From the NCBI GenBank assembly GCA_016194635.1, contig JACQBC010000030.1, positions 248,001 to 312,000 on the forward strand: a stretch of 64,000 bases of DNA. The letters are read 5' to 3'. Made by a program: the position numbers and the translations under genes. This stretch comes from Gammaproteobacteria bacterium. GTDB lineage: Bacteria; Pseudomonadota; Gammaproteobacteria; UBA6429; Thiohalophilaceae. This document shows, in pieces, positions 1-64,000 of the stretch; positions within the stretch are counted from its first letter, which is position 1, and each line of letters begins with the position of its first letter. The notes under the pieces were generated by a model. That model had not been told where the DNA came from, made no database searches, and was given only the letters and a program-made list of their open reading frames with translations.

Positions 1-593
1 TGATCCGTGACCAATCCGATCAATCCTTAATGGGGATGGCGGGCTTAACCGTGGAAGAAGATTTATTCGCCCCGGTACTGATGAGCGCCAAACGGCGGGC
101 GTTTTGGTTGGGGATCAACCTCATTACGGCGATCATCGCCTCGGGCGTGATTCGGCAATTTGATCAGACCATCAATCATTTCGTCGCCCTGGCGGTGTTG
201 ATGCCAATCGTCGCCAGCATGGGGGGCATCGCCGGTAGCCAAACCCTGACCTTGGTGATACGCGGCATGGCCTTGGGACAGATCAGCAATACCAATGCGC
301 GCCGCTTGTTGTTCAAAGAGATCGGTGTTGGGTTACTAAACGGGCTGATTTGGGCGTGTTTACTCGCCCTGTTCACCGAATTTTATTACCACAATCACAC
401 CTTAAGTCTGGTGATTGCCATTGCCATCGGCGCGAACCTACTGGTGGCCGCGATTACCGGGGTGTTATTACCCGTGTTCTTGCACCGCTTACGCGCCGAC
501 CCCGCCCTGGCCGGCAGCGTGATCCTTACCACCTTTACCGATGTCGCAGGGTATTTTGTGTTTTTAGGACTAGCCACGTTAATATTGATTTAA
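1..593 (+). CDS. mgtE: Magnesium transporter MgtE, C-terminal membrane domain (partial)
   Basis: The frame is open from the first bases of the window, so only the C-terminal end is seen (about 197 residues). It holds five hydrophobic segments and the conserved MgtE pore region: PIVASMGGIAGSQTLTLVIR, then a late TDVAGYFVFLGLA segment. MgtE proteins are dimeric inner-membrane Mg2+ channels gated by cytosolic N and CBS domains, which here would lie upstream of the window. The gene converges on pmbA with only 4 bases between the stops. Family assignment rests on the GGxxGSQ-type pore motif and helix layout. Confidence 0.88.
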   Translation, partial: IRDQSDQSLMGMAGLTVEEDLFAPVLMSAKRRAFWLGINLITAIIASGVIRQFDQTINHFVALAVLMPIVASMGGIAGSQTLTLVIRGMALGQISNTNARRLLFKEIGVGLLNGLIWACLLALFTEFYYHNHTLSLVIAIAIGANLLVAAITGVLLPVFLHRLRADPALAGSVILTTFTDVAGYFVFLGLATLILI

Positions 594-597
594 AGCG

Positions 598-1977
598 TCA
601 CGCCCCGGCGATCGTCATCGAGTCGATCAACCACGATCCGGTACAGATATTACCGCGCCGATCAAGATCATTACCGATGGCGCGGACCTGTGAAAACATC
701 TGGCGTAAATTACCCGCCAGGGTGAACTCTGCAATCGGGTATTGAATCTCGCCATTCTCCACCCAGAAACCGGTTGCGCCGCGCGAATAATCCCCGGTGA
801 CGATATTCACCCCCTGCCCCATCACCTCGGTCACCAAGATACCGCGCTGCATCTGCTGCAACAAACCCTTGAGATCAAGGTTACTGTCGCTTACAAATAG
901 ATTATGAACACCGCCGGCATTGCCAGTGGTGTGTGAATTCAAGCGCCGCGCGGCATAACTATCGAGAATATAATTACAAAGCGTCCCCTGTTCGATGATC
1001 GGCTGGGCGCGGGTAGCAACCCCCTCGCTATCAAACGGGGCGCTGCCCAAGGCTTGTTTGAGGTGCGGACGTTCATCCACGTTGACAAACGCCGGGAACA
1101 ACCGCTGCCCGCGTGTATCAAGTAGAAAACTAGCGTTGCGGTACAAGGCGCTGCCCGAAATCGCCCTTACCAAATGACCCAGTAAACCACGCGCCACTTC
1201 GGCGGTGAATAGCACGGCCGATTGTTGGGTCTTCAGCTGACGCGCTTGTAGACGTTGTACCGCGCGTTGCGCTGCGGTTCGCCCGACGCTACGCGGATCT
1301 TCTAATTGGCGTGGCACGCGGGCCACACTATACCAATAATCGCGTTGCATCTCGGTTTCATGCTGTGCGATAACAGTACATCCCAGGCTGTGGTGTGAAC
1401 TGGCAAAGTCACCGAGAAATCCGTGCGAGGTTCCGTAAACCCGCAAACTGCTGTGCGTCGAGACATAGGCCCCTTCGGAGTTGCTAATCCGCGCATCCGT
1501 GTCACGCGCCGCTTGTTCAGACTCGCACGCCAGGGTGATCGCGGCCTCGGTGCTGATCGTCCAGGGATGAAGTAGATCCAAATCAGGTATTTCGCGCGCG
1601 AGAAATTCCGCCTCGACCAAGCCCGCATAGGGATCGGCCTCGGTATAACGGGCAATGTCACAGGCGGCCTGCACCGTTTGAGCGATCGCCTTGGTGGAAA
1701 AATCGGTGGTACTGGCCGAACCCTTACGCTGACCAAGGTAGACGGTGACACCCAAGCCCTTGTCGCGATTGTGTTCGATGGTTTCCACTTCACCCAAACG
1801 TACATTGACGGCAAAACCGTTTTCCACACTCACCCCGGCTTCCGCCGAAGTGGCGCCACGGCGTTGGGCCTGGGCAAGGATTTCACTGACGATAGCGCGT
1901 AAACCCGCTGCATCGTGCGCTACAGTAGGATCCGACGGGCTTACCTCACCCGTTAGCACGCGCGGATTAGGTGCCAT
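598..1977 (-). CDS. pmbA: Metalloprotease-related protein PmbA/TldE
   Basis: A 459-residue protein of the TldD/PmbA family. PmbA (TldE) is the subunit that partners TldD in a cytosolic protease that matures modified peptides such as microcin B17 and degrades CcdA. The C-terminal stretch [20 protein letters not shown] is characteristic of the family. As expected for the E subunit it lacks the HExxxH zinc motif found in TldD. It overlaps the end of tldD by 11 bp on the same strand, so the two subunits are probably translationally coupled. The first ~15 residues may be dispensable if a later start is used. Confidence 0.93.
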
Positions 1978-3415
1978 GGGTGCCCCCCACCGTCAGGCTA
2001 TCAATTTTCAGGGTGGGCTGACCCACTCCTACCGGAATACTTTGCCCTTCCTTGCCGCAGATACCCACGCCCGTATCGAGTTTTAAATCACTGCCAACCA
2101 TGCTGATCCGCTGCATAACCTCGGGACCGTTGCCGATCAGGGTCGCGCCCTTTAATGGCGTGGTGACCTTACCATCCTCGATCAAATACGCCTCGCTGGC
2201 GGAAAACACAAATTTACCCGAGGTGATATCGACTTGACCGCCGCCGAAATTCGCCGCGTAGATCCCGCGTTTGACGCTGGCGATGATTTCCCGCGGATCG
2301 TGTTTACCCGCCTGCATGTAGGTGTTGGTCATGCGCGGTAAGGTGAGATGCGCATAGGATTCACGCCGCGCGTTACCGGTGGGGGCCATTTTCATCAACC
2401 GGGCATTGAGTTTATCTTGCATATACCCTTTGAGGATGCCATTTTCGATCAACACATTGCGTTGGGTCGGGGTACCTTCATCGTCGATGCTGAGCGAGCC
2501 GCGCCGGTTCATGATTGAACCATCATCGATTACCGTACATTCACTCGCGGCTACGCGCTCGCCGATCCGTCCGGAAAAAATTGAACTGCCCTTGCGATTA
2601 AAATCGCCTTCCAACCCATGCCCCACGGCCTCATGCAACAACACCCCCGGCCAGCCCGGGCCTAACACGACAGGCATGGAACCCGCCGGGGCATCGATCG
2701 CGTCAAGATTCACCAGCGCTTGGCGCACCGCTTCTTGCGCAAAACCCAGGCCGCGCTGTTCTTGTAAGAAATAGTCGTAATTCACCCGCCCGCCACCGCC
2801 AGCGCTGCCTTGTTCACGCCGGCCGTTATGCTCGGCAATCACACTCACGTTGAGTCTCACCAGGGGACGGACATCGGCGCTGAAGGTGCCGTCACTGGCG
2901 ACGATCAAAATAATCTCATGTACCCCCGCCAAGGAAACAATCACTTGTTTAACCCGTGGGTCGATCACGCGCGCGGCGGCGTCTAGTTCGCGTAGCAACG
3001 CGACTTTGGCGTCCGCGCTTAAAGCCAACAAGGGATCATCCGCGGAATACAACGCCGGGCTAGGCTGGCTGTGCCAGGCGTGAATCTGCTTCACCTGACC
3101 GTGTTGCGCAATGGCGCGCGCGGCCGTGGCCGCGGAGGTTAACGCGGGTAAAACAATCTCATCGGAATAGGCAAAACCGGTTTTCTCACCACTCACCGCC
3201 CGTACCCCGACCCCTTGTTCGATATTGTATTGCCCCTCTTTAACTATACCGTCTTCCAACATCCAGGACTCGTGGCGTGAGGATTGAAAATATAAATCGG
3301 CATAATCAATTTGGTGGCCGAGGATTTGCTGTAATACTTTCTGTAATTGATTCTCGTCGAGCTCGGCCGGGGCTAGCAGGTCTTGCCGGGCAATCTCTAA
3401 CATGGTGTCGTTCAT
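1967..3415 (-). CDS. tldD: Metalloprotease TldD
   Basis: A 482-residue TldD subunit. The zinc-binding motif HEAVGH (in [16 protein letters not shown]) is intact, marking it as the catalytic partner of PmbA. The chosen ATG (protein start MNDTMLEIA) overlaps the stop of the upstream amidase gene by 4 bases (ATGA), a typical coupled start; a start five codons earlier would overlap further and is less likely. Gene order amidase-tldD-pmbA on one strand suggests a single operon that also includes yhdP and rng upstream. Confidence 0.94.
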
Positions 3416-4239
3416 GGTTTTAGCTCGCAAGGAATACGTCGATGTTCCAAGGTGGGGAAATTGCGCCGCACTTGACGCAGTAGATCCATATTGATATTGG
3501 CCACCACAAAGCCTGAGCCGCGCGGTAAACGGTCAAGAATACTGCCCCAGGGATCGACGATCATACTGTCGCCGTGGGTCTCGCGGCCATTCATGTGATA
3601 TCCCCCCTGCGCCGCGGCGATAATATACGACAGGTTTTCGATAGCGCGGGCGCGCACCAGGGTTTCCCAATGGGCCCTACCGGTGGTGGCGGTAAAGGCC
3701 GAGGGAATCGCGATGATTTCCACTTTTTCATTGACCATGCGGCGAAACAACTCCGGGAAACGGATATCGTAGCAGATCGCCAACCCCAACCGGCCAAAGG
3801 GCGTCTCAACCACGACGATGTCCTTGCCCGCTTCGATGGTTTGAGATTCGGAGTAGGTCTCACCGCTTTCTTGAATCTTAACATCGAACATGTGGATCTT
3901 GTCGTAACGCGCCAGCGCCTTACCCCGATCATTATAAACAATGCTGGCGGCGCGCACGTGATCGGCACTGGTTCCCTTTAGCGGTATGGTCCCACCAATA
4001 ATCCAGACCCGATGTTTATCCGCCTGCGTCGCCAGGAATTGCTGAATCTGGCCGGCTCCCGCTTGTTCGGCAATTGCAAGTATGTCCGGCGCTTTCATCC
4101 CCATGTGGGCAAAGTTCTCCGGTAACACCACTAAGTCGGCACCGGCGTCCACCGCGCGACTGATGAGCCGGGCCGCTTCGGTTAAATTAGAACCGACACT
4201 GGGGCTGGAGGCCATTTGAATAGCGGCAACACGTTTCAT
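3412..4239 (-). CDS. Carbon-nitrogen hydrolase family amidase (Nit1/YafV-like)
   Basis: A 275-residue nitrilase-superfamily protein with the Glu-Lys-Cys triad in place: Glu in [12 protein letters not shown], Lys in [10 protein letters not shown] and Cys in [12 protein letters not shown]. Length and motifs fit the single-domain Nit branch, whose members deaminate deaminated glutathione or omega-amides in the cytosol. In many proteobacteria this gene sits between tldD and yhdP, as here, where it is coupled to tldD by an ATGA overlap. The exact substrate cannot be read from sequence. The 76-base gap upstream to yhdP shows nothing notable. Confidence 0.88.
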
Positions 4240-4315
4240 GGCGGGGATGGGGGAATTAATCCGATGTCAGCGAATACTGCCTAACAGCATAACATAAAGT
4301 GAAATCCATACGTAT

Positions 4316-7300
4316 CTATTCAGCGCCTCCGCTCGAGTTCGTCTGTGGTGTTGTCTTCTTAGTGGTTTCGGTAATCAGTGGATGTTCCCAACTGCCTTTG
4401 ACCGAATAACGTTTCGCCAAGGAATCATCGATCTTTTTACCCATGAACCGGTCAAAGAAAAATGCCCAACCGCAGGTAGCCCCGCCTGATAACAAACAAC
4501 CGATCATCGTCAGCGAGCTGGTTACCCGTGGTACCGCGATAACCTCTAGATCGTAATCACGCGCCGCAAAACCGGTACGTCCACGGATCGCGACCACCGC
4601 CGCCGGGCTATTGATATTGAGGTCATTGGTAATGGCATTGCCATTGGTAATCTCAAAACTACCGCGGATCTCGTCAAAACTCATACCACGGCTGAATTCT
4701 TTAAAGTTGAGGAACAGGTGGCGCGGTAATTCAGTAAGACTAAGCAAGCCAAGTAGCCGACCGGCACCGGGTTCTACTTCGGCGATCGTACCATCGGTAA
4801 TCACCACCCCGACGCTGCCATTGAGTTTGGCAAAATCAAAACGGTTTGGGCTATCCGCCCAATTCACTTGCAGGTGCGCCTGTGCCTTGCCATGCCGAAT
4901 CACATGCGTGAAACCCAGGCGCTGCAACATATTACCCACATTAGGACTGTCCAGATCAAAACGCATATTGGTCAGGTGTTTCATTTTGCGGTAATACCAA
5001 CTGCCGCTGCCGGTAATCGTCATATCGTCGGAACTCAAATTGAACTTATCAAAACGCACTCCGTCTTTATCGCGTTGCATGGCGATATCCAATTGCCCCA
5101 GGCGCATGTCATCCACGATAAATTCACGTATCATCCCGTTGATCAGCGGCATTTGATCCGGAGTAGGCGCTGGCCCATCCGCGCTGTGGCTGGAAGTGTG
5201 CACGGAAAAATGATCCATATCTAAATGGATCGGTAAGTCCAGGCGGGGTAATCCCACAGGGCGATCTTGGCCCTGGTTAGGGTTCACTAGCTTGGCCTTC
5301 CATTGATCAATATTGAAGTTTTCTAACCGGCCACCGATCTCCACGACCTCCTCGCTGGGCAGTTCAACCGCTTTACCCGAAAAATTAATCGCTGCCTTGC
5401 GCAGGCCAAACCCCGCCGAAGAAGCCGTATCGAATAAAAATTGCGCGCGCACACTGCTATCCACCGCCACGCCCAGACGTAATAAATTATCCCCCGGAAA
5501 TTGCAGTTCCACATGGAAATAACGCCGATCAGAGTTGAGCTTGCCCAGGGGCGCGGGTAAATCTACCGCCACGCCCAATAATTCTGTATCAAAACTCATA
5601 TTCCCCGGCACCGGATGACCGTCCAGGTGGTACCCAAAATTCACCGTACCACTCCAGGGTGTGCGGCCGTTAAAATCAGCGGCGAGGGAGGGCGCCAGCC
5701 GTTGCAACAGCGTGTGTAGATCCATCTCACCCCGCAGGTTGATCGATATTTGTTGGCTGTCGCGTATATTTTTAGTGGCCACCGACAGCTGGGTGGGATT
5801 ACCAAACAGCTCGGCACGTATTTGGCTAGCCTCCACCCCGGCGGTCGAATACTGCAATTCACCGTTGAGTTTCCCCACCGTCAATTTTCCTTGAAAACTC
5901 TTCAAACTGCTGTCTTCAAAACTTACCTTACCGTGATAATCCAAGGGATATTGTTTCTCCAACCGTTCTACCAAGGGCACTTGTAAACTCAAACTGGCGG
6001 TAGTATTGCCGGCAATTTTAGAACCCGCGTAAAAATCCTTGGCCTGGGCCGCAATGCCGCTGTCCACCAAGAAATGCACCGCGTCTTGGGTACTGCCGGT
6101 AAATTCGCCCTTTACCTGTAAGACAGGATTTTTAAAGTTGGCAATGGTAGCGTTAACATTGCTTAGTGTACCCTCGAACAAAGCCGCCTGCGTGGCGGAT
6201 AATGCCATCCCGGTTCCGCTAAAAAGTCCGTCGACCCGCAACTGGGTTAGGTGCGGCCATGCGGGTTTATAATTGAGTTCCATCGCGTGCGCACTGAAAC
6301 TAACCACGAATTTTCCCGCGCCGTTATTAAATGGAAAATCCGCCAGTCGACCCTGTAACAATATCGCGCCGGTATCTACCTGGCCGGCGACAATGCCTTT
6401 GTCTAACCATTGAAGCAGGGATCGATCCATGATCGCCACGGGATAATATTTACCCGCGGCGGCGGCATTTAACTTGCTGACGTGCGCTTGCATATCCAGA
6501 TAGGTGGAAGCCGGCCCATTAGGTATAACGGCATAGAGCCCCGCCTCGGCGGCAAGATCGGTATTGCCCACGCGTAACTGTGGAACATCGACATATACAT
6601 TCAAACCGTCGCGCCACCAACTCGCAGCGGCGTGGAGCTGATCTAATTCAATAGGGGCGCGAAATAATCCGTTAAAATCCCAGTTCGATTTAGTACTATC
6701 CAGCGTCACCACTCCACGCTTAGAATCAAACCACACCGCCCCATTCACCCCGGTAATACCCGGTACACCTTGCCAGGGCTTTGCTGAAATATTGGCAAAT
6801 TGCGTACTGAGGGTAAAATCCAACGCGGTCAGGGATTCGGGATGAAACTGTAAAAACAAATCGTGTAGATCACCGTGCGGCTGCATGTGGGTCAAAATAG
6901 CGTCGGATTTCTTGTCGAGCAATTTGACCAGATTCAATACATTATGCAAGTCACGTAATTTAATCAGGCTGGTGTGTACCGTCAACATGCCTTGCGGTAA
7001 AGATTGATAATCTAACGAAAATGCCGTTGCCGGCCAAACCGCCTCGGCCTGTTGATAACGAAAATCATCTACCCGCAGCTGCCATCCCTGCGGGCGCTGA
7101 CTCCAGTCAAAATTACCCGACAGCAGTTTTAGTACAAAGGGTTTATCTTGATGCCCAGCAGTAAGCCGTACATCGCTGATCGACAGCGTGCCGCTGAGCG
7201 ACGCCAGTCCTTGCGGCTTCCACCCGCCCCAAATATAAAAATCCATCAACCCTTCGTGCAAGGTTAGGTTTAGTAACGTAAGCTGCCTGCCCCAGTTATT

Positions 7301-8080
7301 GGCATGCACCTGTTGTCCGTGCGCGTAAAACTCACCTTGCCATTGCGCCGGCACTAAAATATCGCCGTTCAAATCCACCGCCAGTTGCAACTGGGCACCG
7401 AGTTCGGAAGGTAAACGTAAATTTCCAGTTAACTGATGGCGTTGATCATTATTGCGTAATTTTATATTAACCTGGGTGAATTGAATTTTCTTGGTGCCCA
7501 AGACATCGTCACGCCACAACACCCGGCTGTTTTCTATCACCAAACGGCTGCGCTCAAAGAACCATTTGCTTAATTCATCTTGTGGCGTGTCGGTTTTTTC
7601 CTGGGGATCGTTGATGGTCTTTTCTAATGCATCGACCGCGTATCCTTGGACAGTCAACACTCCACTCTTGTGCCGCCAAATCACCAGATCCGCGCCGCTA
7701 ATGGTAATACTCTCAGGTATCACCTTGCGATGACGGATCGAGCGCAGCAGATCAAATCCAACCCGCGCCGAATCAAAACGCAGCAATTCATGTTGATGGC
7801 GTTGATCAAACATGCGCACACCGTTAAAAATAATCTCCGGTGTGAGCCCATCCAGCTTAGCATCCATGGATTCGATCTGCACCACGCGGCCTAATGCGCT
7901 GCTGGCGAGGCTCTCAATCTCGCTACGGTAGGATTTAATATCCGGCAAGTAGATCCGTGCCAACGAGATGCCTGTCGCCAGCACAATGATCACCACCGCC
8001 AAGCTGTACCAAAATAGCCGGTAGCATGCGCGTAACCAGCGCCTGGCGCGGTTTGGGTGGTGGGATGTTGGCGTAGACAT
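4316..8080 (-). CDS. yhdP: YhdP family AsmA-like envelope protein
   Basis: A 1254-residue protein with one N-terminal membrane anchor (about residues 18-42, LFWYSLAVVIIVLATGISLA) and a long beta-rich periplasmic region ending in an AsmA-like C-terminal domain. Size, anchor and position match YhdP, one of the large AsmA-like proteins thought to bridge inner and outer membranes and carry phospholipid outward. It follows rng by one base and is probably transcribed with it. The last ~20 residues are polar and Thr-rich. No frameshift is visible across the gene. Confidence 0.92.
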   Translation of the reverse strand: MSTPTSHHPNRARRWLRACYRLFWYSLAVVIIVLATGISLARIYLPDIKSYRSEIESLASSALGRVVQIESMDAKLDGLTPEIIFNGVRMFDQRHQHELLRFDSARVGFDLLRSIRHRKVIPESITISGADLVIWRHKSGVLTVQGYAVDALEKTINDPQEKTDTPQDELSKWFFERSRLVIENSRVLWRDDVLGTKKIQFTQVNIKLRNNDQRHQLTGNLRLPSELGAQLQLAVDLNGDILVPAQWQGEFYAHGQQVHANNWGRQLTLLNLTLHEGLMDFYIWGGWKPQGLASLSGTLSISDVRLTAGHQDKPFVLKLLSGNFDWSQRPQGWQLRVDDFRYQQAEAVWPATAFSLDYQSLPQGMLTVHTSLIKLRDLHNVLNLVKLLDKKSDAILTHMQPHGDLHDLFLQFHPESLTALDFTLSTQFANISAKPWQGVPGITGVNGAVWFDSKRGVVTLDSTKSNWDFNGLFRAPIELDQLHAAASWWRDGLNVYVDVPQLRVGNTDLAAEAGLYAVIPNGPASTYLDMQAHVSKLNAAAAGKYYPVAIMDRSLLQWLDKGIVAGQVDTGAILLQGRLADFPFNNGAGKFVVSFSAHAMELNYKPAWPHLTQLRVDGLFSGTGMALSATQAALFEGTLSNVNATIANFKNPVLQVKGEFTGSTQDAVHFLVDSGIAAQAKDFYAGSKIAGNTTASLSLQVPLVERLEKQYPLDYHGKVSFEDSSLKSFQGKLTVGKLNGELQYSTAGVEASQIRAELFGNPTQLSVATKNIRDSQQISINLRGEMDLHTLLQRLAPSLAADFNGRTPWSGTVNFGYHLDGHPVPGNMSFDTELLGVAVDLPAPLGKLNSDRRYFHVELQFPGDNLLRLGVAVDSSVRAQFLFDTASSAGFGLRKAAINFSGKAVELPSEEVVEIGGRLENFNIDQWKAKLVNPNQGQDRPVGLPRLDLPIHLDMDHFSVHTSSHSADGPAPTPDQMPLINGMIREFIVDDMRLGQLDIAMQRDKDGVRFDKFNLSSDDMTITGSGSWYYRKMKHLTNMRFDLDSPNVGNMLQRLGFTHVIRHGKAQAHLQVNWADSPNRFDFAKLNGSVGVVITDGTIAEVEPGAGRLLGLLSLTELPRHLFLNFKEFSRGMSFDEIRGSFEITNGNAITNDLNINSPAAVVAIRGRTGFAARDYDLEVIAVPRVTSSLTMIGCLLSGGATCGWAFFFDRFMGKKIDDSLAKRYSVKGSWEHPLITETTKKTTPQTNSSGGAE

Positions 8081-8081
8081 A

Positions 8082-9563
8082 TTACATTAATACAACATCG
8101 AATTGTTCCTGGCTGTAGGCCGATTCGATCTGCAACTTGATCGGTTTGCCGATGAATTCCTCTAACTCCGCGAGACTGGTGGATTCCTCATCCACCAACA
8201 TATCGACCACGGGTTGTGAGGCCAGCACCAGCAATTGTTGTGTATCGAACTGTCTGGCTTCACGCAAAATCTCCCGAAAAATATCGTAACACACGGTTTC
8301 CGGCGTCAACATTGAACCGCGGCCATTACACACCGGGCAGGGCTCACACATGATCTGCGCCAAGGATTCGCGTATGCGTTTACGCGTCATCTGCACCAAT
8401 CCCAAGCTTGAAACCTCACTCAGATGGGTACGGGCATGATCGCGTTCGAGGTTTTTTTCTAAGGCGCGTAATACCTGGCGACGATGCTCTTGATCCTTCA
8501 TATCGATGAAATCGATAATAATAATACCACCAAGGTTACGCAGGCGCAGTTGTCGCGCGATGGTTTGAGTGGCTTCTAAATTGGTTTTAAAAATAGTCTC
8601 TTCCAGGTTACGATGCCCGACAAACGCACCGGTATTGACGTCGATCGTGGTCATCGCTTCGGTTTGATCAATGATCAAATAACCACCGGACTTTAATTGC
8701 ACCTTACGCTCTAACGCCTTATGGATTTCATCTTCAACACCATATAAATCGAATATCGGACGCTCCCCCGGATAGTGATCAATACAATCCACCAGCTCCG
8801 GCAGAAATTTACCGGCGAATTTCTTGATTCTTTCATAGGTTTCGCGTGAATCAATCCGAATCGCCTCGATCTGTCGTCCGCTTAAGTCGCGCATGGTACG
8901 CATTACCAAGGGCATGTCTTCGTGCACCAAGGAACCGGCGGGTTCAATGGCGATTTTTTCTTGGGTCGCGCGCCATAATTTTTGTAAAAACTGCATGTCT
9001 TTAATCACGGCTTGTTCGCTGATCCCATCGGCCACGGTCCGGACGATATAACCACCGGGATCGAACCCCGCCATGTTGTGGGTAATTAAATCTTTCAGGC
9101 GCTGCCGTTCTTCAGCGCTTTCGATCTTTTGCGACACCCCCACGTGCATTCCAGCTGGGACATATACCAAATAACGCGAGGGTATAGAAATTTGGGTGGT
9201 AAGCCGCGCTCCTTTGCTACCGATGGGATCTTTAATTACTTGCACCACCAGATCTTGCCCTTCACGCAACAACTCCATGATCGGCTCATCGGGTTTACCG
9301 TTAGTGGTTTGATCCTCGTCCATCGGCCGCACAATGTCAGAAGCGTGTAAAAACGCGGTGCGTTCTAACCCCACGTCGATAAACGCGGCCTGCATGCCGG
9401 GCAAAATGCGACTAACCCTACCCTTATAGATATTACCCACCAGGCCACGCCGACTGGCGCGTTCGATATGCACCTCGTGTAACACCCCATTCTCGACGTA
9501 GGCTACCCGCGTCTCGCGCGGTGTTATATTAATCAGCAATTCTTCGCGGGTTACCATCGGCAT
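8082..9563 (-). CDS. rng: Ribonuclease G
   Basis: A 493-residue RNase E/G family endoribonuclease without the long C-terminal degradosome scaffold of RNase E, hence RNase G. The S1 domain is near the N terminus (GLVGNIYKGRVSRILPGMQA), the catalytic Asp pair lies in TTIDVNTGAFVG and IIIDFIDMKDQEHR, and the zinc-link cysteines in CEPCPVCNGRG. It processes 16S rRNA 5' ends and decays some mRNAs. It sits 3 bases downstream of maf, the conserved order maf-rng-yhdP. A start two codons downstream (MVTREELL) is equally possible. Confidence 0.95.
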   Translation of the reverse strand: MPMVTREELLINITPRETRVAYVENGVLHEVHIERASRRGLVGNIYKGRVSRILPGMQAAFIDVGLERTAFLHASDIVRPMDEDQTTNGKPDEPIMELLREGQDLVVQVIKDPIGSKGARLTTQISIPSRYLVYVPAGMHVGVSQKIESAEERQRLKDLITHNMAGFDPGGYIVRTVADGISEQAVIKDMQFLQKLWRATQEKIAIEPAGSLVHEDMPLVMRTMRDLSGRQIEAIRIDSRETYERIKKFAGKFLPELVDCIDHYPGERPIFDLYGVEDEIHKALERKVQLKSGGYLIIDQTEAMTTIDVNTGAFVGHRNLEETIFKTNLEATQTIARQLRLRNLGGIIIIDFIDMKDQEHRRQVLRALEKNLERDHARTHLSEVSSLGLVQMTRKRIRESLAQIMCEPCPVCNGRGSMLTPETVCYDIFREILREARQFDTQQLLVLASQPVVDMLVDEESTSLAELEEFIGKPIKLQIESAYSQEQFDVVLM

Positions 9564-9566
9564 CGG

Positions 9567-10154
9567 TTATACAGTCCAGTAAGGTATATTAAATTGTTGC
9601 AGCAGCTGTACGGTTTCATACAACGGTAGCCCCATTACCGCGGAATAACTACCGTGCAAGGACTGAATAAACACCGCGGCTTTACCTTGGATGGCGTAGG
9701 CCCCGGCCTTGTCGCGTGGCTCGCCACTGTCCCAATAGGCGACACACTCCTCCAAGCTCAAGGCGCGCAAACTAACTTCACTACAATTAACCATGACTGA
9801 ACATGTGTCGTGGCATAGCGCAACCGCGCTATATACCTGATGGCTACGGGCGGATAAACGTTGCAACATCGCCAAACCCGCGGATTTATCCCGGGGTTTT
9901 CCCAACACATGTCCATCGATAACCACCACCGTATCCGCGCCTAATACCGGTTTACGCGCCTGCTGCGGTAAGCTGTGCCATCCCGCCACGGCCTTGTCTT
10001 GCGCTAAGCGCTGCACCAAGGCGTGGGGTGACTCGTTGGATTGAGGCTCTTCATGGACGGCGACGTTAAGCACCGCAAAACGTACGCCAATTTGCTGCAA
10101 TAATTCACGCCGCCGTGGTGACGTCGAGGCCAAGTACAGATCAACAACCGACAT
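9567..10154 (-). CDS. maf: Maf-like nucleoside triphosphate pyrophosphatase (YhdE type)
   Basis: A 195-residue Maf protein with the N-terminal LASTSPRRRELL motif and the GADTVVVIDG core. Maf enzymes hydrolyse canonical and modified pyrimidine nucleotides such as dTTP and UTP in the cytosol. The DKAGAYAIQG segment that follows EPRDKAG is typical of the YhdE branch. It is followed at once by rng. Upstream lies rlmH, 15 bases away. Confidence 0.93.
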   Translation of the reverse strand: MSVVDLYLASTSPRRRELLQQIGVRFAVLNVAVHEEPQSNESPHALVQRLAQDKAVAGWHSLPQQARKPVLGADTVVVIDGHVLGKPRDKSAGLAMLQRLSARSHQVYSAVALCHDTCSVMVNCSEVSLRALSLEECVAYWDSGEPRDKAGAYAIQGKAAVFIQSLHGSYSAVMGLPLYETVQLLQQFNIPYWTV

Positions 10155-10169
10155 ACATCTTGAACCGTA

Positions 10170-10637
10170 TTATTTGTGGTAGGGGTGGTTTTTCAAAATA
10201 GAATACGCGCGATACAACTGCTCGGCTACCATTACTCGCACTAAGGCATGGGGAAAGGTTAGGGCAGAAAGCGACCAGCGTAACTGAACCCGTTCAAGCA
10301 CCTCGTTGGCCAAACCTTCCGGACCACCGATCAGCAACACCACGTCCTGTCCACTTTGCAGCCATCCCTGGAAGTGCTTGGCTAAATCAGCCGTACTCCA
10401 AGGCTTGCCCAGACGATCCAGGGCAATGCTAATACTATCGCGGGGAATTGCCTGCAGTAACCGCGCCGCCTCTTTTTGCAGCGCGACCTCCATCGGTTGG
10501 CCCGCAGTACGTTTGTGCGGGGGGATCTCGATCAACTGCAAGCCACATTCGGCGCCCAGCCGTTTACGGTATTCGTCAAAACCGCTGTTGATCCACGCGG
10601 GCATGCGTTCACCCACGGCCATCAGATAGAGTTTCAT
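10170..10637 (-). CDS. rlmH: 23S rRNA pseudouridine-1915 N3-methyltransferase RlmH
   Basis: A 155-residue SPOUT methyltransferase of exactly the family length. The SAM-binding knot motif LLIGGPEGLANEVLERV and the C-terminal FPHALVRVMVAEQLYRA are intact. RlmH methylates pseudouridine 1915 in helix 69 of 23S rRNA on assembled 70S ribosomes. It follows rsfS by 10 bases, the usual rsfS-rlmH order. Confidence 0.96.
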   Translation of the reverse strand: MKLYLMAVGERMPAWINSGFDEYRKRLGAECGLQLIEIPPHKRTAGQPMEVALQKEAARLLQAIPRDSISIALDRLGKPWSTADLAKHFQGWLQSGQDVVLLIGGPEGLANEVLERVQLRWSLSALTFPHALVRVMVAEQLYRAYSILKNHPYHK

Positions 10638-10647
10638 GCGAAGAAGA

Positions 10648-11022
10648 TTAACCGCGCCGATCGCGGCCTACGGCGGCAGGACTTTGCTCACCCCAAAGTT
10701 TGTCCAAGTTGTAAAAATCCCGCACCGCAGGCAACATCACATGTACCACGATATCGCCTAAATCCGCTAACGCCCATTCGGCGGTTTGATTTCCCTCTAC
10801 CCCCAGTGGCTGAACACCCGCGTGTTTACAGCGTTCGACCACATTATCAAGCAGTGCCTGCACATGACGGGTACTTGTACCGGTGGCAATGATCATAAAA
10901 TCCGTGATCGTGGTTTTGTCATGTACGTTTAAGACCTGAACATCACGGCCTTTGAGTTCCTCCAGTGCACTGAGCACAATCGCCTTCAGATTTTCTATTT
11001 GCAATGGCACCTCGTTTAACAA
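10648..11022 (-). CDS. rsfS: Ribosomal silencing factor RsfS
   Basis: A 124-residue Iojap/RsfS protein with the conserved TSTRHVQALLDNV segment and VVHVMLPAVRDFYNLDKLW near the end. RsfS binds uL14 on the large subunit and blocks subunit joining when nutrients are short. It overlaps the end of nadD by 7 bases on the same strand, the conserved nadD-rsfS-rlmH order. Confidence 0.95.
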   Translation of the reverse strand: MLNEVPLQIENLKAIVLSALEELKGRDVQVLNVHDKTTITDFMIIATGTSTRHVQALLDNVVERCKHAGVQPLGVEGNQTAEWALADLGDIVVHVMLPAVRDFYNLDKLWGEQSPAAVGRDRRG

Positions 11023-11651
11023 TACAACTTGTGTTGATGAATATACGCACGCACCGGGTCAACGACTAAGTAACGTATGTCTTGACCCTGGGCTTGCAGT
11101 TTGCGTATCAGTGTCGACGATACCGCCAGGGGAGTTACTGTTTGTAGCCAGATTAACCCGGCGCGGTGTTGACGCAAGCCCTGGGGCTCATCGGCACGGT
11201 GTTGCTGATACAAATTATAGACCGCCGGGTGTGCTTGAAGTTGCCCAAGTGACGAACCCGGGCGCTGCATCACAACAATATGGGCCAGTGCGAGGACGTC
11301 CTGGTACCGGTACCAGGTATCAAACGCGCTGAAGGCATCCAACCCAAGCATCAAACACAGCCGTGATTGGGGGAATTCTTGGCGAAGACTTTGCAAGGTA
11401 TCGACCGTATATGACACCCCGGCACGGTCCACTTCGCGCGAGTCGAGCATAAATCCGGCTTGATGGGTAATGGCGGCCTGCAGCATCGCCGCCCGTTGCG
11501 CCGCGGTGGCTTGGGCGGCGGCACGATGCGGTGGTATTGCACAGGGGATAAAGCGCACTTGTTCTAATCCAAGTACTTGTTGAATTTCCAGTGCAACCCG
11601 CAGATGCCCAATGTGCACGGGATCAAAGGTTCCCCCGAAAACCCCTATCAT
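11016..11651 (-). CDS. nadD: Nicotinate-nucleotide adenylyltransferase NadD
   Basis: A 211-residue nucleotidyltransferase beginning MIGVFGGTFDPVHIGHLR, which carries the GGTFDPxHxGH ATP-binding motif; the C-terminal ISSTxIR-type signature appears as VSSTLIRKLQAQG. NadD adenylates nicotinate mononucleotide in NAD synthesis. It lies 6 bases downstream of proA and overlaps rsfS. Confidence 0.95.
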   Translation of the reverse strand: MIGVFGGTFDPVHIGHLRVALEIQQVLGLEQVRFIPCAIPPHRAAAQATAAQRAAMLQAAITHQAGFMLDSREVDRAGVSYTVDTLQSLRQEFPQSRLCLMLGLDAFSAFDTWYRYQDVLALAHIVVMQRPGSSLGQLQAHPAVYNLYQQHRADEPQGLRQHRAGLIWLQTVTPLAVSSTLIRKLQAQGQDIRYLVVDPVRAYIHQHKLYC

Positions 11652-11657
11652 GGCGGG

Positions 11658-12926
11658 TTAGGTACGTATCTGCCCATCACCGATCACAATGTATTTTTGC
11701 GAGGTTAAACCTTCTAAACCGACCGGGCCGCGTACGTGGATCTTGTCGGTGCTAATACCGATCTCCGCGCCCAAACCATATTCATAACCGTCGGCAAACC
11801 GCGTCGAGACATTAAGCATCACCGAACTGGAATCAACCTCGCGCAAGAAACGCTGTGCCCGCGAGACATCTTCGGTGACGATCGCATCGGTATGTTGCGA
11901 ACCGTGACGCTGGATATGTTCAATCGCTGCGTCCAGCCCATCCACGATTTTGATCGCCAATATCGGTGCCAGGTATTCGGTATTCCAATCTTCTTCGCTC
12001 GCCGTCTGGATATCCGTCAAGATAGCCCGGGTGCGGACACAACCGCGTAATTCGACGCCTTTGGCGCGGTATTGCGCGGCGAGAATCGGCAGTACTTGTT
12101 GTGCCACGGTACTATCCACTAACAAAGTTTCCATGGTATTACAGGTGCCGTAGCGTTGGGTCTTGGCATTGAAGGCGATACGTACAGCCTTCTCCAGATC
12201 GGCCTTGCCATCGATATACACATGGCAGATCCCGTGCAGGTGTTTGATCACCGGGACACGCGCCTCGGCGCTGATCCGCTCGATCAGCCCTTTCCCGCCG
12301 CGCGGGACGATGACATCCACATACTGCGGCATAGTGATCAGCTGGCCAACGGCGGCGCGATCGGTGGTCTGCACGACTTGCACCGCGGTAGCGGGTAAAC
12401 CCACCGCGGTTAAACCCGCCTGAATACACGTCGCCAAGGCTTGATTGGAATGCAGCGCTTCTGAGCCGCCCCGCAAGATAGCGGCATTGCCGGATTTTAA
12501 ACATAAGACTGCCGCGTCGATGGTGACGTTGGGGCGTGATTCGTAAATAATCCCAACCACTCCAAGGGGTACCCGCATTTTTCCGATCTGGATACCGGAG
12601 GGTTGATATTTTAGATCGGCGATTGCGCCTACCGGATCAGGCAAGGCCAGCACTTGACGTACCCCATCGACCATGGCGGTGATGCGCGCCTCATTGAGTT
12701 CGAGGCGATCTAACAAGGCGGCATCCACGTTTTGCTCACGCGCCGCGGCGAGATCTTTCCGATTGGCCATTAATAGTTGCGGACGTTGCTGTTCAAGGGT
12801 TGCGGCGATCGCGGCCAAGGCCGCGTTTTTATCCTTAGTGGCCAGGCGCGCCAACACGCGCGAGGCAGCACGGGCCTGTTGTCCCAGCTCGGTCATGTAA
12901 TGTTTGATATCGACTGTCATATCCAT
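11658..12926 (-). CDS. proA: Gamma-glutamyl phosphate reductase ProA
   Basis: A 422-residue member of the aldehyde dehydrogenase superfamily that reduces gamma-glutamyl phosphate to glutamate semialdehyde in proline synthesis. The catalytic cysteine is in [33 protein letters not shown] is the conserved substrate/NADPH region, and the protein ends in the usual [17 protein letters not shown]. No proB is nearby, so ProB must be encoded elsewhere. Starts at residue 3 (MTVDIKHY) or 11 are also possible. Confidence 0.95.
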
Positions 12927-12953
12927 TTTTTTACCCCCTCGAACACCTGCCTG

Positions 12954-13979
12954 CTAGCCTGTAAAGCGTAACGCAGGAACGCCCGCAAGCCCAAGGGTTA
13001 ATTTTAACAATTCATCCCAGGCCCGGCCGCTGGCTTGTCCCTTAATAACCCGATCGACATGGGCGCATTGGCATAAATAGCCTTGCCAATCAGTCACTTT
13101 GGTCCGTTTTAAGGCTGCTCGCAGCAGGGGCTTACGTTTTTCCCAGATCGATTCGTGGGTCAGGATTTGCTCCACCGTATCCCCCTTGGCCTGGTGCTCG
13201 GCCAGCCGCGCCAAGGTGCGCACCTCGCGCGCCAAAGCCCAGAGGATCAATACCGGATCAACCCCTTCTGACTTTAACCCAAACAAGATACGGGTAGCCC
13301 GCGCGCCGTCACCACCCAGGGCTTCGTCGCTCAAGCTAAACAGGTCAAAACGCGCACTGTCCGCTACCGCCGCACACACTTGCTCGGCCGTCAGCGTGAC
13401 CGCGCCCCACACCAAAAATAATTTCTCGATTTCTTGCTCGGCGGCTAATAAATTACCTTCGACGTGATCGGCCAACTGCTGTAACGCCTGCGGCTGCGCC
13501 TGCATACCACGGTGTTTAAGGCGTTGCACCAGCCAGGGTATTAGACGGTTGGCCTCCAAAGGCCAAACCTGGACAACCACCCCCTGTTGTTCGATCGCGC
13601 TAAACCAGGCACTGCGTTGCTGCGCGGCTTCGAGTTTGTCACCGACAATCAGCACTAAGGTGTCAGCCAATGGGTTCGTGACCAGATGTTGCAAGACCTT
13701 GCCGGCCTCGGCGTTGGGTTTAGTCGCGCCCAAACGCAATTCTACTATTTTACGCTCGGCAAATAAGCAGAGGTTGTCGCTAGCACGTAACACCCACTGC
13801 CAATCAAAACCACGTTCAACATGCAATACCTGGCGTTCAGTGTAACCCTGTTGGTGGGCGGCACGGCGGATCCATTCGCAGGCTTGATCCCGCTGGAACG
13901 GTTCATCACCGCTGACGTAATACAAGGTTGCAAGACCCCGACGCAATTGCTCCGGCAGGGCTTCAACTCGGGTTTTCAT
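12954..13979 (-). CDS. holA: DNA polymerase III subunit delta HolA
   Basis: A 341-residue HolA protein, the clamp-loader wrench that opens the beta clamp. Recognisable segments are YYVSGDEPFQRDQACEWIR near the start and ILWALAREVRTLARL in domain II. The start [12 protein letters not shown] fits the family N terminus and overlaps lptE by 17 bp; a start four codons upstream (MRKRMK) cannot be excluded. The order leuS-lptE-holA on one strand is the common gammaproteobacterial arrangement. Confidence 0.93.
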   Translation of the reverse strand: MKTRVEALPEQLRRGLATLYYVSGDEPFQRDQACEWIRRAAHQQGYTERQVLHVERGFDWQWVLRASDNLCLFAERKIVELRLGATKPNAEAGKVLQHLVTNPLADTLVLIVGDKLEAAQQRSAWFSAIEQQGVVVQVWPLEANRLIPWLVQRLKHRGMQAQPQALQQLADHVEGNLLAAEQEIEKLFLVWGAVTLTAEQVCAAVADSARFDLFSLSDEALGGDGARATRILFGLKSEGVDPVLILWALAREVRTLARLAEHQAKGDTVEQILTHESIWEKRKPLLRAALKRTKVTDWQGYLCQCAHVDRVIKGQASGRAWDELLKLTLGLAGVPALRFTG

Positions 13980-14541
13980 GCGTTTTCTCACTTGGTGGGA
14001 GAATGTCGGGAGGCGGATGTTTTAACTCTGCATCGATACGTCGTAGCATTTGTTGCACCGCGGCGGCCACCAACGCCTTGCGCAACGTCACCTCTTCAGT
14101 ATCCTTGGCCAGTACATTATTAGGATCGAATTTATAGTCGCGCAACTGATTCACACTCTGGCGCGGCACCAAGAGGGTTCCCTTTGGATCATGCACATCA
14201 AATTCGACACTGTAAGTCAGTTCATATTCAGATGCGCGCCCTAACGCATCCACGCTCAATACCCGGCGGTTGAGTTGATCGGAAATAATCGCCAATACGG
14301 TATCGGTGGACAGCGGCGTGTCGCTTACCTTGGCCCCGGCGCGTTCCAAGCGGCGCTTGATCTCCACGTATAAATCACTGAAGACCGCCGCCCCGCTGAT
14401 ATGGGTTTGCTGCAGTACCGGTGCTATCGGCACATCACCACGCAAATGGAATCCACAGGCGCTGAGCATACTGGTTAAAACCAGAATGCTCAAACCAGGC
14501 AAGAACCCTCCTGGACGCTGCCCGCGGATCAACCGCATCAT
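13963..14541 (-). CDS. lptE: LPS-assembly lipoprotein LptE
   Basis: A 192-residue lipoprotein: the signal peptide ends in a lipobox LSAC, followed by GFHLRGD, the LptE hallmark. LptE plugs the LptD barrel and helps insert lipopolysaccharide at the outer membrane. Its start overlaps the leuS stop by 4 bases and its end overlaps holA. The C terminus is Pro-rich ([12 protein letters not shown]). Confidence 0.95.
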
Positions 14542-17126
14542 TGCACCACGATATTGACAATTTTACCGGGGACCACGATCACCTTCACGATCGCCTTGCC
14601 CGCGATAAAACGTTTGACATTGTCCTCCGCCAAGGCGGTGGACTCCACGCTAGCGCGATCCGCATCGACCGCCACGCTAATCACACTACGCAATTTACCG
14701 TTGACCTGCACCGCTATTTCGGCGTTATCACGCAGCAACGCGGTGCTATCCGCCACCGGCCACGCGACCGTTAATACAGGCTCGGCATGGCCGAGTTCCC
14801 GCCAAAGCCGGTGGCAAATATGCGGCACAATAGGCGCCAGCAATAAAACAATATTTTCCAACGCCTCGTGCGTCACGGCGCGGCCCAACTCCGTAGGATC
14901 ATTAAATTTACTCACGGCATTGAGTAATTCCATCACCGCGGCGATAGCGTTGTTAAAGGTAAAGCGTCGCCCCACCTCGTCACTGCACTTGGCAATCGTC
15001 GCATGCGTCTGACGCCGCAAACCACGTTGTGCATCGTTTAGCGAATTCAGATCCAATCCCGCCACGGGACCGCCTTGCAGGTGTTCATACACCAGCCGCC
15101 AGACGCGGCGTAAGAATCGGTTGGCACCCTCCACTCCGGCATCGGACCATTCCAGACTTTGATGCGGGGGCGAGGCAAACATGATAAACAAACGCGCCGT
15201 GTCGGCGCCGTAATGTTCGATCAAGGTCTGCGGATCAACACCATTGTTTTTCGATTTGGACATCTTTTCGATATTGCCTAAATGCACGACCTCACCGTCC
15301 GCTTTGAGCACGGCATTTTTCGCCCGGCCACGTTCATCCAGGTTGAGGTGCACCTCGGCCGGGGCAAAATAGTGTTTCTTACCCCCGGGGTCGTTTCTAT
15401 AAAACGTGGGCGCCACGACCATGCCCTGGGTTAATAAATTTGTGAACGGCTCCTTGCTGGTCACCAAACCCGCGGCACGCAGCAACTTGTGATAAAACCG
15501 CGCATACAATAAATGTAGGATCGCGTGTTCGATACCGCCAACGTATTGATCCACCGGCAACCAATAATTGGCGCGCGCATCGAGCATGCTACGGTGATTA
15601 TCCGGGCCGGTAAACCGCGCGAAATACCACGACGACTCCATAAAGGTATCGAAGGTATCGGTTTCGCGCTCGGCCGCGCCACCACACCGGGGGCATCGGG
15701 TTTTATAAAAGGAGGCAAGTTTTTTGATCGGCGAGGCGATACCGTCAAACTTCACATTTTCGGGCAATACCACCGGCAGTTGATCATCCGGTACGGTTAC
15801 CGCGCCGCACTTAACACAATTGATGATCGGAATCGGCGCTCCCCAATAACGTTGCCGCGACACGCCCCAGTCACGTAAACGGTAGGTGGTTCGGGTTTTA
15901 CCCTGCTTACGCTGTTGTAAAACATCGGCAATCGCCTTACCGGCTTGTTCCGAGGTCATCCCGGTGAATTCCCCCGAGTTAATCAATACTCCCCTATCGG
16001 TGAAGGCCTGGGTGCGTAAATCCACCTGCGCCGCATCACGAGGAGCAATCACTTGCAGCACCGGCAAGCCGTAGTGCCGAGCGAATTCCCAGTCACGTTG
16101 ATCGTGCGCCGGTACCGACATTACCGCGCCTTCGCCGTAGCCCATCAAGACAAAATTGGCGATAAAAATCGGCAACCGGTCACCGCTAAGGGGATGGATG
16201 GCCTTCAGTCCGGTATCGATACCGCGTTTTTCCAGGGTCTCAACCACCGCCGCGGCAACCCCGGTTTGCGCGCACTCACGCACAAACGCCGCCACGTTGC
16301 GGTGGCGTTGCGCGGCGTGCCGCGCCAGCGGATGTTCCGCGGCAACGGCGACATAGCTCGCACCCATCAATGTATCCGGCCGGGTGGTAAATACCTTCAA
16401 GGATTCCGAGCTGGCTTCTACCTTAAAAGCAATCTCCACTCCTTCGGATTTGCCGATCCAATTCCGCTGCATGGTGCGGACTTGCTCGGGCCAACCCGGG
16501 AGCTGATCCAATTCCTGTAATAATTCTTCCGCGTAGTCGGTAATCTTCATAAACCACTGTGGGATATCGCGCCGCTCCACCACGCTATCGCAGCGCCAAC
16601 ACTTACCGTCCACCACCTGTTCGTTGGCCAACACGGTCATATCGTGCGGGCACCAATTCACCGGCGAGGTTTTTTTATACACCAGACCCTTCTTATATAG
16701 GCGGGTGAACAGCCATTGCTCCCAGCGGTAATAAGTGGGATCACAGGTGGCGATCTCGCGCGACCAATCATATCCCAGGCCCAAGCGCTTGAGCTGGTTA
16801 CGCATGTAGGCGATATTCTCGCGGGTCCATTGGGCAGGTGGGACGTTATTTTTAATCGCGGCGTTTTCCGCCGGTAAGCCAAACGCATCCCAACCCATCG
16901 GCTGCAACACGTTTTTACCGAGCATGCGTTGATAGCGGCTGATCACATCGCCGATGGTGTAATTACGTACATGCCCCATATGCAGCTGCCCGCTGGGATA
17001 AGGGAACATCGCTAGGCAATAATATTTTTCGCGGTTAGGATCTTCATTGGCGCGATACGATTGGTGTTGTTCCCAATACGTTTGGGCCTCGCGTTCGACG
17101 GCATCGGGGACATACTGCTCTTGCAT
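14538..17126 (-). CDS. leuS: Leucyl-tRNA synthetase
   Basis: An 862-residue class I synthetase of the normal bacterial length. The HIGH motif is present as [19 protein letters not shown], the KMSKS loop as [13 protein letters not shown], and a CP1 editing domain lies between them ([16 protein letters not shown]). The zinc-binding cysteines near CPRCGG are kept. It charges tRNA-Leu in the cytosol and is the first gene of the leuS-lptE-holA block. Confidence 0.97.
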
Positions 17127-17232
17127 AAGGTTAATTCATGGGTGGATGATTGAAGACGCTAGCATACCGTAAGCCCGGACAAACGTCAGCCGGCAATGGG
17201 GGTGGTAATCGACCTGGTTATTAGCATGTATT

Positions 17233-17360
17233 GGGTTAAACCCCGTCGCGTAACTCACACGTCGGTATGACACGCATAAATACGTCCCTGTAGCTCGGTG
17301 GCGGCATCCCTGCCGCCAACGGTCATACCGACGTGTGAGTTACGCGACGGGGTTTAACCC
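17233..17360. repeat. Palindromic intergenic element A (39-bp perfect arms)
   Basis: Arms 17233-17271 and 17322-17360 are perfect reverse complements over 39 bp. They enclose a 50-base core (17272-17321) that contains an inner hairpin, GGCGGCA-tccc-TGCCGCC. The core resembles those of the elements at 34020, 51647 and 51998, but the arms are unrelated in sequence between copies. The right arm is the last coding part and stop of lnt; the left arm is its inverted copy. The core is in the plus orientation. As RNA it would form a very strong hairpin after lnt. Confidence 0.9.
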
Positions 17361-18861
17361 GACGAATCAATAGGGCCAGTCCGCTTAGCAGGAATACGCT
17401 CAACACCGGCCAGTTGCCGAAACTCACATAGGGGGTTGCGCCTTGTCGCGGCTGTACTTCGGCGGTCAGCACATCACTGACAAATTGTGGTGAGCGCTGT
17501 AACACCTTCCCGTGTTCGTCGATAATCGCCGAGATCCCATTGGTGGTGGCGCGCATCGACATGCGGCCTGTTTCCAATGCGCGCATGCGTGATATTTGTA
17601 AATGCTGGTGGGGTGCCCAGGAATTACCGTACCAAGCGTTATTACTGCCATTGACCAACAAGGTGGCCTGGGGAAGAAAATCGATCAACTCTTCGCCGAA
17701 AGCATCTTCGTAACAAATCGACGGCGCCATCGGTTGACCGGCGGCGACTAACAAGGGTTGCTGTTGGGCGCCGGCCGTGAAACTCGACATCGGCAAATCA
17801 AGGAACCCGATCAGCCCGCGTAATAGACTTTGGAGTGGAACATATTCACCAAACGGAACAAGATGGCGTTTGTTATACACCTCCTGGTGATCGCCCACTA
17901 CTAGAAGGCTACTGTAATAGGTGTGATAATCGCCGTAGGGCAAGCCGATAATTAAATCCGTAGCGTATTTATGCACCTTGCTTTTTAATAAATTGATATA
18001 GTCGGCGGGCACATCCAGCGGATAAAGTACGGTTAAGGCGTTCTCTGGCCAAATGATCAGATCACTGTCTTGCCAATAGGGTTCACTCAGGTCCACATAC
18101 GCGCGCATTTGTGCCTTGATTTTATCGGCGTCCCATTTGGTGAGTTGATCTTGATTGCCTTGCACAATCGCAACCGTGATCGGATCATCAACCGGGTAGG
18201 TCCAGGGATACTGGAGCAAACCATACCCGCCGCCCCACACCACTAACAACAACACGCCTGCCCATAGACGCAGTTTTTTAGCGCTGACCAGGATCAGAAC
18301 CAGACCCGCCGACAACGCGGTTAATAACGAGACCCCCAATACACCGGTGACCGGGGCATAGCCCCCCAGGGGTGTGTCGATTTGGCTGTAGCCTAGGTTT
18401 AACCAGGGAAATCCCGTGAATAACCAACTGCGGATCCACTCGAACAACACCCAATTGACCGGGAATATCCATCCGTAGGCCAACACCGCGCGCCACGGGG
18501 TTTGGGGTAAATAACGCAAACATACAACACTTGATACCGCTTGGGTCGCGGTAATCAATGCGAGCACGGTTACGAAAAGCGCCGTGACTAAAACCGCGAC
18601 AGGGGCGGAAGTTTCTCCGTACACGTGGATGGCGACATACACCCACGATACGCCAACCCCGAACAACCCTATGCCAAAAAGAAAACCACTACGCCAGGCT
18701 TGGCGGGGCGCTAACTCATACCATAACCAGAACATCAACGCCGGGGTAAATACCGCGATTGGGAAAACCGCCAAGGGCGCGAAGGCATAGGGTAGGGTCG
18801 CACCCAGTAATAACGCGGCGAGATCAAACCGGTTAGGAACCAACACGATTTTATTCAACAC
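17323..18861 (-). CDS. lnt: Apolipoprotein N-acyltransferase Lnt
   Basis: A 512-residue inner-membrane enzyme: about six N-terminal membrane segments, a periplasmic nitrilase-like domain and a final membrane helix. The Glu-Lys-Cys triad is visible in IWPENALTVL, YNKRHLVPFGEY and SICYEDAFGEEL. Lnt adds the third acyl chain to lipoproteins such as LptE. Its last 12 codons and stop lie inside the right arm of a palindromic element, so the extreme C terminus may have been remodelled. It overlaps corC by 11 bp. Confidence 0.95.
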   Translation of the reverse strand: MLNKIVLVPNRFDLAALLLGATLPYAFAPLAVFPIAVFTPALMFWLWYELAPRQAWRSGFLFGIGLFGVGVSWVYVAIHVYGETSAPVAVLVTALFVTVLALITATQAVSSVVCLRYLPQTPWRAVLAYGWIFPVNWVLFEWIRSWLFTGFPWLNLGYSQIDTPLGGYAPVTGVLGVSLLTALSAGLVLILVSAKKLRLWAGVLLLVVWGGGYGLLQYPWTYPVDDPITVAIVQGNQDQLTKWDADKIKAQMRAYVDLSEPYWQDSDLIIWPENALTVLYPLDVPADYINLLKSKVHKYATDLIIGLPYGDYHTYYSSLLVVGDHQEVYNKRHLVPFGEYVPLQSLLRGLIGFLDLPMSSFTAGAQQQPLLVAAGQPMAPSICYEDAFGEELIDFLPQATLLVNGSNNAWYGNSWAPHQHLQISRMRALETGRMSMRATTNGISAIIDEHGKVLQRSPQFVSDVLTAEVQPRQGATPYVSFGNWPVLSVFLLSGLALLIRRVKPRRVTHTSV

Positions 18862-19759
18862 GATCCGTCATTCCGCCGTCTTCGATCAGTTCGGAGGGCG
18901 CACGACGTTTAACTCTCAATAGGTAAATGCGTCGGCTATCGGCGCGTAAGATCCGGAATTGGAAACCACTTAATTCCACAACTTCCCCGCGTTTGGGTAA
19001 ATGCCCCAGTGAACTCATGATCAAGCCACCCACCGTGTCATACTCCTCATCGCTGAACTGGGTGGAGAAATGCCGGTTAAATTCCTCAATCGGCGTTATG
19101 GCCTTGATGGTCGCGTCGCTGCCACTGTGTTCCATAATATAAATTTCATCTTCAAAATCGTGTTCGTCCGCGATTTCGCCGACGATTTGTTCTAAGACAT
19201 CTTCGATCGTGACCAAACCCGCCACTCCGCCGTATTCATCCACCACCATGGCGATGTGATTACGGCTGGAGCGAAATTCCTTAAGTAATACATTTAGGCG
19301 TTTGCTTTCGGGGATGAATACCGCCGGCCGGAGGATTTCGCGTAAATTAAACTTCGCCTCGTCATCGCCGCGAAAATACGGTAACAAATCCTTAGCTAAT
19401 AAGATACCGATAACCTCGTCGCGGCCCTCGCCGATGGCAGGAAAACGCGAGTGTTGCGAATCCACCACCAGCGGCAAAATGTCTTGCAGGCTCATATCAC
19501 GTTCAACCACGACCATTTGCGAACGCGGCACCATGATGTCACGCACTTGCATTTCGGATACTTGTAGTACCCCTTCGATCATCGCCAGGGAATCAAAATC
19601 GATGACGTCATTACCGCGCGCTTCGCGCAGCAATTCAACCAGCTGGGCGCGATCGCGCGGTTCAATTTGCAAAAACTGGCTCAAGCGATCCAACCAACTA
19701 CGCTGGGTCTTCTGCTCCTTGTCGGTATCCTCGAGGGTATTGATCCGTTCATCATTCAT
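18851..19759 (-). CDS. corC: HlyC/CorC family CBS-domain protein
   Basis: About 302 residues with two CBS domains and a C-terminal transporter-associated (CorC_HlyC) domain. Typical segments are [17 protein letters not shown] and [20 protein letters not shown]. No membrane segment is present, which fits the cytosolic CorC (YbeX) type linked to Mg2+/Co2+ tolerance and recently to ribosome biogenesis. The start [13 protein letters not shown] overlaps the ybeY stop by 8 bp; a start ten codons earlier would overlap further. Order ybeY-corC-lnt is conserved. Confidence 0.93.
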
Positions 19760-20225
19760 GTTGGCATACCGGTTGGTACGGATTACCAAAACCTAATTGC
19801 TCTAATAAATGAATCTCCAATCCTTCCATCGTATCCGCCTCGGCGGGAGTAATATGGTCATACCCTTGTAAATGTAAACTGCCGTGAATCACCATATGCG
19901 CCCAATGCGACTCTAACGTCTTGTGTTGCGCCAAGGCCTCACGCGCGACTATCTCGGCACAAATCACCACGTCACCCAGTAAGGGCACCCGCAGCGGCAC
20001 GGCCGCATCGCACGGAAATGACAATACGTTGGTCGGTCCGCTTTTGTGCCGATAGGTTTGATTTAATTGCGCGCTTTCCTCGCTCTCGACGATCCGGATG
20101 GTCAACGCCGCTTGTTTATAACGATCGTGCAATGCCAACTGCGCCCAGCGGCGTAATTGCTGGTTGGTGGGCACTTCATGGGCCGTAGTATCCATCGCCC
20201 GTTGCACAGTAACGCGAAGACTCAT
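19752..20225 (-). CDS. ybeY: Endoribonuclease YbeY
   Basis: About 157 residues with the zinc-binding signature HGSLHLQGYDH (HGxLHLxGYDH). YbeY acts in 16S rRNA 3' maturation and ribosome quality control. The start MSLRVTVQRA is chosen because it lies 7 bases after the phoH stop; an 18-residue longer version would run into phoH. It overlaps corC. Confidence 0.95.
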   Translation of the reverse strand: MSLRVTVQRAMDTTAHEVPTNQQLRRWAQLALHDRYKQAALTIRIVESEESAQLNQTYRHKSGPTNVLSFPCDAAVPLRVPLLGDVVICAEIVAREALAQHKTLESHWAHMVIHGSLHLQGYDHITPAEADTMEGLEIHLLEQLGFGNPYQPVCQHE

Positions 20226-20232
20226 ACTAAAT

Positions 20233-21222
20233 TTAACCCGCGGATTTATTCTGATCGGCCAATTCATAGGCCGCGACAATGCGCTGAATCAAGGGATGCC
20301 GCACCACATCTTTAGCGGTAAAGAAACTAAAACTGATCCCCGGTACATCTTTTAGCACTTCGATCACATGACGTAGCCCCGAGAGTTGACCGCGGGGCAG
20401 ATCAATCTGGGTAACATCACCGGTGATCACCACCGTGGAACCAAATCCAATACGGGTGAGAAACATCTTCATTTGTTCTACGGTGGTATTTTGCGCTTCG
20501 TCTAGGATAATGAAGGCATCGTTCAAGCTGCGGCCGCGCATGTAGGCCAGCGGCGCCAGTTCAATGACATTACGTTCGACTAATTTAGCCACGGTTTCAT
20601 AGCCCATCATTTCATACAAGGCATCGTACAAGGGCCGTAAGTAAGGATCGATTTTCTGCGCCAAGTCACCCGGTAAAAATCCCAAGCGCTCACCGCTTTC
20701 CACCGCCGGACGGGTTAAAACAATACGCCGGACCCTGTCGCGTTCCAAGGCGTCGATCGCGCCCGCCACGGCTAAATAGGTCTTTCCGGTACCCGCGGGG
20801 CCAATCCCAAAGTTAATATCGTGGCTAAACATATTTTGCAGGTATTGGATCTGGTGTGGACCGCGGCCGCGGATGGTCGCACGGCGGGTCTTGATATAAA
20901 TCTCGTCGCGTTGATCGGCCACGTCCAGTAAGGCATCCACCCCGGACTGTTGTAAAAATACATTCACCCCGGCGGGACTCAATGCCGCGTGTTCAGTTTC
21001 GTCGTACAACTGCCGAAGAATTCCACTGGCGGCTTGCACCGAGCGTGCTTCGCCGATGATACGAAAAGAATTACCGCGGTGATTCATCTCCACGCCGAGC
21101 CGCCGCTCGATCTGTTTGAGGTGTTCGTCAAACTGCCCACAGAGGTTGGCCAAACGCTGATTGTCAGGCGGTTCCAGCTCAACATCGGAATAGTTCGCAG
21201 TGGTTGGCAAGGCAGCAGTCAA
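20233..21222 (-). CDS. phoH: PhoH family ATPase
   Basis: A 329-residue PhoH-like (YbeZ) protein with an N-terminal KH-like region and a P-loop ATPase core: Walker A GPAGTGKTYLA and a Walker B-like AFIILDEAQNT. YbeZ interacts with YbeY in RNA metabolism. It is followed by ybeY at 7 bases and preceded by miaB at 30 bases, the standard miaB-ybeZ-ybeY-ybeX-lnt order. Confidence 0.95.
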   Translation of the reverse strand: MTAALPTTANYSDVELEPPDNQRLANLCGQFDEHLKQIERRLGVEMNHRGNSFRIIGEARSVQAASGILRQLYDETEHAALSPAGVNVFLQQSGVDALLDVADQRDEIYIKTRRATIRGRGPHQIQYLQNMFSHDINFGIGPAGTGKTYLAVAGAIDALERDRVRRIVLTRPAVESGERLGFLPGDLAQKIDPYLRPLYDALYEMMGYETVAKLVERNVIELAPLAYMRGRSLNDAFIILDEAQNTTVEQMKMFLTRIGFGSTVVITGDVTQIDLPRGQLSGLRHVIEVLKDVPGISFSFFTAKDVVRHPLIQRIVAAYELADQNKSAG

Positions 21223-21252
21223 GGTATTAGCAGATCGCGCGGGGATGAGTGC

Positions 21253-22596
21253 TTAGCCGAGGAGCACGGCGTCAGGGCTGGAGAGCACGCCACGCAGGGA
21301 GTTAGGTAGGGCTTCAGTTATGGTTAGATCCACCAGTTGGCCTGTGAGATTAGACGGTCCCGTAAAGTTTACCACACGATTATTAGCCGTGCGTCCCGCC
21401 CACTGCCCCGGATCCTTGCGGGAGGGACCGGTGGCCAAGACAGGTTGTAGTGTGCCTACCATGGCCTTGGAAATCGCATGGGCTTGGCGGGTTAACTGCC
21501 CCTGTAATATCGCAAGCCGTTGTTTTTTATGATCTAAACAAACATCGTCGGGCAGTTCGGCCGCCGGGGTACCCGGCCGGGCACTGTATATAAAGCTATA
21601 GGAATAGTCGAATCCCAGCTCAATCGCCACCGCCAAGGTAGCCTGAAAATCATCCTCAGACTCGCCTGGAAAGCCGATAATGAAGTCCGAGGAGAGGCTG
21701 AGATCGGGACGAACCCGCCGCAACCGCTGAATAATGGATTTATAATACGCCACGGTATAACCGCGTTTCATCAGGGCCAGAATCCGATCCGAACCGCTTT
21801 GGATGGGCAGGTGGAGATGGCTCACCAGTTTAGGCACCTGGGCGTAAACATCGATCAAGCCCTGGCTCATCTCCAGGGGATGGGAGGTGGTAAAACGGAT
21901 CCGCTCGATGGTATCGATTTCAGCGATATAGGTCAGCAGTAAGGCCAGATCGGCCGTGCTCCCGTCCACCATCTCACCCCGATAAGCGTTGACGTTTTGA
22001 CCCAGCAGGTTTACCTCCCGCACCCCCTGCTCAGCCAGCTGTACGATCTCGGCAATCACGTCATCGAAGGGCCGGCTTACCTCGGCGCCACGGGTATAGG
22101 GCACCACGCAGAAGCTACAATATTTGCTACAACCCTCCATAATAGAAACGAAGGCGGTTGGCCCCTCCGCCCGAGGTTCAGGCAAACGATCAAACTTTTC
22201 GATCTCGGGGAAACTGATGTCGATGGCCGGACGGCGTTGAACGCGGCTGGCCTCGATCATTTGGGGCAGACGGTGCAAGGTCTGCGGGCCAAACACCACA
22301 TCGACATAAGGAGCCCGTGAGAGGATCGCCGCCCCTTCCTGGCTGGCCACACACCCGCCCACTCCGATCACCACCCCCGGTCGTTTATCTTTTAGGGACT
22401 TCCACCTTCCCAGCAGTGAAAAAACCTTTTCCTGGGCCTTTTCCCGCACCGAACAGGTGTTGAGCAGTAATACATCAGCTTCTTCAGGGGTCGGTGCCAA
22501 CTCCAAGCCGTGCGAAGCCCGGAGCACATCCGCCATCTTGGCGCTGTCGTACTCGTTCATCTGGCAACCGAAGGTCTTGATGAATAGTTTTTTCAT
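21253..22596 (-). CDS. miaB: tRNA-2-methylthio-N6-isopentenyladenosine synthase MiaB
   Basis: About 447 residues. Radical-SAM cysteines lie in [16 protein letters not shown]; the N-terminal MTTase domain starts [21 protein letters not shown]; a TRAM domain forms the C terminus. MiaB adds the methylthio group to A37 of tRNAs. The start is set at MKKLF, which matches the family; the frame stays open 60 codons upstream, but that extension would run into the tracrRNA gene and has no family match. Confidence 0.95.
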
Positions 22597-22757
22597 GGGG
22601 TGCGTAGTATAGCGCAGGAAACCCCTACCTCGGGATCCCATGAGTACGGGGGTCCCACACCCTATTTTCAGAAGCGTGGTACACAAATCCAGCAGGATAG
22701 CCAGGTTACTGCTGATACGTTTGCCGATAACATCGAATCGTAAATTAACAACGTTAT

Positions 22758-22787
22758 AAAACAAAAGAGGCCGCATATAGCGACCTC
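22758..22787 (-). terminator. Intrinsic terminator of the tracrRNA
   Basis: On the minus strand GAGGTCGC, loop of 5, GCGGCCTC (one G-U pair) is followed by TTTTGTTTT. This 8-bp hairpin plus T-run is a standard Rho-independent terminator. It lies where a tracrRNA should end and separates it from miaB downstream. Confidence 0.85.
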
Positions 22788-22847
22788 ACATTTTGTGCAT
22801 CTTTCAGCTTGTTAGCGGACAGAGCCCATATCTCAATAAAGTATATG
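22758..22847 (-). ncRNA. tracrRNA of the type II-C CRISPR system
   Basis: The stretch at about 22812-22847 is an anti-repeat. Read on the minus strand it pairs with about 30 of the 36 repeat bases, with four small mismatches or bulges and a few G-U pairs; the core ATTGAGATATG matches the repeat exactly. Downstream come a small CACA-AAA-TGTG hairpin (nexus position) and an intrinsic terminator. The expected RNA is about 90 nt. It is transcribed away from cas9 from a strong promoter. It pairs with crRNA, recruits RNase III and forms the Cas9 guide scaffold. Exact 5' and 3' ends are inferred. Confidence 0.88.
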
Positions 22848-22853
22848 GGTTCT

Positions 22854-22882
22854 ATACTATTAAGCGCTAGGACAGATGTCAA
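22854..22882 (-). promoter_or_regulatory. Sigma-70-type promoter of tracrRNA
   Basis: On the minus strand a perfect -35 TTGACA (22877-22882) is followed after exactly 17 bases by TAGTAT (22854-22859, 4/6 to TATAAT). The predicted start is near 22846-22848, right at the beginning of the anti-repeat. A plus-strand TATACT (22853-22858) overlaps the same -10 and may serve cas9, though no good plus -35 is seen. Confidence 0.75.
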
Positions 22883-22897
22883 ACCCTAGGAGTAAAC

Positions 22898-25800
22898 ATG
22901 TTACCCAAAATGCGGTATCGCTTGGCACTTGATCTCGGTTCAACTTCCATTGGTTGGTGTCTTATTCGATTGAACTCCCAGCAGGAGCCTATCGCCATTA
23001 TCAGAATGGGGGTACGAATTTTTTCTGATGGACGTAACCCAAAGGATGGCACTTCATTGGCGGTCACACGCCGCAATGCACGTCAGATGCGCCGTCGACG
23101 AGATCGGTTACTCAAACGCAAGCAACGTATGTTAGAGATACTTACGAAGCTTGGTTTCTTTCCTGAGGATGAAAACCTGCGCCGCAATCTAGTCAACCTT
23201 GATCCATATATTTTACGCAAGAAAGGCTTATATGAACCCCTAACAGGGCCTGAATTTGCCCGCGCCCTGTTTCACATCAATCAGCGGCGTGGTTTTAAAA
23301 GTAATCGCAAAACTGATAAAAAAGATAATGATAGTGGCGCTTTGAAAAAAGCGATCAAAGATTTACGCGAGAAACTGTCTCAGGCACAGTGCCAGACTCT
23401 CGGCGAGTGGCTGGCCGATCGACACGAACGAGGTGAAAGCGTTCGCGCACGCCTGCGTGGCAAAACACAAAAGGACAAGGCTTACGATTTTTATGTCGAC
23501 CGAGCCATGATCGAGCATGAAGTTGACACCCTCTGGGCTAAACAAAACAATTTTAATCCGTTACTTTTTAACAATACCACCCGTGATGAACTAAAAGATG
23601 TTCTACTTCATCAAAGAGATCTGAAACCCGTCAAGCCAGGCCGTTGCACACTACTGCCGGATGAAGAACGCGCTCCCTTAGCCCTGCCAAGTACACAACG
23701 GTTTCGCATCTATCAGGAAGTAAACAATTTGCGGATACTCGACTCAGAAATGCGCGAGCAAGCGTTGTCGAAAGAACAACGCGATCAAATCGCGGCATTG
23801 TTGGAACAGCAACGCCAAGTAACTTTTACGGCGATCCGCAAGAAACTCAAACTTTCAGCAACAGTCACATTCAATTTACAGGATGTGAAACGTGATTTTC
23901 TCAAAGGAAACATAACCTCAGCGATATTAGCTAATGATAATGCCTTAGGTAACCACTGGTATGATCTTCCCAAAAGTCTGCAGGATAAGTGTGTCGAATT
24001 GCTGTTGAATGAACCCAGTGAAGAGAAACTCATCGAGTGGTTAATATCCCATACGACCGCAGATGAAGCAACGGCAAGACGGATCGCAAACATTAATCTG
24101 CCGGAAGGATATGGGAGTTTGAGCGCAGTCGCACTGCAAAAAATACTACCGGAATTAATGAAAGATGTTATTACCTACGCCGAAGCCGTTAAACGCGCGG
24201 GTTTTGTGAGTCACAGCATACTGTCCCATGCCGAAGCGACAGGCGAAATTATGGAAACTTTGCCCTATTATGCTATTCCGTTGCGTCGTCATGTTGCATT
24301 TGCTAAGGACAATCCGCGCAATAACGAAGAACGCCACGGAAAAATCGCAAATCCGACCGTACATATCGGTTTAAATGAACTCCGAAAAGTAGTCAATGCG
24401 CTGATCAAGCGTTATGGGCATCCCAGTGAAATAATCGTTGAAGTTGCCAAAGATTTGAAGGTTAGCAAAAAACTACGGGACGAAATACAGAAAGAACAAT
24501 CAGAAAATCAAAAGCGCAACCTGCTTTGGCTAGAGGATGCCTGCCGGGTATTACAAACCAACCCGGAACATCTCGATAAAAGTAAACGTCGTGAGCTGAT
24601 TCAAAAGATGCAGCTATGGCATGAATTAAATCCGAAAAACAACCTCGAACGCTGTTGCCCCTACACCGGAGAACGAATTGGTATTGAGCGGTTACTTTCG
24701 AGCGAAGTCGAAATCGAACACATCCTGCCTTACTCCAAAACATTGGATGATAGTCTTAATAATAAAACCGTATCGCTACGCCGCGCCAACCGTGACAAAG
24801 GCAACCAAACACCGTATGAAGCCTTTGGGCGGCAAGCGATACCCGGTTATGACTACCATGACATACTGCAGCGAGCCACGCTCATGCACAGAGAAAAAGC
24901 CAAGCGGTTCGCACCGGACGGGTATCAACGGTGGCTAAAGGAGGACAAAGACTTTCTTGCCCGCGCCCTCACCGATACCGCCTACTTGTCACGTATTGCC
25001 AAAGAGTATCTTGCTTTGATTTGCCCGCCTAACAAGGTACGCGCTATCCCTGGTCGCATGACCGCCTTATTGCGTGGAAAATTCGGGCTGAATCAAATGC
25101 TATCTGGCAACGAACACAAAAATCGAAACGACCATCGCCATCATGCCCTGGATGCGGCTGTGATTGGTGTCACCGATCAAGGTCTCCTGCAACGTTTTGC
25201 GAAAGCCAGCGCGAGCGCAAAAGAAAGGCACCTCGACCGACTTGTGGAAGAAATGCCATTGCCGTGGCCGAATTATCGTGAACATGTTGAACGAGCTCTG
25301 AGTCATATCATCGTGAGCCATAAACCTGATCATGGTTTTGAGGGTTCCATGTTTAAGGAAACGGCTTATGGAATTAAGCCTGACGGTTCAATAATTCAAA
25401 AGAAAAAAGAAGATGCCGAAAAAGATAGAAGTGTTAAATACATCGTACCTATCTACGAGCCCAATCAAGCAGCCCGGCACGGTACAGCAACTACCGGAGG
25501 TCCACGCCCCTACAAAGGATACGCACCAGACGGTAATTACTGCCTAGAAATAGTGGAAAACGAAACTGGAAACTGGGAAATGGAAACAATTCCGGTATTC
25601 AAGGCATACCGACTTGCACGTAATATAGGCTATGGCAAAATTTATCAAGCGCAAGTTCTTCAACAAATGATTAACACTAAGCTTTCTGAAATTCCCGGCA
25701 ATCTGATTATGAAACTCATGCCTGGTGATATTATCAGGCTTAACTACAAAGGCACGAAAAACCAGCTGCTATGTGTAGTAAAAATGAGTGTGGATGGCGG

Positions 25801-26044
25801 TGCAACATTCACTAACCTAAGTGAAGCTAATATCAGCGGCAGATATGAAGCCAGAAGAAAAGCTCGTAACCGAATTAAAAAGGAAGGCAAGACAATTGAC
25901 CAACTTGATGCAATTGAGCAAACTGCATTGAAAGATGTATTTGTTTTATCCCAGATCGGTGTAACAGAACTAAAAATGGGAAAAGCTCGCAAAATAACAG
26001 TATCTCCCATCGGTGAATTACACGACTCAGGCTTCAAGGGCTGA
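22898..26044 (+). CDS. cas9: CRISPR-associated endonuclease Cas9 (type II-C)
   Basis: A 1048-residue compact Cas9. RuvC-I has Asp12 (LALDLGSTSIGW); an Arg-rich bridge helix follows (RRNARQMRRRRDRLLKRKQR, ~59-78). RuvC-II has Glu515 (EIIVEVAKDL); HNH has His608 (EVEIEHILPYSKTLDD); RuvC-III has His749 and Asp752 (DHRHHALDAAVIG). The C-terminal ~200 residues form the PAM-interacting region. Length and motif spacing fit the Neisseria/Geobacillus-like II-C branch. The start is fixed by an AGGAG 6 bases upstream. All catalytic residues are present, so the enzyme should cut both strands. cas1 follows at 5 bases. Confidence 0.97.
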   Translation: MLPKMRYRLALDLGSTSIGWCLIRLNSQQEPIAIIRMGVRIFSDGRNPKDGTSLAVTRRNARQMRRRRDRLLKRKQRMLEILTKLGFFPEDENLRRNLVNLDPYILRKKGLYEPLTGPEFARALFHINQRRGFKSNRKTDKKDNDSGALKKAIKDLREKLSQAQCQTLGEWLADRHERGESVRARLRGKTQKDKAYDFYVDRAMIEHEVDTLWAKQNNFNPLLFNNTTRDELKDVLLHQRDLKPVKPGRCTLLPDEERAPLALPSTQRFRIYQEVNNLRILDSEMREQALSKEQRDQIAALLEQQRQVTFTAIRKKLKLSATVTFNLQDVKRDFLKGNITSAILANDNALGNHWYDLPKSLQDKCVELLLNEPSEEKLIEWLISHTTADEATARRIANINLPEGYGSLSAVALQKILPELMKDVITYAEAVKRAGFVSHSILSHAEATGEIMETLPYYAIPLRRHVAFAKDNPRNNEERHGKIANPTVHIGLNELRKVVNALIKRYGHPSEIIVEVAKDLKVSKKLRDEIQKEQSENQKRNLLWLEDACRVLQTNPEHLDKSKRRELIQKMQLWHELNPKNNLERCCPYTGERIGIERLLSSEVEIEHILPYSKTLDDSLNNKTVSLRRANRDKGNQTPYEAFGRQAIPGYDYHDILQRATLMHREKAKRFAPDGYQRWLKEDKDFLARALTDTAYLSRIAKEYLALICPPNKVRAIPGRMTALLRGKFGLNQMLSGNEHKNRNDHRHHALDAAVIGVTDQGLLQRFAKASASAKERHLDRLVEEMPLPWPNYREHVERALSHIIVSHKPDHGFEGSMFKETAYGIKPDGSIIQKKKEDAEKDRSVKYIVPIYEPNQAARHGTATTGGPRPYKGYAPDGNYCLEIVENETGNWEMETIPVFKAYRLARNIGYGKIYQAQVLQQMINTKLSEIPGNLIMKLMPGDIIRLNYKGTKNQLLCVVKMSVDGGATFTNLSEANISGRYEARRKARNRIKKEGKTIDQLDAIEQTALKDVFVLSQIGVTELKMGKARKITVSPIGELHDSGFKG

Positions 26045-26049
26045 CCTCT

Positions 26050-26979
26050 ATGATCGGCCGCATTGTCGAAGTGGCCGATGACCGGAGACATTTATTTGTC
26101 TCCAGGGGTTTCATGGTGGTGCAAGAAACCGAAGGCGAACGCAAGGAGCTCGGGCAAGTCCCTCTGGATGATATTGCCGCGGTTATCGCCCATGCACATG
26201 GTTTGAGTTACACCAATAACCTGCTGGTTGCCTTGGCGGAGCGTGGTGCACCCTTTGTATTGTGCGCAGCTAACCATAACGTGATCGGCATGCTTTGGCC
26301 GGTCGATGGGAATCACCAACAAGCCAAACGATTTGATGCACAACTTGCCGCTGGCCAACCCATGCATAAACGCCTGTGGGCAGAGGTGGTGCGTTGCAAA
26401 CTACAACAACAAGCAGCGGCATTAGAAGCGGTGGGTGCTCCCACTGCGCCACTTGCCGCACTGACGAAAAAAGTTCGTTCAGGCGATCCCGATAATCTGG
26501 AAGCCCAAGGTGCACGCCGTTATTGGAACCTTTTATTTGGTGATGATTTTCGCCGCGATCAAAACAGCGGTGGACTGAATGCCATGCTCAACTATGGCTA
26601 TACGGTGTTACGTGCAGCTACTGCACGCGCCGTGGTTGCTGCTGGCCTGCATCCCACGCTTGGGCTACATCATTCCAACGAAGGTAATCCAATGAGGTTG
26701 GTTGACGATTTAATGGAACCCTTTCGTCCCATCATCGATTTACATGTTTGGCAATTACAACGCCTCGGTGAAACCGAAATTACACAGGATACCAAGCGCT
26801 CGTTGGTTCGTACTTTATATAACGACATGCAAAGCAGCTCTGGCGCAACTCCGGTAATGGTCTGTATGCAACGACTGGCCGTTTCGTTGGCTCAGGTCTA
26901 TCTTGGTGAGCGCGATAAACTTGATCTACCCCTGCCAGGATTGCCCTTATCCATAGCGGCAAGCCTAACCGATGAATGA
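26050..26979 (+). CDS. cas1: CRISPR integrase Cas1 (type II)
   Basis: A 309-residue type II Cas1. The metal-binding residues appear in NLEAQGARRYWNLLFG (Glu), LGLHHSNEGNPMRLVDDLMEPFRP (His, then Asp/Glu). With Cas2 it integrates new spacers at the leader end of the array. It lies 5 bases after cas9 and 6 bases before cas2, so the three form one operon. No csn2 or cas4 is present, which defines subtype II-C. Confidence 0.96.
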   Translation: MIGRIVEVADDRRHLFVSRGFMVVQETEGERKELGQVPLDDIAAVIAHAHGLSYTNNLLVALAERGAPFVLCAANHNVIGMLWPVDGNHQQAKRFDAQLAAGQPMHKRLWAEVVRCKLQQQAAALEAVGAPTAPLAALTKKVRSGDPDNLEAQGARRYWNLLFGDDFRRDQNSGGLNAMLNYGYTVLRAATARAVVAAGLHPTLGLHHSNEGNPMRLVDDLMEPFRPIIDLHVWQLQRLGETEITQDTKRSLVRTLYNDMQSSSGATPVMVCMQRLAVSLAQVYLGERDKLDLPLPGLPLSIAASLTDE

Positions 26980-26985
26980 TTTGCC

Positions 26986-27312
26986 ATGCTCAGTGGTTAC
27001 CGTCTGATGTGGGTCGCTATTATGTTCGATCTACCGGTTGTGGAGAAAAAGGAACGCAAAGCAGCTACTGACTTTCGTAAGACATTACTGGATATGGGTT
27101 TCGAGATGGCGCAATTTTCCGTCTACATGCGATTTTGCACCAGCCAGACTCAAATCGATACCTACTGTAAACGTGTCGAAGTGGCCTTGCCAGAAGGTGG
27201 AAAAGTCAATATCCTGACTTTTACGGACAAACAATATGAACGAATCATTTCCTACCGAGGCAAGGCGAAACAGGCCGCAAAAAAATCACCAAGCCAATTT
27301 GAATTATTCTAG
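26986..27312 (+). CDS. cas2: CRISPR adaptation protein Cas2
   Basis: A 108-residue Cas2 with the beta1 Asp in WVAIMFDLPV and the conserved FSVYMRFC segment of type II Cas2. It forms the dimeric core of the Cas1-Cas2 integrase. The C terminus is Lys-rich (KQAAKKSPSQFELF). The stop lies 69 bases before the first repeat, so the leader starts directly after it. Confidence 0.95.
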   Translation: MLSGYRLMWVAIMFDLPVVEKKERKAATDFRKTLLDMGFEMAQFSVYMRFCTSQTQIDTYCKRVEVALPEGGKVNILTFTDKQYERIISYRGKAKQAAKKSPSQFELF

Positions 27313-27381
27313 AATGTTAGCCATTTTTCATCTGTCGAAAGGCGAGAACCCACTGAGTTATCAGTGGGTTATACCAATCAG
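27313..27381 (+). promoter_or_regulatory. CRISPR leader with perfect palindrome
   Basis: The 69 bases between cas2 and the first repeat. It holds a perfect 10-bp inverted repeat, AACCCACTGA (27347-27356) and TCAGTGGGTT (27361-27370), separated by GTTA and ending 11 bases before repeat 1. This side is called the leader because the opposite end of the array carries degenerate repeats. The palindrome could be an integrase recognition site or a hairpin that ends a transcript; the sequence does not decide. Confidence 0.7.
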
Positions 27382-29331
27382 AGTATACATCATTGAGATA
27401 TGAGCACTGTCCGGAACGGCCAGCTTGTCCTCAACATAGGCCGCGAAAGTATACATCATTGAGATATGAGCACTGTCCGGAACGGAAAAAACTATCAGTG
27501 GCGACGAGCTGCGAGTATACATCATTGAGATATGAGCACTGTCCGGAACACGTTGGTTACAACATCGGTTTGATCAACAAGTATACATCATTGAGATATG
27601 AGCACTGTCCGGAACACGTAGCTCAAGTGCTGGGGCAGGATATCTAGTATACATCATTGAGATATGAGCACTGTCCGGAACTAACAGGTGTACGCACTGT
27701 AACACTAGGCTAGTATACATCATTGAGATATGAGCACTGTCCGGAACTATTGTATATACTCATGGCATGTATAGGAGAGTATACATCATTGAGATATGAG
27801 CACTGTCCGGAACTGCCATATACTTTACTCTCCACTTGTTTAAAGTATACATCATTGAGATATGAGCACTGTCCGGAACTAAATCACCTCTCTCATCTTT
27901 TGCATTACCAGTATACATCATTGAGATATGAGCACTGTCCGGAACCGTAAACAAATTGTTCAAAACTTTTATAGGAGTATACATCATTGAGATATGAGCA
28001 CTGTCCGGAACCGGACCGGATTGCAATAATAAAATCTGCAGAGTATACATCATTGAGATATGAGCACTGTCCGGAACACAGGAATATTTAACAACGCCAA
28101 TGTATCAAGTATACATCATTGAGATATGAGCACTGTCCGGAACCCATATGATGCGTTTCTAGAGTTTGGGCTAAGTATACATCATTGAGATATGAGCACT
28201 GTCCGGAACAGCCTAAGCCATGTCGAGAAGTTTAATAGAAGTATACATCATTGAGATATGAGCACTGTCCGGAACCATTCCATGCTTCTCATGCCCATAC
28301 CATGCAGTATACATCATTGAGATATGAGCACTGTCCGGAACTCCGTCAAGGGATATATTTTTTTGCCTAATAGTATACATCATTGAGATATGAGCACTGT
28401 CCGGAACTGGACCCAGAAGCACACGCAGCGGTTGCGCAGTATACATCATTGAGATATGAGCACTGTCCGGAACAACCGTGGTTATTGGGAAGAATGTCTA
28501 GTGAGTATACATCATTGAGATATGAGCACTGTCCGGAACTCGCTGAACTTGATCTTGCTGGTATTGCCCAGTATACATCATTGAGATATGAGCACTGTCC
28601 GGAACCTGTGATTTATCCGGCACCGCACGCGCCGAAGTATACATCATTGAGATATGAGCACTGTCCGGAACGTCACGGTTCCGGTGATGATGACGGTTCC
28701 GAGTATACATCATTGAGATATGAGCACTGTCCGGAACTAACCGGTGTACGCACTGTAACACTGGGTTAGTATACATCATTGAGATATGAGCACTGTCCGG
28801 AACATAACGCGATGGTTTTTTACGATCGAATTTAGTATACATCATTGAGATATGAGCACTGTCCGGAACGGAAAATTCGCATCGCTGTATGATGCGGCGA
28901 GTATACATCATTGAGATATGAGCACTGTCCGGAACGTCGGCCGCCTCTCCCGCGCTAAAGATCGCAGTATACATCATTGAGATATGAGCACTGTCCGGAA
29001 CGCTGGCTCGAGCATCGGCCAACCGCGCAATAGTATACATCATTGAGATATGAGCACTGTCCGGAACCGCAGTATTCCAATCACGCGGCCGACGTCTAGT
29101 ATACATCATTGAGATATGAGCACTGTCCGGAACGGCGGCGATGAGGTGATCGCGTGGGCGCGCAGTATACATCATTGAGATATGAGCACTGTCCGGAACC
29201 ACTTCGTCAATCCCGGCGCTCACGGCATCAGTATACATCATTGAGATATGAGCACTGTCCGGAACATTTCCTCGACTTTGCTTTTGATATCAAACAGTAT
29301 ACATCATTGAGATATAAGCACTGTCCAGAAC
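27382..29331 (-). CRISPR. Type II-C CRISPR array, 30 repeats and 29 spacers
   Basis: A 36-bp repeat recurs with a strict 66-bp period, giving 30-bp spacers throughout; (29296-27382)/66 = 29 spacers. On plus the repeat begins AGTATACATCATTGAGATAT and ends GCACTGTCCGGAAC. The crRNA sense is inferred to be minus, where it begins GTTCCGGACAG like other type II repeats and pairs with the tracrRNA. The last repeat (29296-29331) has two substitutions (ATAAGC and CCAGAAC), marking the old end. In crRNA sense each repeat ends in TATACT, at the same place as the repeat-internal -10 box of Neisseria meningitidis. Spacers 5 and 21 are near-duplicates. Confidence 0.98.
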
Positions 29332-29361
29332 TACTTCCACGAATGTAAATTGCTGAGAAAG

Positions 29362-29376
29362 AGTATCTATCATCGA
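29362..29376 (+). repeat. Decayed CRISPR repeat remnant
   Basis: Exactly 66 bases after the start of the last repeat, AGTATCTATCATCGA matches the first 15 repeat bases at 12 positions. The position falls in register with the array (29362 = 27382 + 30 x 66). The rest of the repeat is unrecognisable, so this looks like a fossil of a 31st repeat, with 29332-29361 as its former spacer. Chance similarity is possible but the register argues against it. Confidence 0.55.
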
Positions 29377-29459
29377 TGGCCAGGATAGATTACTTGGATT
29401 GTAATGTACACAGTAACTGTGGTAGCCGTAATTGCTACTCTCTACCATACTTGGTCATA

Positions 29460-29698
29460 AAATATAACCACGATCGCTGCTCGCCAAGGAAAGCGAAGCT
29501 AGGACGAGTAGTCCGCGGTAGCCCATGAGTTTGGGACCGTACTGTGGTACCAAACGAAGATTGGGGGCGTAGCGTCATTGTGGCATACCCCAGCTGCAGA
29601 GCCTCCGGCAGGGAGACCCACGCCCCGAAAACGAAGGCGTGAGAGTTGACTCGGATGTCCTGTCGCGCAGTACTGAGCTTCGGGGCGCTATCGGCATG
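29460..29698. other. GC-rich structured segment, candidate non-coding RNA or mobile RNA scar
   Basis: About 240 bases that are richer in GC than their flanks and full of self-complementary runs: GGAC-GAGTA-GTCC, GTTTGG...CCAAAC (around 29528-29560), TGGGGG...CCCCA, and CGCCCCGAA...TTCGGGGCG (around 29621-29690). No convincing protein is encoded: the one long minus-strand frame lacks family features. The segment ends abruptly beside the stop of the next gene. HEARO/omega RNA (guide RNA of IscB) is one family worth testing, but no iscB is present. Strand is undecided. Confidence 0.45.
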
Positions 29699-29699
29699 T

Positions 29700-30473
29700 T
29701 TATATGGATTTATCAGGATCAATATCCGCGGCATGAACAACCGCAGGATCAGTGACACGCCATCGTTTTGTTAGAACATTATATGGTGCTGCCAACCCCG
29801 CATCTTCAAGACGTTTTGCGTTGGAATGGTAAACTACAACGCTGTATGATTTTGGAGTAACTGCACCAGAAAAATTTTTACCGTGGTCTGGATTTGGAAC
29901 GGTGATATGTTTGCTTGGGTCCCAATGATAATAGTCAAAAACTTCTGCTTCATAATTTACAAAAATAATTCGTAATTTATTAGAATTTGGAATAGCAACA
30001 CCCGTTACAATTGCGTAAGATTTTACATGAAAGCCGTGTAAAGAATATATGAGATCAATTTCTTCATTCGAACCTGTCAGTTGTTTGAGCACTGAAGCTT
30101 CGACCAAACTTTCGTATTCCAGGGAAAGTGGGCTCACCTTATTCCATTTTGGAGTGTAGGGAGGTTTGCCTTGAATGCGGGGTATAATTCCTAACCATGT
30201 GGGCAGCTTTCCAGTAATTTTACCTTTTTCTATAGTTAAGAAAACATTTCTATGATAGCGCAATACATCAAGTGTACCAGAATAGTACTTAAGATGATCG
30301 GGCGCATCGATAAGATAGGTGAAATTAGGGTTCCGGTTCTTCAACCACTGGCGCATCAACATGGCCGCTAGTGAAACTGGCACACTACCTTTAATAGAAT
30401 CAACGTGGTTCGCTAATCGCATATAGAAATCCGCGACTTGTTTGTTCGACAGTTTAGCCAACTCATCACTCAT
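29700..30473 (-). CDS. Uncharacterised protein next to the CRISPR array
   Basis: A 257-residue soluble protein I do not recognise with confidence. No signal peptide or membrane segment. Features: an N-terminal helical part (MSDELAKLSNKQVADFYMRL), an aromatic-rich centre (LIYSLHGFHVKSYAIVTGVA), a motif FDYYHWDPSKHITVPNPDHG and a C-terminal GLAAPYNVLTKRWRVTDP. The pattern resembles some DUF6402-type proteins linked to secreted effectors, but this is a guess. It lies 23 bases downstream of a membrane-anchored partner and is more AT-rich than the housekeeping genes, so it is probably accessory. Confidence 0.6.
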   Translation of the reverse strand: MSDELAKLSNKQVADFYMRLANHVDSIKGSVPVSLAAMLMRQWLKNRNPNFTYLIDAPDHLKYYSGTLDVLRYHRNVFLTIEKGKITGKLPTWLGIIPRIQGKPPYTPKWNKVSPLSLEYESLVEASVLKQLTGSNEEIDLIYSLHGFHVKSYAIVTGVAIPNSNKLRIIFVNYEAEVFDYYHWDPSKHITVPNPDHGKNFSGAVTPKSYSVVVYHSNAKRLEDAGLAAPYNVLTKRWRVTDPAVVHAADIDPDKSI

Positions 30474-30496
30474 AAATTTTCCTTGTGTTTAGTATT

Positions 30497-31060
30497 TTAT
30501 TTTGGTTTTTTAGCTCTAACAACACCCGGTGGAAGATCAAACTGCGCTATTAAAGCGCCTTCATCTAAAGTATCTTTATTTTGTTGAACGCGCCTAACCA
30601 GCACCTTGTTATTTTCACTTATTAGCCAATAAAATGATGTCCCACAAATAATTTTATCTAATTCTCTTTCCGTGCCTTCAAACACCGCGTTACCAGCACC
30701 AAAATCCTTGCACGACGCAATAGTCTGGCGTAATTCTTTATTTCCGTAACGAACCACAATTACTAAACCTACTTCCATACGTTGCAAGGACATTTGATCT
30801 CCTCCAGTATCAAATTCAAAATACGCTAACGCCTGCCCGGGAGGCAAAGATTCAGTTAATACAGATTCGATCGGCGCTATATCGAGCTTCTTAGGTTCCA
30901 CTGTATCTGACAATTCATAATGGAGATCGGCTAAGGTGCCCCCCTTTCGCGCAATTTTTTCAAATGGATCTTCATGGTGGAAGAATACCGCCAAGAATGC
31001 TACAACCGCTGTAATACCTAACAAAGCAACAATATAAATAATTTTCATTTTTTTGAGCAT
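30497..31060 (-). CDS. Uncharacterised single-pass membrane protein
   Basis: A 187-residue protein with an N-terminal membrane anchor (IIYIVALLGITAVVAFLAVFF) and a periplasmic domain of about 155 residues; no family recognised. Two cysteines (ASCKDFG and IICGTSF) could form a disulfide. An AGGGG sits 6 bases before the ATG. It is co-directional with the 257-residue gene 23 bases downstream, so the two probably form a two-gene unit. An effector with an immunity or delivery partner is possible but unproven. Confidence 0.65.
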   Translation of the reverse strand: MLKKMKIIYIVALLGITAVVAFLAVFFHHEDPFEKIARKGGTLADLHYELSDTVEPKKLDIAPIESVLTESLPPGQALAYFEFDTGGDQMSLQRMEVGLVIVVRYGNKELRQTIASCKDFGAGNAVFEGTERELDKIICGTSFYWLISENNKVLVRRVQQNKDTLDEGALIAQFDLPPGVVRAKKPK

Positions 31061-31348
31061 AACACACCCCTAGCATGATATTACTTTTTTCGCAGATCTT
31101 GATAGTTGTTTACCAAAGCCTCTAAACAGACGTTTTATGTCTTAATGCAGGAAAGCTCTAGAGGTAAGGAAATATTCATCAACATCCTGTGATTATTGTT
31201 GTTGTTACTATGATACCCAAATTTAAATCTTTTTACAGAAAAATGGTTTTGCCTTTATATGAACATTTAGCCTTATTTCTTGTATGGTTTGGCGGCCTAG
31301 GTATGTGCGGGTAGAAGATTACCAACCCCTTAGTCTTATACCGGTGTG
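31061..31348. other. AT-rich intergenic region
   Basis: About 290 bases, AT-rich, between the unknown membrane protein gene and the FMN reductase gene. It should hold the promoter of the two-gene accessory unit. No repeat, RNA gene or open frame of note is seen. Confidence 0.5.
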
Positions 31349-31903
31349 TTAGGTCCTCGCAACAAACGCGGTAAACTGCTCGATATAAGTGCGTAGACGG
31401 GTGCGTACTTCATTGTCCGTCAAGCGGCCCTGGGCATCGAAGATTTTTCCCGCCGAAGATACGTAAAGTGACTTGCTAAAAAACGGCCGCGTGCCAAGGG
31501 TGCGTAATACCGGCAGCCATGCGGTCTGCGACAATGTCGTGCCCATGCCTCCCGGGGTAACACCGATCAACCCCACGGGTTTGTTGCCAAACACGCGCCC
31601 GATGTCCGACGCCGGCCGCGATAACCAATCGATGGCATTCTTAAAAACCCCGGGGATGGAGTTATTGTATTCCGGTGTCACCAGCAAAAGACCATTCGCT
31701 GCCGCGATACGATCCTTCAAAGCCGCCACCAGCACAGGAATACCCTGTTCGGCCTCCAGATCACCGTCATACAGTGGAATGTCCTTGATCGATGCGATCT
31801 CGATCGTATGGCCGGAAGGCGCCAATTCGGCCGCGGTACGCAACAGGGCGGCATTATACGATGCCTGACGCAAACTGCCGGCGATACCAAGGATGGTGGC
31901 CAT
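31349..31903 (-). CDS. NADPH-dependent FMN reductase
   Basis: A 184-residue flavodoxin-like reductase of the ChrR/YieF type. The FMN phosphate loop GSLRQASYNAALLR is near the N terminus, and TPEYNNSIPGVFKNAIDWLSR is the signature region. Such enzymes reduce quinones, chromate and azo compounds with NAD(P)H and serve in oxidative stress defence. It stands alone, divergent from the Kef-type antiporter gene. Confidence 0.9.
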   Translation of the reverse strand: MATILGIAGSLRQASYNAALLRTAAELAPSGHTIEIASIKDIPLYDGDLEAEQGIPVLVAALKDRIAAANGLLLVTPEYNNSIPGVFKNAIDWLSRPASDIGRVFGNKPVGLIGVTPGGMGTTLSQTAWLPVLRTLGTRPFFSKSLYVSSAGKIFDAQGRLTDNEVRTRLRTYIEQFTAFVART

Positions 31904-32130
31904 GTGTATTCTCCTGATTCAAATTGTCATGCCGAAGGTGATTGTCCGGTGCGCGAAATACAACCGATTTCACGCAGCGAATTTTTATCCCCTGACTTGC
32001 CCTTAACAGCATTGCCACCAGCACAGCGATCCTTTGCGCTCACATAAAGTTGCATTACTATAGGTTGTGATGATGGTACCCCGCGCCTTGCATAAATCAA
32101 TACCCGTCCGCCTCCCGTTGGGCTATCTTT

Positions 32131-33948
32131 ATGGATAGCCACGGTATCATTTTCAATGTATTACTCTATTTAGCAGCGGCGGTGATCTCGGTGCCGCTCG
32201 CCAAGCGCTTAGGTTTTGGCGCCGTGTTGGGGTATTTATTCGCGGGTATCAGTATCGGCCCGTGGGGCTTTGGTTTCATTACCAATACACAGGATATCAT
32301 GCACCTGGCCGAATTTGGCGTGGTGTTATTATTATTTCTGATTGGGTTGGAGTTAAACCCGCTGCGTCTGTGGAATATGCGCAAGCCGATCCTCGGTACG
32401 GGCGGCATGCAGCTGACATTAACCACGCTGGTACTGTTCTGCATCGGTCTGGCACTACAATTGGATTGGAAAACAGCGTTTGTCGCAGGCTTTGCCTTGT
32501 CGTTGTCGTCCACCGCCATTGCCTTGCAAATTCTTAGGGAAAAGAATTTACTGACCACCCCCACCGGTAGTTCGGGTTTTTCTATTCTGCTGTTTCAAGA
32601 TATCGCGGTCATCCCGCTACTGGCGGTGGTGCCGCTACTGACAAACCAGGCAGCTGCCCATGCCGATTCGGATCCTATCATCCACAGTTTAGAGGTCGTT
32701 ATCGTGGTGTTAGCGATCGTGGTGGGTGGACGTTTTCTGATGCGGCCGGTATTTCGTTTCATCGCCAGCTCACAGGCGCGCGAAGTCTTTACCGCATTTT
32801 CGTTATTGCTGGTGATCGGGATTGCGGCGTTAATGCAAATGGTGGACATGTCCATGGCCCTGGGTAGTTTCTTGGCCGGAGTATTGTTGGCCGATTCCGA
32901 ATACCGGCATCAATTAGAAACCGATATCGAACCCTTTAAAGGCTTGTTATTGGGCTTATTTTTTATTTCGGTGGGGATGGTCATTGATTTTGGCGAATTG
33001 ATTGCGAACCCTTTGCTGGTTCTGGCGCTGGTTGTGGGGTTGATCGCAGTTAAGGTGTTGGTAATGGTACTGCTGGCGCGCCTGATCAAGTTACCCAAGA
33101 GTCATCAGGTATTTATTGCGATTTTGTTGTCCCAAGGCGGTGAATTCGGATTTGTGATATTTAGTGTGGCAAATTCGTTTCACATCATGCCGCCCGCCGT
33201 CTCCAGCCTGTTGACGGTCGTGGTTGCCCTCTCCATGCTAACCACACAGCTGCTATTGATCGTCGACGCTAAATTCATTCAACCACGGCATTTGCGTTTA
33301 ACCCCGCAGCCGCCAGAAGAGCCTATCGACGAGCAACATCCAGTGATCATCGCCGGCTTCGGACGTTTTGGACAAATCGTTTCACGTCTATTATATGCCA
33401 GTAAAATACCCGCCACGGTGATCGACCATAACCCAGAACATATCGAACGGGTACGGCGTTTTGGTTTCAAGGTGTTTTACGGCGATGCCACCCGTATGGA
33501 TTTGCTCGAGTCGGCCGGGATCCACAACGCAAAATTATTAATCCTCGCCATCGACGATTGGCAAGGCATGATTACGATCGCCAATCATGTCAAACAGCTT
33601 TACCCGCAGGTTATTATCCTGGCGCGCGCCTGGGACATGATACATGCGTTTGAATTATTGGATGCTGACATCAATCTGCTGGAACGCGAAACTTTCGAGG
33701 GGGCGCTGCAGTTAGGTCAACAGGCGCTGCAGCAATTAGGCTTCAGCCATCACCGCGCCAAACACCTGGCGGATAAATTCCGCCAACACGATACTGAAAC
33801 CTTGTATAAGATACACGAAGTACATAAAGATGAACGGCAACGTATTTCCCGTACCGTCAAGGCGCGTGAAGATCTAGAAAAATTATTCGAGGCCGATGAA
33901 GTTGAAATTGGCCGCGATACTAATAACGATGCGGGGCAAGTTCAGTAA
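32131..33948 (+). CDS. Monovalent cation:proton antiporter (KefB/KefC-like)
   Basis: A 605-residue CPA2 antiporter: twelve or so membrane segments with the LIGLELNPLRLW and GFALSLSSTAIALQ signatures, then a cytosolic RCK (TrkA-N) domain beginning VIIAGFGRFGQIVSRLL, and a charged C-terminal tail. Kef proteins export K+ in exchange for H+ and are gated by glutathione adducts of toxic electrophiles. The adjacent divergent flavin reductase is reminiscent of the KefF/KefG ancillary flavoproteins, though the reductase here is of a different branch. No strong ribosome binding site is seen before the ATG. Confidence 0.9.
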   Translation: MDSHGIIFNVLLYLAAAVISVPLAKRLGFGAVLGYLFAGISIGPWGFGFITNTQDIMHLAEFGVVLLLFLIGLELNPLRLWNMRKPILGTGGMQLTLTTLVLFCIGLALQLDWKTAFVAGFALSLSSTAIALQILREKNLLTTPTGSSGFSILLFQDIAVIPLLAVVPLLTNQAAAHADSDPIIHSLEVVIVVLAIVVGGRFLMRPVFRFIASSQAREVFTAFSLLLVIGIAALMQMVDMSMALGSFLAGVLLADSEYRHQLETDIEPFKGLLLGLFFISVGMVIDFGELIANPLLVLALVVGLIAVKVLVMVLLARLIKLPKSHQVFIAILLSQGGEFGFVIFSVANSFHIMPPAVSSLLTVVVALSMLTTQLLLIVDAKFIQPRHLRLTPQPPEEPIDEQHPVIIAGFGRFGQIVSRLLYASKIPATVIDHNPEHIERVRRFGFKVFYGDATRMDLLESAGIHNAKLLILAIDDWQGMITIANHVKQLYPQVIILARAWDMIHAFELLDADINLLERETFEGALQLGQQALQQLGFSHHRAKHLADKFRQHDTETLYKIHEVHKDERQRISRTVKAREDLEKLFEADEVEIGRDTNNDAGQVQ

Positions 33949-34312
33949 CTGACAAATGGGCTGTGCGGTTATCAATATCATTCGCGGCCGTGGCACAACC
34001 TACGGTTACGACCCGTAGCATTCACATGTAACCGGGTAACTGTCTGTCATGACCGTCGGCCGCAGGAATGCGGCCGCCGAGCGTACGGGGATGTATTCAC
34101 GACGTGTCATGACAGACAGTTACCCGGTTACATGTGAATTACTTCAGCAATATCCACGCTGCATCGAACTGTTCCCCTACGATGGTGGTAAATTCACTTC
34201 TTTAAGGCTTCATCCCTGACAGGAAATCGTCGTGATATTTCCAGGTGCTTACATCTAAAGTATTTCGTGGCGCATCAAGGATGAAACAGTATGACGTCAC
34301 CAAAAACAACTG
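33949..34312. other. Intergenic region between convergent genes, with palindromic element
   Basis: A 364-base gap between the ends of the antiporter gene (+) and the HtrA-like gene (-). The middle third is palindromic element B (34020-34139). The remaining parts show no open frame or RNA gene that I can support. Confidence 0.6.
34020..34139. repeat. Palindromic intergenic element B (34-bp perfect arms)
   Basis: Arms 34020-34053 and 34106-34139 are perfect inverted repeats of 34 bp around a 52-base core. The core is in the minus orientation: its reverse complement closely matches the cores at 17272 and 51680 (GAATACATCCCCGTACGCTC then a GCGGCC hairpin). The arms differ wholly from those of the other copies. 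It lies between two convergent genes and could end both transcripts. Confidence 0.9.
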
Positions 34313-35356
34313 TTAAACCACCGCTTCGGCGGTCGCGACATCCATCGTGAGTCGCGCGGTGCGGCGGATAATGTCTAGTGTAACCGGTTCACCAACACCC
34401 CACTCTGATAAAACGTGATGCAAATCATCGACGCTGCGCACCGGCTGATCATTAATGGCGACAATGACATCGTGGGTTTGTAACCCGGCCGCGTGCGCTG
34501 GACCCTCGGCCTCCATAGAAATAACTTCCACGGCAAAATCCTGTTCGAGGTTTAAATACCGGACCAAACGGCGATCCAGTTTACGATCCCGACCAGCGAG
34601 GCCGAGATACCCCCGCCGCACCCGGCCGTGTTGTAATAACTGGCTGAGGACCCACTTCGCCGTATTCGACGGCACTGCAAAGCCGATCCCCTGTGCCAGG
34701 GCGATAATCGCGGTGTTAATGCCCACTACATGGCCATGCGAGTCCAATAACGGCCCGCCGGAGTTACCCGGATTCAGTGGCGCGGTGTGTTGAATGATAT
34801 TTTCAATCAACCGACCTTGTTGGCTGCGCATACCGCGCCCTAAAGCGCTGACCACGCCGGTGGACACGCTGGATTGAAATCCGAGTGGATTGCCCATGGC
34901 GATCGCCAATTGACCAACACGCAATAGTGCGGAATCACCAAAGCGGGTGTAAGGAAGATCCGTGGCTTGCGCGCGGATCAAGGCGAGATCAGTGGCCGGA
35001 TCAACCCCTACCACGTGGGCGGCAGAGGATTTTCCGTCGGTTAATAACACCTGGATACTACCCGCGGCTTGCACCACATGGTGGTTCGTGAGGATGTAAC
35101 CATCGGGGGTCGCAATCACACCCGAGCCGGAACCTTCACGCTCTGAGTGATGCGCCGCAGAGGATTTACCAATGTGGATGCTCACCACAGTCGGACCCAT
35201 GGTATCCACCACCGCCGTGACCGCGCGCGAATAGGCATCCAGTAGGTGTGCATCAAAGGCCGCGTCTGGCCTGACCTCGCGCAGTTCGGGATCCGCCTGC
35301 CCTGGCTGAGTGGAATTAATCACGTCAAGTCGTCGTTGCTGGGAGATTGCCATCAC
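34313..35356 (-). CDS. Trypsin-like serine protease with PDZ domain (HtrA-like), no signal peptide
   Basis: A 347-residue S1C protease. The triad is intact: His in LTNHHVV, Asp in DLALIRA, Ser in NPGNSGGPLLD. A single PDZ domain follows (about 245-340; VISMEAEGPAHAAGLQTHDV). Known DegP/DegS proteins are exported or anchored, but here the N terminus is polar (MMAISQQRRLDVINSTQPG), with neither signal peptide nor membrane helix, so a cytosolic location is predicted. A single PDZ domain resembles DegS more than DegP. Its gene stands alone and diverges from rsmB. Confidence 0.88.
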   Translation of the reverse strand: MMAISQQRRLDVINSTQPGQADPELREVRPDAAFDAHLLDAYSRAVTAVVDTMGPTVVSIHIGKSSAAHHSEREGSGSGVIATPDGYILTNHHVVQAAGSIQVLLTDGKSSAAHVVGVDPATDLALIRAQATDLPYTRFGDSALLRVGQLAIAMGNPLGFQSSVSTGVVSALGRGMRSQQGRLIENIIQHTAPLNPGNSGGPLLDSHGHVVGINTAIIALAQGIGFAVPSNTAKWVLSQLLQHGRVRRGYLGLAGRDRKLDRRLVRYLNLEQDFAVEVISMEAEGPAHAAGLQTHDVIVAINDQPVRSVDDLHHVLSEWGVGEPVTLDIIRRTARLTMDVATAEAVV

Positions 35357-35462
35357 ACACCTCAGACTAAAAAGGCCGACATTTACTATAGTGGCGAATT
35401 TGGTAAATTAAATGGTAATGCGTCCACAGCGGTAAACTTGTACAATAGCGTTTGCCCATCAG

Positions 35463-36785
35463 GTGAGTAAACCCAGTTCAATGACCGCCCCCGCTCACCG
35501 CCTCCACCCCAACCTGCTCAGCCATTGTGTCGAACTATTGCAGGAAGTACAGCTCACCACGCTGCCGGCCGATGCCAGAATACATACCTATTTTCGTACC
35601 CAAAAACAATTGGGTAGCCGCGATCGGGGGTTTATCGCCGAAACAGTGTACGGCGTGTTGCGCCAACGGCGCCTGTTGGAATATTTGATTCAACCCTTTG
35701 CCGTCACCCCCGGCACGTTAGTCGCCAGTTATTTATTGCACATCGGTGGATTAAGTGCGCGCGCCTTGGAAGAGGCGAAATTCACCCACAGTGCCGCTGT
35801 AGGGGTGCGCGAGTTGGTCGAGCAGATCCGCGGGTGTGATAAAAGTCAGTTACCCTTGGCGGCCCGCGCCAATCTTCCGGATTGGTTATTGGATCGTTTG
35901 CTGCCGCAGTACGGTGAAGCCCACACACTGATCATTGCCCAATCGATGAATCAACCGGCCAGTGTTGATGTGCGTATCAACACCCTCAAAGCGAGCCGCG
36001 AACAAGTGGCACACTCCTTGGAACAAGAAGGTTATGCTACGCTTGCCACCCCCTACTCGGCGGTGGGGCTGCGCCGTGACAAACGCGGCCCCCTAAATCA
36101 AACCAGTGCTTTTAAAAACGGCTGGATCGAGGTACAAGACGAAGGCAGTCAACTATTGGCGGTGTTGTTAGAACCCCAGCCCGGTACCCAGGTCGTGGAT
36201 TTTTGCGCCGGGGCAGGCGGCAAAACCTTGCAACTTGGCGCCCTGATGCAGAATCGCGGCAGCTTATACGCCTTGGATATTGCTGAAAAACGTCTGCAAC
36301 AATTCAAACCGCGCTTAAGACGCGCGGGTTTGGACAATGTGCGTAGTATTCTGATCCGCGATGAAAACGATGTCCATGTCAAACGCCTGCGCGGCAAAAT
36401 TGATCGCGTCTTGGTGGATGCCCCTTGCAGCGGGACCGGCACGCTACGGCGCAACCCGGATATCAAATGGCGTGAGATTAACTTAACCGCGCTCACCACC
36501 ACACAAACGGCGATCCTCGCCGCCGCCGCGAAACTGCTAAAGCCCGGAGGACGCTTGGTCTATGCCACCTGTAGCATTTTACCGGACGAAAACGAACAGA
36601 TCATCACAGCGTTTCTAAACACCCACGCGGATTTCTCGATTATACCGGTCAACACGATCTTGCAGCGCCTTGCGATCCCCCTCACTATGCCTAGCGACGC
36701 CTTGCGCCTATGGCCACATGAACACCACACCGATGGTTTTTTTGCGATGGTATTGGAACGCGGGCTAACACCGAGGCAGAATTAA
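35463..36785 (+). CDS. rsmB: 16S rRNA m5C methyltransferase, RsmB/NOP family
   Basis: About 440 residues with an N-terminal NusB-like helical region and a Rossmann methyltransferase core. SAM binding: VVDFCAGAGGKTLQLGAL; the two catalytic cysteines lie in VDAPCSGTGTLRR and YATCSILPDENEQ. RsmB methylates C967 of 16S rRNA. It is not beside fmt, its usual partner, so another NOP-family paralogue is possible. The GTG start at 35463 lacks a clear ribosome binding site; ATG at 35481 is an alternative. Confidence 0.85.
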   Translation: MSKPSSMTAPAHRLHPNLLSHCVELLQEVQLTTLPADARIHTYFRTQKQLGSRDRGFIAETVYGVLRQRRLLEYLIQPFAVTPGTLVASYLLHIGGLSARALEEAKFTHSAAVGVRELVEQIRGCDKSQLPLAARANLPDWLLDRLLPQYGEAHTLIIAQSMNQPASVDVRINTLKASREQVAHSLEQEGYATLATPYSAVGLRRDKRGPLNQTSAFKNGWIEVQDEGSQLLAVLLEPQPGTQVVDFCAGAGGKTLQLGALMQNRGSLYALDIAEKRLQQFKPRLRRAGLDNVRSILIRDENDVHVKRLRGKIDRVLVDAPCSGTGTLRRNPDIKWREINLTALTTTQTAILAAAAKLLKPGGRLVYATCSILPDENEQIITAFLNTHADFSIIPVNTILQRLAIPLTMPSDALRLWPHEHHTDGFFAMVLERGLTPRQN

Positions 36786-36802
36786 TCCCCTCACGGTTTT
36801 AT

Positions 36803-37735
36803 TTAGCGCACATCACCCTTGCGCATATCCAGGGATTGTTCCATTATCATCTGCGTGCCGCGCTGCAAGGTGAATTGCCATTTAAGATTAACCCCCACCT
36901 GATAACGCGTGTCGGATTCAAAATTCACGCGCACGATATCATCCGCTTGACAGAGAATCGGTTGCAGTACAGGGAAATACAATTGCTCCCAATGGGTTTG
37001 GTGCACAAACGGGCTGGTGGAAAGTTTAATACCCGTGATCAATTCGCATTCCCACCACACGGCCGCGCCGTACAACATGACCTCGTTATCCAACTGCCAT
37101 TGCCCACCGCCCTTACGCAAACTTTTATTACTGCCCGAAAAATCCACCGTGTCCCAACGTTGCGCTCCGCGCCGGCCTTCCAGCAGATCATCCTGCGCGA
37201 ATTTACGCACGTATAAATTATTCAAGGTCATGGTTTTGGCCGAGGAAAAATCCAAATCGAATCCGATCTTATCCCAGCTACATAAATCTTGATAAAACCG
37301 CGGCGCGATCACGACCGCGACATACTGGGTAATCCTCTGTGGGATTATAATTCCACCCGGTTTTAAAAACCGTTTGGCATCTTCAATGGTTTCGATAATA
37401 TTTTCTTCGTAGGCATAATTTCCCAAGGTTTCAGACACGATGATGTCCACCGCTATTGGCTTGGCCACTTTGCTGGAGTGATCATGGATAAAGTGGCAAT
37501 GTTGGACACGGTTCTGGCGGGCTAATTTCTGACTGAGTTTGATCACCGGCGAATATTCGTACATATAGACCGATTTAGCCCCGAGTTTACTGGCGAGGAA
37601 CCCCAATAACCCGGTACCCGAGCCGACATCGGCGAGCGCGGATTTGCCCGGCACGATGACATGCTGCAACGCCTGATAAAACGCTTGGTTTCGCGCCGTA
37701 TCGGCCAGGATATTGCGTTGATACTCGATGATCAT
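36803..37735 (-). CDS. PRMT-like SAM-dependent methyltransferase
   Basis: A 310-residue methyltransferase with the layout of protein arginine methyltransferases. Motif I is ADVGSGTGLLGFLASKLGA; the double-E loop is SETLGNYAYEE; a THW loop appears as QTHWEQLYFPVL; a beta-barrel-like C-terminal half follows. These features are known from eukaryotic PRMTs and are uncommon in bacteria. The target is unknown and arginine methylation is only inferred. It converges on rsmB with 17 bases between. Confidence 0.8.
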   Translation of the reverse strand: MIIEYQRNILADTARNQAFYQALQHVIVPGKSALADVGSGTGLLGFLASKLGAKSVYMYEYSPVIKLSQKLARQNRVQHCHFIHDHSSKVAKPIAVDIIVSETLGNYAYEENIIETIEDAKRFLKPGGIIIPQRITQYVAVVIAPRFYQDLCSWDKIGFDLDFSSAKTMTLNNLYVRKFAQDDLLEGRRGAQRWDTVDFSGSNKSLRKGGGQWQLDNEVMLYGAAVWWECELITGIKLSTSPFVHQTHWEQLYFPVLQPILCQADDIVRVNFESDTRYQVGVNLKWQFTLQRGTQMIMEQSLDMRKGDVR

Positions 37736-37790
37736 GCATATGAGCGAATGGGATTTACGCTATCATCGCATAACCTCTCCTGGCATACCA

Positions 37791-38588
37791 CTAAAAGGCG
37801 ATAGCCGCGGGCATAAGGGTAAGCTGTTGACGCACTAAATGATTTTCCACCAAGAAACGCGTGATGGTCTCATAGGTGGCGGTGACAACGTGTTCGTCCT
37901 GATCGGATAAGGCAATGTCCGGGACAAACACCGTGCCGAGGAGTAATTTGAGTGGATTTACCCGCACCTCTTGGGCCTTGAAATAGGCGCGTTCATTGGC
38001 CTTAATCTGTTGAATATTTTCCGTCTGGTAAATGGCCGCGACAAGGATGTCCAAGGTATGGCTGGTACAATTCTGAAATCGGGTTTGATAGGGATTGGCG
38101 ATGATCGAATAACGTGGATTGTGTAATTTCTGTGGGATATCCGACTGCATGATTTGCCACAACCGTTGCTGTAATTCCGTGTTCGGGATCAGCACCCCGG
38201 CCTTTAATTCCGCCACGCCACTGAAGAAGTCCACGGGGAAATCGCTGATTAAATAACTGCGCGCGGTGTCGGTGGGTTTTTGATACAAACTATGAATCGC
38301 GTATCCCGGCAGCTCGCGCCCATCGCGCAATTTAATCGTGGAATACACCGCGATGCCGATATGGGTGTATTCAAACCCCTTGGGTAATTCATCACCGGCG
38401 CGGCCTTTACGCGCGACAATCGCCACATAGGCGTGTTGCGCTGCCAATGCGTGCTCCACTTGTTTGCCGAAAGTGACGACTTGCTCAGCGCTATAGGGAC
38501 TTGGACCGCCGGCCTGACTACTGCCGGCGGCCTGCACCCCCGTCAACCAAACCGCGATAAACCCCGCAATGATCAGACACCGCCCCAT
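37791..38588 (-). CDS. DUF2145 family secreted protein
   Basis: A 265-residue protein with a signal peptide (LIIAGFIAVWLTGVQAAG) and a periplasmic domain that fits DUF2145, including EYTHIGIAVYSTIKLRDGRE and QNCTSHTLDILVAA. The function of the family is unknown. It follows a small secreted-protein gene by 4 bases, so the two are one transcription unit. Confidence 0.8.
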   Translation of the reverse strand: MGRCLIIAGFIAVWLTGVQAAGSSQAGGPSPYSAEQVVTFGKQVEHALAAQHAYVAIVARKGRAGDELPKGFEYTHIGIAVYSTIKLRDGRELPGYAIHSLYQKPTDTARSYLISDFPVDFFSGVAELKAGVLIPNTELQQRLWQIMQSDIPQKLHNPRYSIIANPYQTRFQNCTSHTLDILVAAIYQTENIQQIKANERAYFKAQEVRVNPLKLLLGTVFVPDIALSDQDEHVVTATYETITRFLVENHLVRQQLTLMPAAIAF

Positions 38589-38592
38589 GGTT

Positions 38593-38928
38593 TTATTCCT
38601 GGGGTTGTACCATGGCTTGATACGGTGTTGGCCCCGCCGTCACCGTTTCTTCCGCTACCGGTAACGGCTTGCCACTGTCGTCGTTGGCGAAATTCAGCAG
38701 GGCATCGCCGCCTTTGCCGCTGGCGTGACCGATCGCGCCGACAAATTTCAGTGGTATGGCAACCACCGCGCTGGACACCTGCACGACTCCGACCACCGAT
38801 TCGCCGAGCCCTTGCGCGGAATGGGTCACGCCATTGCTGAAGTTTTGACTACTGCCTTGCGCCATGACAAAAGGCGTCACGCTTAACGCCCCGGCGATCC
38901 CAACGATTTTCCAATACGTGGCTTGCAT
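38593..38928 (-). CDS. Small secreted protein upstream of the DUF2145 gene
   Basis: A 111-residue protein with a signal peptide (VGIAGALSVTPFVMAQ), followed by a Ser/Gly/Val-rich, low-complexity segment (QGLGESVVGVVQVSSAVVAI) and a Pro-rich tail. No family recognised. It is transcribed with the DUF2145 gene 4 bases downstream, and such small proteins often accompany DUF2145 genes, which suggests joint function. Confidence 0.7.
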   Translation of the reverse strand: MQATYWKIVGIAGALSVTPFVMAQGSSQNFSNGVTHSAQGLGESVVGVVQVSSAVVAIPLKFVGAIGHASGKGGDALLNFANDDSGKPLPVAEETVTAGPTPYQAMVQPQE

Positions 38929-39151
38929 TGCGATTACTCCTGTGTTGTTTGCCTACAGGGCTCACAATGGGACAGACCACCGCGAAAGTAAACCGCAACA
39001 CGCAACGGTGCAGGGCTTGGCTACGATCGGTCGCGATAAATGCTACGACTATTGTCGCGGAAGAATTAAACAGCCGTTCCTAAGAAGCGCGTTATTGTGG
39101 TTAATCTATACTACTCCCCTGGTACCCGTGAGCAGAAAAAATCATTACCCT

Positions 39152-40000
39152 ATGACCTCCCTCAATGCCTTGCTTGAACAAATACACAGCGCGCAGACCG
39201 AAAACCGGTTGCAATTACCTTCCTTACCCGACGTTGTTCTGGCGATACGGGAGGCCGTACACGATGAACGCAAGGGCGTGGCGCATGTTGCCCGGTTATT
39301 ACAACTGGACCCGATTTTATCCGCGCGGGTGCTGAAGATAGCCAATTCACCGCTTTACCGTACGGGGCAACCTTTAACAGACATCAAACACGCGATTAAC
39401 CACCTCGGGCTGGCGATGACACGCAATCTAGTAACCTGCTTGGCCATGCACAATCTGTTTGATGTCCGCTCGTTTGCCATGAAGCAACGGATCCGGGAAT
39501 TATGGCAACACAGCGCTCAAGTCGCGGCCATAACCCAGGTGCTGGCCAAATCCCAACGGGGCCTATCCCCCGACAAGGCATTGTTGGCGGGTTTATTGCA
39601 CGATATTGGTGTACTACCCATCCTGGTGTATGCTGATAACTATCCCGACCTGTGTGACAACAACAGGTTATTGGATCAGGCCATCCGTGGCGCGCGCGCG
39701 GAGCTGGGTAATAGTGTATTGAAAAACTGGCTAATGGACCCCGATATCGTCAATATTCCGTTGGTCGCGGATGACTATAGCTACGATCATGCCGGTGAAG
39801 CGGACTATGCCGACCTGGTTATCATGGCACAGATCCACAGTGGCTTCGGCCAACAAACCCCCCGGCCAATGCTGGATTTGAACAAGACACCGGCTTTTAG
39901 CAAACTGACGATCAGCAAACTAGGCCCGGACGCGAGCCTGGAGTTACTGCAGCAGGCCAACCGTGAAATAGCCGCCACCATCAGGATGCTGCAAAATTGA
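39152..40000 (+). CDS. HDOD domain protein
   Basis: About 283 residues, nearly all one HDOD domain (LPSLPDVVLAIREAVHDERK at the start, LLAGLLHDIGVLPILVY in the centre). HDOD proteins act as scaffolds in bacterial signalling. The frame is open further upstream, but that part overlaps the divergent small secreted-protein gene and does not resemble HDOD; the start is set at MTSLNALLEQI, with a GTG at 39128 as alternative. A second HDOD gene lies at 41699. Confidence 0.85.
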   Translation: MTSLNALLEQIHSAQTENRLQLPSLPDVVLAIREAVHDERKGVAHVARLLQLDPILSARVLKIANSPLYRTGQPLTDIKHAINHLGLAMTRNLVTCLAMHNLFDVRSFAMKQRIRELWQHSAQVAAITQVLAKSQRGLSPDKALLAGLLHDIGVLPILVYADNYPDLCDNNRLLDQAIRGARAELGNSVLKNWLMDPDIVNIPLVADDYSYDHAGEADYADLVIMAQIHSGFGQQTPRPMLDLNKTPAFSKLTISKLGPDASLELLQQANREIAATIRMLQN

Positions 40001-40038
40001 TACATGCTTATACGTATACAAGGGAACAGAATTAATTT

Positions 40039-40692
40039 CTATCCCCGAATCTTTGCGGATTGGAGTCGATGCCGTAGGTATTCAACCAGCCCCGGCATGA
40101 TCGAGAGTATGATGATCCCCAAGATCACCAAGGTTAAATTGTTTTTAACCCAGGGAAGATTGCCGAAATAAATCCCCGCGCTAACAAACACTACCACCCA
40201 AGCAATCCCGCCGATGATGTTATAAGCGATGAAGCGCGCATAACGCATGTTGCCGATTCCTGCCACAAAGGGCGCGAAGGTACGCACAACGGGAATAAAA
40301 CGCGCGATGATAATGGTCTTGCCGCCGTGTTTTTCATAAAACCGTTGTGTACGGTGTAAATGCGCCAGTTTAAAAAAGCGTGCATCGGGGCGTTTAAACA
40401 CCGCTGGTCCAAATTTGCGTCCAATAAAATAATTGAGGCTGTCGCCGAGTACCGCCGCCGTAATCAGCACCCCACACAGCAACCCCGGATTTAATAATCC
40501 CGCGCCGGCCAAGGTGCCGGTAACAAACAACAAGGAGTCACCCGGCAGAAAAGGGGTCACCACTAAACCGGTTTCGCAAAACACAATTAAAAATAAAATC
40601 CCGTAGACCCACATTCCATAATGGGTGGTAAGATCTAACAAATGTTTATCCAGATGCAATAACAAATCGATAAATTGGCTCATTAACTCCAT
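40039..40692 (-). CDS. DedA family membrane protein
   Basis: A 217-residue integral membrane protein with the DedA/VTT layout: FCETGLVVTPFLPGDSLLF near the N terminus and FIPVVRTFAPFVAGIGNM in the centre. DedA proteins act as lipid (undecaprenyl phosphate or phospholipid) flippases linked to membrane potential. The start at MELMSQF or three codons later at MSQF cannot be separated. It lies 13 bases after mazG on the same strand. Confidence 0.92.
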   Translation of the reverse strand: MELMSQFIDLLLHLDKHLLDLTTHYGMWVYGILFLIVFCETGLVVTPFLPGDSLLFVTGTLAGAGLLNPGLLCGVLITAAVLGDSLNYFIGRKFGPAVFKRPDARFFKLAHLHRTQRFYEKHGGKTIIIARFIPVVRTFAPFVAGIGNMRYARFIAYNIIGGIAWVVVFVSAGIYFGNLPWVKNNLTLVILGIIILSIMPGLVEYLRHRLQSAKIRG

Positions 40693-40705
40693 ATGTCTCT
40701 CAATG

Positions 40706-41497
40706 CTAAGTATGCTGTTCGCGTTTTACTTGTTGCCACAGTATTTCCATTTGATCGATGCTGGTGGATTCCAGCGACTGTCCGGCGCTGGTTAAATGCT
40801 GTTCCATGGCGCGAAACCGTTGCTCGAATTTTTGGGTGGCCGCGCGCAACACGGTTTCAGCATCACACTGGGCATGGCGCGCAAGATTCACACAGGCAAA
40901 TAACAAATCCCCCATTTCTTCGGCGCGCTGGTTGGGATTATCCCACGCCTCGTGCACTTCGCGCAGTTCTTCGTGTACTTTATCCACCACCCCCTGGTGG
41001 TCAGACCAATCAAATCCCACCCGCGCCGCGCGTTTCTGGATTTTTTGCGCCAGGGTTAATGCGGGTAGGGTCCGTGCAACCCCGTCTAACACACTAAGCT
41101 GTCCGTGGTTGGCGCGGTTTTTACGTTCTTGTGCCTTGAGGTTTTCCCAATGTTCGTTCTGCGCGGCGGCCGAGTCGATCACCGTCTCGCCAAAAACATG
41201 CGGATGGCGTCGTTCAAGCTTGTCGCAAATCGCCGTGACTATTGCGTTAAAATCAAACTGCCCCTGTTCCCGCGCGAGCTGCGCATAAAATACGACTTGA
41301 AATAACAGATCGCCTAGTTCTTCGCGTAGCGCGACAAGGTCACGACGTTCAATAGCATCAGCCACTTCATACGCCTCTTCCAAGGTGTGCGGGAGAATCG
41401 AATTAAACGTTTGTTCTTTATCCCAAGGACAACCCTGCTGCGGATCACGCAAGCGGGCCATAATGTTGAGTAACCGATCGATTGAAGCCATACCCAT
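40706..41497 (-). CDS. mazG: Nucleoside triphosphate pyrophosphohydrolase MazG
   Basis: A 263-residue MazG with two MazG domains. The first holds CPWDKEQTFNSILPHTLEEAYE and EELGDLLFQVVFYA (ExxE...ExxD metal site); the second holds HEELREVHEAW and EEMGDLLFACVNLARH. It hydrolyses NTPs and dNTPs in the cytosol and lowers ppGpp stress effects. A start two codons later (MASIDRLL) is equally likely. Confidence 0.94.
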   Translation of the reverse strand: MGMASIDRLLNIMARLRDPQQGCPWDKEQTFNSILPHTLEEAYEVADAIERRDLVALREELGDLLFQVVFYAQLAREQGQFDFNAIVTAICDKLERRHPHVFGETVIDSAAAQNEHWENLKAQERKNRANHGQLSVLDGVARTLPALTLAQKIQKRAARVGFDWSDHQGVVDKVHEELREVHEAWDNPNQRAEEMGDLLFACVNLARHAQCDAETVLRAATQKFEQRFRAMEQHLTSAGQSLESTSIDQMEILWQQVKREQHT

Positions 41498-41698
41498 ACT
41501 TTAACAGGTAGTGAGCAAGCGACGCTAGAATCGAATCACGGGTTGTCGTGCAGCAAGGGCCAGAGGTCAGGCTGATACCCATTAGAGTACTCAGAGCCAT
41601 GGCTGTTGTTGGGGGGATCTAAACACACTTAACCCTGATTAGATTCAACGCCCTTCCCTAGGAAAAGGATAAGGTGCAAGGGGTGACGATCACATTTG

Positions 41699-42613
41699 CT
41701 AATACGGACGATAGCTCCGCGGTAAAATCGATTCGAGGGCCTCGGTGAATAATTCTCCGGCATCTTTGAAAATCCCGTCTTGGATCGATTCATTCAAGCC
41801 GGTGGTTTGCCACGCGTAGGGTTCAATCGTATGCTCACCGTATTCCTCCTCCAGCCCCTGTTCGGCGACAAAGGTTAACCCGTTGGCGATATGCACCAAG
41901 GCAACGTCGATGATCGCATCATCGGACTCTTGGGGTTGGTGGTGATGCCTCACGGCATACATTAAGGTTTTTGGCATTTGCCATACCTTGAGTAGCTCAC
42001 CGCCCACCATCGCGTGGTCAAAACCGAGGACTTGGCGTTCAAGTTCAAGATCCGAACCCTGGTTTTCTTTTTGCAACCGCAGGATTTCACGCGCCTCACC
42101 GGGCAGACGATGACTGATGATCAATTTACCGATGTCGTGTAATAACCCCGCCACGAACAAACGTTCACTGTGTAGTACATGGCAACGTTGCGCCAGTAAC
42201 TTGGCGACCACCCCGCAATACACGCTGTGTCGCCAGAACTTCACCATGTTCAATACATCGTTGGGAATTTTAGAAAACGCCTCCACCGCCGAGGCGGCCA
42301 GCACCAGCCCTCGCAGTTCGCGTAACCCAATCACCGTCACCGCGCGTGATACCGTCTCGATGCGGGAAGGAAAGCCATAAAAAGAGCTGTTAACAATTTT
42401 CAATAAGCGCGCGGTCAGACCGGTATCTTGGCATATGACCTTACCAATATCATTGGCATTGATTTTTGGGTCTTCCAGCATCTCATTGACGCGAATACAC
42501 ACCTCGGGCAAGGACACCAACCGCACCACCCCCGATACCAGCTCATGGGGGGTGATCTTAGGTTTGGTCTGCGTCCTGTCTTGATACGAATTTGAACTAC
42601 GGCGTTGCGTCAT
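41699..42613 (-). CDS. HDOD domain protein
   Basis: About 304 residues with a single HDOD domain (VVRLVSLPEVCIRVNEML; RLFVAGLLHDIGKLIISHR). The HD-like DIGK segment is kept, but a full phosphodiesterase active site is not evident. The start MTQRRSSNSYQD is chosen over a GTG six codons upstream because it has a better-placed GGGT. Together with the other HDOD gene and the response regulator at 44201 it suggests local signalling genes. Confidence 0.87.
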   Translation of the reverse strand: MTQRRSSNSYQDRTQTKPKITPHELVSGVVRLVSLPEVCIRVNEMLEDPKINANDIGKVICQDTGLTARLLKIVNSSFYGFPSRIETVSRAVTVIGLRELRGLVLAASAVEAFSKIPNDVLNMVKFWRHSVYCGVVAKLLAQRCHVLHSERLFVAGLLHDIGKLIISHRLPGEAREILRLQKENQGSDLELERQVLGFDHAMVGGELLKVWQMPKTLMYAVRHHHQPQESDDAIIDVALVHIANGLTFVAEQGLEEEYGEHTIEPYAWQTTGLNESIQDGIFKDAGELFTEALESILPRSYRPY

Positions 42614-42749
42614 GCGAAGACCCAGTATCACTATGGTTAAAACCGGAATTGTTCGCCCTGGTTAGCGACCTTGGGGGAAACAAGCTTTAGGCGAAAACTG
42701 TGACGCCAGGCCGACAGGGGTAGCGAATGACCGGTGTGCAACGCCGGCA

Positions 42750-42995
42750 CCTTACTATGCCAAATACCAAAAGTTCAACTGCTATCGCCATAGTGACTAC
42801 GCTATTGGACCAGGCGCGGTATTCATTCCCAATTTAGCGGTAAGTGCGCGTCGTTTACACGACACCAATCGCACTGGCTGGTGGATACTGATTATTTTAG
42901 TACCGTTGATTGGCATTATTTTACTATTAGTATTCTGGGCGAGTGACGGGCAACAGGGCGATAATCAATACGGAGCAAATCCGAAAGCCGCCTAA
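42750..42995 (+). pseudogene. DUF805 membrane protein remnant
   Basis: The plus frame 42750-42995 encodes a DUF805 C terminus: AVSARRLHDTNRTGWW, two hydrophobic segments, and DGQQGDNQYGANPKAA at the stop. Upstream in the same frame YYAKYQKFNCYRHSDY resembles the DUF805 N-terminal KKY-F segment. It joins straight to FIPNLAVSARR, so about 50 residues of membrane helices between seem deleted. No in-frame ATG is found before a stop near 42664. I read it as a decayed gene with an internal deletion. Confidence 0.7.
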
Positions 42996-43178
42996 ATATT
43001 TATATTCTGTGGTGGCCTGTCTTGCACAGGCCAGCCACTGTTTTGAGCAAGCCGACGGTCTTGTGTGTGCCCCAGCAACCCGTTATTCACCTAACACTGT
43101 TTAACTTGCACGCCTCAGGTTGTGATAAGTGTATGATCGCATGCCGTCATAGGTATAAACCCTGGGAGAAACGCTGTA

Positions 43179-43613
43179 ATGGACAACATTTCCATCCACT
43201 GTGACAAGAATATCGCGACCCACGAATACGCCTCCTTGATGGCGGCGGTGGGTTGGGGACAGGTAACAGCCTACGATCCCGCCCAGGTGCTACGTTCCCT
43301 GCAGAATTATCCCTTTGTCGCCCACGCACGTTGGTGCAATACTGGTTTGATTGGCTATATCAGTGCCTTTTCCGATGGCGCGATGTCCACGTTTATTGGC
43401 GAGCTTGTGGTACACCCCGAATTTCAACGGCGGGGGATTGGTACGCGTTTACTGCAAACGGTAGAGGTGCATTTCGCGGGGATTCCGGTCTATGTTAAAC
43501 CGTTCCTGGAAGCACAAGCGTTTTTTCTGCGCAACGGTTATTTTATTCCAAAGCAGCCTATGACTGTGCTGGTGAAACGCAACGTGACCACCACCCCTGC
43601 TCCACATTATTAA
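43179..43613 (+). CDS. GNAT family N-acetyltransferase
   Basis: A 144-residue GNAT protein. The acetyl-CoA loop is in GELVVHPEFQRRGIGTRLLQ (Q/RxxGxG pattern). The C-terminal FFLRNGYFI matches the usual beta6-beta7 region. Substrate unknown. It converges on the LRV-repeat protein gene with 7 bases between the stops. Confidence 0.9.
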   Translation: MDNISIHCDKNIATHEYASLMAAVGWGQVTAYDPAQVLRSLQNYPFVAHARWCNTGLIGYISAFSDGAMSTFIGELVVHPEFQRRGIGTRLLQTVEVHFAGIPVYVKPFLEAQAFFLRNGYFIPKQPMTVLVKRNVTTTPAPHY

Positions 43614-43620
43614 TAATGAC

Positions 43621-44151
43621 TTAATCTTGTGGGCTCGGTAGACCTTGTTTAAGAAATTGTCGCGCCAGTTCCGCGATATCGGGGTACGAGTCGTGACTCA
43701 GCTTCTGCAGTACTTTGGACGTGACCCCTGGATTTTTCAAGACTTCAAAGCGAACCTCGATACTGCTATCCGAGGCCAAGATCCATAACACTTCTTCGGG
43801 GGCGTACTCGAAGCGGCCCATGACGCTGCGAACTTGGATCACACCATCGCGCGCGAGTGTCAGATAGGCTTGCAGCGGTGCAGATAAATTCGTCGCCACC
43901 GCCATACGTACTTGAGAATCCGCATCCTTGCACAGGCTGAGTAGCGTCGCCGCGGGCGCGCGGCGGTTGCTGGCCACCTGTTTACGCACCGCCGAGTCGG
44001 GATCGTTGGCAAGTGTGGTTAAGGTTTCCGCAGCTGTACTGGGTAGACCGGCGAGTCGGTGTCGTGTTTCAATAGTATCCGTAGCCGCGCAAGACAGCAC
44101 CCACTGGCCGCCGAGAACACACATCAAAGCAACTGTTGAATAGGTTTTCAT
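43621..44151 (-). CDS. Secreted leucine-rich repeat variant (LRV) protein
   Basis: About 176 residues with a signal peptide (STVALMCVLGGQWVLSCAA) that ends in a possible lipobox LSCA. The mature part is built of ~24-residue repeats such as VRMAVATNLSAPLQAYLTLA and VRKQVASNRRAPAATLLSL, matching LRV/HEAT-like solenoids that bind proteins. The start MKTYSTVA is preceded by GGAG. A longer frame exists upstream but would overlap the divergent response regulator. Confidence 0.8.
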   Translation of the reverse strand: MKTYSTVALMCVLGGQWVLSCAATDTIETRHRLAGLPSTAAETLTTLANDPDSAVRKQVASNRRAPAATLLSLCKDADSQVRMAVATNLSAPLQAYLTLARDGVIQVRSVMGRFEYAPEEVLWILASDSSIEVRFEVLKNPGVTSKVLQKLSHDSYPDIAELARQFLKQGLPSPQD

Positions 44152-44200
44152 CGTGTACTCCTTATTGACCGGGGCGCACTGAGTTTGTAAGGTAGGCTCA

Positions 44201-45334
44201 ATGGCTATTGTACCAAAACCTCGTATCCTCGCTGTTGATGACTCGCGCGTCATGCGCGTGGCGATGAAAAAAATCCTCGGTCATCACTACGATGTCATCG
44301 AGGCCGAGCACGGCGAGGATGCCTGGACCTTGCTGCTCAATGATAGCGATATCCAGGTGGTTTTTACAGACTTGTCGATGCCCTATCTGGACGGCTTTGG
44401 CTTATTGGACCGTATGCGACAATCAGAAGATGACCGCTTGCGCGAAATGCCGGTTATTATCGTCACTGGCAATGAAGACGATGATGAATCTAAACAACGC
44501 GCGCTGGATCGCGGCGCCAGTGATTTTATCTCGAAACCGTTCGAGTCCGTGCACTTATTAGCCCGCGCTAAAGCGCACGTCCGTTTACAACAAAAATCCA
44601 GCCAGCTGATTGATATCGCCGGCAAGATGGAAAAGCAAGCCGCGGTGGACGAACTCACCGGTTTGGGCGGGCAACGCTATTTTTGCAAAGTTGCCGATGA
44701 AACCATCGCCTATCTTCGCCGCCACGGCGGTCAACTGGTGATCGTGCGCATGGATATCGACGATTTTAATCTCATCTTTATTAAACATGGTAAAGCCGTT
44801 GCGGATGTGATCCTAAAAACCATCGGCGCCCATTTGATAAAACAAGTACGCAAGGAAGACATGCTGGCGCGGATTGGTTTGGCCAAATTCGCGATGCTGG
44901 TACGGGATACTCCGCTGTCTACCGCCGAACAACTGGCGGATCGAATGCGACGGGTTATCGCCAATTTACAGTTTAACGTCGGGCAACACGAAAAGATCCG
45001 CGTGACCGCCAGCGTTTGTTTGATGGAACCGCTGCTCAAAGAAAATGAAGATATTCGATTGTTGATTCATCAATTGGACAAACGCGTCACCGATATATCG
45101 ATTGCCGGGGGGAATACCACCGTGGTATACGCCGCACAACCGATGTCTGATCCCGAACTGATCAATTTAGAAACCGCATTGAATTATTTAAAACACGGCG
45201 AGGCCGCCCGCTTACACACCCTGACCTATCCGCTTATCGCGCGGTTATTACCCCTCTTGTCCTACTTGGGTGAACAATTAGGTGATGATATACAAGTCCT
45301 GGTTGAGAAACTCAAATCCCACTATAAGAATTAA
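44201..45334 (+). CDS. Response regulator with degenerate GGDEF domain
   Basis: A 377-residue protein. Receiver domain (~8-125): ILAVDDSRVMRVAMKKIL, phospho-acceptor Asp in VVFTDLSMPYLDG, Lys in DFISKPFESV. A diguanylate-cyclase-like domain follows (~150-310), opening VDELTGLGGQRYF, but the signature GGDEF is GLAKF (ARIGLAKFAML), so no c-di-GMP synthesis is expected. The last ~60 residues are helical. It may bind c-di-GMP or act as a protein switch. Confidence 0.88.
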   Translation: MAIVPKPRILAVDDSRVMRVAMKKILGHHYDVIEAEHGEDAWTLLLNDSDIQVVFTDLSMPYLDGFGLLDRMRQSEDDRLREMPVIIVTGNEDDDESKQRALDRGASDFISKPFESVHLLARAKAHVRLQQKSSQLIDIAGKMEKQAAVDELTGLGGQRYFCKVADETIAYLRRHGGQLVIVRMDIDDFNLIFIKHGKAVADVILKTIGAHLIKQVRKEDMLARIGLAKFAMLVRDTPLSTAEQLADRMRRVIANLQFNVGQHEKIRVTASVCLMEPLLKENEDIRLLIHQLDKRVTDISIAGGNTTVVYAAQPMSDPELINLETALNYLKHGEAARLHTLTYPLIARLLPLLSYLGEQLGDDIQVLVEKLKSHYKN

Positions 45335-45336
45335 TC

Positions 45337-45852
45337 CTAGGTGGCCAACCACAAACGCAGCCGTAACCCCCAGCCGGTGGTGTAACCCACCTCACGGTAG
45401 GCGATGTTTCCCCGCGGATCGATAATAAAACTGGCCGGCACCCCGTGTAACCCAAAACGTTGCAACAGTTCTCCGCTGTCATCCAACACCACGGGGAAAT
45501 GCAATTGGTTTTTTTGCAAATACCCTTGAACCTCCGACCCACTCCCGGATTGAGTGGCGATGGTAAGTACCGGGTAATCCCGGCTAATAGCATTTATTGA
45601 GCCCTGCTCAAGACGACACACGCTGCACCAGGTCGCCCAAAAGTGGATTAATACCGGCCGGCCCCGGCCATAACGCGCAATATCCACGGGTTCTCCTGCC
45701 AAGGTAATGGCCTGCATGGGCGGCACAGCGCCCTGGGGCAAGTCACGTTGCATCCACGCGCGGATAGCGGCATACATCAATACAAATACCAACAGTTCTA
45801 CCGCCGTGGATTTCCAGCCCGGCTTGAGGGACTGACGAATTTTTTCTAACAT
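45337..45852 (-). CDS. Thioredoxin-like membrane-anchored oxidoreductase (ScsD-like)
   Basis: A 171-residue protein with one N-terminal membrane helix (VELLVFVLMYAAIRAWM) and a periplasmic thioredoxin fold with active site FWATWCSVCRLEQ. The cis-Pro region GVPASFIIDPRG is intact. It resembles the ScsD/TlpA oxidoreductases that reduce disulfides in the periplasm. Its stop lies 2 bases from the response regulator's stop, and it starts 37 bases from the divergent pilin accessory gene. Confidence 0.85.
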   Translation of the reverse strand: MLEKIRQSLKPGWKSTAVELLVFVLMYAAIRAWMQRDLPQGAVPPMQAITLAGEPVDIARYGRGRPVLIHFWATWCSVCRLEQGSINAISRDYPVLTIATQSGSGSEVQGYLQKNQLHFPVVLDDSGELLQRFGLHGVPASFIIDPRGNIAYREVGYTTGWGLRLRLWLAT

Positions 45853-45889
45853 CTTGGCATTATCACCTGTCGAACCAAGGGGGTTTCAC

Positions 45890-46654
45890 GTGCTCATGAC
45901 TAAATTGAAGGCCTTTGGTGCCCATATGGGTATCAGCTTTATTATCTTCCTGATCATATTGTATTTTATGTTAGCCCACTGGTACCCTTTTCCGTTTTTT
46001 TCCACCGACGGTGGTTGGAAAGGTATCCGGATCGTCCTTTTCGTCGATATCGTGTTAGGGCCGTTTCTAACCCTGATTGTGTATAAAAAGGGCAAGCGTT
46101 ACCTTGCTTTGGATTTAACCGTTATCGGGATGATCCAAGCGGCCGCGTTGAGTTGGGGAATCTGGGTGGTGCACCATGAACGCCCCGCCGCCGCGGTACT
46201 AGTCGAGGATTATTTCACCACCGTCACCCACTATCAATTGGGCAACCGCCTGAAACCCGGGGAGCTGCTCCGTTACAGTAAACATATTCCCGCCATGATT
46301 TTTTTGAATATCCCCGAAAAGGAGCTGCAAGCGGCGCGTTTACGCTCTCTCCAAGGCCAAATCTTGATGACGGAATTCACCGAATATTATACGGCCATCG
46401 ATCACAGCAGCCTGCCGCTGATACTGCAACACGTCTTTGCATTGTCAGACTATGTTGCCGATAAACCACAAGCCAAACGCATCTATGACCAGTTTGTCGC
46501 CGCACACCGCAGTGAAATGAATACTATCGCCTTTTTTGAGTGGCATGGCCGTACCCGCTGGGGCTATTTGGCCGTGGATAAAAATAATTTTGAAGTGATC
46601 GATTTTCTCCCTATCCAACCCTTGCCCGTGGAAAAAAAGAAGATAAAAATGTGA
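45890..46654 (+). CDS. Type IV pilin accessory protein, TfpX/TfpZ family
   Basis: About 254 residues: four membrane segments in the first half (ISFIIFLIILYFMLAHWYPF; FVDIVLGPFLTLIVYKKGKR; LDLTVIGMIQAAALSWGIWV), then a soluble domain after HHERPAAAVLVEDY. The GPFLTLIVYKKGK and ERPAAAV elements match TfpX/TfpZ proteins, which assist specific type IV pilins. No pilin gene is next to it. A GTG start at 45890 has AAGGGGG six bases upstream; ATG at 45896 is an alternative. Confidence 0.78.
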   Translation: MLMTKLKAFGAHMGISFIIFLIILYFMLAHWYPFPFFSTDGGWKGIRIVLFVDIVLGPFLTLIVYKKGKRYLALDLTVIGMIQAAALSWGIWVVHHERPAAAVLVEDYFTTVTHYQLGNRLKPGELLRYSKHIPAMIFLNIPEKELQAARLRSLQGQILMTEFTEYYTAIDHSSLPLILQHVFALSDYVADKPQAKRIYDQFVAAHRSEMNTIAFFEWHGRTRWGYLAVDKNNFEVIDFLPIQPLPVEKKKIKM

Positions 46655-46962
46655 CCCAACCTACATTTCTATTGCGAAGGCATTATCCAGGCAGTGGTTA
46701 AACCTATAACCTTATAATTTCAACAGTGCTGTCACATGTGTTACAGCTTTCAAAAATGTTGTCGAGTAGTTTGCAAAATTATTTACACAATCCATTTGTA
46801 CCTATCTCTCATTGCTAGGGTGACTTTACGAGGGTGTCGCGAAACAGTAGTATCCGCAGCACGGCGGTAACGTGAGTATTTTACTTATCTAACTTTAAGA
46901 GTAAAACGGTTACCGAAGTGAAATCACGAGATCAATCCTATAAATCATATATGGAGGTATAC
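46655..46962 (+). promoter_or_regulatory. Upstream region of the small secreted protein, with hairpin
   Basis: A 308-base gap without a gene. Near its end is a two-part inverted repeat: CGGTAAC (46865-46871) with GTTACCG (46909-46915), and inside it TTTTACT (46879-46885) with AGTAAAA (46900-46906). It ends about 48 bases before the start codon and could form a 5' leader hairpin or an operator. No clear promoter boxes could be fixed. Confidence 0.4.
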
Positions 46963-47349
46963 ATGCATACATCAGTTAAATCGTCAGTTATCGCTTCTCT
47001 GTTCGCGCTTGTCGTCGTTTCAATGCCTGCCCTGGCGGAAGATAAAATGTTGAGTGCCGACGAACTCAAGAAGGTGATCGTTGGAAATACCATTCATGCA
47101 TCGATGGTAAACGATGGGAAAACTTTTAAGGCCTATTTTGACAGCCGCGGCAAATACACCCGCATCCAAGACGGTGCGACTACCGAAGGTACCTACCGCA
47201 TTTCTGCAGACGGCACCCAATGTGTGATGTTTAATAACGCTGAAACCTGCGCCAAAATCAAAGACAACGGCAACAACACTTATACTCGTATCGAGAACGG
47301 TGTTCCAAAAGCCACGTGGAACAAGGTGGTAGCGGGAAAAGATCTTTAG
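46963..47349 (+). CDS. Small secreted protein, DUF995-like
   Basis: About 128 residues. The ATG at 46963 follows GGAGG at 7 bases; the frame is open 15 codons upstream but this start is far better. A signal peptide (SSVIASLFALVVVSMPALA) precedes a domain with GNTIHASMVNDGKTFKAYFD and GTYRISADGTQCVMFNNAET, similar in pattern to DUF995 proteins. Function unknown. The gene converges on fabB, and an intrinsic terminator lies between them. Confidence 0.72.
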   Translation: MHTSVKSSVIASLFALVVVSMPALAEDKMLSADELKKVIVGNTIHASMVNDGKTFKAYFDSRGKYTRIQDGATTEGTYRISADGTQCVMFNNAETCAKIKDNGNNTYTRIENGVPKATWNKVVAGKDL

Positions 47350-47363
47350 GCTAGATCAAAAAT

Positions 47364-47386
47364 AGCAGGGCTGTATCAGCCCTGCT
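47364..47386. terminator. Bidirectional intrinsic terminator
   Basis: AGCAGGGCT, loop GTATC, AGCCCTGCT: a perfect 9-bp GC-rich stem. On minus it is followed by ATTTTTG and on plus by CTTTCT. It lies between the convergent ends of the small secreted-protein gene and fabB and should serve both, the minus (fabB) direction better. Confidence 0.85.
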
Positions 47387-47399
47387 CTTTCTATTAAGG

Positions 47400-48614
47400 C
47401 TAATGAACGAATTTCTGAAATACCAGGCTTGCATTCGTGCCGCCAAATCCAAAACTGTTGGACATCACGCATTTTAACTTGGCAGCGGTATAGCTGCGCA
47501 CAATATTAAATCCATGCGCCTCTGGATCAAGCTCGGTAATATTCGCCGATCCGGCCATGAACCCGTGTTCCAACATCAATAATGAATATACCGCTTCGTT
47601 AACACCCGCCGCGCCTAAGGCATGGCCGGTGGTCGATTTGGTGGAACTGATCGCCGGTAAATTATTCCCGAAGACCTCGCGCACGGCTTTTAGCTCCTGC
47701 ATATCCCCCACTGGAGTGCTGGTACCGTGGGCATTGATATATTCCACCGGTAAGGTCGCGCTGCTCATGGCCTGCTGCATACAACGTACCGCACCCTCAC
47801 CGGACGGTTGTACCATGTCAAACCCGTCGGAGGTGGCGCCGTAACCGGTTAATTCGGCGTATATCTTTGCGCCGCGGGCCCGAGCGTGTTCCAATTCTTC
47901 CAACACCAACACCCCCGCGCCACCGCTCATTACAAAACCATCACGGCTGACATCGTAAGGACGCGACGCGGTGGTGGGTTTGTCATTATATTTGGAGGAC
48001 ATCGCACTCATGGCGTCGAACAACACCGTCATACTCCAATGCACCTCTTCCCCCCCCCCTGCGAATACGATGTCTTGCTTACCCATTTGGATCAACTCGG
48101 CGCCGTTGCCGATACAGTGGGCACTGGTTGAACAGGCGGAACTGATCGAATAATTCACGCCTTTAATTTTAAAGGGGGTCGCTAAACAGGCGGAGTTGGT
48201 GCTGGCCATGGTACGGGTTACCATATAAGGTAATACCTTGCGCAGGCCGCGCTGCCGCAACACATCGGCGGCTTCGACGATATTCGACGGCGAGGCGCCA
48301 CCGGTTCCCATGATCAACCCGCTGCGTGGATTAGAAATATCGCTCTGCGCCAAATTCGCATCGGCGATGGCCTCTTGCATCGCAATGTAATTAAAAGCGG
48401 CGCTGTCACCCATGAAACGACGCAGTTTGCGATCGATAACTTCTTCGGTATTGAGTTTAATCGGTCCATAAACATTGGTGCGAAAACCCAAATCGGCATA
48501 TTCTTGTGAAAATTCGATACCGGAGCGGCCCTCACGCAAAGCGTTTAGCACCTCGCTTTTATTGTTTCCAATACTGGAAACAATACCCATACCTGTAACG
48601 ACAACACGACGCAT
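47400..48614 (-). CDS. fabB: 3-oxoacyl-ACP synthase I FabB
   Basis: A 404-residue condensing enzyme with the Cys-His-His site: [27 protein letters not shown] and [13 protein letters not shown]. The family context (fabA directly upstream, 6 bases) identifies it as FabB rather than FabF. It elongates unsaturated acyl chains in type II fatty acid synthesis. Confidence 0.95.
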
Positions 48615-48620
48615 AACCGA

Positions 48621-49166
48621 TCAAGCCTCTGGGGTATTGATGAATAAGCCTACCCGTAGATCCTTGGCCACGTAAATTTCCTTATCATCGACGTAGACAC
48701 TGCCGTCACCGATACCCATAAACAGCTTGCGCATGATGACGCGTTTGAGATTGATCCGGTAGGTTACTTTACGATTCGACGGCATGACCTGGCCGGTAAA
48801 TTTAACCTCACCCGCGCCCAACGCGCGGCCGTGACCGGGACCGCCCATCCAACCGAGAAAAAATCCAATCAATTGCCACAGGGCATCCAACCCTAAACAG
48901 CCTGGCATCACCGGATCACCCTCGAAGTGACTACTGAAAAACCATAGGTCTGGGTTGATATCGAGTTCTGCGATGATTTCTCCCTTACCGTAGGCCCCAC
49001 CCTTGTCACTGATATGCGTAATGCGATCAAACATCAATAACGGTGGTAGTGGTAACTGCGCATTGCCTTTACCAAACATCCGACCATGACCGCACTCGAC
49101 CAGGTCGTCAAAACTAAAACTGTGTTTACGCGTCAAGACGGTGGCCTCTGCTAATGGAATCGACAT
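48621..49166 (-). CDS. fabA: 3-hydroxydecanoyl-ACP dehydratase/isomerase FabA
   Basis: A 181-residue hot-dog enzyme. The catalytic His is in [20 protein letters not shown], and [11 protein letters not shown] near the N terminus is the FabA-type start. FabA makes the cis-3-decenoyl intermediate for unsaturated fatty acids. It precedes fabB by 6 bases, an operon found in most gammaproteobacteria. A possible -10 TAAAAT lies in the 63-base gap upstream. Confidence 0.95.
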
Positions 49167-49229
49167 GGGAAGTTTAAGTGGTGAGTTAAATTGGCGGCTA
49201 TTTTACCCCCTGCTTGCTATAAAACAAAG

Positions 49230-50012
49230 CTATCCGGGGCGATGAAAGCTACGTTTCGCACGTTGAATAAACCCCCGTAGTTGATCGGTCAGGGGCTGTT
49301 GGAGTTGCGCCAAGGCTGTCAAACTACTGTCAAGATCTTTCTCACGCATAAATAATAGGTGATAGGCGTCTTTAAGCAGGCGTAGCTCCTGCGTGCTGAA
49401 CCCGGCACGTTTTAAACCCACCAGGTTGAGCCCACGTACCTGCGCGGGATTGCCATCGGTGATCATATAGGGCAGGCAATCCTGGGTGATCTTGGCGTTA
49501 CCTCCCAGCATGGCGTAACTGCCGATATGACAGAACTGATGCACCATCACCCCACCGGAAATAAACACCTTGTCCGCTACACTCACATGACCGGCCAACC
49601 CCGCCGACACCACCAGGGTATTGTTATTGCCTAGCTGACAATCATGACCAATATGCGCAGTAGCCATCAAGAAATTACCATGGCCCAACACCGTCGCCTG
49701 CCCGGGTTTGCTGGCACGATTAATACTGACATATTCGCGTAACACATTGTTGTCGCCGATTTGCACGTAGGTGAGCAGATTCGGATCGGTGAATTTTAAA
49801 TCTTGCGGAATACCGCCAATCACGGCGTGTTCATACACCTGATTATTGTTGCCCATGCGGGTGCCACGTTTTAACACCGCGTGGGCGGCGATCTGGTTGG
49901 CGTTCCCCAATTCCACTTCGGCCTCAACAATGGCGTAAGGCCCGATACAATTATCCTGCCCCAGGCGGACACTGGCATCCACGATAGCAGTGGAATGGAT
50001 TTGATTACTCAC
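49230..50012 (-). CDS. lpxA: Acyl-ACP--UDP-N-acetylglucosamine O-acyltransferase LpxA
   Basis: About 260 residues, a left-handed beta helix of hexapeptide repeats plus a C-terminal helical part (GLKRAGFSTQELRLLKDAYH). The catalytic His is in TAHIGHDCQLGN. LpxA adds the first acyl chain in lipid A synthesis. The GTG start at 50012 has GGAG five bases upstream; a longer frame begins nine codons earlier. It lies outside the usual lpxD-fabZ-lpxA-lpxB cluster and upstream of fabA-fabB on the same strand, so it may be a second copy. Confidence 0.9.
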   Translation of the reverse strand: MSNQIHSTAIVDASVRLGQDNCIGPYAIVEAEVELGNANQIAAHAVLKRGTRMGNNNQVYEHAVIGGIPQDLKFTDPNLLTYVQIGDNNVLREYVSINRASKPGQATVLGHGNFLMATAHIGHDCQLGNNNTLVVSAGLAGHVSVADKVFISGGVMVHQFCHIGSYAMLGGNAKITQDCLPYMITDGNPAQVRGLNLVGLKRAGFSTQELRLLKDAYHLLFMREKDLDSSLTALAQLQQPLTDQLRGFIQRAKRSFHRPG

Positions 50013-50105
50013 GGATTCTCCAAGGATTACCCTCACCAATGCGCTATTTTATAGGTAACAGCGATCGCTTAGCATCTATTGTGTTGCCCTGTTGTTGTAA
50101 ATTTT

Positions 50106-51581
50106 ATGAATTTGGCGCTGGAACAATTGAATCTCGACAATAGTTATGCCCGCCTAGGCGAACCCTTCGGGTCACGACTGTCCCCAACCCCCTTTGCGGC
50201 CCCAACCCGTTTGGTGAGCTTTAATCCCGCCGTCGCCCAGCTGTTGGATTTAGATCCCTCCCAGGCACAACGGCCGGAGATGATCCGTTATCTCAGTGGC
50301 CAAAGCCCCTGGCCCGGCAGCGATCCCGTGGCCATGTGTTATTCCGGCCACCAATTTGGCCATTATGTGCCGCAATTAGGCGATGGCCGAGCGATTTTAC
50401 TGACCGAGGTGCGCAATCAGCGCGGCGAAAAATGGGATCTGCAGCTCAAAGGCAGCGGACTCACCCCCTATTCCCGCCAGGGCGACGGCCGCGCGGTGCT
50501 ACGCTCCACCATCCGCGAATACCTCTGTTCCGAAGCCATGCACGGTCTGGGCATCCCTACAACACGCGCCCTATGCATCCTTGCTTCGGATGAAGAGGTG
50601 TACCGCGAATCTATTGAGTCCGGGGCAATGTTACTGCGGGTCGCTCCCTCGCATATACGTTTTGGCTCCTTTGAAATTCATTATTACCGCGAACAGCACG
50701 ACGCGTTGCGGACACTCGCGGACTATGTCATCACCCAGCATTACCCACAATTCGCCGACCACCCGCAACAATACCACGCCCTGCTGCGCGAGGTGGTGGT
50801 GCGCACCGCTCGATTGATAGCCCAGTGGCAAGCCGTGGGTTTTGCCCATGGGGTAATGAATACCGATAACATGTCGATTCTCGGCCTCACCCTGGACTAC
50901 GGCCCGTTTGGGTTTATGCAAAGCTTCGAGCCCGGTTATATTTGCAATCATTCGGATCACACCGGCCGTTACGCCTTCGATCAACAACCCAGTATCGGCT
51001 TATGGAATTTGAGCTGCCTAGCGCAAGCCTTAACCCCGTTAGTCAGCGTCGACGAGGCCAAGCAATGTTTGGCGGACTATGAACCGGTTTTTGTATCGCA
51101 TTATTATGAATTAATGCGGCGTAAACTCGGTTTTAATACGCTGGATGAATCCGCTGTCACATTAATAAATGATTTTTTGGCCTTATTGCAACAAGATGCC
51201 TGCGATTACACCCTAACCTTCCGGGCCATGAGTCAGTTCAATAGTAGCGCGCAGGCTGACAATACTAGCTTGCGCGACAGGTTTATCAGTCGATTAGAGT
51301 TTGATCGCTGGGCTGAAAGATACAGTGCGCGTTTGCGGCAGGAAAACAGCAACGACGCGGACCGCGCACTGGCGATGAACGCGGTGAATCCAAAATATAT
51401 ATTGCGCAATCATTTAGCGCAAATTGCTATTGATAAAGCGTCTAAACACAAGGACTATAACGAGATCGATCGGTTGTTAACCTTATTGCAACGTCCGTTT
51501 GATGACCAACCCGAATTTGATAACTATGCCGCTGAACCACCGGATTGGGCCCAACATATTGAAGTTAGCTGCTCGTCTTAG
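50106..51581 (+). CDS. selO: Protein adenylyltransferase SelO (YdiU family)
   Basis: A 491-residue pseudokinase-fold AMPylator. SelO transfers AMP to Ser/Thr/Tyr of redox proteins. Signature segments: MCYSGHQFGHYVPQLGDGRA, LKGSGLTPYSRQGDGRAVLR, and the catalytic FAHGVMNTDNMSILG. The protein ends in the conserved EVSCSS tail with its terminal Cys. The start MNLALEQLNLDNSYARLG matches the family; no strong ribosome binding site is seen. Confidence 0.94.
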   Translation: MNLALEQLNLDNSYARLGEPFGSRLSPTPFAAPTRLVSFNPAVAQLLDLDPSQAQRPEMIRYLSGQSPWPGSDPVAMCYSGHQFGHYVPQLGDGRAILLTEVRNQRGEKWDLQLKGSGLTPYSRQGDGRAVLRSTIREYLCSEAMHGLGIPTTRALCILASDEEVYRESIESGAMLLRVAPSHIRFGSFEIHYYREQHDALRTLADYVITQHYPQFADHPQQYHALLREVVVRTARLIAQWQAVGFAHGVMNTDNMSILGLTLDYGPFGFMQSFEPGYICNHSDHTGRYAFDQQPSIGLWNLSCLAQALTPLVSVDEAKQCLADYEPVFVSHYYELMRRKLGFNTLDESAVTLINDFLALLQQDACDYTLTFRAMSQFNSSAQADNTSLRDRFISRLEFDRWAERYSARLRQENSNDADRALAMNAVNPKYILRNHLAQIAIDKASKHKDYNEIDRLLTLLQRPFDDQPEFDNYAAEPPDWAQHIEVSCSS

Positions 51582-51646
51582 CCCGCACCGCTTGATTGAG
51601 CTAAACAAATCGGAGATTGCTGTTCTTCTTGAGGCTTGAGTTGGCG

Positions 51647-51764
51647 GCATTGAATCATGTCCAAGCCCGATGTTGTGACACGCCGTCAATACCTCCCTGT
51701 AGACCCGTCGGCGGCATCCCTGCCGCCGACGGTCACAACATCGGGCTTGGACACAATTCAATGC
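51647..51764. repeat. Palindromic intergenic element C
   Basis: Arms 51647-51679 and 51732-51764 are 33-bp inverted repeats with a single 2-base mismatch. The core (51680-51731, plus orientation) reads ACCTCCCTGTAGACC then an inner hairpin GGCGGCA-tccc-TGCCGCC, closely matching element A. The arms are unrelated to those of A, B and D. Confidence 0.88.
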
Positions 51765-51997
51765 GTTAATTTTGCCAGCAACGGTCAATACCGGTTTCAG
51801 CACCATTCAGTTAAACTAATACTGTGTAGTTTGGTTCACGGAATTATTTAGTTCATCGTTATTCGATAATTGAATCGACGCTATAAATGGCGATAATTAA
51901 ATACCAATTAGATCTTAAGCGTGATTGGTTTTTCGATAAGTAAAAACGCTTTTAACCAAGAATCACTGTTTTTATTACCCTTATCGCCCAAACACCC

Positions 51998-52111
51998 GCG
52001 GGTCGTTGCCGGTTACGCTTTGGTGTGACCGTGGCCGCAGGGATGCGGCCGTCGGGCGTACAGGGATGTATTTACAGCGAGTCACACAAAGTGAGACCGG
52101 CAACGACCCGC
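51998..52111. repeat. Palindromic intergenic element D
   Basis: Arms 51998-52029 and 52081-52111 share GCGGGTCGTTGCCGGT at the outside and GTGTGAC at the inside, with mismatches between, so this is the most decayed copy. The core (52030-52080, minus orientation) has TACAGGGATGTATTTAC and a GGCCGCA-ggga-TGCGGCC hairpin. It ends 26 bases before the stop of amrS. Confidence 0.85.
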
Positions 52112-52137
52112 ATTACCCTGAAGTGCCCCGATGCGCT

Positions 52138-53202
52138 TCACTTTTCATACTTCTTCAGCAACACACCTTCCTCACCACAACACGCCGCCGCACATTTCTT
52201 CACTTGGTGTAACTCCGAAGGATCCGCGTTGAGGTACAGACTTACCGGAAGGTTATCCTTAGCGCAATCACACCCTTTATCATCGTAGACATACACGTTT
52301 CGCAGACCAATCTGTTTAGCGGATTCATAGGCGCGCCACATGATCTCGCTAGGGGTGATTGGCAAATGGCTCAGTTGGTACGCTGGGAAAAATTTAGTGA
52401 TGTGCCAAGGGCTGTCCGCCCCCAGGTGATCGTAAATCCACTGCGCGATGTTGCGCAGCATGTCGACATCATCGTTCTTGGTGGGGATCACATTGGTGCG
52501 GGTTTCGACGTGAATACCCAGGCGTTGCGCGGCCTCAATGGAATCGAGCACCATCTGCACCTTGGCGGGACGGCAAATATCCAAATAGAAATCGTCGCTT
52601 AGGCTTTTGATGTCGGAACATACCACATCGATAGCCCCTTGCAACAACCGCAGTGCCTCAGTAGTAACAAAACTGTTGGACACATACACCGTGTACAAAC
52701 CCGCTTGTTTGGCCTCACGGCACACGTCTAATACGTATTCCAACCACACCGCCGGTTCGGAATAGGTAAAGGCTATACCTTGCACGCCATGGCGTTGCGC
52801 GGTGGCCACGAGTTCGGTCGGTGACACGTAGGCGTCGGTGGACTCACCGTGCGCCAAGGCGTCGAGGGCCGTTACGCCCCAAGAGATTTCTAAATTGTGG
52901 CAGCCTTTACAACGGAAATTACAACCGTAACTGCCCAAGGACATCACCTTGGTTCCTGGACGGAAATGTTTTACCGGTTTTTCTTCGATTGGGTTAATGT
53001 CCATGGCGGAAATAATCCCATACGACAGGTTATATAACGTGCCATAACGATTAACATGGGCCTGACAAAACCCGCGTTGCCCGTGTTTGAGTTTGCAGCG
53101 CCATAGGCATAAATGACAACGGGTGGTGCCGTCAGCCAGTTTTTCTTGCAGCCGGGTTTCTTGAAGTTGATAACGGGCGGTTTGTTTAGCGATTTCGCTC
53201 AT
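52138..53202 (-). CDS. amrS: AmmeMemoRadiSam system radical SAM enzyme AmrS
   Basis: About 354 residues. The radical-SAM cluster motif CxxxCxxC is in SYGCNFRCKGCHNLE, and an N-terminal CHLCLWRCKLKHG is typical of this PflA-like family, as are extra C-terminal cysteines (KKCAAACCGEEG). The family usually occurs with MEMO1 and AMMECR1 proteins, which are not seen here. The ATG overlaps the stop of the ATP-grasp gene by 4 bases (ATGA), so the two are coupled. Confidence 0.9.
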   Translation of the reverse strand: MSEIAKQTARYQLQETRLQEKLADGTTRCHLCLWRCKLKHGQRGFCQAHVNRYGTLYNLSYGIISAMDINPIEEKPVKHFRPGTKVMSLGSYGCNFRCKGCHNLEISWGVTALDALAHGESTDAYVSPTELVATAQRHGVQGIAFTYSEPAVWLEYVLDVCREAKQAGLYTVYVSNSFVTTEALRLLQGAIDVVCSDIKSLSDDFYLDICRPAKVQMVLDSIEAAQRLGIHVETRTNVIPTKNDDVDMLRNIAQWIYDHLGADSPWHITKFFPAYQLSHLPITPSEIMWRAYESAKQIGLRNVYVYDDKGCDCAKDNLPVSLYLNADPSELHQVKKCAAACCGEEGVLLKKYEK

Positions 53203-54497
53203 GTAATTACCTTCGGTTCTAATTTCCACACGGGCGCGATGACAAACCGTAAGCAGGCATGGGCGTCGCGTAACGCTTGTTCGGCTTGGGCGGGGGTGGG
53301 CGCCCGCGCAAAAATAAAGCCTAAATAACTCGCCCCTTCGGGTAAGGGTACTAACTCGTGGCCCTCACGGATTTGGATGTCAATGTCTTCAATATACGGC
53401 ACCCGTTGCGCGGCGAGAATACCTTCGATGCGTTTGAGCATGCCGGCTTGGGGTATGGGGATCATTAACACCCCGGCCGCGCCGGTCTCAGATTGCACGC
53501 TAAGGGTTTTACCCATGGCGTGAGAGATAACTAACTCTTCCAAACTATACCCTGTACCAAAGCGCAGTAACTTACCGCACAGACCGCCGATGGTACGCGC
53601 TGCGACTTCTAACACAAACACTCCGCCGTGATGGATTCTACACTCGGCGTGGATCGGCCCTTCGCTCAACCCGTAAGCGCCGCAAGCCTGCGTTACCACT
53701 GAAATCAATGCGTGTTGCACCTCTTCGGGCAGTCGGCTGGGTGTAATATAATAGGTTTCCTCAAAGTAAGGACCATCAAGCGGATCAGGTTTATCAAATA
53801 CCGCTAAAACCGTTAACTCCCCTTGCCGCAACATACCTTCCAGCGTCACCTCTTGGCCGGGGACAAACTGTTCGATCACTAAACGTTGCCGGGCACTAGG
53901 TTCCAGCTCCGGCACGGTGTGTAATAAACGGCTGATCCGTTCCATAGCGGCGGTTAGTTGCGGCAGATCATTCGCCCGAATCACACCGCGACTGGCCGAT
54001 AAGGCAACCGGTTTCACCACCACAGGATAGAGCACGCTTGCAACTTGAGGCAACAGGGGTTGATCGAGTTCGATGATCCAATGTTGCGGTTTAGGCACGT
54101 TCGAGTGCGCCAAGGCCTCGCGCGCTAAATCCTTACGCCGTGCGGTTAACACCGCACTGGGGCGATTGTGCGGTAACCCTAACTGGGAGGCGATCCGCGC
54201 CGCGATCTCGGTTGTGCCATCGTCGGTCCCGATAACGGCGGCAAACGGGGCCCGTGCGGACTCCTCTAAGATGATCTGCAAGGCCGCAGGCAGATCATTA
54301 AAATCCACGTGCAGACCTTCAGCGTAAATAGAAATGATGGAATGTTTACCTTCGGAGGCAATCACGGCGCGTGCTCCTAAGCGCTGGGCAGCGTGTTGAT
54401 AGGCGAAGGTGCGATAACTGCCGTGCGGTGCGATGATCAGCACCCGCGGCGGGAGTGCCGGGACACCCTCCACGGCCGCCGCGGTTGAGACTCTCAT
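53199..54497 (-). CDS. ATP-grasp domain protein
   Basis: About 432 residues with a preATP-grasp Rossmann region (RVLIIAPHGSYRTFAYQHAA) and an ATP-grasp domain (VVVKPVALSASRGVIRAND; QRLVIEQFVPGQEVTLEGML; VFVLEVAARTIGG). Such enzymes ligate a carboxylate to an amine; the substrate is unknown. The gene is coupled to amrS, which suggests a shared pathway. The start MRVSTAAAVEG is chosen because the longer frame would be translated from the antisense of the Gly codon run in the neighbouring Fe-S gene. Confidence 0.88.
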   Translation of the reverse strand: MRVSTAAAVEGVPALPPRVLIIAPHGSYRTFAYQHAAQRLGARAVIASEGKHSIISIYAEGLHVDFNDLPAALQIILEESARAPFAAVIGTDDGTTEIAARIASQLGLPHNRPSAVLTARRKDLAREALAHSNVPKPQHWIIELDQPLLPQVASVLYPVVVKPVALSASRGVIRANDLPQLTAAMERISRLLHTVPELEPSARQRLVIEQFVPGQEVTLEGMLRQGELTVLAVFDKPDPLDGPYFEETYYITPSRLPEEVQHALISVVTQACGAYGLSEGPIHAECRIHHGGVFVLEVAARTIGGLCGKLLRFGTGYSLEELVISHAMGKTLSVQSETGAAGVLMIPIPQAGMLKRIEGILAAQRVPYIEDIDIQIREGHELVPLPEGASYLGFIFARAPTPAQAEQALRDAHACLRFVIAPVWKLEPKVIT

Positions 54498-54517
54498 GCT
54501 GTGTTTAGCGTCGGGTT

Positions 54518-54904
54518 TTAACCACAACCGCCGCCACCACCACCACCACAACCACCGCAGGTACCCGTGCCGCCAACGGTCTTAAAGACATTGTTGAACA
54601 CAAAACTCTTGTTCCAGCCGTTTTCAACGAAGTCAATGTCACAGCCCTGCAGGAAATTCAGCGCCACGGCATCAACCATGATCTTATATCCATCGCCTTC
54701 AAGGGTTTTGTCGTAGGGACCGACATTTTCGGCATAGGTCATACCATAGGTCATGCCCCCGCAACCTCCGCCGCTGACATAGATCCGAATCCCCTCCACA
54801 TTTTCTTCAATACTGCCGAGCAATGCCTTGAGTTGCTCCGCTGCGGCCGGGCTGACTTGCATTTCATGGGGCGCAATTTGACTGGAAAAACTTACCTGAC
54901 TCAT
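54518..54904 (-). CDS. A-type iron-sulfur cluster carrier (ErpA/IscA-like) with Gly/Cys tail
   Basis: A 128-residue HesB/IscA family protein. The first conserved Cys is in VSGGGCGGMTYGMTYAEN. The C-terminal pair, normally CGC followed by a short SSF tail, is here TCGGC followed by seven Gly and a further Cys. A-type proteins carry Fe-S clusters to apo-enzymes. The unusual C-G-G-C spacing and the triplet-repeat coding suggest slippage-driven change, though Cys number is kept. It lies 20 bases upstream of the ATP-grasp gene. Confidence 0.85.
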   Translation of the reverse strand: MSQVSFSSQIAPHEMQVSPAAAEQLKALLGSIEENVEGIRIYVSGGGCGGMTYGMTYAENVGPYDKTLEGDGYKIMVDAVALNFLQGCDIDFVENGWNKSFVFNNVFKTVGGTGTCGGCGGGGGGGCG

Positions 54905-55036
54905 GACAACTACCTCTCTCTTTGGTCATACTATACGGACAGTGGTTGGGCACCGATAATAGGCCCTCCAATTGCTATAGTAGCAAACCACCCAAGCGCT
55001 AACAGCTTCTATTCCGATATAGATAAAGGTTCACAT

Positions 55037-55321
55037 ATGAGTCGCATGGTTTTTTGCAAGGTTTTAAAACGTGAGGCGGAAGGTCTTGATACCCCGCCTT
55101 ATCCCGGTGAGCTGGGAACCCGGATCTTTGAGAATGTCTCCAAGGCTGGCTGGCAAGAGTGGTTAAAACGTCTCACCACGATTATTAATGAGAATCAGCT
55201 TAATACCGCCGACCCAAGCAATCTTGACGTGATCGAGCAACACCTCAAGGGCTTTATTTTTGGTGAAGGCAATTTAGGCCAACTTCCCCCCGGATTTAGC
55301 CCGGCCGGTAGTAAGAAGTAA
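55037..55321 (+). CDS. yggX: Fe(2+)-trafficking protein YggX
   Basis: About 94 residues, the family length, starting MSRMVFCKVLKREAEGLD and holding PPYPGELGTRIFENVSKAGW. YggX protects Fe-S proteins from oxidative damage. A longer frame upstream overlaps the divergent Fe-S carrier gene and is rejected. AAAGGT precedes the ATG. Confidence 0.95.
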   Translation: MSRMVFCKVLKREAEGLDTPPYPGELGTRIFENVSKAGWQEWLKRLTTIINENQLNTADPSNLDVIEQHLKGFIFGEGNLGQLPPGFSPAGSKK

Positions 55322-55332
55322 TCTAACCCTCG

Positions 55333-55884
55333 ATGAAATTCTGCAGTGAATGTGGTCAGCCGGTGATACTTCGCACCCCGGCGGGCGATAACCTCCCCCG
55401 TTATGTTTGTGAAGCCTGCCAAGTAGTCCACTACCAAAACCCCAAGATCGTGGCGGGGTGTATACCCATTCTCGGTAACCAGGTGTTGTTGTGTCGGCGC
55501 GCGATTGAACCGCGCCACGGCCTGTGGACCTTACCCGCCGGGTTTATGGAAAACGCCGAAACCCTAGAACAAGCCGCCAGCCGGGAAGCCAGCGAAGAAG
55601 CCAATGCCAAGGTAAGCCTGGATAGCCTCTATACCGTCATTAGCCTGCCCCAGGCCAATCAGGTCTATGTTATGTACCGGGCAACCTTATTGGACCCTCA
55701 GGTCGCGCCAGGTAGCGAGAGCCTGGAGGTAAGGATGTTCCGGGAAGATGAGATCCCCTGGCAACAACTGGCGTTTAAAACCATTGCCTATACCCTGGAT
55801 TTTTTCTTTAAAGATCGCCATAACGGGCACTACGGACTGCACACCCTGGCCTTGCTACGCGATTCTCCCGAGCCGTCACGGTAA
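55333..55884 (+). CDS. Nudix hydrolase with N-terminal zinc ribbon
   Basis: A 183-residue protein. An N-terminal zinc ribbon (CSECGQPV ... CEACQVVHY) is followed by a Nudix domain with the box GFMENAETLEQAASREASEE, which fits GX5EX7REUXEEXGU. Related proteins hydrolyse NADH, ADP-ribose or other nucleoside diphosphates. It follows yggX by 11 bases and its 3' end overlaps the convergent lipoprotein gene by 9 bp. Confidence 0.9.
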   Translation: MKFCSECGQPVILRTPAGDNLPRYVCEACQVVHYQNPKIVAGCIPILGNQVLLCRRAIEPRHGLWTLPAGFMENAETLEQAASREASEEANAKVSLDSLYTVISLPQANQVYVMYRATLLDPQVAPGSESLEVRMFREDEIPWQQLAFKTIAYTLDFFFKDRHNGHYGLHTLALLRDSPEPSR

Positions 55885-56346
55885 GGGTATTTCGGACCCC
55901 ACGTCTTGCCACTGGGCACGGCGGATCAACCAGCGACCGTTTAACTTCACCCACTGGGTTTTAACCGATAACCAACGCAGCCGGTCCGGCACGACCCCTT
56001 CCCCACCCGTTAATAGCAACTTGAAATCACCGCTGATCTGCTCGGCCGTGACGGTGATCTCAACCTCCGAAAGGGTAATAGTGATCACTGGATTTTGCCA
56101 AAAATAGGCGGTCATTAACCCCTGCATTTGGGATTTGGCCAGGTACTGATTGCCGGTAAAATCCTCGGTTAAAAACCCCAGCAGGGCCGCTGAATCCTTC
56201 TTTTTTGCCAGCTGTTGTATGGCCTCCAGGCGCTGACGAATTCGGTGGCTGTCATCCTCTAGCGCTGGACTGCAGCCGACTAAAACCAGGTAGCAGAGGC
56301 TTAGCCCTAGAATAATCCCTGTGAAACTGACTATTTTTGCTGGCAT
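55876..56346 (-). CDS. Lipoprotein with SnoaL/NTF2-like domain
   Basis: About 156 residues. The signal peptide ends in LVLVGC, a lipobox. The mature part has an alpha+beta pattern (RLEAIQQLAKKKDSAALLGF; KTQWVKLNGRWLIRRAQW) that fits an NTF2-like fold. Function unknown. A start seven codons upstream exists, but MPAKIVSFTG gives a cleaner signal peptide. Confidence 0.72.
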   Translation of the reverse strand: MPAKIVSFTGIILGLSLCYLVLVGCSPALEDDSHRIRQRLEAIQQLAKKKDSAALLGFLTEDFTGNQYLAKSQMQGLMTAYFWQNPVITITLSEVEITVTAEQISGDFKLLLTGGEGVVPDRLRWLSVKTQWVKLNGRWLIRRAQWQDVGSEIPLP

Positions 56347-56492
56347 ATGGCCTTTTTGATCCGACACGGAGTGTCAGTAAGTGCCCCGGCATGGCGATTT
56401 GTGACGTGTATCGCCCATCCACATGGCATTCCTACATAAACTTATCCCGAAGACAGATACTATAACCCAGTAACCCCAGAGGTAGATTTTCT

Positions 56493-58064
56493 ATGCCAGC
56501 CTTATTCGATAGTATTTCACTGCAAAACCAAAGTGAAAAACTCCAGGCCCTTAACGAACACCGCCCCAAACTTTACCGTGGGCTGGTGTTCACCGCACTC
56601 GCTGTGGGTTATCTGGGCATCGGCCTACTGCCGCTGACCACGCTGATTACATTTTTTAGTCTGGTTAACCAAATCAGCGCCGCCAAAACAGTCTCGGCCT
56701 GGCTGGCTTTGTTCATACCTCTAGGGATACTCGGTCTCAGTGGTTTTATGAGTTTCATCATGTTACGTCTGCATGTCAGTTCCCCCAGCGGCCTGGGGAT
56801 CAAACCGGATAAGGCTCCAAAATTATACGAGTTACTCGCCGAGTTACGTAGCACCATCAAGCACCCCAAGCTCCACCGTGTGGTTATCCATGATCAATAC
56901 AGTTTGGAATTTATTCCTGTACCCAGGTTCGGGTTGCCGCTGGTGACAACCAACGTGTTACACATCGGCCTACCGATGATGCAGACCCTCACCAGCGGGC
57001 AATTCAAGGGAATGTTGGCGCGTAAACTCGGCCAATATTCCATGCAGCACAACTGGTTATCCCACGCCGTCTACCGGTTCCGCCAATATGCCGGCCTGTA
57101 CCAGCAAGCGTATACCAAACAAAGCCAAAACCAATGGTTTTATCTGCCCTTCAAATGGTTCTTTAACGTCTATGTCCCCTGGTTAAATGCCATGACGGTA
57201 CATACCGCGCGGCTGGATGAATTAGAAGCGGATACCTACGCATTGCAGGTGATGAGTAACGATGAATTCGCCGATAGTCTAATCCGCTATCATGTGACGG
57301 AAAGTTTTCTGCGCGAGAAATTTTGGCCAAAAATTCACGAGCTGTTACAAAAGAACTCTCAGCAATCCCAACTTAGCCCGCATACCAGCATGTTCAAGGT
57401 GGTGAATAAAGGATTGACCGATACCGAGGTCGCCCGATCCTTGGAACAACTTATTAAACAAGACCCCGACTGGGACAGTGTCGTACCAGGTTTACACGCA
57501 CGTCTGGATCATATCGGCTATCGTAATCTTAGCCTGCCACCCCCGGTACTCGAATCCGCCGCGCAGAAACTCTTGGGCGCATCCTTAAGCGTTATCACTA
57601 AATTAATGGATAACCAGTGGTTATCCAAACAAGGCATTGTCGCGAAAAAACCCGCGGCTAAATCGTCGCGCAGTACGGAAGCCGAACCCGGCGATGACGA
57701 AAAAATTTATCAATCCCTGCTTGCCAAAGCCAACCAAGACAGCCTCAGTGACGATGATTTGTGGCGGCTGGGGGTCTTAACCGAAAAACTGCACGGTAAA
57801 ACGGCTGCCGTCGGCATCTATCAACAACTACTCAAGCGTAATAGCCACCATGCGAAGACCTGGATGGCGATTGGGCGAATTTTATTGAGTCAGCAGGATG
57901 ACACCGGGATAAAAGCCCTGGAACGGGCCATGGAACTCGATACCAGCGTCACCGCCCAAACCAGCTGGATGCTGGCCAAATACTACAAATCAAAAGGCAA
58001 CGATACTATGGCAAAACGCTATATCGAAAAAGCCGGACGGGCCTCTTCGACAGCGGCCGCATAA
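56493..58064 (+). CDS. M48-like membrane protein without the HExxH motif, with TPR
   Basis: A 523-residue protein with two N-terminal membrane segments (LVFTALAVGYLGIGLLPLTT; AWLALFIPLGILGLSGFMSF), an M48-peptidase-like core and C-terminal TPR repeats (~430-515). The core keeps the third-ligand region DELEADTYAL, but the zinc motif HExxH is replaced by RKLGQ in GMLARKLGQYSM, so no protease activity is expected. It may serve as a scaffold or quality-control adaptor. Confidence 0.8.
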   Translation: MPALFDSISLQNQSEKLQALNEHRPKLYRGLVFTALAVGYLGIGLLPLTTLITFFSLVNQISAAKTVSAWLALFIPLGILGLSGFMSFIMLRLHVSSPSGLGIKPDKAPKLYELLAELRSTIKHPKLHRVVIHDQYSLEFIPVPRFGLPLVTTNVLHIGLPMMQTLTSGQFKGMLARKLGQYSMQHNWLSHAVYRFRQYAGLYQQAYTKQSQNQWFYLPFKWFFNVYVPWLNAMTVHTARLDELEADTYALQVMSNDEFADSLIRYHVTESFLREKFWPKIHELLQKNSQQSQLSPHTSMFKVVNKGLTDTEVARSLEQLIKQDPDWDSVVPGLHARLDHIGYRNLSLPPPVLESAAQKLLGASLSVITKLMDNQWLSKQGIVAKKPAAKSSRSTEAEPGDDEKIYQSLLAKANQDSLSDDDLWRLGVLTEKLHGKTAAVGIYQQLLKRNSHHAKTWMAIGRILLSQQDDTGIKALERAMELDTSVTAQTSWMLAKYYKSKGNDTMAKRYIEKAGRASSTAAA

Positions 58065-58081
58065 ACTCTCTTTGAGGGTTT
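58063..58081 (+). terminator. Short intrinsic terminator between convergent genes
   Basis: AAACTCTC, loop TTT, GAGGGTTT (one G-U pair) followed by ATTTT on plus. The stem overlaps the last bases of the M48-like gene and touches the cfa stop. Stem stability is modest. Confidence 0.5.
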
Positions 58082-59369
58082 ATTTTCGCGGATACAAATG
58101 GGCTCGCGACCAGGGTAGATCGTTATTGTCGGCCCGGGTGAATACCACCTGAAACAGTTGCAATTCGCTGGTGGTAAAACCTGCGATCGATCCCGCCAAA
58201 TATAAACGCCAGGCACGAACAAAATTCTCGTCAAACATCTCGCGTACCTGCGGTTCGTGGGCATTGAAACGATCCAACCAGTGTTGCAAGGTCTTGGCAT
58301 AATGCAGACGTAAGTTTTCAACGTCTATCACTGAAAATCCAAAGGGTTCAAAAATATCCATCATTTGCTTGAGCGACGGGGGTCGTGCGCCGGGGAAAAT
58401 ACGTTTTTCGATCCAGGCGTTCATGAAACCAGGATGGTTACGCCCGATGGAGTGGATTAATCCCCGCCCATGGGGTTTCAAACAACGATCGATCACCGCC
58501 CCCAGCGTGGGGTAGTGCTGCGGGCCAACATGTTCCAGCATACCGACCGAGACAAAAACATCATACTGTCCAGTCATAGTGCGGTAATCGTCTTCAATAT
58601 ACTCTACCTGGTTTTCCAAGCCCAGGTATTTGGCCTGTTGCCGCGCAAAGGCGACCTGTTCAGAAGAAATATTGTAGGCACGCACCTGCACCCCGTAGTG
58701 CTGCGCCATGAACCGCGCCAAACCACCCCAGCCGCATCCCGCCTCCACCACCGTGTCTCCGGCTTTAAGCTGTAATTTACGGCAGACGTGATGCAATTTG
58801 GCTACCTGGGCTTGCTCTAAACTCATCAGGGGATCGGGAAAATAAGCACAGGTGTATTGCTTAACTTCCTTGTCCAACCACAAGGAATAAAACGCATTAC
58901 TTAGATTATAGTGATGGTGAATATTTTGCCGGGCGCCGGTGAGGGAATTATAACGCGGTCGATGCCGTAACCAGAATAACACTTGATAAAGGAGCTGATT
59001 GCGACTGGTCTTACGTAAGGCACGGTACACGACCTCCAAAAAATGTACTAAATCACCCTCGACCTGCACCCGCCCGGTTGAGAACAATTCCCCAAAATAA
59101 AACTCGGGATCGTAAAGCAAACACCACAGGGCATTGCGATCCATCACCCGCAGGGTCGCCCTAGGATGTTCGGTTAAAGTAATACCAGAGTTGTCCCATA
59201 GGAGTAAGCGAATCGGGGGAGAACCCACCCCTTGGAGCATTTTTGTGGCCATCCAGCGGTCAATCGCAATGACCTCGCCGGAGCTAAACGATTTTAAATA
59301 AGCCGGAGCAACAGCCTGCCTGGCCGTGGATTGACGGCGGGTTAAATCCGGTGTCTCGGACACCCCCAT
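58080..59369 (-). CDS. cfa: Cyclopropane-fatty-acyl-phospholipid synthase
   Basis: A 429-residue CFA synthase: an N-terminal lipid-binding region followed by a SAM methyltransferase domain with VVEAGCGWGGLARFMAQHYG and the active-site region YTCAYFPDPLMSLEQAQ. It adds a methylene bridge to unsaturated acyl chains in membrane phospholipids under stress. It stands as a single gene. Confidence 0.95.
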   Translation of the reverse strand: MGVSETPDLTRRQSTARQAVAPAYLKSFSSGEVIAIDRWMATKMLQGVGSPPIRLLLWDNSGITLTEHPRATLRVMDRNALWCLLYDPEFYFGELFSTGRVQVEGDLVHFLEVVYRALRKTSRNQLLYQVLFWLRHRPRYNSLTGARQNIHHHYNLSNAFYSLWLDKEVKQYTCAYFPDPLMSLEQAQVAKLHHVCRKLQLKAGDTVVEAGCGWGGLARFMAQHYGVQVRAYNISSEQVAFARQQAKYLGLENQVEYIEDDYRTMTGQYDVFVSVGMLEHVGPQHYPTLGAVIDRCLKPHGRGLIHSIGRNHPGFMNAWIEKRIFPGARPPSLKQMMDIFEPFGFSVIDVENLRLHYAKTLQHWLDRFNAHEPQVREMFDENFVRAWRLYLAGSIAGFTTSELQLFQVVFTRADNNDLPWSRAHLYPRK

Positions 59370-59483
59370 GGCGCTACCTGCCTCCTTCGTCTTAGTATGG
59401 CTTTGATGCTAACCAAACCAGTAAGGAGATGCAACCCTAATTAAAGCCGCTCTAGGGTTAAGGTTGCGTTAAAAAGTGGCTAC

Positions 59484-60638
59484 TTAGAACCAGAGCGAAA
59501 GGTAGACCTGGGTTACATCGGCCTGGAACCGGAATAGCGGTTCAGTGCCCGGAGTGCCGCCAACCGTGGCATCACGAAAATCTTTGTAATTAAAATTGAT
59601 GTGATCATACGCGATATTCGCGCTACCTTTTTGGAACACCCACCAGCCGTTTTGGGCGAAATTATAGGTAAGGGTAACACCGCCGGAATTACTGTTGAAG
59701 GTACTGAGTTCTTTGTGACGGGTCATGAAGTTAAACTGATCTCTAAATGCGAACAAATCGTTGTAAAAATCCGCTTTGGTTTGTTTGTAGAGACGATAAC
59801 GCAAATCGATAATAAAACTTTTGGCGGTATGTGTATAACCCAATTCCATAGTTTGCGCATTTACTCCCCAGGAATCCTGAAAGAGTTTTATATTGCCGTG
59901 CAGAGCCGCTCGATATTGTAAATAATAACTCCCGTGTAACGACACGGTATTACTGGTTCGGGTGCCGGGAAATTTTTCAAAATCCTTACTACGGGACGTA
60001 CAAGCACTGTCGGTGCAATAAGAATAAACGCGATACGGACTCTGCAAATAACCTTCGTCGGTGATGGTTTCCCAACCCAACCCGACGATCATATTCTTTG
60101 ACACAATCTGGGAAAGTCCAATGCGGTAATTTTGTCGGCGAATATCGCCTCCCCTGCTACTATCCTCGGTTGAGGTGACCGTGTCTGCTGCTTTCGAATA
60201 ACCCATAGTCAAGGTCGATAGATCACCAAAGAAATCCTGACTTAAATTAACTTGGTAGGTCTTGCCCTTATAATCCTTTTCGCTGGTTTTTGTTATCCCC
60301 AATCCCATTAAAGTTTTACCATGGACATAATCAAGCCCTCCGGTTTGCTCAGTGCGTTGCTCAGTATAGCGACTCGCGCCCAGTCGATAACGCACATCGA
60401 TAGAAGCGCTGCTGACATGGTCAACGTAATGGTTAAAATAGGCTGAAGTATTGGTGGAAGTTTGTTTTCGTACAAGTAATGAGGGGCCAGTGACCGTTAC
60501 TGCATCGCCGCTGTACTCATGATACATTAAATCCGCGCGATCCTCCGGCAATACAGTACCTATCGCTTGATGTATCGTGCCAATAAAGCATACCGCGCCA
60601 ATCCAGCGGCATATCCTTGGATTATACTGCCACATCAA
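59484..60638 (-). CDS. DUF3570 outer-membrane beta-barrel protein
   Basis: A 384-residue protein with an N-terminal signal (VCFIGTIHQAIG) and alternating beta-strands typical of a barrel, ending in a C-terminal Phe (QVYLSLWF), the outer-membrane insertion signal. The order and sequence pattern fit DUF3570. It overlaps the DUF4266 gene by 4 bp. It is the last gene of a minus-strand cluster from 64000; its function is unknown. Confidence 0.85.
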   Translation of the reverse strand: MMWQYNPRICRWIGAVCFIGTIHQAIGTVLPEDRADLMYHEYSGDAVTVTGPSLLVRKQTSTNTSAYFNHYVDHVSSASIDVRYRLGASRYTEQRTEQTGGLDYVHGKTLMGLGITKTSEKDYKGKTYQVNLSQDFFGDLSTLTMGYSKAADTVTSTEDSSRGGDIRRQNYRIGLSQIVSKNMIVGLGWETITDEGYLQSPYRVYSYCTDSACTSRSKDFEKFPGTRTSNTVSLHGSYYLQYRAALHGNIKLFQDSWGVNAQTMELGYTHTAKSFIIDLRYRLYKQTKADFYNDLFAFRDQFNFMTRHKELSTFNSNSGGVTLTYNFAQNGWWVFQKGSANIAYDHINFNYKDFRDATVGGTPGTEPLFRFQADVTQVYLSLWF

Positions 60639-60856
60639 TTACATCCACAGCCGCCGCCCGATATACTATCACCGCCACGTGAAGCCTGCCGGACTTCATA
60701 CACATGACGTCGATGCGATACAGAAATCCAATCGCGATCTGGGTTCATAATCGGATCGGCCAAATTAGCCCGTTCATAGGGCTTAAGCCAAGGTTCAACA
60801 CTACATCCTGCCAATAAAATACAAACCACACTTGCAGTTACAAGTAATCTGAACAC
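60635..60856 (-). CDS. DUF4266 lipoprotein with GGGCGCN tail
   Basis: A 73-residue lipoprotein. The lipobox is LLAGC; the mature part is only ~55 residues with PWLKPYERANLADPIMNPDR, then a tail SISGGGCGCN. The two tail cysteines are in the usual position for DUF4266. It lies 3 bases after the TlpA gene and overlaps the DUF3570 gene, so the three are likely co-translated. A redox or metal-binding role for the tail is inferred from the thioredoxin neighbour. Confidence 0.85.
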   Translation of the reverse strand: MFRLLVTASVVCILLAGCSVEPWLKPYERANLADPIMNPDRDWISVSHRRHVYEVRQASRGGDSISGGGCGCN

Positions 60857-60859
60857 AAA

Positions 60860-61357
60860 TTACTCCTTCACCAATTCTTTAATTTGTTTTTTATAGGTTT
60901 CCTCATAGCCGGGTTTGTAACCCTCATGGACATAACGGATCATACCGCTGCGATCCACAATTACAGTGGTGGGCATCGCATTTATATTATATAACTTACT
61001 AAGTTGATTCTGCATATCATACAAAATCGGAAAGCTCACCGGCACATCGCGTAGATAACCCTTGGCCTTGTTACTATCCTGTTCTACATTTACCCCTAAA
61101 ATCACAAACCCAAGCTTGTTATATTTTTTGTAAATATCATTCAACAGCGGCATTTCCTGGCGACACGGCCCGCACCACGAGGCCCAATAATTTATCAGGA
61201 CCACTTGGCCACGCAGTTCCTTGAGGCGAATATTTTTACCGTCTATATTGGGTAATGCAAAATCCGGAGCTGGCTGTCCAGCGGGAGCCGCTTGAACATT
61301 CCAGGTTAAAATCCCTAACATAACCAACAACACAGGGACGCTAATCGGTAGTTTCAT
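60860..61357 (-). CDS. TlpA-family thioredoxin
   Basis: About 165 residues with a signal peptide (VPVLLVMLGILTWNVQA) and a periplasmic thioredoxin fold. Active site: NYWASWCGPCRQEM; cis-Pro region AMPTTVIVDRSG. It should reduce disulfides in the periplasm, most likely those of cluster members (the lipoprotein tail or the heme protein's CxxCH cysteines). Confidence 0.92.
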   Translation of the reverse strand: MKLPISVPVLLVMLGILTWNVQAAPAGQPAPDFALPNIDGKNIRLKELRGQVVLINYWASWCGPCRQEMPLLNDIYKKYNKLGFVILGVNVEQDSNKAKGYLRDVPVSFPILYDMQNQLSKLYNINAMPTTVIVDRSGMIRYVHEGYKPGYEETYKKQIKELVKE

Positions 61358-61379
61358 GCTCAAATACCTCGTGTACACA

Positions 61380-62060
61380 CTAAAAGAAATACGTTGCCCC
61401 CAGCGAAATCTCGATCGTATTTGCCTTCTTTTGCTTGCCTGTCACATCAATACTGTAAACATAATCGCGCACATTGGCATGTAGTGCCAACCAATCTTTC
61501 AAAACGACCCGGTATCCTGACCCATACATCGCTGTAAAACGAGTTTCACCCGCCACTTTGGTGCTGCCAATACCAGCGACAACATACAGCGCGGTATTAA
61601 ACGTGGTATTCCGCCCAATATATGCCTGGCCGGGTAACAAATTATAACCCAAGGCCCCTGTATAATAGCTGTATTTGCGATCGGAAAAATTCAACGTTTT
61701 ACTAAAAACTTCTTGGCTGGTTTGACCCAGCTTCGAGAATCCCAAGGTACCTTCAAAAAAGATATCTTCCGTAATATGGTACGTAAGGCGTGCACCGTAT
61801 ACCGGCTTTGAACCAAAGTCCTCAATACTCAGCAGCCCCGCGAACAAACCAATTTCAAAATTTTCCGTGTCGATTTGTGCTTCGGTCACTTGGCGACGTT
61901 TAATCTCAGGTTGAATAACAGGTTCCTGCTGGATCATGGATTTAAGTGATTCAGATTGCACCGGCGGCACGGGCACAGAATCTGTACCGTTGGCGGCAAA
62001 TCCAAGCATATTATACATACCACACAGTATTAGAAGAAAAATGCGAAGCCCGCTTTCCAT
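61380..62060 (-). CDS. Outer-membrane beta-barrel protein
   Basis: A 226-residue protein with a signal peptide (IFLLILCGMYNMLGFAA), a linker rich in Pro/Gln, and a barrel domain from about residue 65 (FEIGLFAGLLSIEDFGSKP) ending in EISLGATYFF, the C-terminal Phe signal. It is similar in layout to the barrel of the SH3-barrel protein just upstream, whose gene it overlaps by 31 bp; the pair may be paralogous barrels. Confidence 0.82.
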   Translation of the reverse strand: MESGLRIFLLILCGMYNMLGFAANGTDSVPVPPVQSESLKSMIQQEPVIQPEIKRRQVTEAQIDTENFEIGLFAGLLSIEDFGSKPVYGARLTYHITEDIFFEGTLGFSKLGQTSQEVFSKTLNFSDRKYSYYTGALGYNLLPGQAYIGRNTTFNTALYVVAGIGSTKVAGETRFTAMYGSGYRVVLKDWLALHANVRDYVYSIDVTGKQKKANTIEISLGATYFF

Positions 62061-62770
62061 TCTCTAATTTCCTCATTGTTGTCTTTAGTGGTAAAAATAA
62101 CATAGTTGCCGTAATCGATACGCACTAAAAAACGCTTGGTAAGATACATCCGCGCGCCAATACTATAATGACTAAAGTTGTTTCTACGATCTTTCACTAC
62201 CGCCAAGGTCGACTTGGCCTTGGTTTCGATGAGTCCGGTGCCTAGGGAAAAAAACGGCGATACAGTCCATTCAGGAAAAGGTTCTTCAACCAAATGAAAC
62301 CCCAGCATTACACTGCTGGATAGATTACCCAACACTTGAGATAATGACACTTCGGTAGAAATATTTTCTGTCAGGTGATAACCGCCATAGGTGGTAATTA
62401 CATAAGCCCCTTGAAAGTCTCCTCCCAACATACCCATTTCCCATCTACGATCTACAAAATCTTCTTGGGAAGCTTCTTTGAGTTCGATTCGCTTTCCGTC
62501 AGGTGACAGGGTTTGCAACATTTCATTACGCGCCACCCATCCTTCGATACCCGTTTCGGAACGAACCTTAAACCAATCGGTTTGGCGAACAATGATTTCA
62601 ACCCACTCGTCTCGACTGACCACGTAAAAAACGGGATAGCCGCGTCCTGGTCCGGTATGTAATTCAATATAAGGGTCATATACCTGCACAACATTATGCT
62701 CCACCGGCGCGGCGGCGAAACTTGTTCCCATCCCTATTGATAACAATACACTTATTACTAGAAGACGCAT
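62030..62770 (-). CDS. SH3-domain outer-membrane barrel protein
   Basis: About 246 residues. A signal peptide (LLVISVLLSIGMGTSFAAA) is followed by a bacterial SH3 domain (VVQVYDPYIELHTGPGRGYP, ~25-85) and an eight-strand-like barrel ending in WKAGFAFFF. The start MRLLVISVLL is chosen because it gives a proper signal peptide. SH3 domains of this type can bind peptidoglycan or peptides. Confidence 0.83.
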   Translation of the reverse strand: MRLLVISVLLSIGMGTSFAAAPVEHNVVQVYDPYIELHTGPGRGYPVFYVVSRDEWVEIIVRQTDWFKVRSETGIEGWVARNEMLQTLSPDGKRIELKEASQEDFVDRRWEMGMLGGDFQGAYVITTYGGYHLTENISTEVSLSQVLGNLSSSVMLGFHLVEEPFPEWTVSPFFSLGTGLIETKAKSTLAVVKDRRNNFSHYSIGARMYLTKRFLVRIDYGNYVIFTTKDNNEEIREWKAGFAFFF

Positions 62771-62900
62771 GTGATTCTTGGGGTGTCTGCTCGTTGTGGT
62801 TTGACAATCAGTCACCCCATTGTAACTGCTAGCCCCAAGGCCGCCAACAAACTTTACACACAAGGGCGGCGCTTGGGGTTATATTTTGGCTTGATAGGGA

Positions 62901-64000
62901 TCAGGGTTGGTTCTGGTATTGGGCGCCAATGTCGATCCATTCTTTTATGAGTTTAATCTCACCCGCGGTCAATCTTGTCTCATGGCTCCCACCCGCTCCA
63001 AAACGGTTATTGGCAAAAAATGTACTGTTCATTGCGTTTCCGGGGGTCACGCGGCTGTACACATTTCGATACGCGGTATAATTGGTCGGTTCACCCGCGT
63101 TTTCACCAGTAATTGTAAGATCAAAACCATTTGGCGGTGGCACGGGGTTACCGTTACTATCGGTGGTTTGGACATGGCAGCTAATACAACCCTTTGCCGC
63201 CCAAAGCGGTTGAATTTTAAGGTTGTAGTTGATGATAACGCGACAATTACCATCCCAACTGCTTTGTATAGTACAAGTGGAAATATTCACTAATGAGGAG
63301 GTATCCATACCACTATAATCGATAATCGGTCGCATGGTTATCGGATTACCTGCGGTCGCTACCTGTGCCAGGGTAGTACCAGGGTTAGAAACATCCTCAG
63401 CATCGGTACGCCCGTGGGCCTTTCCCGCTACATGACAGCCGTTACAAACCCGCTCCTCGTCCGGCCGAACCGTGAACCATTCTGGATGCTCAGGACCAAT
63501 ATTTTCGTAATTACTGTTTACCAGTTGAATAGATAAGGGCACATTCGCCGGAACTTCCACTCTGACAGAGCCGTCCGCTTGAATCGGTGCATAACCAATG
63601 ATTTCGCGCATTTTCCGACTGGTATCGATTCCGATTTTGATATTGGTCACGGTATTATCCAAATATGTATGTTTATAAATTCGCACATAGGCCGCGGTGG
63701 GATAATCCGCATTTACTTTTCTCAAATGTAATTTGCCCTTTTTTCCTGTGCCTGCCACATCCGGAATATAAGTCGGAGAGGTCTTGTCTTGCGCAACGGC
63801 TACGTCGGTGTAATAAAACCCCGGTTCGGGAGTGGTAACAAAAGGCATAAGGTTTGAACCCAAGGTATACACCGCCACGTAATACCGGGGAGCAGCTGCG
63901 GTGGCACCTGTTAGTTTTTCATTTTTACCATCACAGGGAAGTGAATCCGTCTGACCTGGCACATTCACATAACACTGGCTGTAGGAAACCACGACCCGGT
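62901..64000 (-). CDS. Di-heme HzsA-related periplasmic protein (partial)
   Basis: The C-terminal ~366 residues of a larger protein, whose frame is open to the window edge. Two CxxCH heme motifs are visible, RVCNGCHVAGKAHG and KGCISCHVQTTDS. The pattern fits the HzsA-related proteins that accompany SH3-barrel, TlpA, DUF4266 and DUF3570 genes. It is probably a periplasmic or surface c-type cytochrome. The natural start lies beyond the window. Confidence 0.82.
   Translation of the reverse strand, partial: RVVVSYSQCYVNVPGQTDSLPCDGKNEKLTGATAAAPRYYVAVYTLGSNLMPFVTTPEPGFYYTDVAVAQDKTSPTYIPDVAGTGKKGKLHLRKVNADYPTAAYVRIYKHTYLDNTVTNIKIGIDTSRKMREIIGYAPIQADGSVRVEVPANVPLSIQLVNSNYENIGPEHPEWFTVRPDEERVCNGCHVAGKAHGRTDAEDVSNPGTTLAQVATAGNPITMRPIIDYSGMDTSSLVNISTCTIQSSWDGNCRVIINYNLKIQPLWAAKGCISCHVQTTDSNGNPVPPPNGFDLTITGENAGEPTNYTAYRNVYSRVTPGNAMNSTFFANNRFGAGGSHETRLTAGEIKLIKEWIDIGAQYQNQP

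Follow-up and report, generated by a model that had tools for sequence, protein, structure and literature searches.

A structurally intact type II-C CRISPR-Cas9 locus with two self-matching spacers in a gammaproteobacterial genome

The locus described here raises the question of whether a CRISPR-Cas system that has all of its parts in place can be taken to be active when two of its spacers match genes of its own host perfectly. It lies in a window of 64,000 nucleotides (i.e. the whole stretch of DNA that was analysed) from a gammaproteobacterial genome assembly, and the original prediction described it as a complete, apparently active type II-C locus. We analysed its genes, RNAs, array and spacer targets, and compared them with those of about 40 related loci that have the same architecture.

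Components of the locus

The locus comprises the following features:

22758..22847, minus strand: tracrRNA (anti-repeat, nexus CGCTAACAAGCTGAAAGATGCAC and terminator hairpin at 22787-22767; fold z -3.9)
22854..22882, minus strand: promoter boxes of the tracrRNA, TTGACA-N17-TAGTAT
22898..26044, plus strand: cas9, 1048 aa, type II-C
26050..26979, plus strand: cas1, 309 aa, type II (NMENI), with motifs EAQGARRYW, LHHSNEGN and DLMEPFRP
26986..27312, plus strand: cas2, 108 aa
27313..27381, no strand assigned: leader, 69 bp
27382..29331, minus strand (crRNA sense): CRISPR array, 30 repeats of 36 bp and 29 spacers of 30 bp

The locus is complete, as predicted: cas9, cas1 and cas2 are open, and the array and tracrRNA are present. 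The NCBIfam, Pfam and PADLOC profiles identified Cas9 (4e-188), a type II Cas1 (3e-71) and Cas2 (2e-17), and the close spacing claimed for the three genes agrees exactly with their coordinates (5 bases between cas9 and cas1, 6 between cas1 and cas2). The leader and array follow directly after cas2, with csn2 and cas4 absent from the operon as in subtype II-C, and there is no further coding ORF from the tracrRNA to the array. As in other type II systems, cas9 encodes RuvC and HNH nuclease domains and the anti-repeat of the tracrRNA is complementary to the repeat. Six catalytic positions of Cas9 were checked (D12, E515, H608, N631, H749 and D752); all are invariant or nearly so across 49 aligned Cas9 sequences, so that the RuvC and HNH catalytic residues are intact, as had been claimed. 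The protein had been singled out for having only 1048 amino acids, but this length is usual for II-C, where relatives are mostly 1013-1069 aa. Chance origin of the features of the locus is excluded, and we are highly confident that together they form a structurally intact, complete type II-C CRISPR-Cas9 immune system of the orthodox kind. As a system it is one additional intact II-C locus.

The tracrRNA had been predicted to have both a promoter and a terminator, and both were located on the minus strand (TTGACA-17-TAGTAT at 22882-22854 and the hairpin at 22787-22767); zero occurrences of this promoter are expected by chance in the window, and the 5' end of the transcript would lie near 22847. 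An Rfam search gave no match. Of 49 relatives, 47 have the same RNA on this side of cas9, and its distance to cas9 ranges from 44 to 348. The window anti-repeat scores 22 with its own repeat and at most 20 with the repeats of relatives, and across the clade mean pairing is 22.5 with the own repeat versus 16.0 with others (0 of 5000 permutations). This better pairing of each tracrRNA with its own repeat is evidence that functional pairing has been maintained.

Comparison along the length of Cas9 gave two different sets of nearest relatives. Residues 1 to ~800 are nearest to the Cas9s of loci L013, L049 and L011, and most 60-residue windows up to that point are 60-85% identical to those of L013, L049, L011, L010 and L009; past residue ~800, identity to these five falls to 29-32%. 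The PAM-interacting end (residues 805-1048) is instead nearest to G026, L057 and L053, with 59-64% identity over the whole C-terminal part. By these alignments Cas9 is a mosaic, whose PAM-interacting part was exchanged somewhere within the clade. Exchange of this domain is known among close II-C Cas9s, i.e. Nme1, Nme2 and Nme3. Its best matches among solved structures were Cas9 chains of ~1055-1095 aa, including the II-C enzymes Nme1Cas9 (6jdv) and HpaCas9 (8hnt); the top match scored 244 bits (a 1082-aa chain), and solved Cas9s align over separate stretches only. The predicted fold of the PAM-interacting end (pLDDT 76, with the first 100 residues weak) matched only general Cas9 C-terminal regions. 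A Cas9 whose PAM-interacting end is swapped relative to its nearest body relatives is a testable point.

Transcription and growth of the array

The array has a strict period of 66 bp, and its sequence bears out the prediction of 30 near-identical repeats and constant 30-base spacers: 29 of the 30 repeats are identical, all 29 spacers are 30 bp, and the last repeat carries two changes.

29296..29331, minus strand: terminal, oldest repeat, changed at crRNA-sense repeat positions 5 and 16

The repeat sequence occurs nowhere else in the 3.7-Mb genome. In the crRNA sense every window repeat ends in the -10 box TATACT, and the T, A, A and T of the repeat 3' end TAnA[C/A]T are invariant in 41 of 41 loci. 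From this conservation the crRNA promoters are predicted to lie inside the repeats, as is characteristic of II-C, and together with the minus-strand anti-repeat and tracrRNA the -10 boxes indicate that the guide RNAs run towards cas2. Among 30 complete arrays the terminal repeat is mutated at the cas-distal end in 18 and at the cas2-proximal end in none, which indicates that the array grows at its cas2 end. This is indirect evidence that spacers are acquired at the transcriptional 3' end, a further II-C characteristic. Published II-C systems likewise grow at the 3' end and are transcribed towards the variable end (PMC12638026, PMC8092290, PMC12080349, PMC6008519), and the reported frequency of mutated extra repeats in II-C (60%; PMC12080349) agrees with the 18 of 30 found here.

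Transcription of the array in the opposite direction, with plus-strand transcripts starting at the leader as they do in II-A, would suit the position of the leader, which adjoins cas2 where new spacers are inserted. However, the anti-repeat, its terminator and its promoter are all on the minus strand, the repeat -10 boxes point to minus-strand transcription, most relatives have a T-run after the leader stem-loop in the minus sense, and published II-C arrays are transcribed towards the variable end (PMC8092290, PMC12080349). We consider plus-strand transcription to have almost no chance of being correct.

With minus-strand transcription, the system would work as follows. The -10 element in each repeat would drive crRNA synthesis on the minus strand towards cas2, and the separately transcribed tracrRNA would pair with the repeat part of the crRNA; Cas9 would then cut spacer-matching DNA bearing the right PAM. 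Cas1-Cas2 would add spacers at the cas2-proximal repeat, beside the ~70-bp leader, and the oldest, mutated repeat would be left at the far end. The predicted leader is thus present, but on the 3' side of the array in the sense of transcription and not upstream of it. The mean G+C of the spacers (window positions 27418-29295) also shifts along the array, from 38% for spacers 5-15 to 56% for spacers 16-29, as if the invader pool had changed.

Across 41 loci, the cas2 stop codon and the first repeat are 65-71 nt apart, and 37 of these loci fall within 69-71 nt. Two elements were recognised in this leader:

27347..27370, minus strand: conserved stem-loop with covarying pairs, AACCCACTGA-TAAC-TCAGTGGGTT, 11 nt beyond the repeat that is transcribed last
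27362..27371, minus strand: leader motif NAA[CG]N4TG, +11 to +20 from the repeat

Six of the ten stem pairs have changes on both sides, counted in a fixed frame that 33 of 41 sequences entered (the frame was used because a free stem search misplaced the hairpin in L010, L018, L026 and L030; L018 and L026 fit it), and the covariation score is 0.368, whereas shuffles give 0.141 and sliding the frame gives 0.138 at most. In most loci the stem-loop is followed in the crRNA sense by a T-run and so resembles a terminator; in the window the T-run is weak. The motif, which was defined post hoc on the same data set, is placed at precisely +11 in 43 of 44 close loci and, among 12 distant II-C loci whose Cas9s are ~32-47% identical across the matched region, in 11, as against 1 of 30 control flanks. 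The distant loci have leaders of ~32-71 nt, some without an evident stem-loop; all 12 keep A12 and A13, 11 keep T19, and the bases from the repeat to the motif are near random except at position 6.

The stem-loop and motif may serve to anchor Cas1-Cas2, to terminate transcripts from the orphan promoter that the newest repeat carries, or to do both. That the motif is kept even in distant loci without an evident stem-loop argues for the anchor, in which case ten variable bases (one helical turn) would follow the newest repeat before NAA[CG]N4TG is reached. In the close clade, transcripts initiated at this orphan promoter would end at the hairpin and not reach cas2. We put forward only tentatively, as possible rather than probable, the combined proposal that the motif fixed at +11 anchors Cas1-Cas2 and that the close-clade hairpin there also stops transcription antisense into cas2. 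If true, a leader element set at a fixed spacing from the point of integration would be a defined, mutable II-C adaptation signal, in a subtype whose adaptation is poorly understood relative to I-E and II-A. Literature searches of open-licence papers found no report of the motif, and the leader element is the only part of the locus that might be new.

Spacer targets and the activity of the system

Targets could be identified for spacers 13, 16 and 17 only, and two further spacers proved to be variants of each other:

27682..27711, minus strand: spacer 5, 27/30 identical to spacer 21
28210..28239, minus strand: spacer 13, 30/30 self-match in a chemoreceptor (methyl-accepting chemotaxis protein, MCP) gene on contig C19
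28408..28437, minus strand: spacer 16, matching traD of integrative/conjugative elements at 29, 28, 27 and 27 of 30 positions
28474..28503, minus strand: spacer 17, 30/30 self-match in a PAS-GGDEF (diguanylate cyclase) gene on contig C8
28738..28767, minus strand: spacer 21, variant of spacer 5

The search of the spacers against phages and plasmids that had been proposed as a route to the PAM was only partly productive. The traD matches of spacer 16 come from three genomes and one Pantoea plasmid; the plasmid match is weak alone (E = 4) and is credible only with the three independent genomes. In all four elements the 11 bases nearest the PAM side are unchanged and the flank RCGAAA is conserved. 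One spacer therefore matches an invader, and as its target is traD of a conjugative element, real invaders are represented in the memory of the array. No significant phage match was found in the phage and plasmid collections, and IMG/VR scans, which used a degenerate pattern at the protein level and segments of spacers 1, 16 and 5/21, gave no credible match. Their single protein match was unrelated, at 10-11 mismatches. A match of spacer 1 to a uvrD-like gene of a distant species (G777) was also rejected, because its per-genome E predicts about one chance match in 399 genomes. The spacers of the three relatives that have the same PAM-interacting domain gave no matches for PAM inference. A single traD site and the two self-sites do not suffice to derive a PAM, and we claim none. 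In the genome G378, a related II-C system whose Cas9 is 65% identical occurs together with the conjugative element targeted by spacer 16 (contigs C31 and C59; L105 and L136).

The three differences between spacers 5 and 21 all fall at the same codon position and are synonymous in either reading direction. Judged by this pattern, the two spacers are separate acquisitions from diverged copies of one gene, and such re-acquired variants point to adaptation over time. Similar same-register variants occur in the arrays of L017, L019, L026 and L032. The L032 array (12530-19165, at least 101 repeats) contains the near-identical same-register pairs 38/92, 40/86, 43/85 and 47/87, as if relatives of one invader had been sampled twice.

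A search of the host's own genome with all of the spacers found two perfect matches outside the array, those of spacers 13 and 17, with the flanks AGTATCCA and ATTTAATT. No prophage was evident among the ORFs neighbouring the two targets, and the three relatives with the common PAM-interacting domain have no self-matching spacers. Under acquisition at the cas2 end, 12 and 16 spacers are newer than the two self-spacers, which indicates that cells tolerated them. Such spacers would be lethal if Cas9 were fully active and the PAM good; either there is no PAM at the two targets, or interference is blocked or only weak. The simplest reason for tolerance is probably that the self-targets have no functional PAM.

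Alternatively, the system may look intact while being silenced, i.e. interference is off because it is unexpressed or blocked by an anti-CRISPR, and the self-spacers persist for that reason. Two 30/30 matches to chromosomal genes with no evident prophage, both kept through 12 and 16 newer additions, fit such silencing. However, the genes are undamaged, the repeats show no decay and later acquisitions took place; furthermore, self-spacers of Flavobacterium II-C usually lack a canonical PAM (PMC8092290), and spacers taken from host DNA are known to enter II-C arrays (PMC4283603). We consider silencing unlikely, while giving it real weight.

It has also to be considered that spacers 13 and 17 are working guides, which dampen the two host genes at the RNA level by PAM-free action of the II-C Cas9. 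Both crRNAs would be complementary to the target mRNA, both targets are signalling genes, and the Cas9s of C. jejuni and N. meningitidis are reported to target RNA independently of a PAM (review PMC6990116). This is very improbable here, however, as antisense orientation in two of two cases has a 1-in-4 chance, spacer 16 is likewise antisense to its target mRNA, and spacers 13 and 17 were not seen conserved in relatives.

Returning to self-targets that lack a functional PAM, the prediction of an apparently active system stands in a qualified form: the open genes, the pairing of the tracrRNA with its own repeat and the re-acquired spacer variants suggest that it is likely to be active, whereas the two perfect self-matches argue against unrestricted interference. 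Gene integrity, orientation, pairing, promoter boxes, leader conservation and the one conjugative-element target were read from sequence or comparison; beyond these, we infer expression and target cleavage. Perfect self-spacers kept in an intact array make tolerance of self-targeting by II-C systems testable. About 2 kb from the spacer 17 self-target on contig C8 lie a HerA gene and a complete QatABCD defence set (L067, 374-7732); the gene before HerA, of which the 3' end is present, is possibly of the SIR2 type.

Distribution and comparison with known systems

The closest Cas9 found is that of G381, at 75% identity. Within the host family the distribution is patchy: of the 36 genomes searched from the same genus or family, only G026 has such a locus, and there it occupies another genomic site, beside glutaminyl/glutamyl-tRNA synthetase genes. 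This patchy distribution and the different site in G026 point to horizontal transfer. A serine-recombinase-like gene beside the G026 II-C locus (L095, 8057-9673) is a possible transfer vehicle.

The system resembles the II-C systems of Neisseria meningitidis and Campylobacter jejuni in having cas9-cas1-cas2 only, with csn2 and cas4 absent, in its 36-bp repeats, 30-bp spacers, repeat promoters and tracrRNA, and in its acquisition at the transcriptional 3' end with a mutated oldest repeat; unlike in that type, the PAM-interacting domain of the window Cas9 comes from another branch. It is closest to the II-C systems of Betaproteobacteria and related Gammaproteobacteria (L009-L057, G026 and G381), whose Cas9s are 46-75% identical and with which it has gene order, repeat family, tracrRNA, leader length and stem-loop in common. 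Within this group it differs from L013, L049, L011, L010 and L009 in the PAM-interacting end of Cas9, which it instead has in common with G026, L057 and L053. Self-derived spacers in an intact II-C array are also found in C. jejuni, where they were gained during phage carriage (PMC4283603).

Follow-up and report, generated by a model that had tools for sequence, protein, structure and literature searches.

A tracrRNA gene divergent from cas9 in a complete type II-C CRISPR-Cas locus of a gammaproteobacterium

Does the minus-strand element at positions 22882-22758, located between cas9 and miaB, encode the tracrRNA of the adjacent Cas9 system, and does anything set it apart from the tracrRNAs of related loci? 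We addressed this question in the window, i.e. the whole 64,000-nt stretch of gammaproteobacterial DNA that was analysed, and in loci of related Cas9 proteins. The element is almost certainly a real, ordinary tracrRNA gene of the type II-C Cas9 system: the expected parts are present, and the anti-repeat has co-evolved with the array repeat.

The type II-C locus and its tracrRNA gene

The cas9 gene (22898-26044, plus strand) encodes a protein whose length of 1048 aa fits type II-C and which contains HNH and RuvC domains (TIGR01865, E 4e-188). It is contiguous with cas1 (26050-26979, plus strand; type II family TIGR03639), cas2 (26986-27312, plus strand; profile match) and a CRISPR array (27382-29331) in which 30 repeats (36 nt each) alternate with 29 spacers (30 nt each). 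It is the sole array in the genome with this repeat. No match to Csn2 or Cas4 was found among the ORFs neighbouring the cas9-cas1-cas2-array locus, which is a complete type II-C locus with its three cas genes and 30 repeats. Judging from the anti-repeat and from the TATACT motif at the repeat end, the crRNA sense of the array would be the minus strand. The terminal, oldest repeat (29296-29331, minus strand), at the array end far from cas2, is degenerate; its two substitutions fall within the first 16 nt when the repeat is read in crRNA sense, a pattern like that described for the extra repeats of II-C systems (PMC12080349). Comparison of the spacers with phage records gave no convincing match, and a search for relatives of the Cas9 among viral contigs found none. 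Two spacers (27682-27711 and 28738-28767) are nearly identical to each other (~27 of 30 bases), as if acquired from the same site in related phages. Beyond the array, two ORFs on the minus strand (257 and 187 aa; 29700-31060) are without a Pfam match above the cut-off. On the other side of the locus, homology to MiaB sets in at residue 63 of the ORF as called, which places the real miaB start near 22596.

The tracrRNA gene is upstream of cas9 and divergent from it. Its -35 element TTGACA (22882-22877), identified by sequence inspection and a promoter scan, is separated by 17 nt from the -10 element TAGTAT (22859-22854). These are followed on the same strand by the anti-repeat (22845-22811), the tail AAGCTGAAAGATGCACAAAATGT (22810-22788), which is kept in homologous loci, an intrinsic terminator stem-loop GAGGTCGC-TATAT-GCGGCCTC (22787-22767) of eight pairs, one of them G-U, and directly after it the T-rich stretch TTTTGTTTT (22766-22758). 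The promoter, anti-repeat and terminator described earlier from the sequence were thus all recovered at these minus-strand positions. From the promoter and terminator positions, the predicted transcript would cover 22847-22758, with its 5′ end at about 22847-22846 and its 3′ end in the T tract. By itself the promoter scan is weak (one promoter found versus 0.7 expected). Of 69 distinct upstream regions, 51% had a best sigma-70-like match of at least 9 of 12 positions, versus 13% of shuffled sequences. A spacing of 35-38 nt between the end of the best -10 match and a conserved GCTAAC downstream of it is seen in 41 of the 69 distinct loci, and it is 37 nt in the window. It is this conserved position across relatives that makes the window promoter credible, and the fixed -10 distance supports a putative tracrRNA start near 22847-22846. 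That is, the element combines a promoter of its own with a conserved 3′ tail and a terminator, as is characteristic of tracrRNA genes.

The anti-repeat is made up of four paired blocks (22845-22841, 22839-22824, 22822-22816 and 22813-22811) and pairs with 31 of the 36 bases of the array repeat GTTCCGGACAGTGCTCATATCTCAATGATGTATACT, in agreement with the approximately 30 of 36 given in the preliminary description. The predicted duplex has an energy of -43.4 kcal/mol. When the 301-nt region upstream of cas9 was subjected to 400 mononucleotide shuffles and both strands were searched, the best duplexes had a mean of -21.9 (sd 2.6), and the most stable one reached -31.7. The observed duplex lies far beyond this range and the anti-repeat is therefore correct rather than a chance match. 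The runner-up minus-strand site in the window reached -31.0 (the plus-strand listing is filled by the array itself), and a pattern search found a single occurrence of the exact CGCTAACAAGCNG site in the genome. The anti-repeat is close to cas9, outside the array, and complementary to the array repeat, another mark of a tracrRNA.

Conservation and covariation in related loci

Relatives of the Cas9 were drawn from the genomes of many proteobacteria, and 42 loci with a readable array repeat and tracr tail, the window included, were compared. In these 42 loci the anti-repeat is located upstream of cas9 on the opposite strand, and the tail GCTAACAAGCTGAAAGATGCACCAAATG is common to all of them and is followed by a GC-rich hairpin. 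The array repeats have the same orientation relative to cas9 in related loci. No recognisable tail motif was found in the stretch examined of each of four further loci (L029, L101, L102 and L124). In two loci (L033 and L051) an upstream plus-strand site outdoes the tracr gene in pairing with the repeat; in L033 this site is a stray, isolated and nearly intact CRISPR repeat about 690 nt upstream of cas9, far from the array.

Covariation was analysed in a set of 27 distinct repeat/anti-repeat chimeras. Standard pairs occupied 84.8% of the cells, versus 76.6% when the sequences were shuffled and 33-37% when they were slid by 1-3 bases. The number of cells with changes on both sides was 83 versus 29 in shuffles, with 15 repeat/anti-repeat pairs changed on both sides and a covariation score of 0.251 versus 0.100 for shuffled and at most 0.059 for slid sequences. 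The shuffle leaves shared ancestry in place as a cause, although the slid control retains that ancestry. An independent count over repeat positions 5-30 in 41 loci gave 93.1% paired positions, versus 82.2% (sd 0.8) when the anti-repeats were dealt among loci. The anti-repeat of the window prefers its own repeat over the other 40 (-42.3 versus -34.0), and the window carries a compensated change, U22-A in place of C22-G. Anti-repeat and repeat have thus co-evolved, as expected of a tracrRNA. Together with the tail, promoter position and terminator conserved in relatives, this covariation bears out the initial proposal of a tracrRNA gene divergent from cas9. The co-evolving repeat/anti-repeat alignment of the clade can help in the design of a dual or single guide for the Cas9, for which the parts list (repeat, tracrRNA and orientation) is now complete.

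The architecture of the window is already known, and the gene is a further example of a known tracrRNA family. For Bordetella pseudohinzii, whose cas9, cas1 and cas2 are homologous to those of Alicycliphilus denitrificans, a 2015 paper described a putative tracrRNA gene that lies upstream of cas9, points away from it and has a promoter and a terminator of its own (PMC4624362). These II-C systems share with the window the cas9-cas1-cas2 order, the divergent putative tracrRNA, its promoter and terminator, and a downstream array with 36-nt repeats and ~30-nt spacers (PMC4624362); they differ in host and sequence, the likeness being one of described architecture. Position, orientation, pairing pattern, terminator and the GCTAACAAGCTGAAAGATGCACCAAATG tail are also common to the window and the tracrRNAs of the II-C clade (Rhodoferax, Nitrosomonas, Undibacterium, Acidovorax, gammaproteobacterium HdN1 and others), whereas the window differs in having GCACAAAATG in the tail where GCACCAAATG is commoner, a G-U pair at repeat position 15, and a longer self-hairpin in the anti-repeat. 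The full length of the Rfam tracrRNA model RF02348 aligns at 22865-22762 on the minus strand, but with 17.4 bits, below the gathering score of 70, and the Rfam scan of the window gave no match at gathering level.

Duplex length and the origin of crRNAs

The pairing had been claimed to be longer than in most known tracrRNAs, a claim that the comparison does not uphold. Within the 42 loci of the clade (window included) the number of pairs ranges from 25 to 34 with a median of 29, as compared to 31 in the window, and in ten type II loci outside the clade, with Cas9 proteins ~32-47% identical over the matched part, the best anti-repeats, mostly at the 5′ end of cas9, form 31-35 pairs. Two further outside loci were left out, their best site abutting the array, and one further outside type II locus gave no convincing anti-repeat. 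In terms of net duplex energy (cofold minus free RNAs), the window is weaker than the clade median (-28.3 versus -34.4). Pairing over nearly the full length of the repeat is therefore usual in type II systems of such kind and no special trait.

Positions 31, 32, 34 and 36 of the repeat are invariant among 36 distinct repeats (TA-N-A-N-T, with C or A at position 35), although tracrRNA pairing at this repeat end is often lost; position 34, for instance, pairs in 6 of the 41 loci. This invariant motif, TANA(C/A)T, suggests selection for a -10 element, that is, for repeat-borne crRNA promoters. According to published reports, each repeat of a II-C array holds a promoter, and transcription runs toward the leader end (PMC12080349, PMC8092290); RNase-III-independent II-C systems are stated to exist (PMC4624362). 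The crRNAs of the window locus are probably started from such repeat-end promoters, and trimming by RNase III may therefore help without being essential. Given the -10 motif and the published II-C reports, neither an obligate RNase III step nor a long mature duplex is implied; RNase III cutting, wherever present, would shorten the duplex. The plus strand of the anti-repeat was also considered as a retained cas9 promoter with a repeat-borne -10 facing cas9, and was set aside: by eye, its hexamer in the window reads TATATG and is variable from one relative to the next.

Proposed function, rival readings and fused elements

By analogy with characterised type II systems, the gene's own promoter would drive synthesis of a tracrRNA of ~90 nt, in the direction away from cas9. 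The anti-repeat would bind each crRNA by pairing with its repeat part, and the conserved tail would be presented to Cas9, giving a dual guide RNA for cutting matching DNA; transcription, Cas9 loading and cleavage are all inferred from those systems.

Outside the window, three candidate fusions were noticed in relatives. In L051 (Curvibacter sp. CHRR-16; 5300-6010, minus strand) the anti-repeat is preceded on its own strand by a repeat-like GTTCCGGCCAGAGTGCATTTCC, which folds back on the anti-repeat, and the 11 bases directly before GTTCCGGCCAGAGTGCATTTCC (TGTGGTTCGTG) recur 58 nt upstream beside TATAAT. In L045 (Aquabacterium parvum; 5700-6010, minus strand) there is a more degenerate element, GTTCCGGCC, with a 10-base match 39 nt upstream; the repeat/anti-repeat pairing is not clear in its predicted fold. 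One genome (G698; locus L115, which is the same as L153) combines an ordinary tracrRNA with a second, compact element at a distance of about 1 kb (6160-6320 of L153, plus strand). This element is fused, carries a tail and a terminator of its own, and has a match of 9 bases ahead of TATAAT. Within the same regions, guide-end-anchored matches of these lengths (11, 10 and 9 bases) occurred at 1.2%, 1.4% and 6.8%, respectively, of the remaining positions. When 399 genomes of the family were searched by pattern, no further fusion cases emerged. The fused elements resemble by sequence the S. pyogenes tracr-L, which belongs to a II-A system (PMC11417352); their apparent target would be their own promoter, not the cas9 promoter. 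From these three cases, picked out after the fact, it is conceivable, and we hold it tentatively, that the tracrRNA family of the window has yielded natural single-guide RNAs in some relatives, with a repeat fused before the anti-repeat and 9-11 guide bases matching the upstream promoter. If so, type II-C would gain a self-regulating guide akin to the type II-A tracr-L, and the tracrRNA gene of the window would be the plain form.

Could the gene in the window have such a double role, that is, also repress the cas operon in a long or single-guide form, in the manner of the S. pyogenes tracr-L? The elements in L051, L045 and L115, with their fused repeat/anti-repeat and guide-like 3′ end recurring in the promoter, would be in line with this idea, but in the window the best repeat-like score on the upstream tracr strand is 7, compared to a shuffled maximum of 10, the upstream structure has z = 0.1, and the start site is only ~50 nt from the cas9 ATG, making this role very improbable. 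A natural single guide in the window was rejected as well, as the tracr strand has no repeat-like or anti-repeat-complementary sequence upstream. A regulatory switch is somewhat less improbable, although still unlikely: the anti-repeat self-hairpin CCCATAT...ATATGGG (22849-22825) could limit crRNA binding, and it would agree with the net duplex energy of -28.3, weaker than the clade median of -34.4, and with a 5-bp version being present in 7 of 69 loci, where 2.4 would be expected. This enrichment is, however, small and uncorrected for ancestry, and the likely start site at 22847-22846 cuts away part of the CCC arm.

The least probable reading, to which we give hardly any credence, is that of a CRISPR repeat left stranded and degenerate, a repeat-like remnant making no functional RNA. 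Its plus strand does resemble the array repeat, as that of any anti-repeat would, but compensatory changes in relatives keep the match, and promoter position, tail and terminator are conserved together as a unit. An ordinary tracrRNA thus remains the reading that we prefer.

Elsewhere in the window, a perfect 39-nt inverted repeat with 50 nt between its arms (17233-17360) is situated at the end of an lnt-like gene, upstream of a leucyl-tRNA synthetase gene. As about 40 other sites in the genome match the central part of this inverted repeat, it is probably a dispersed REP-like palindromic element, in this case with unusually long arms.
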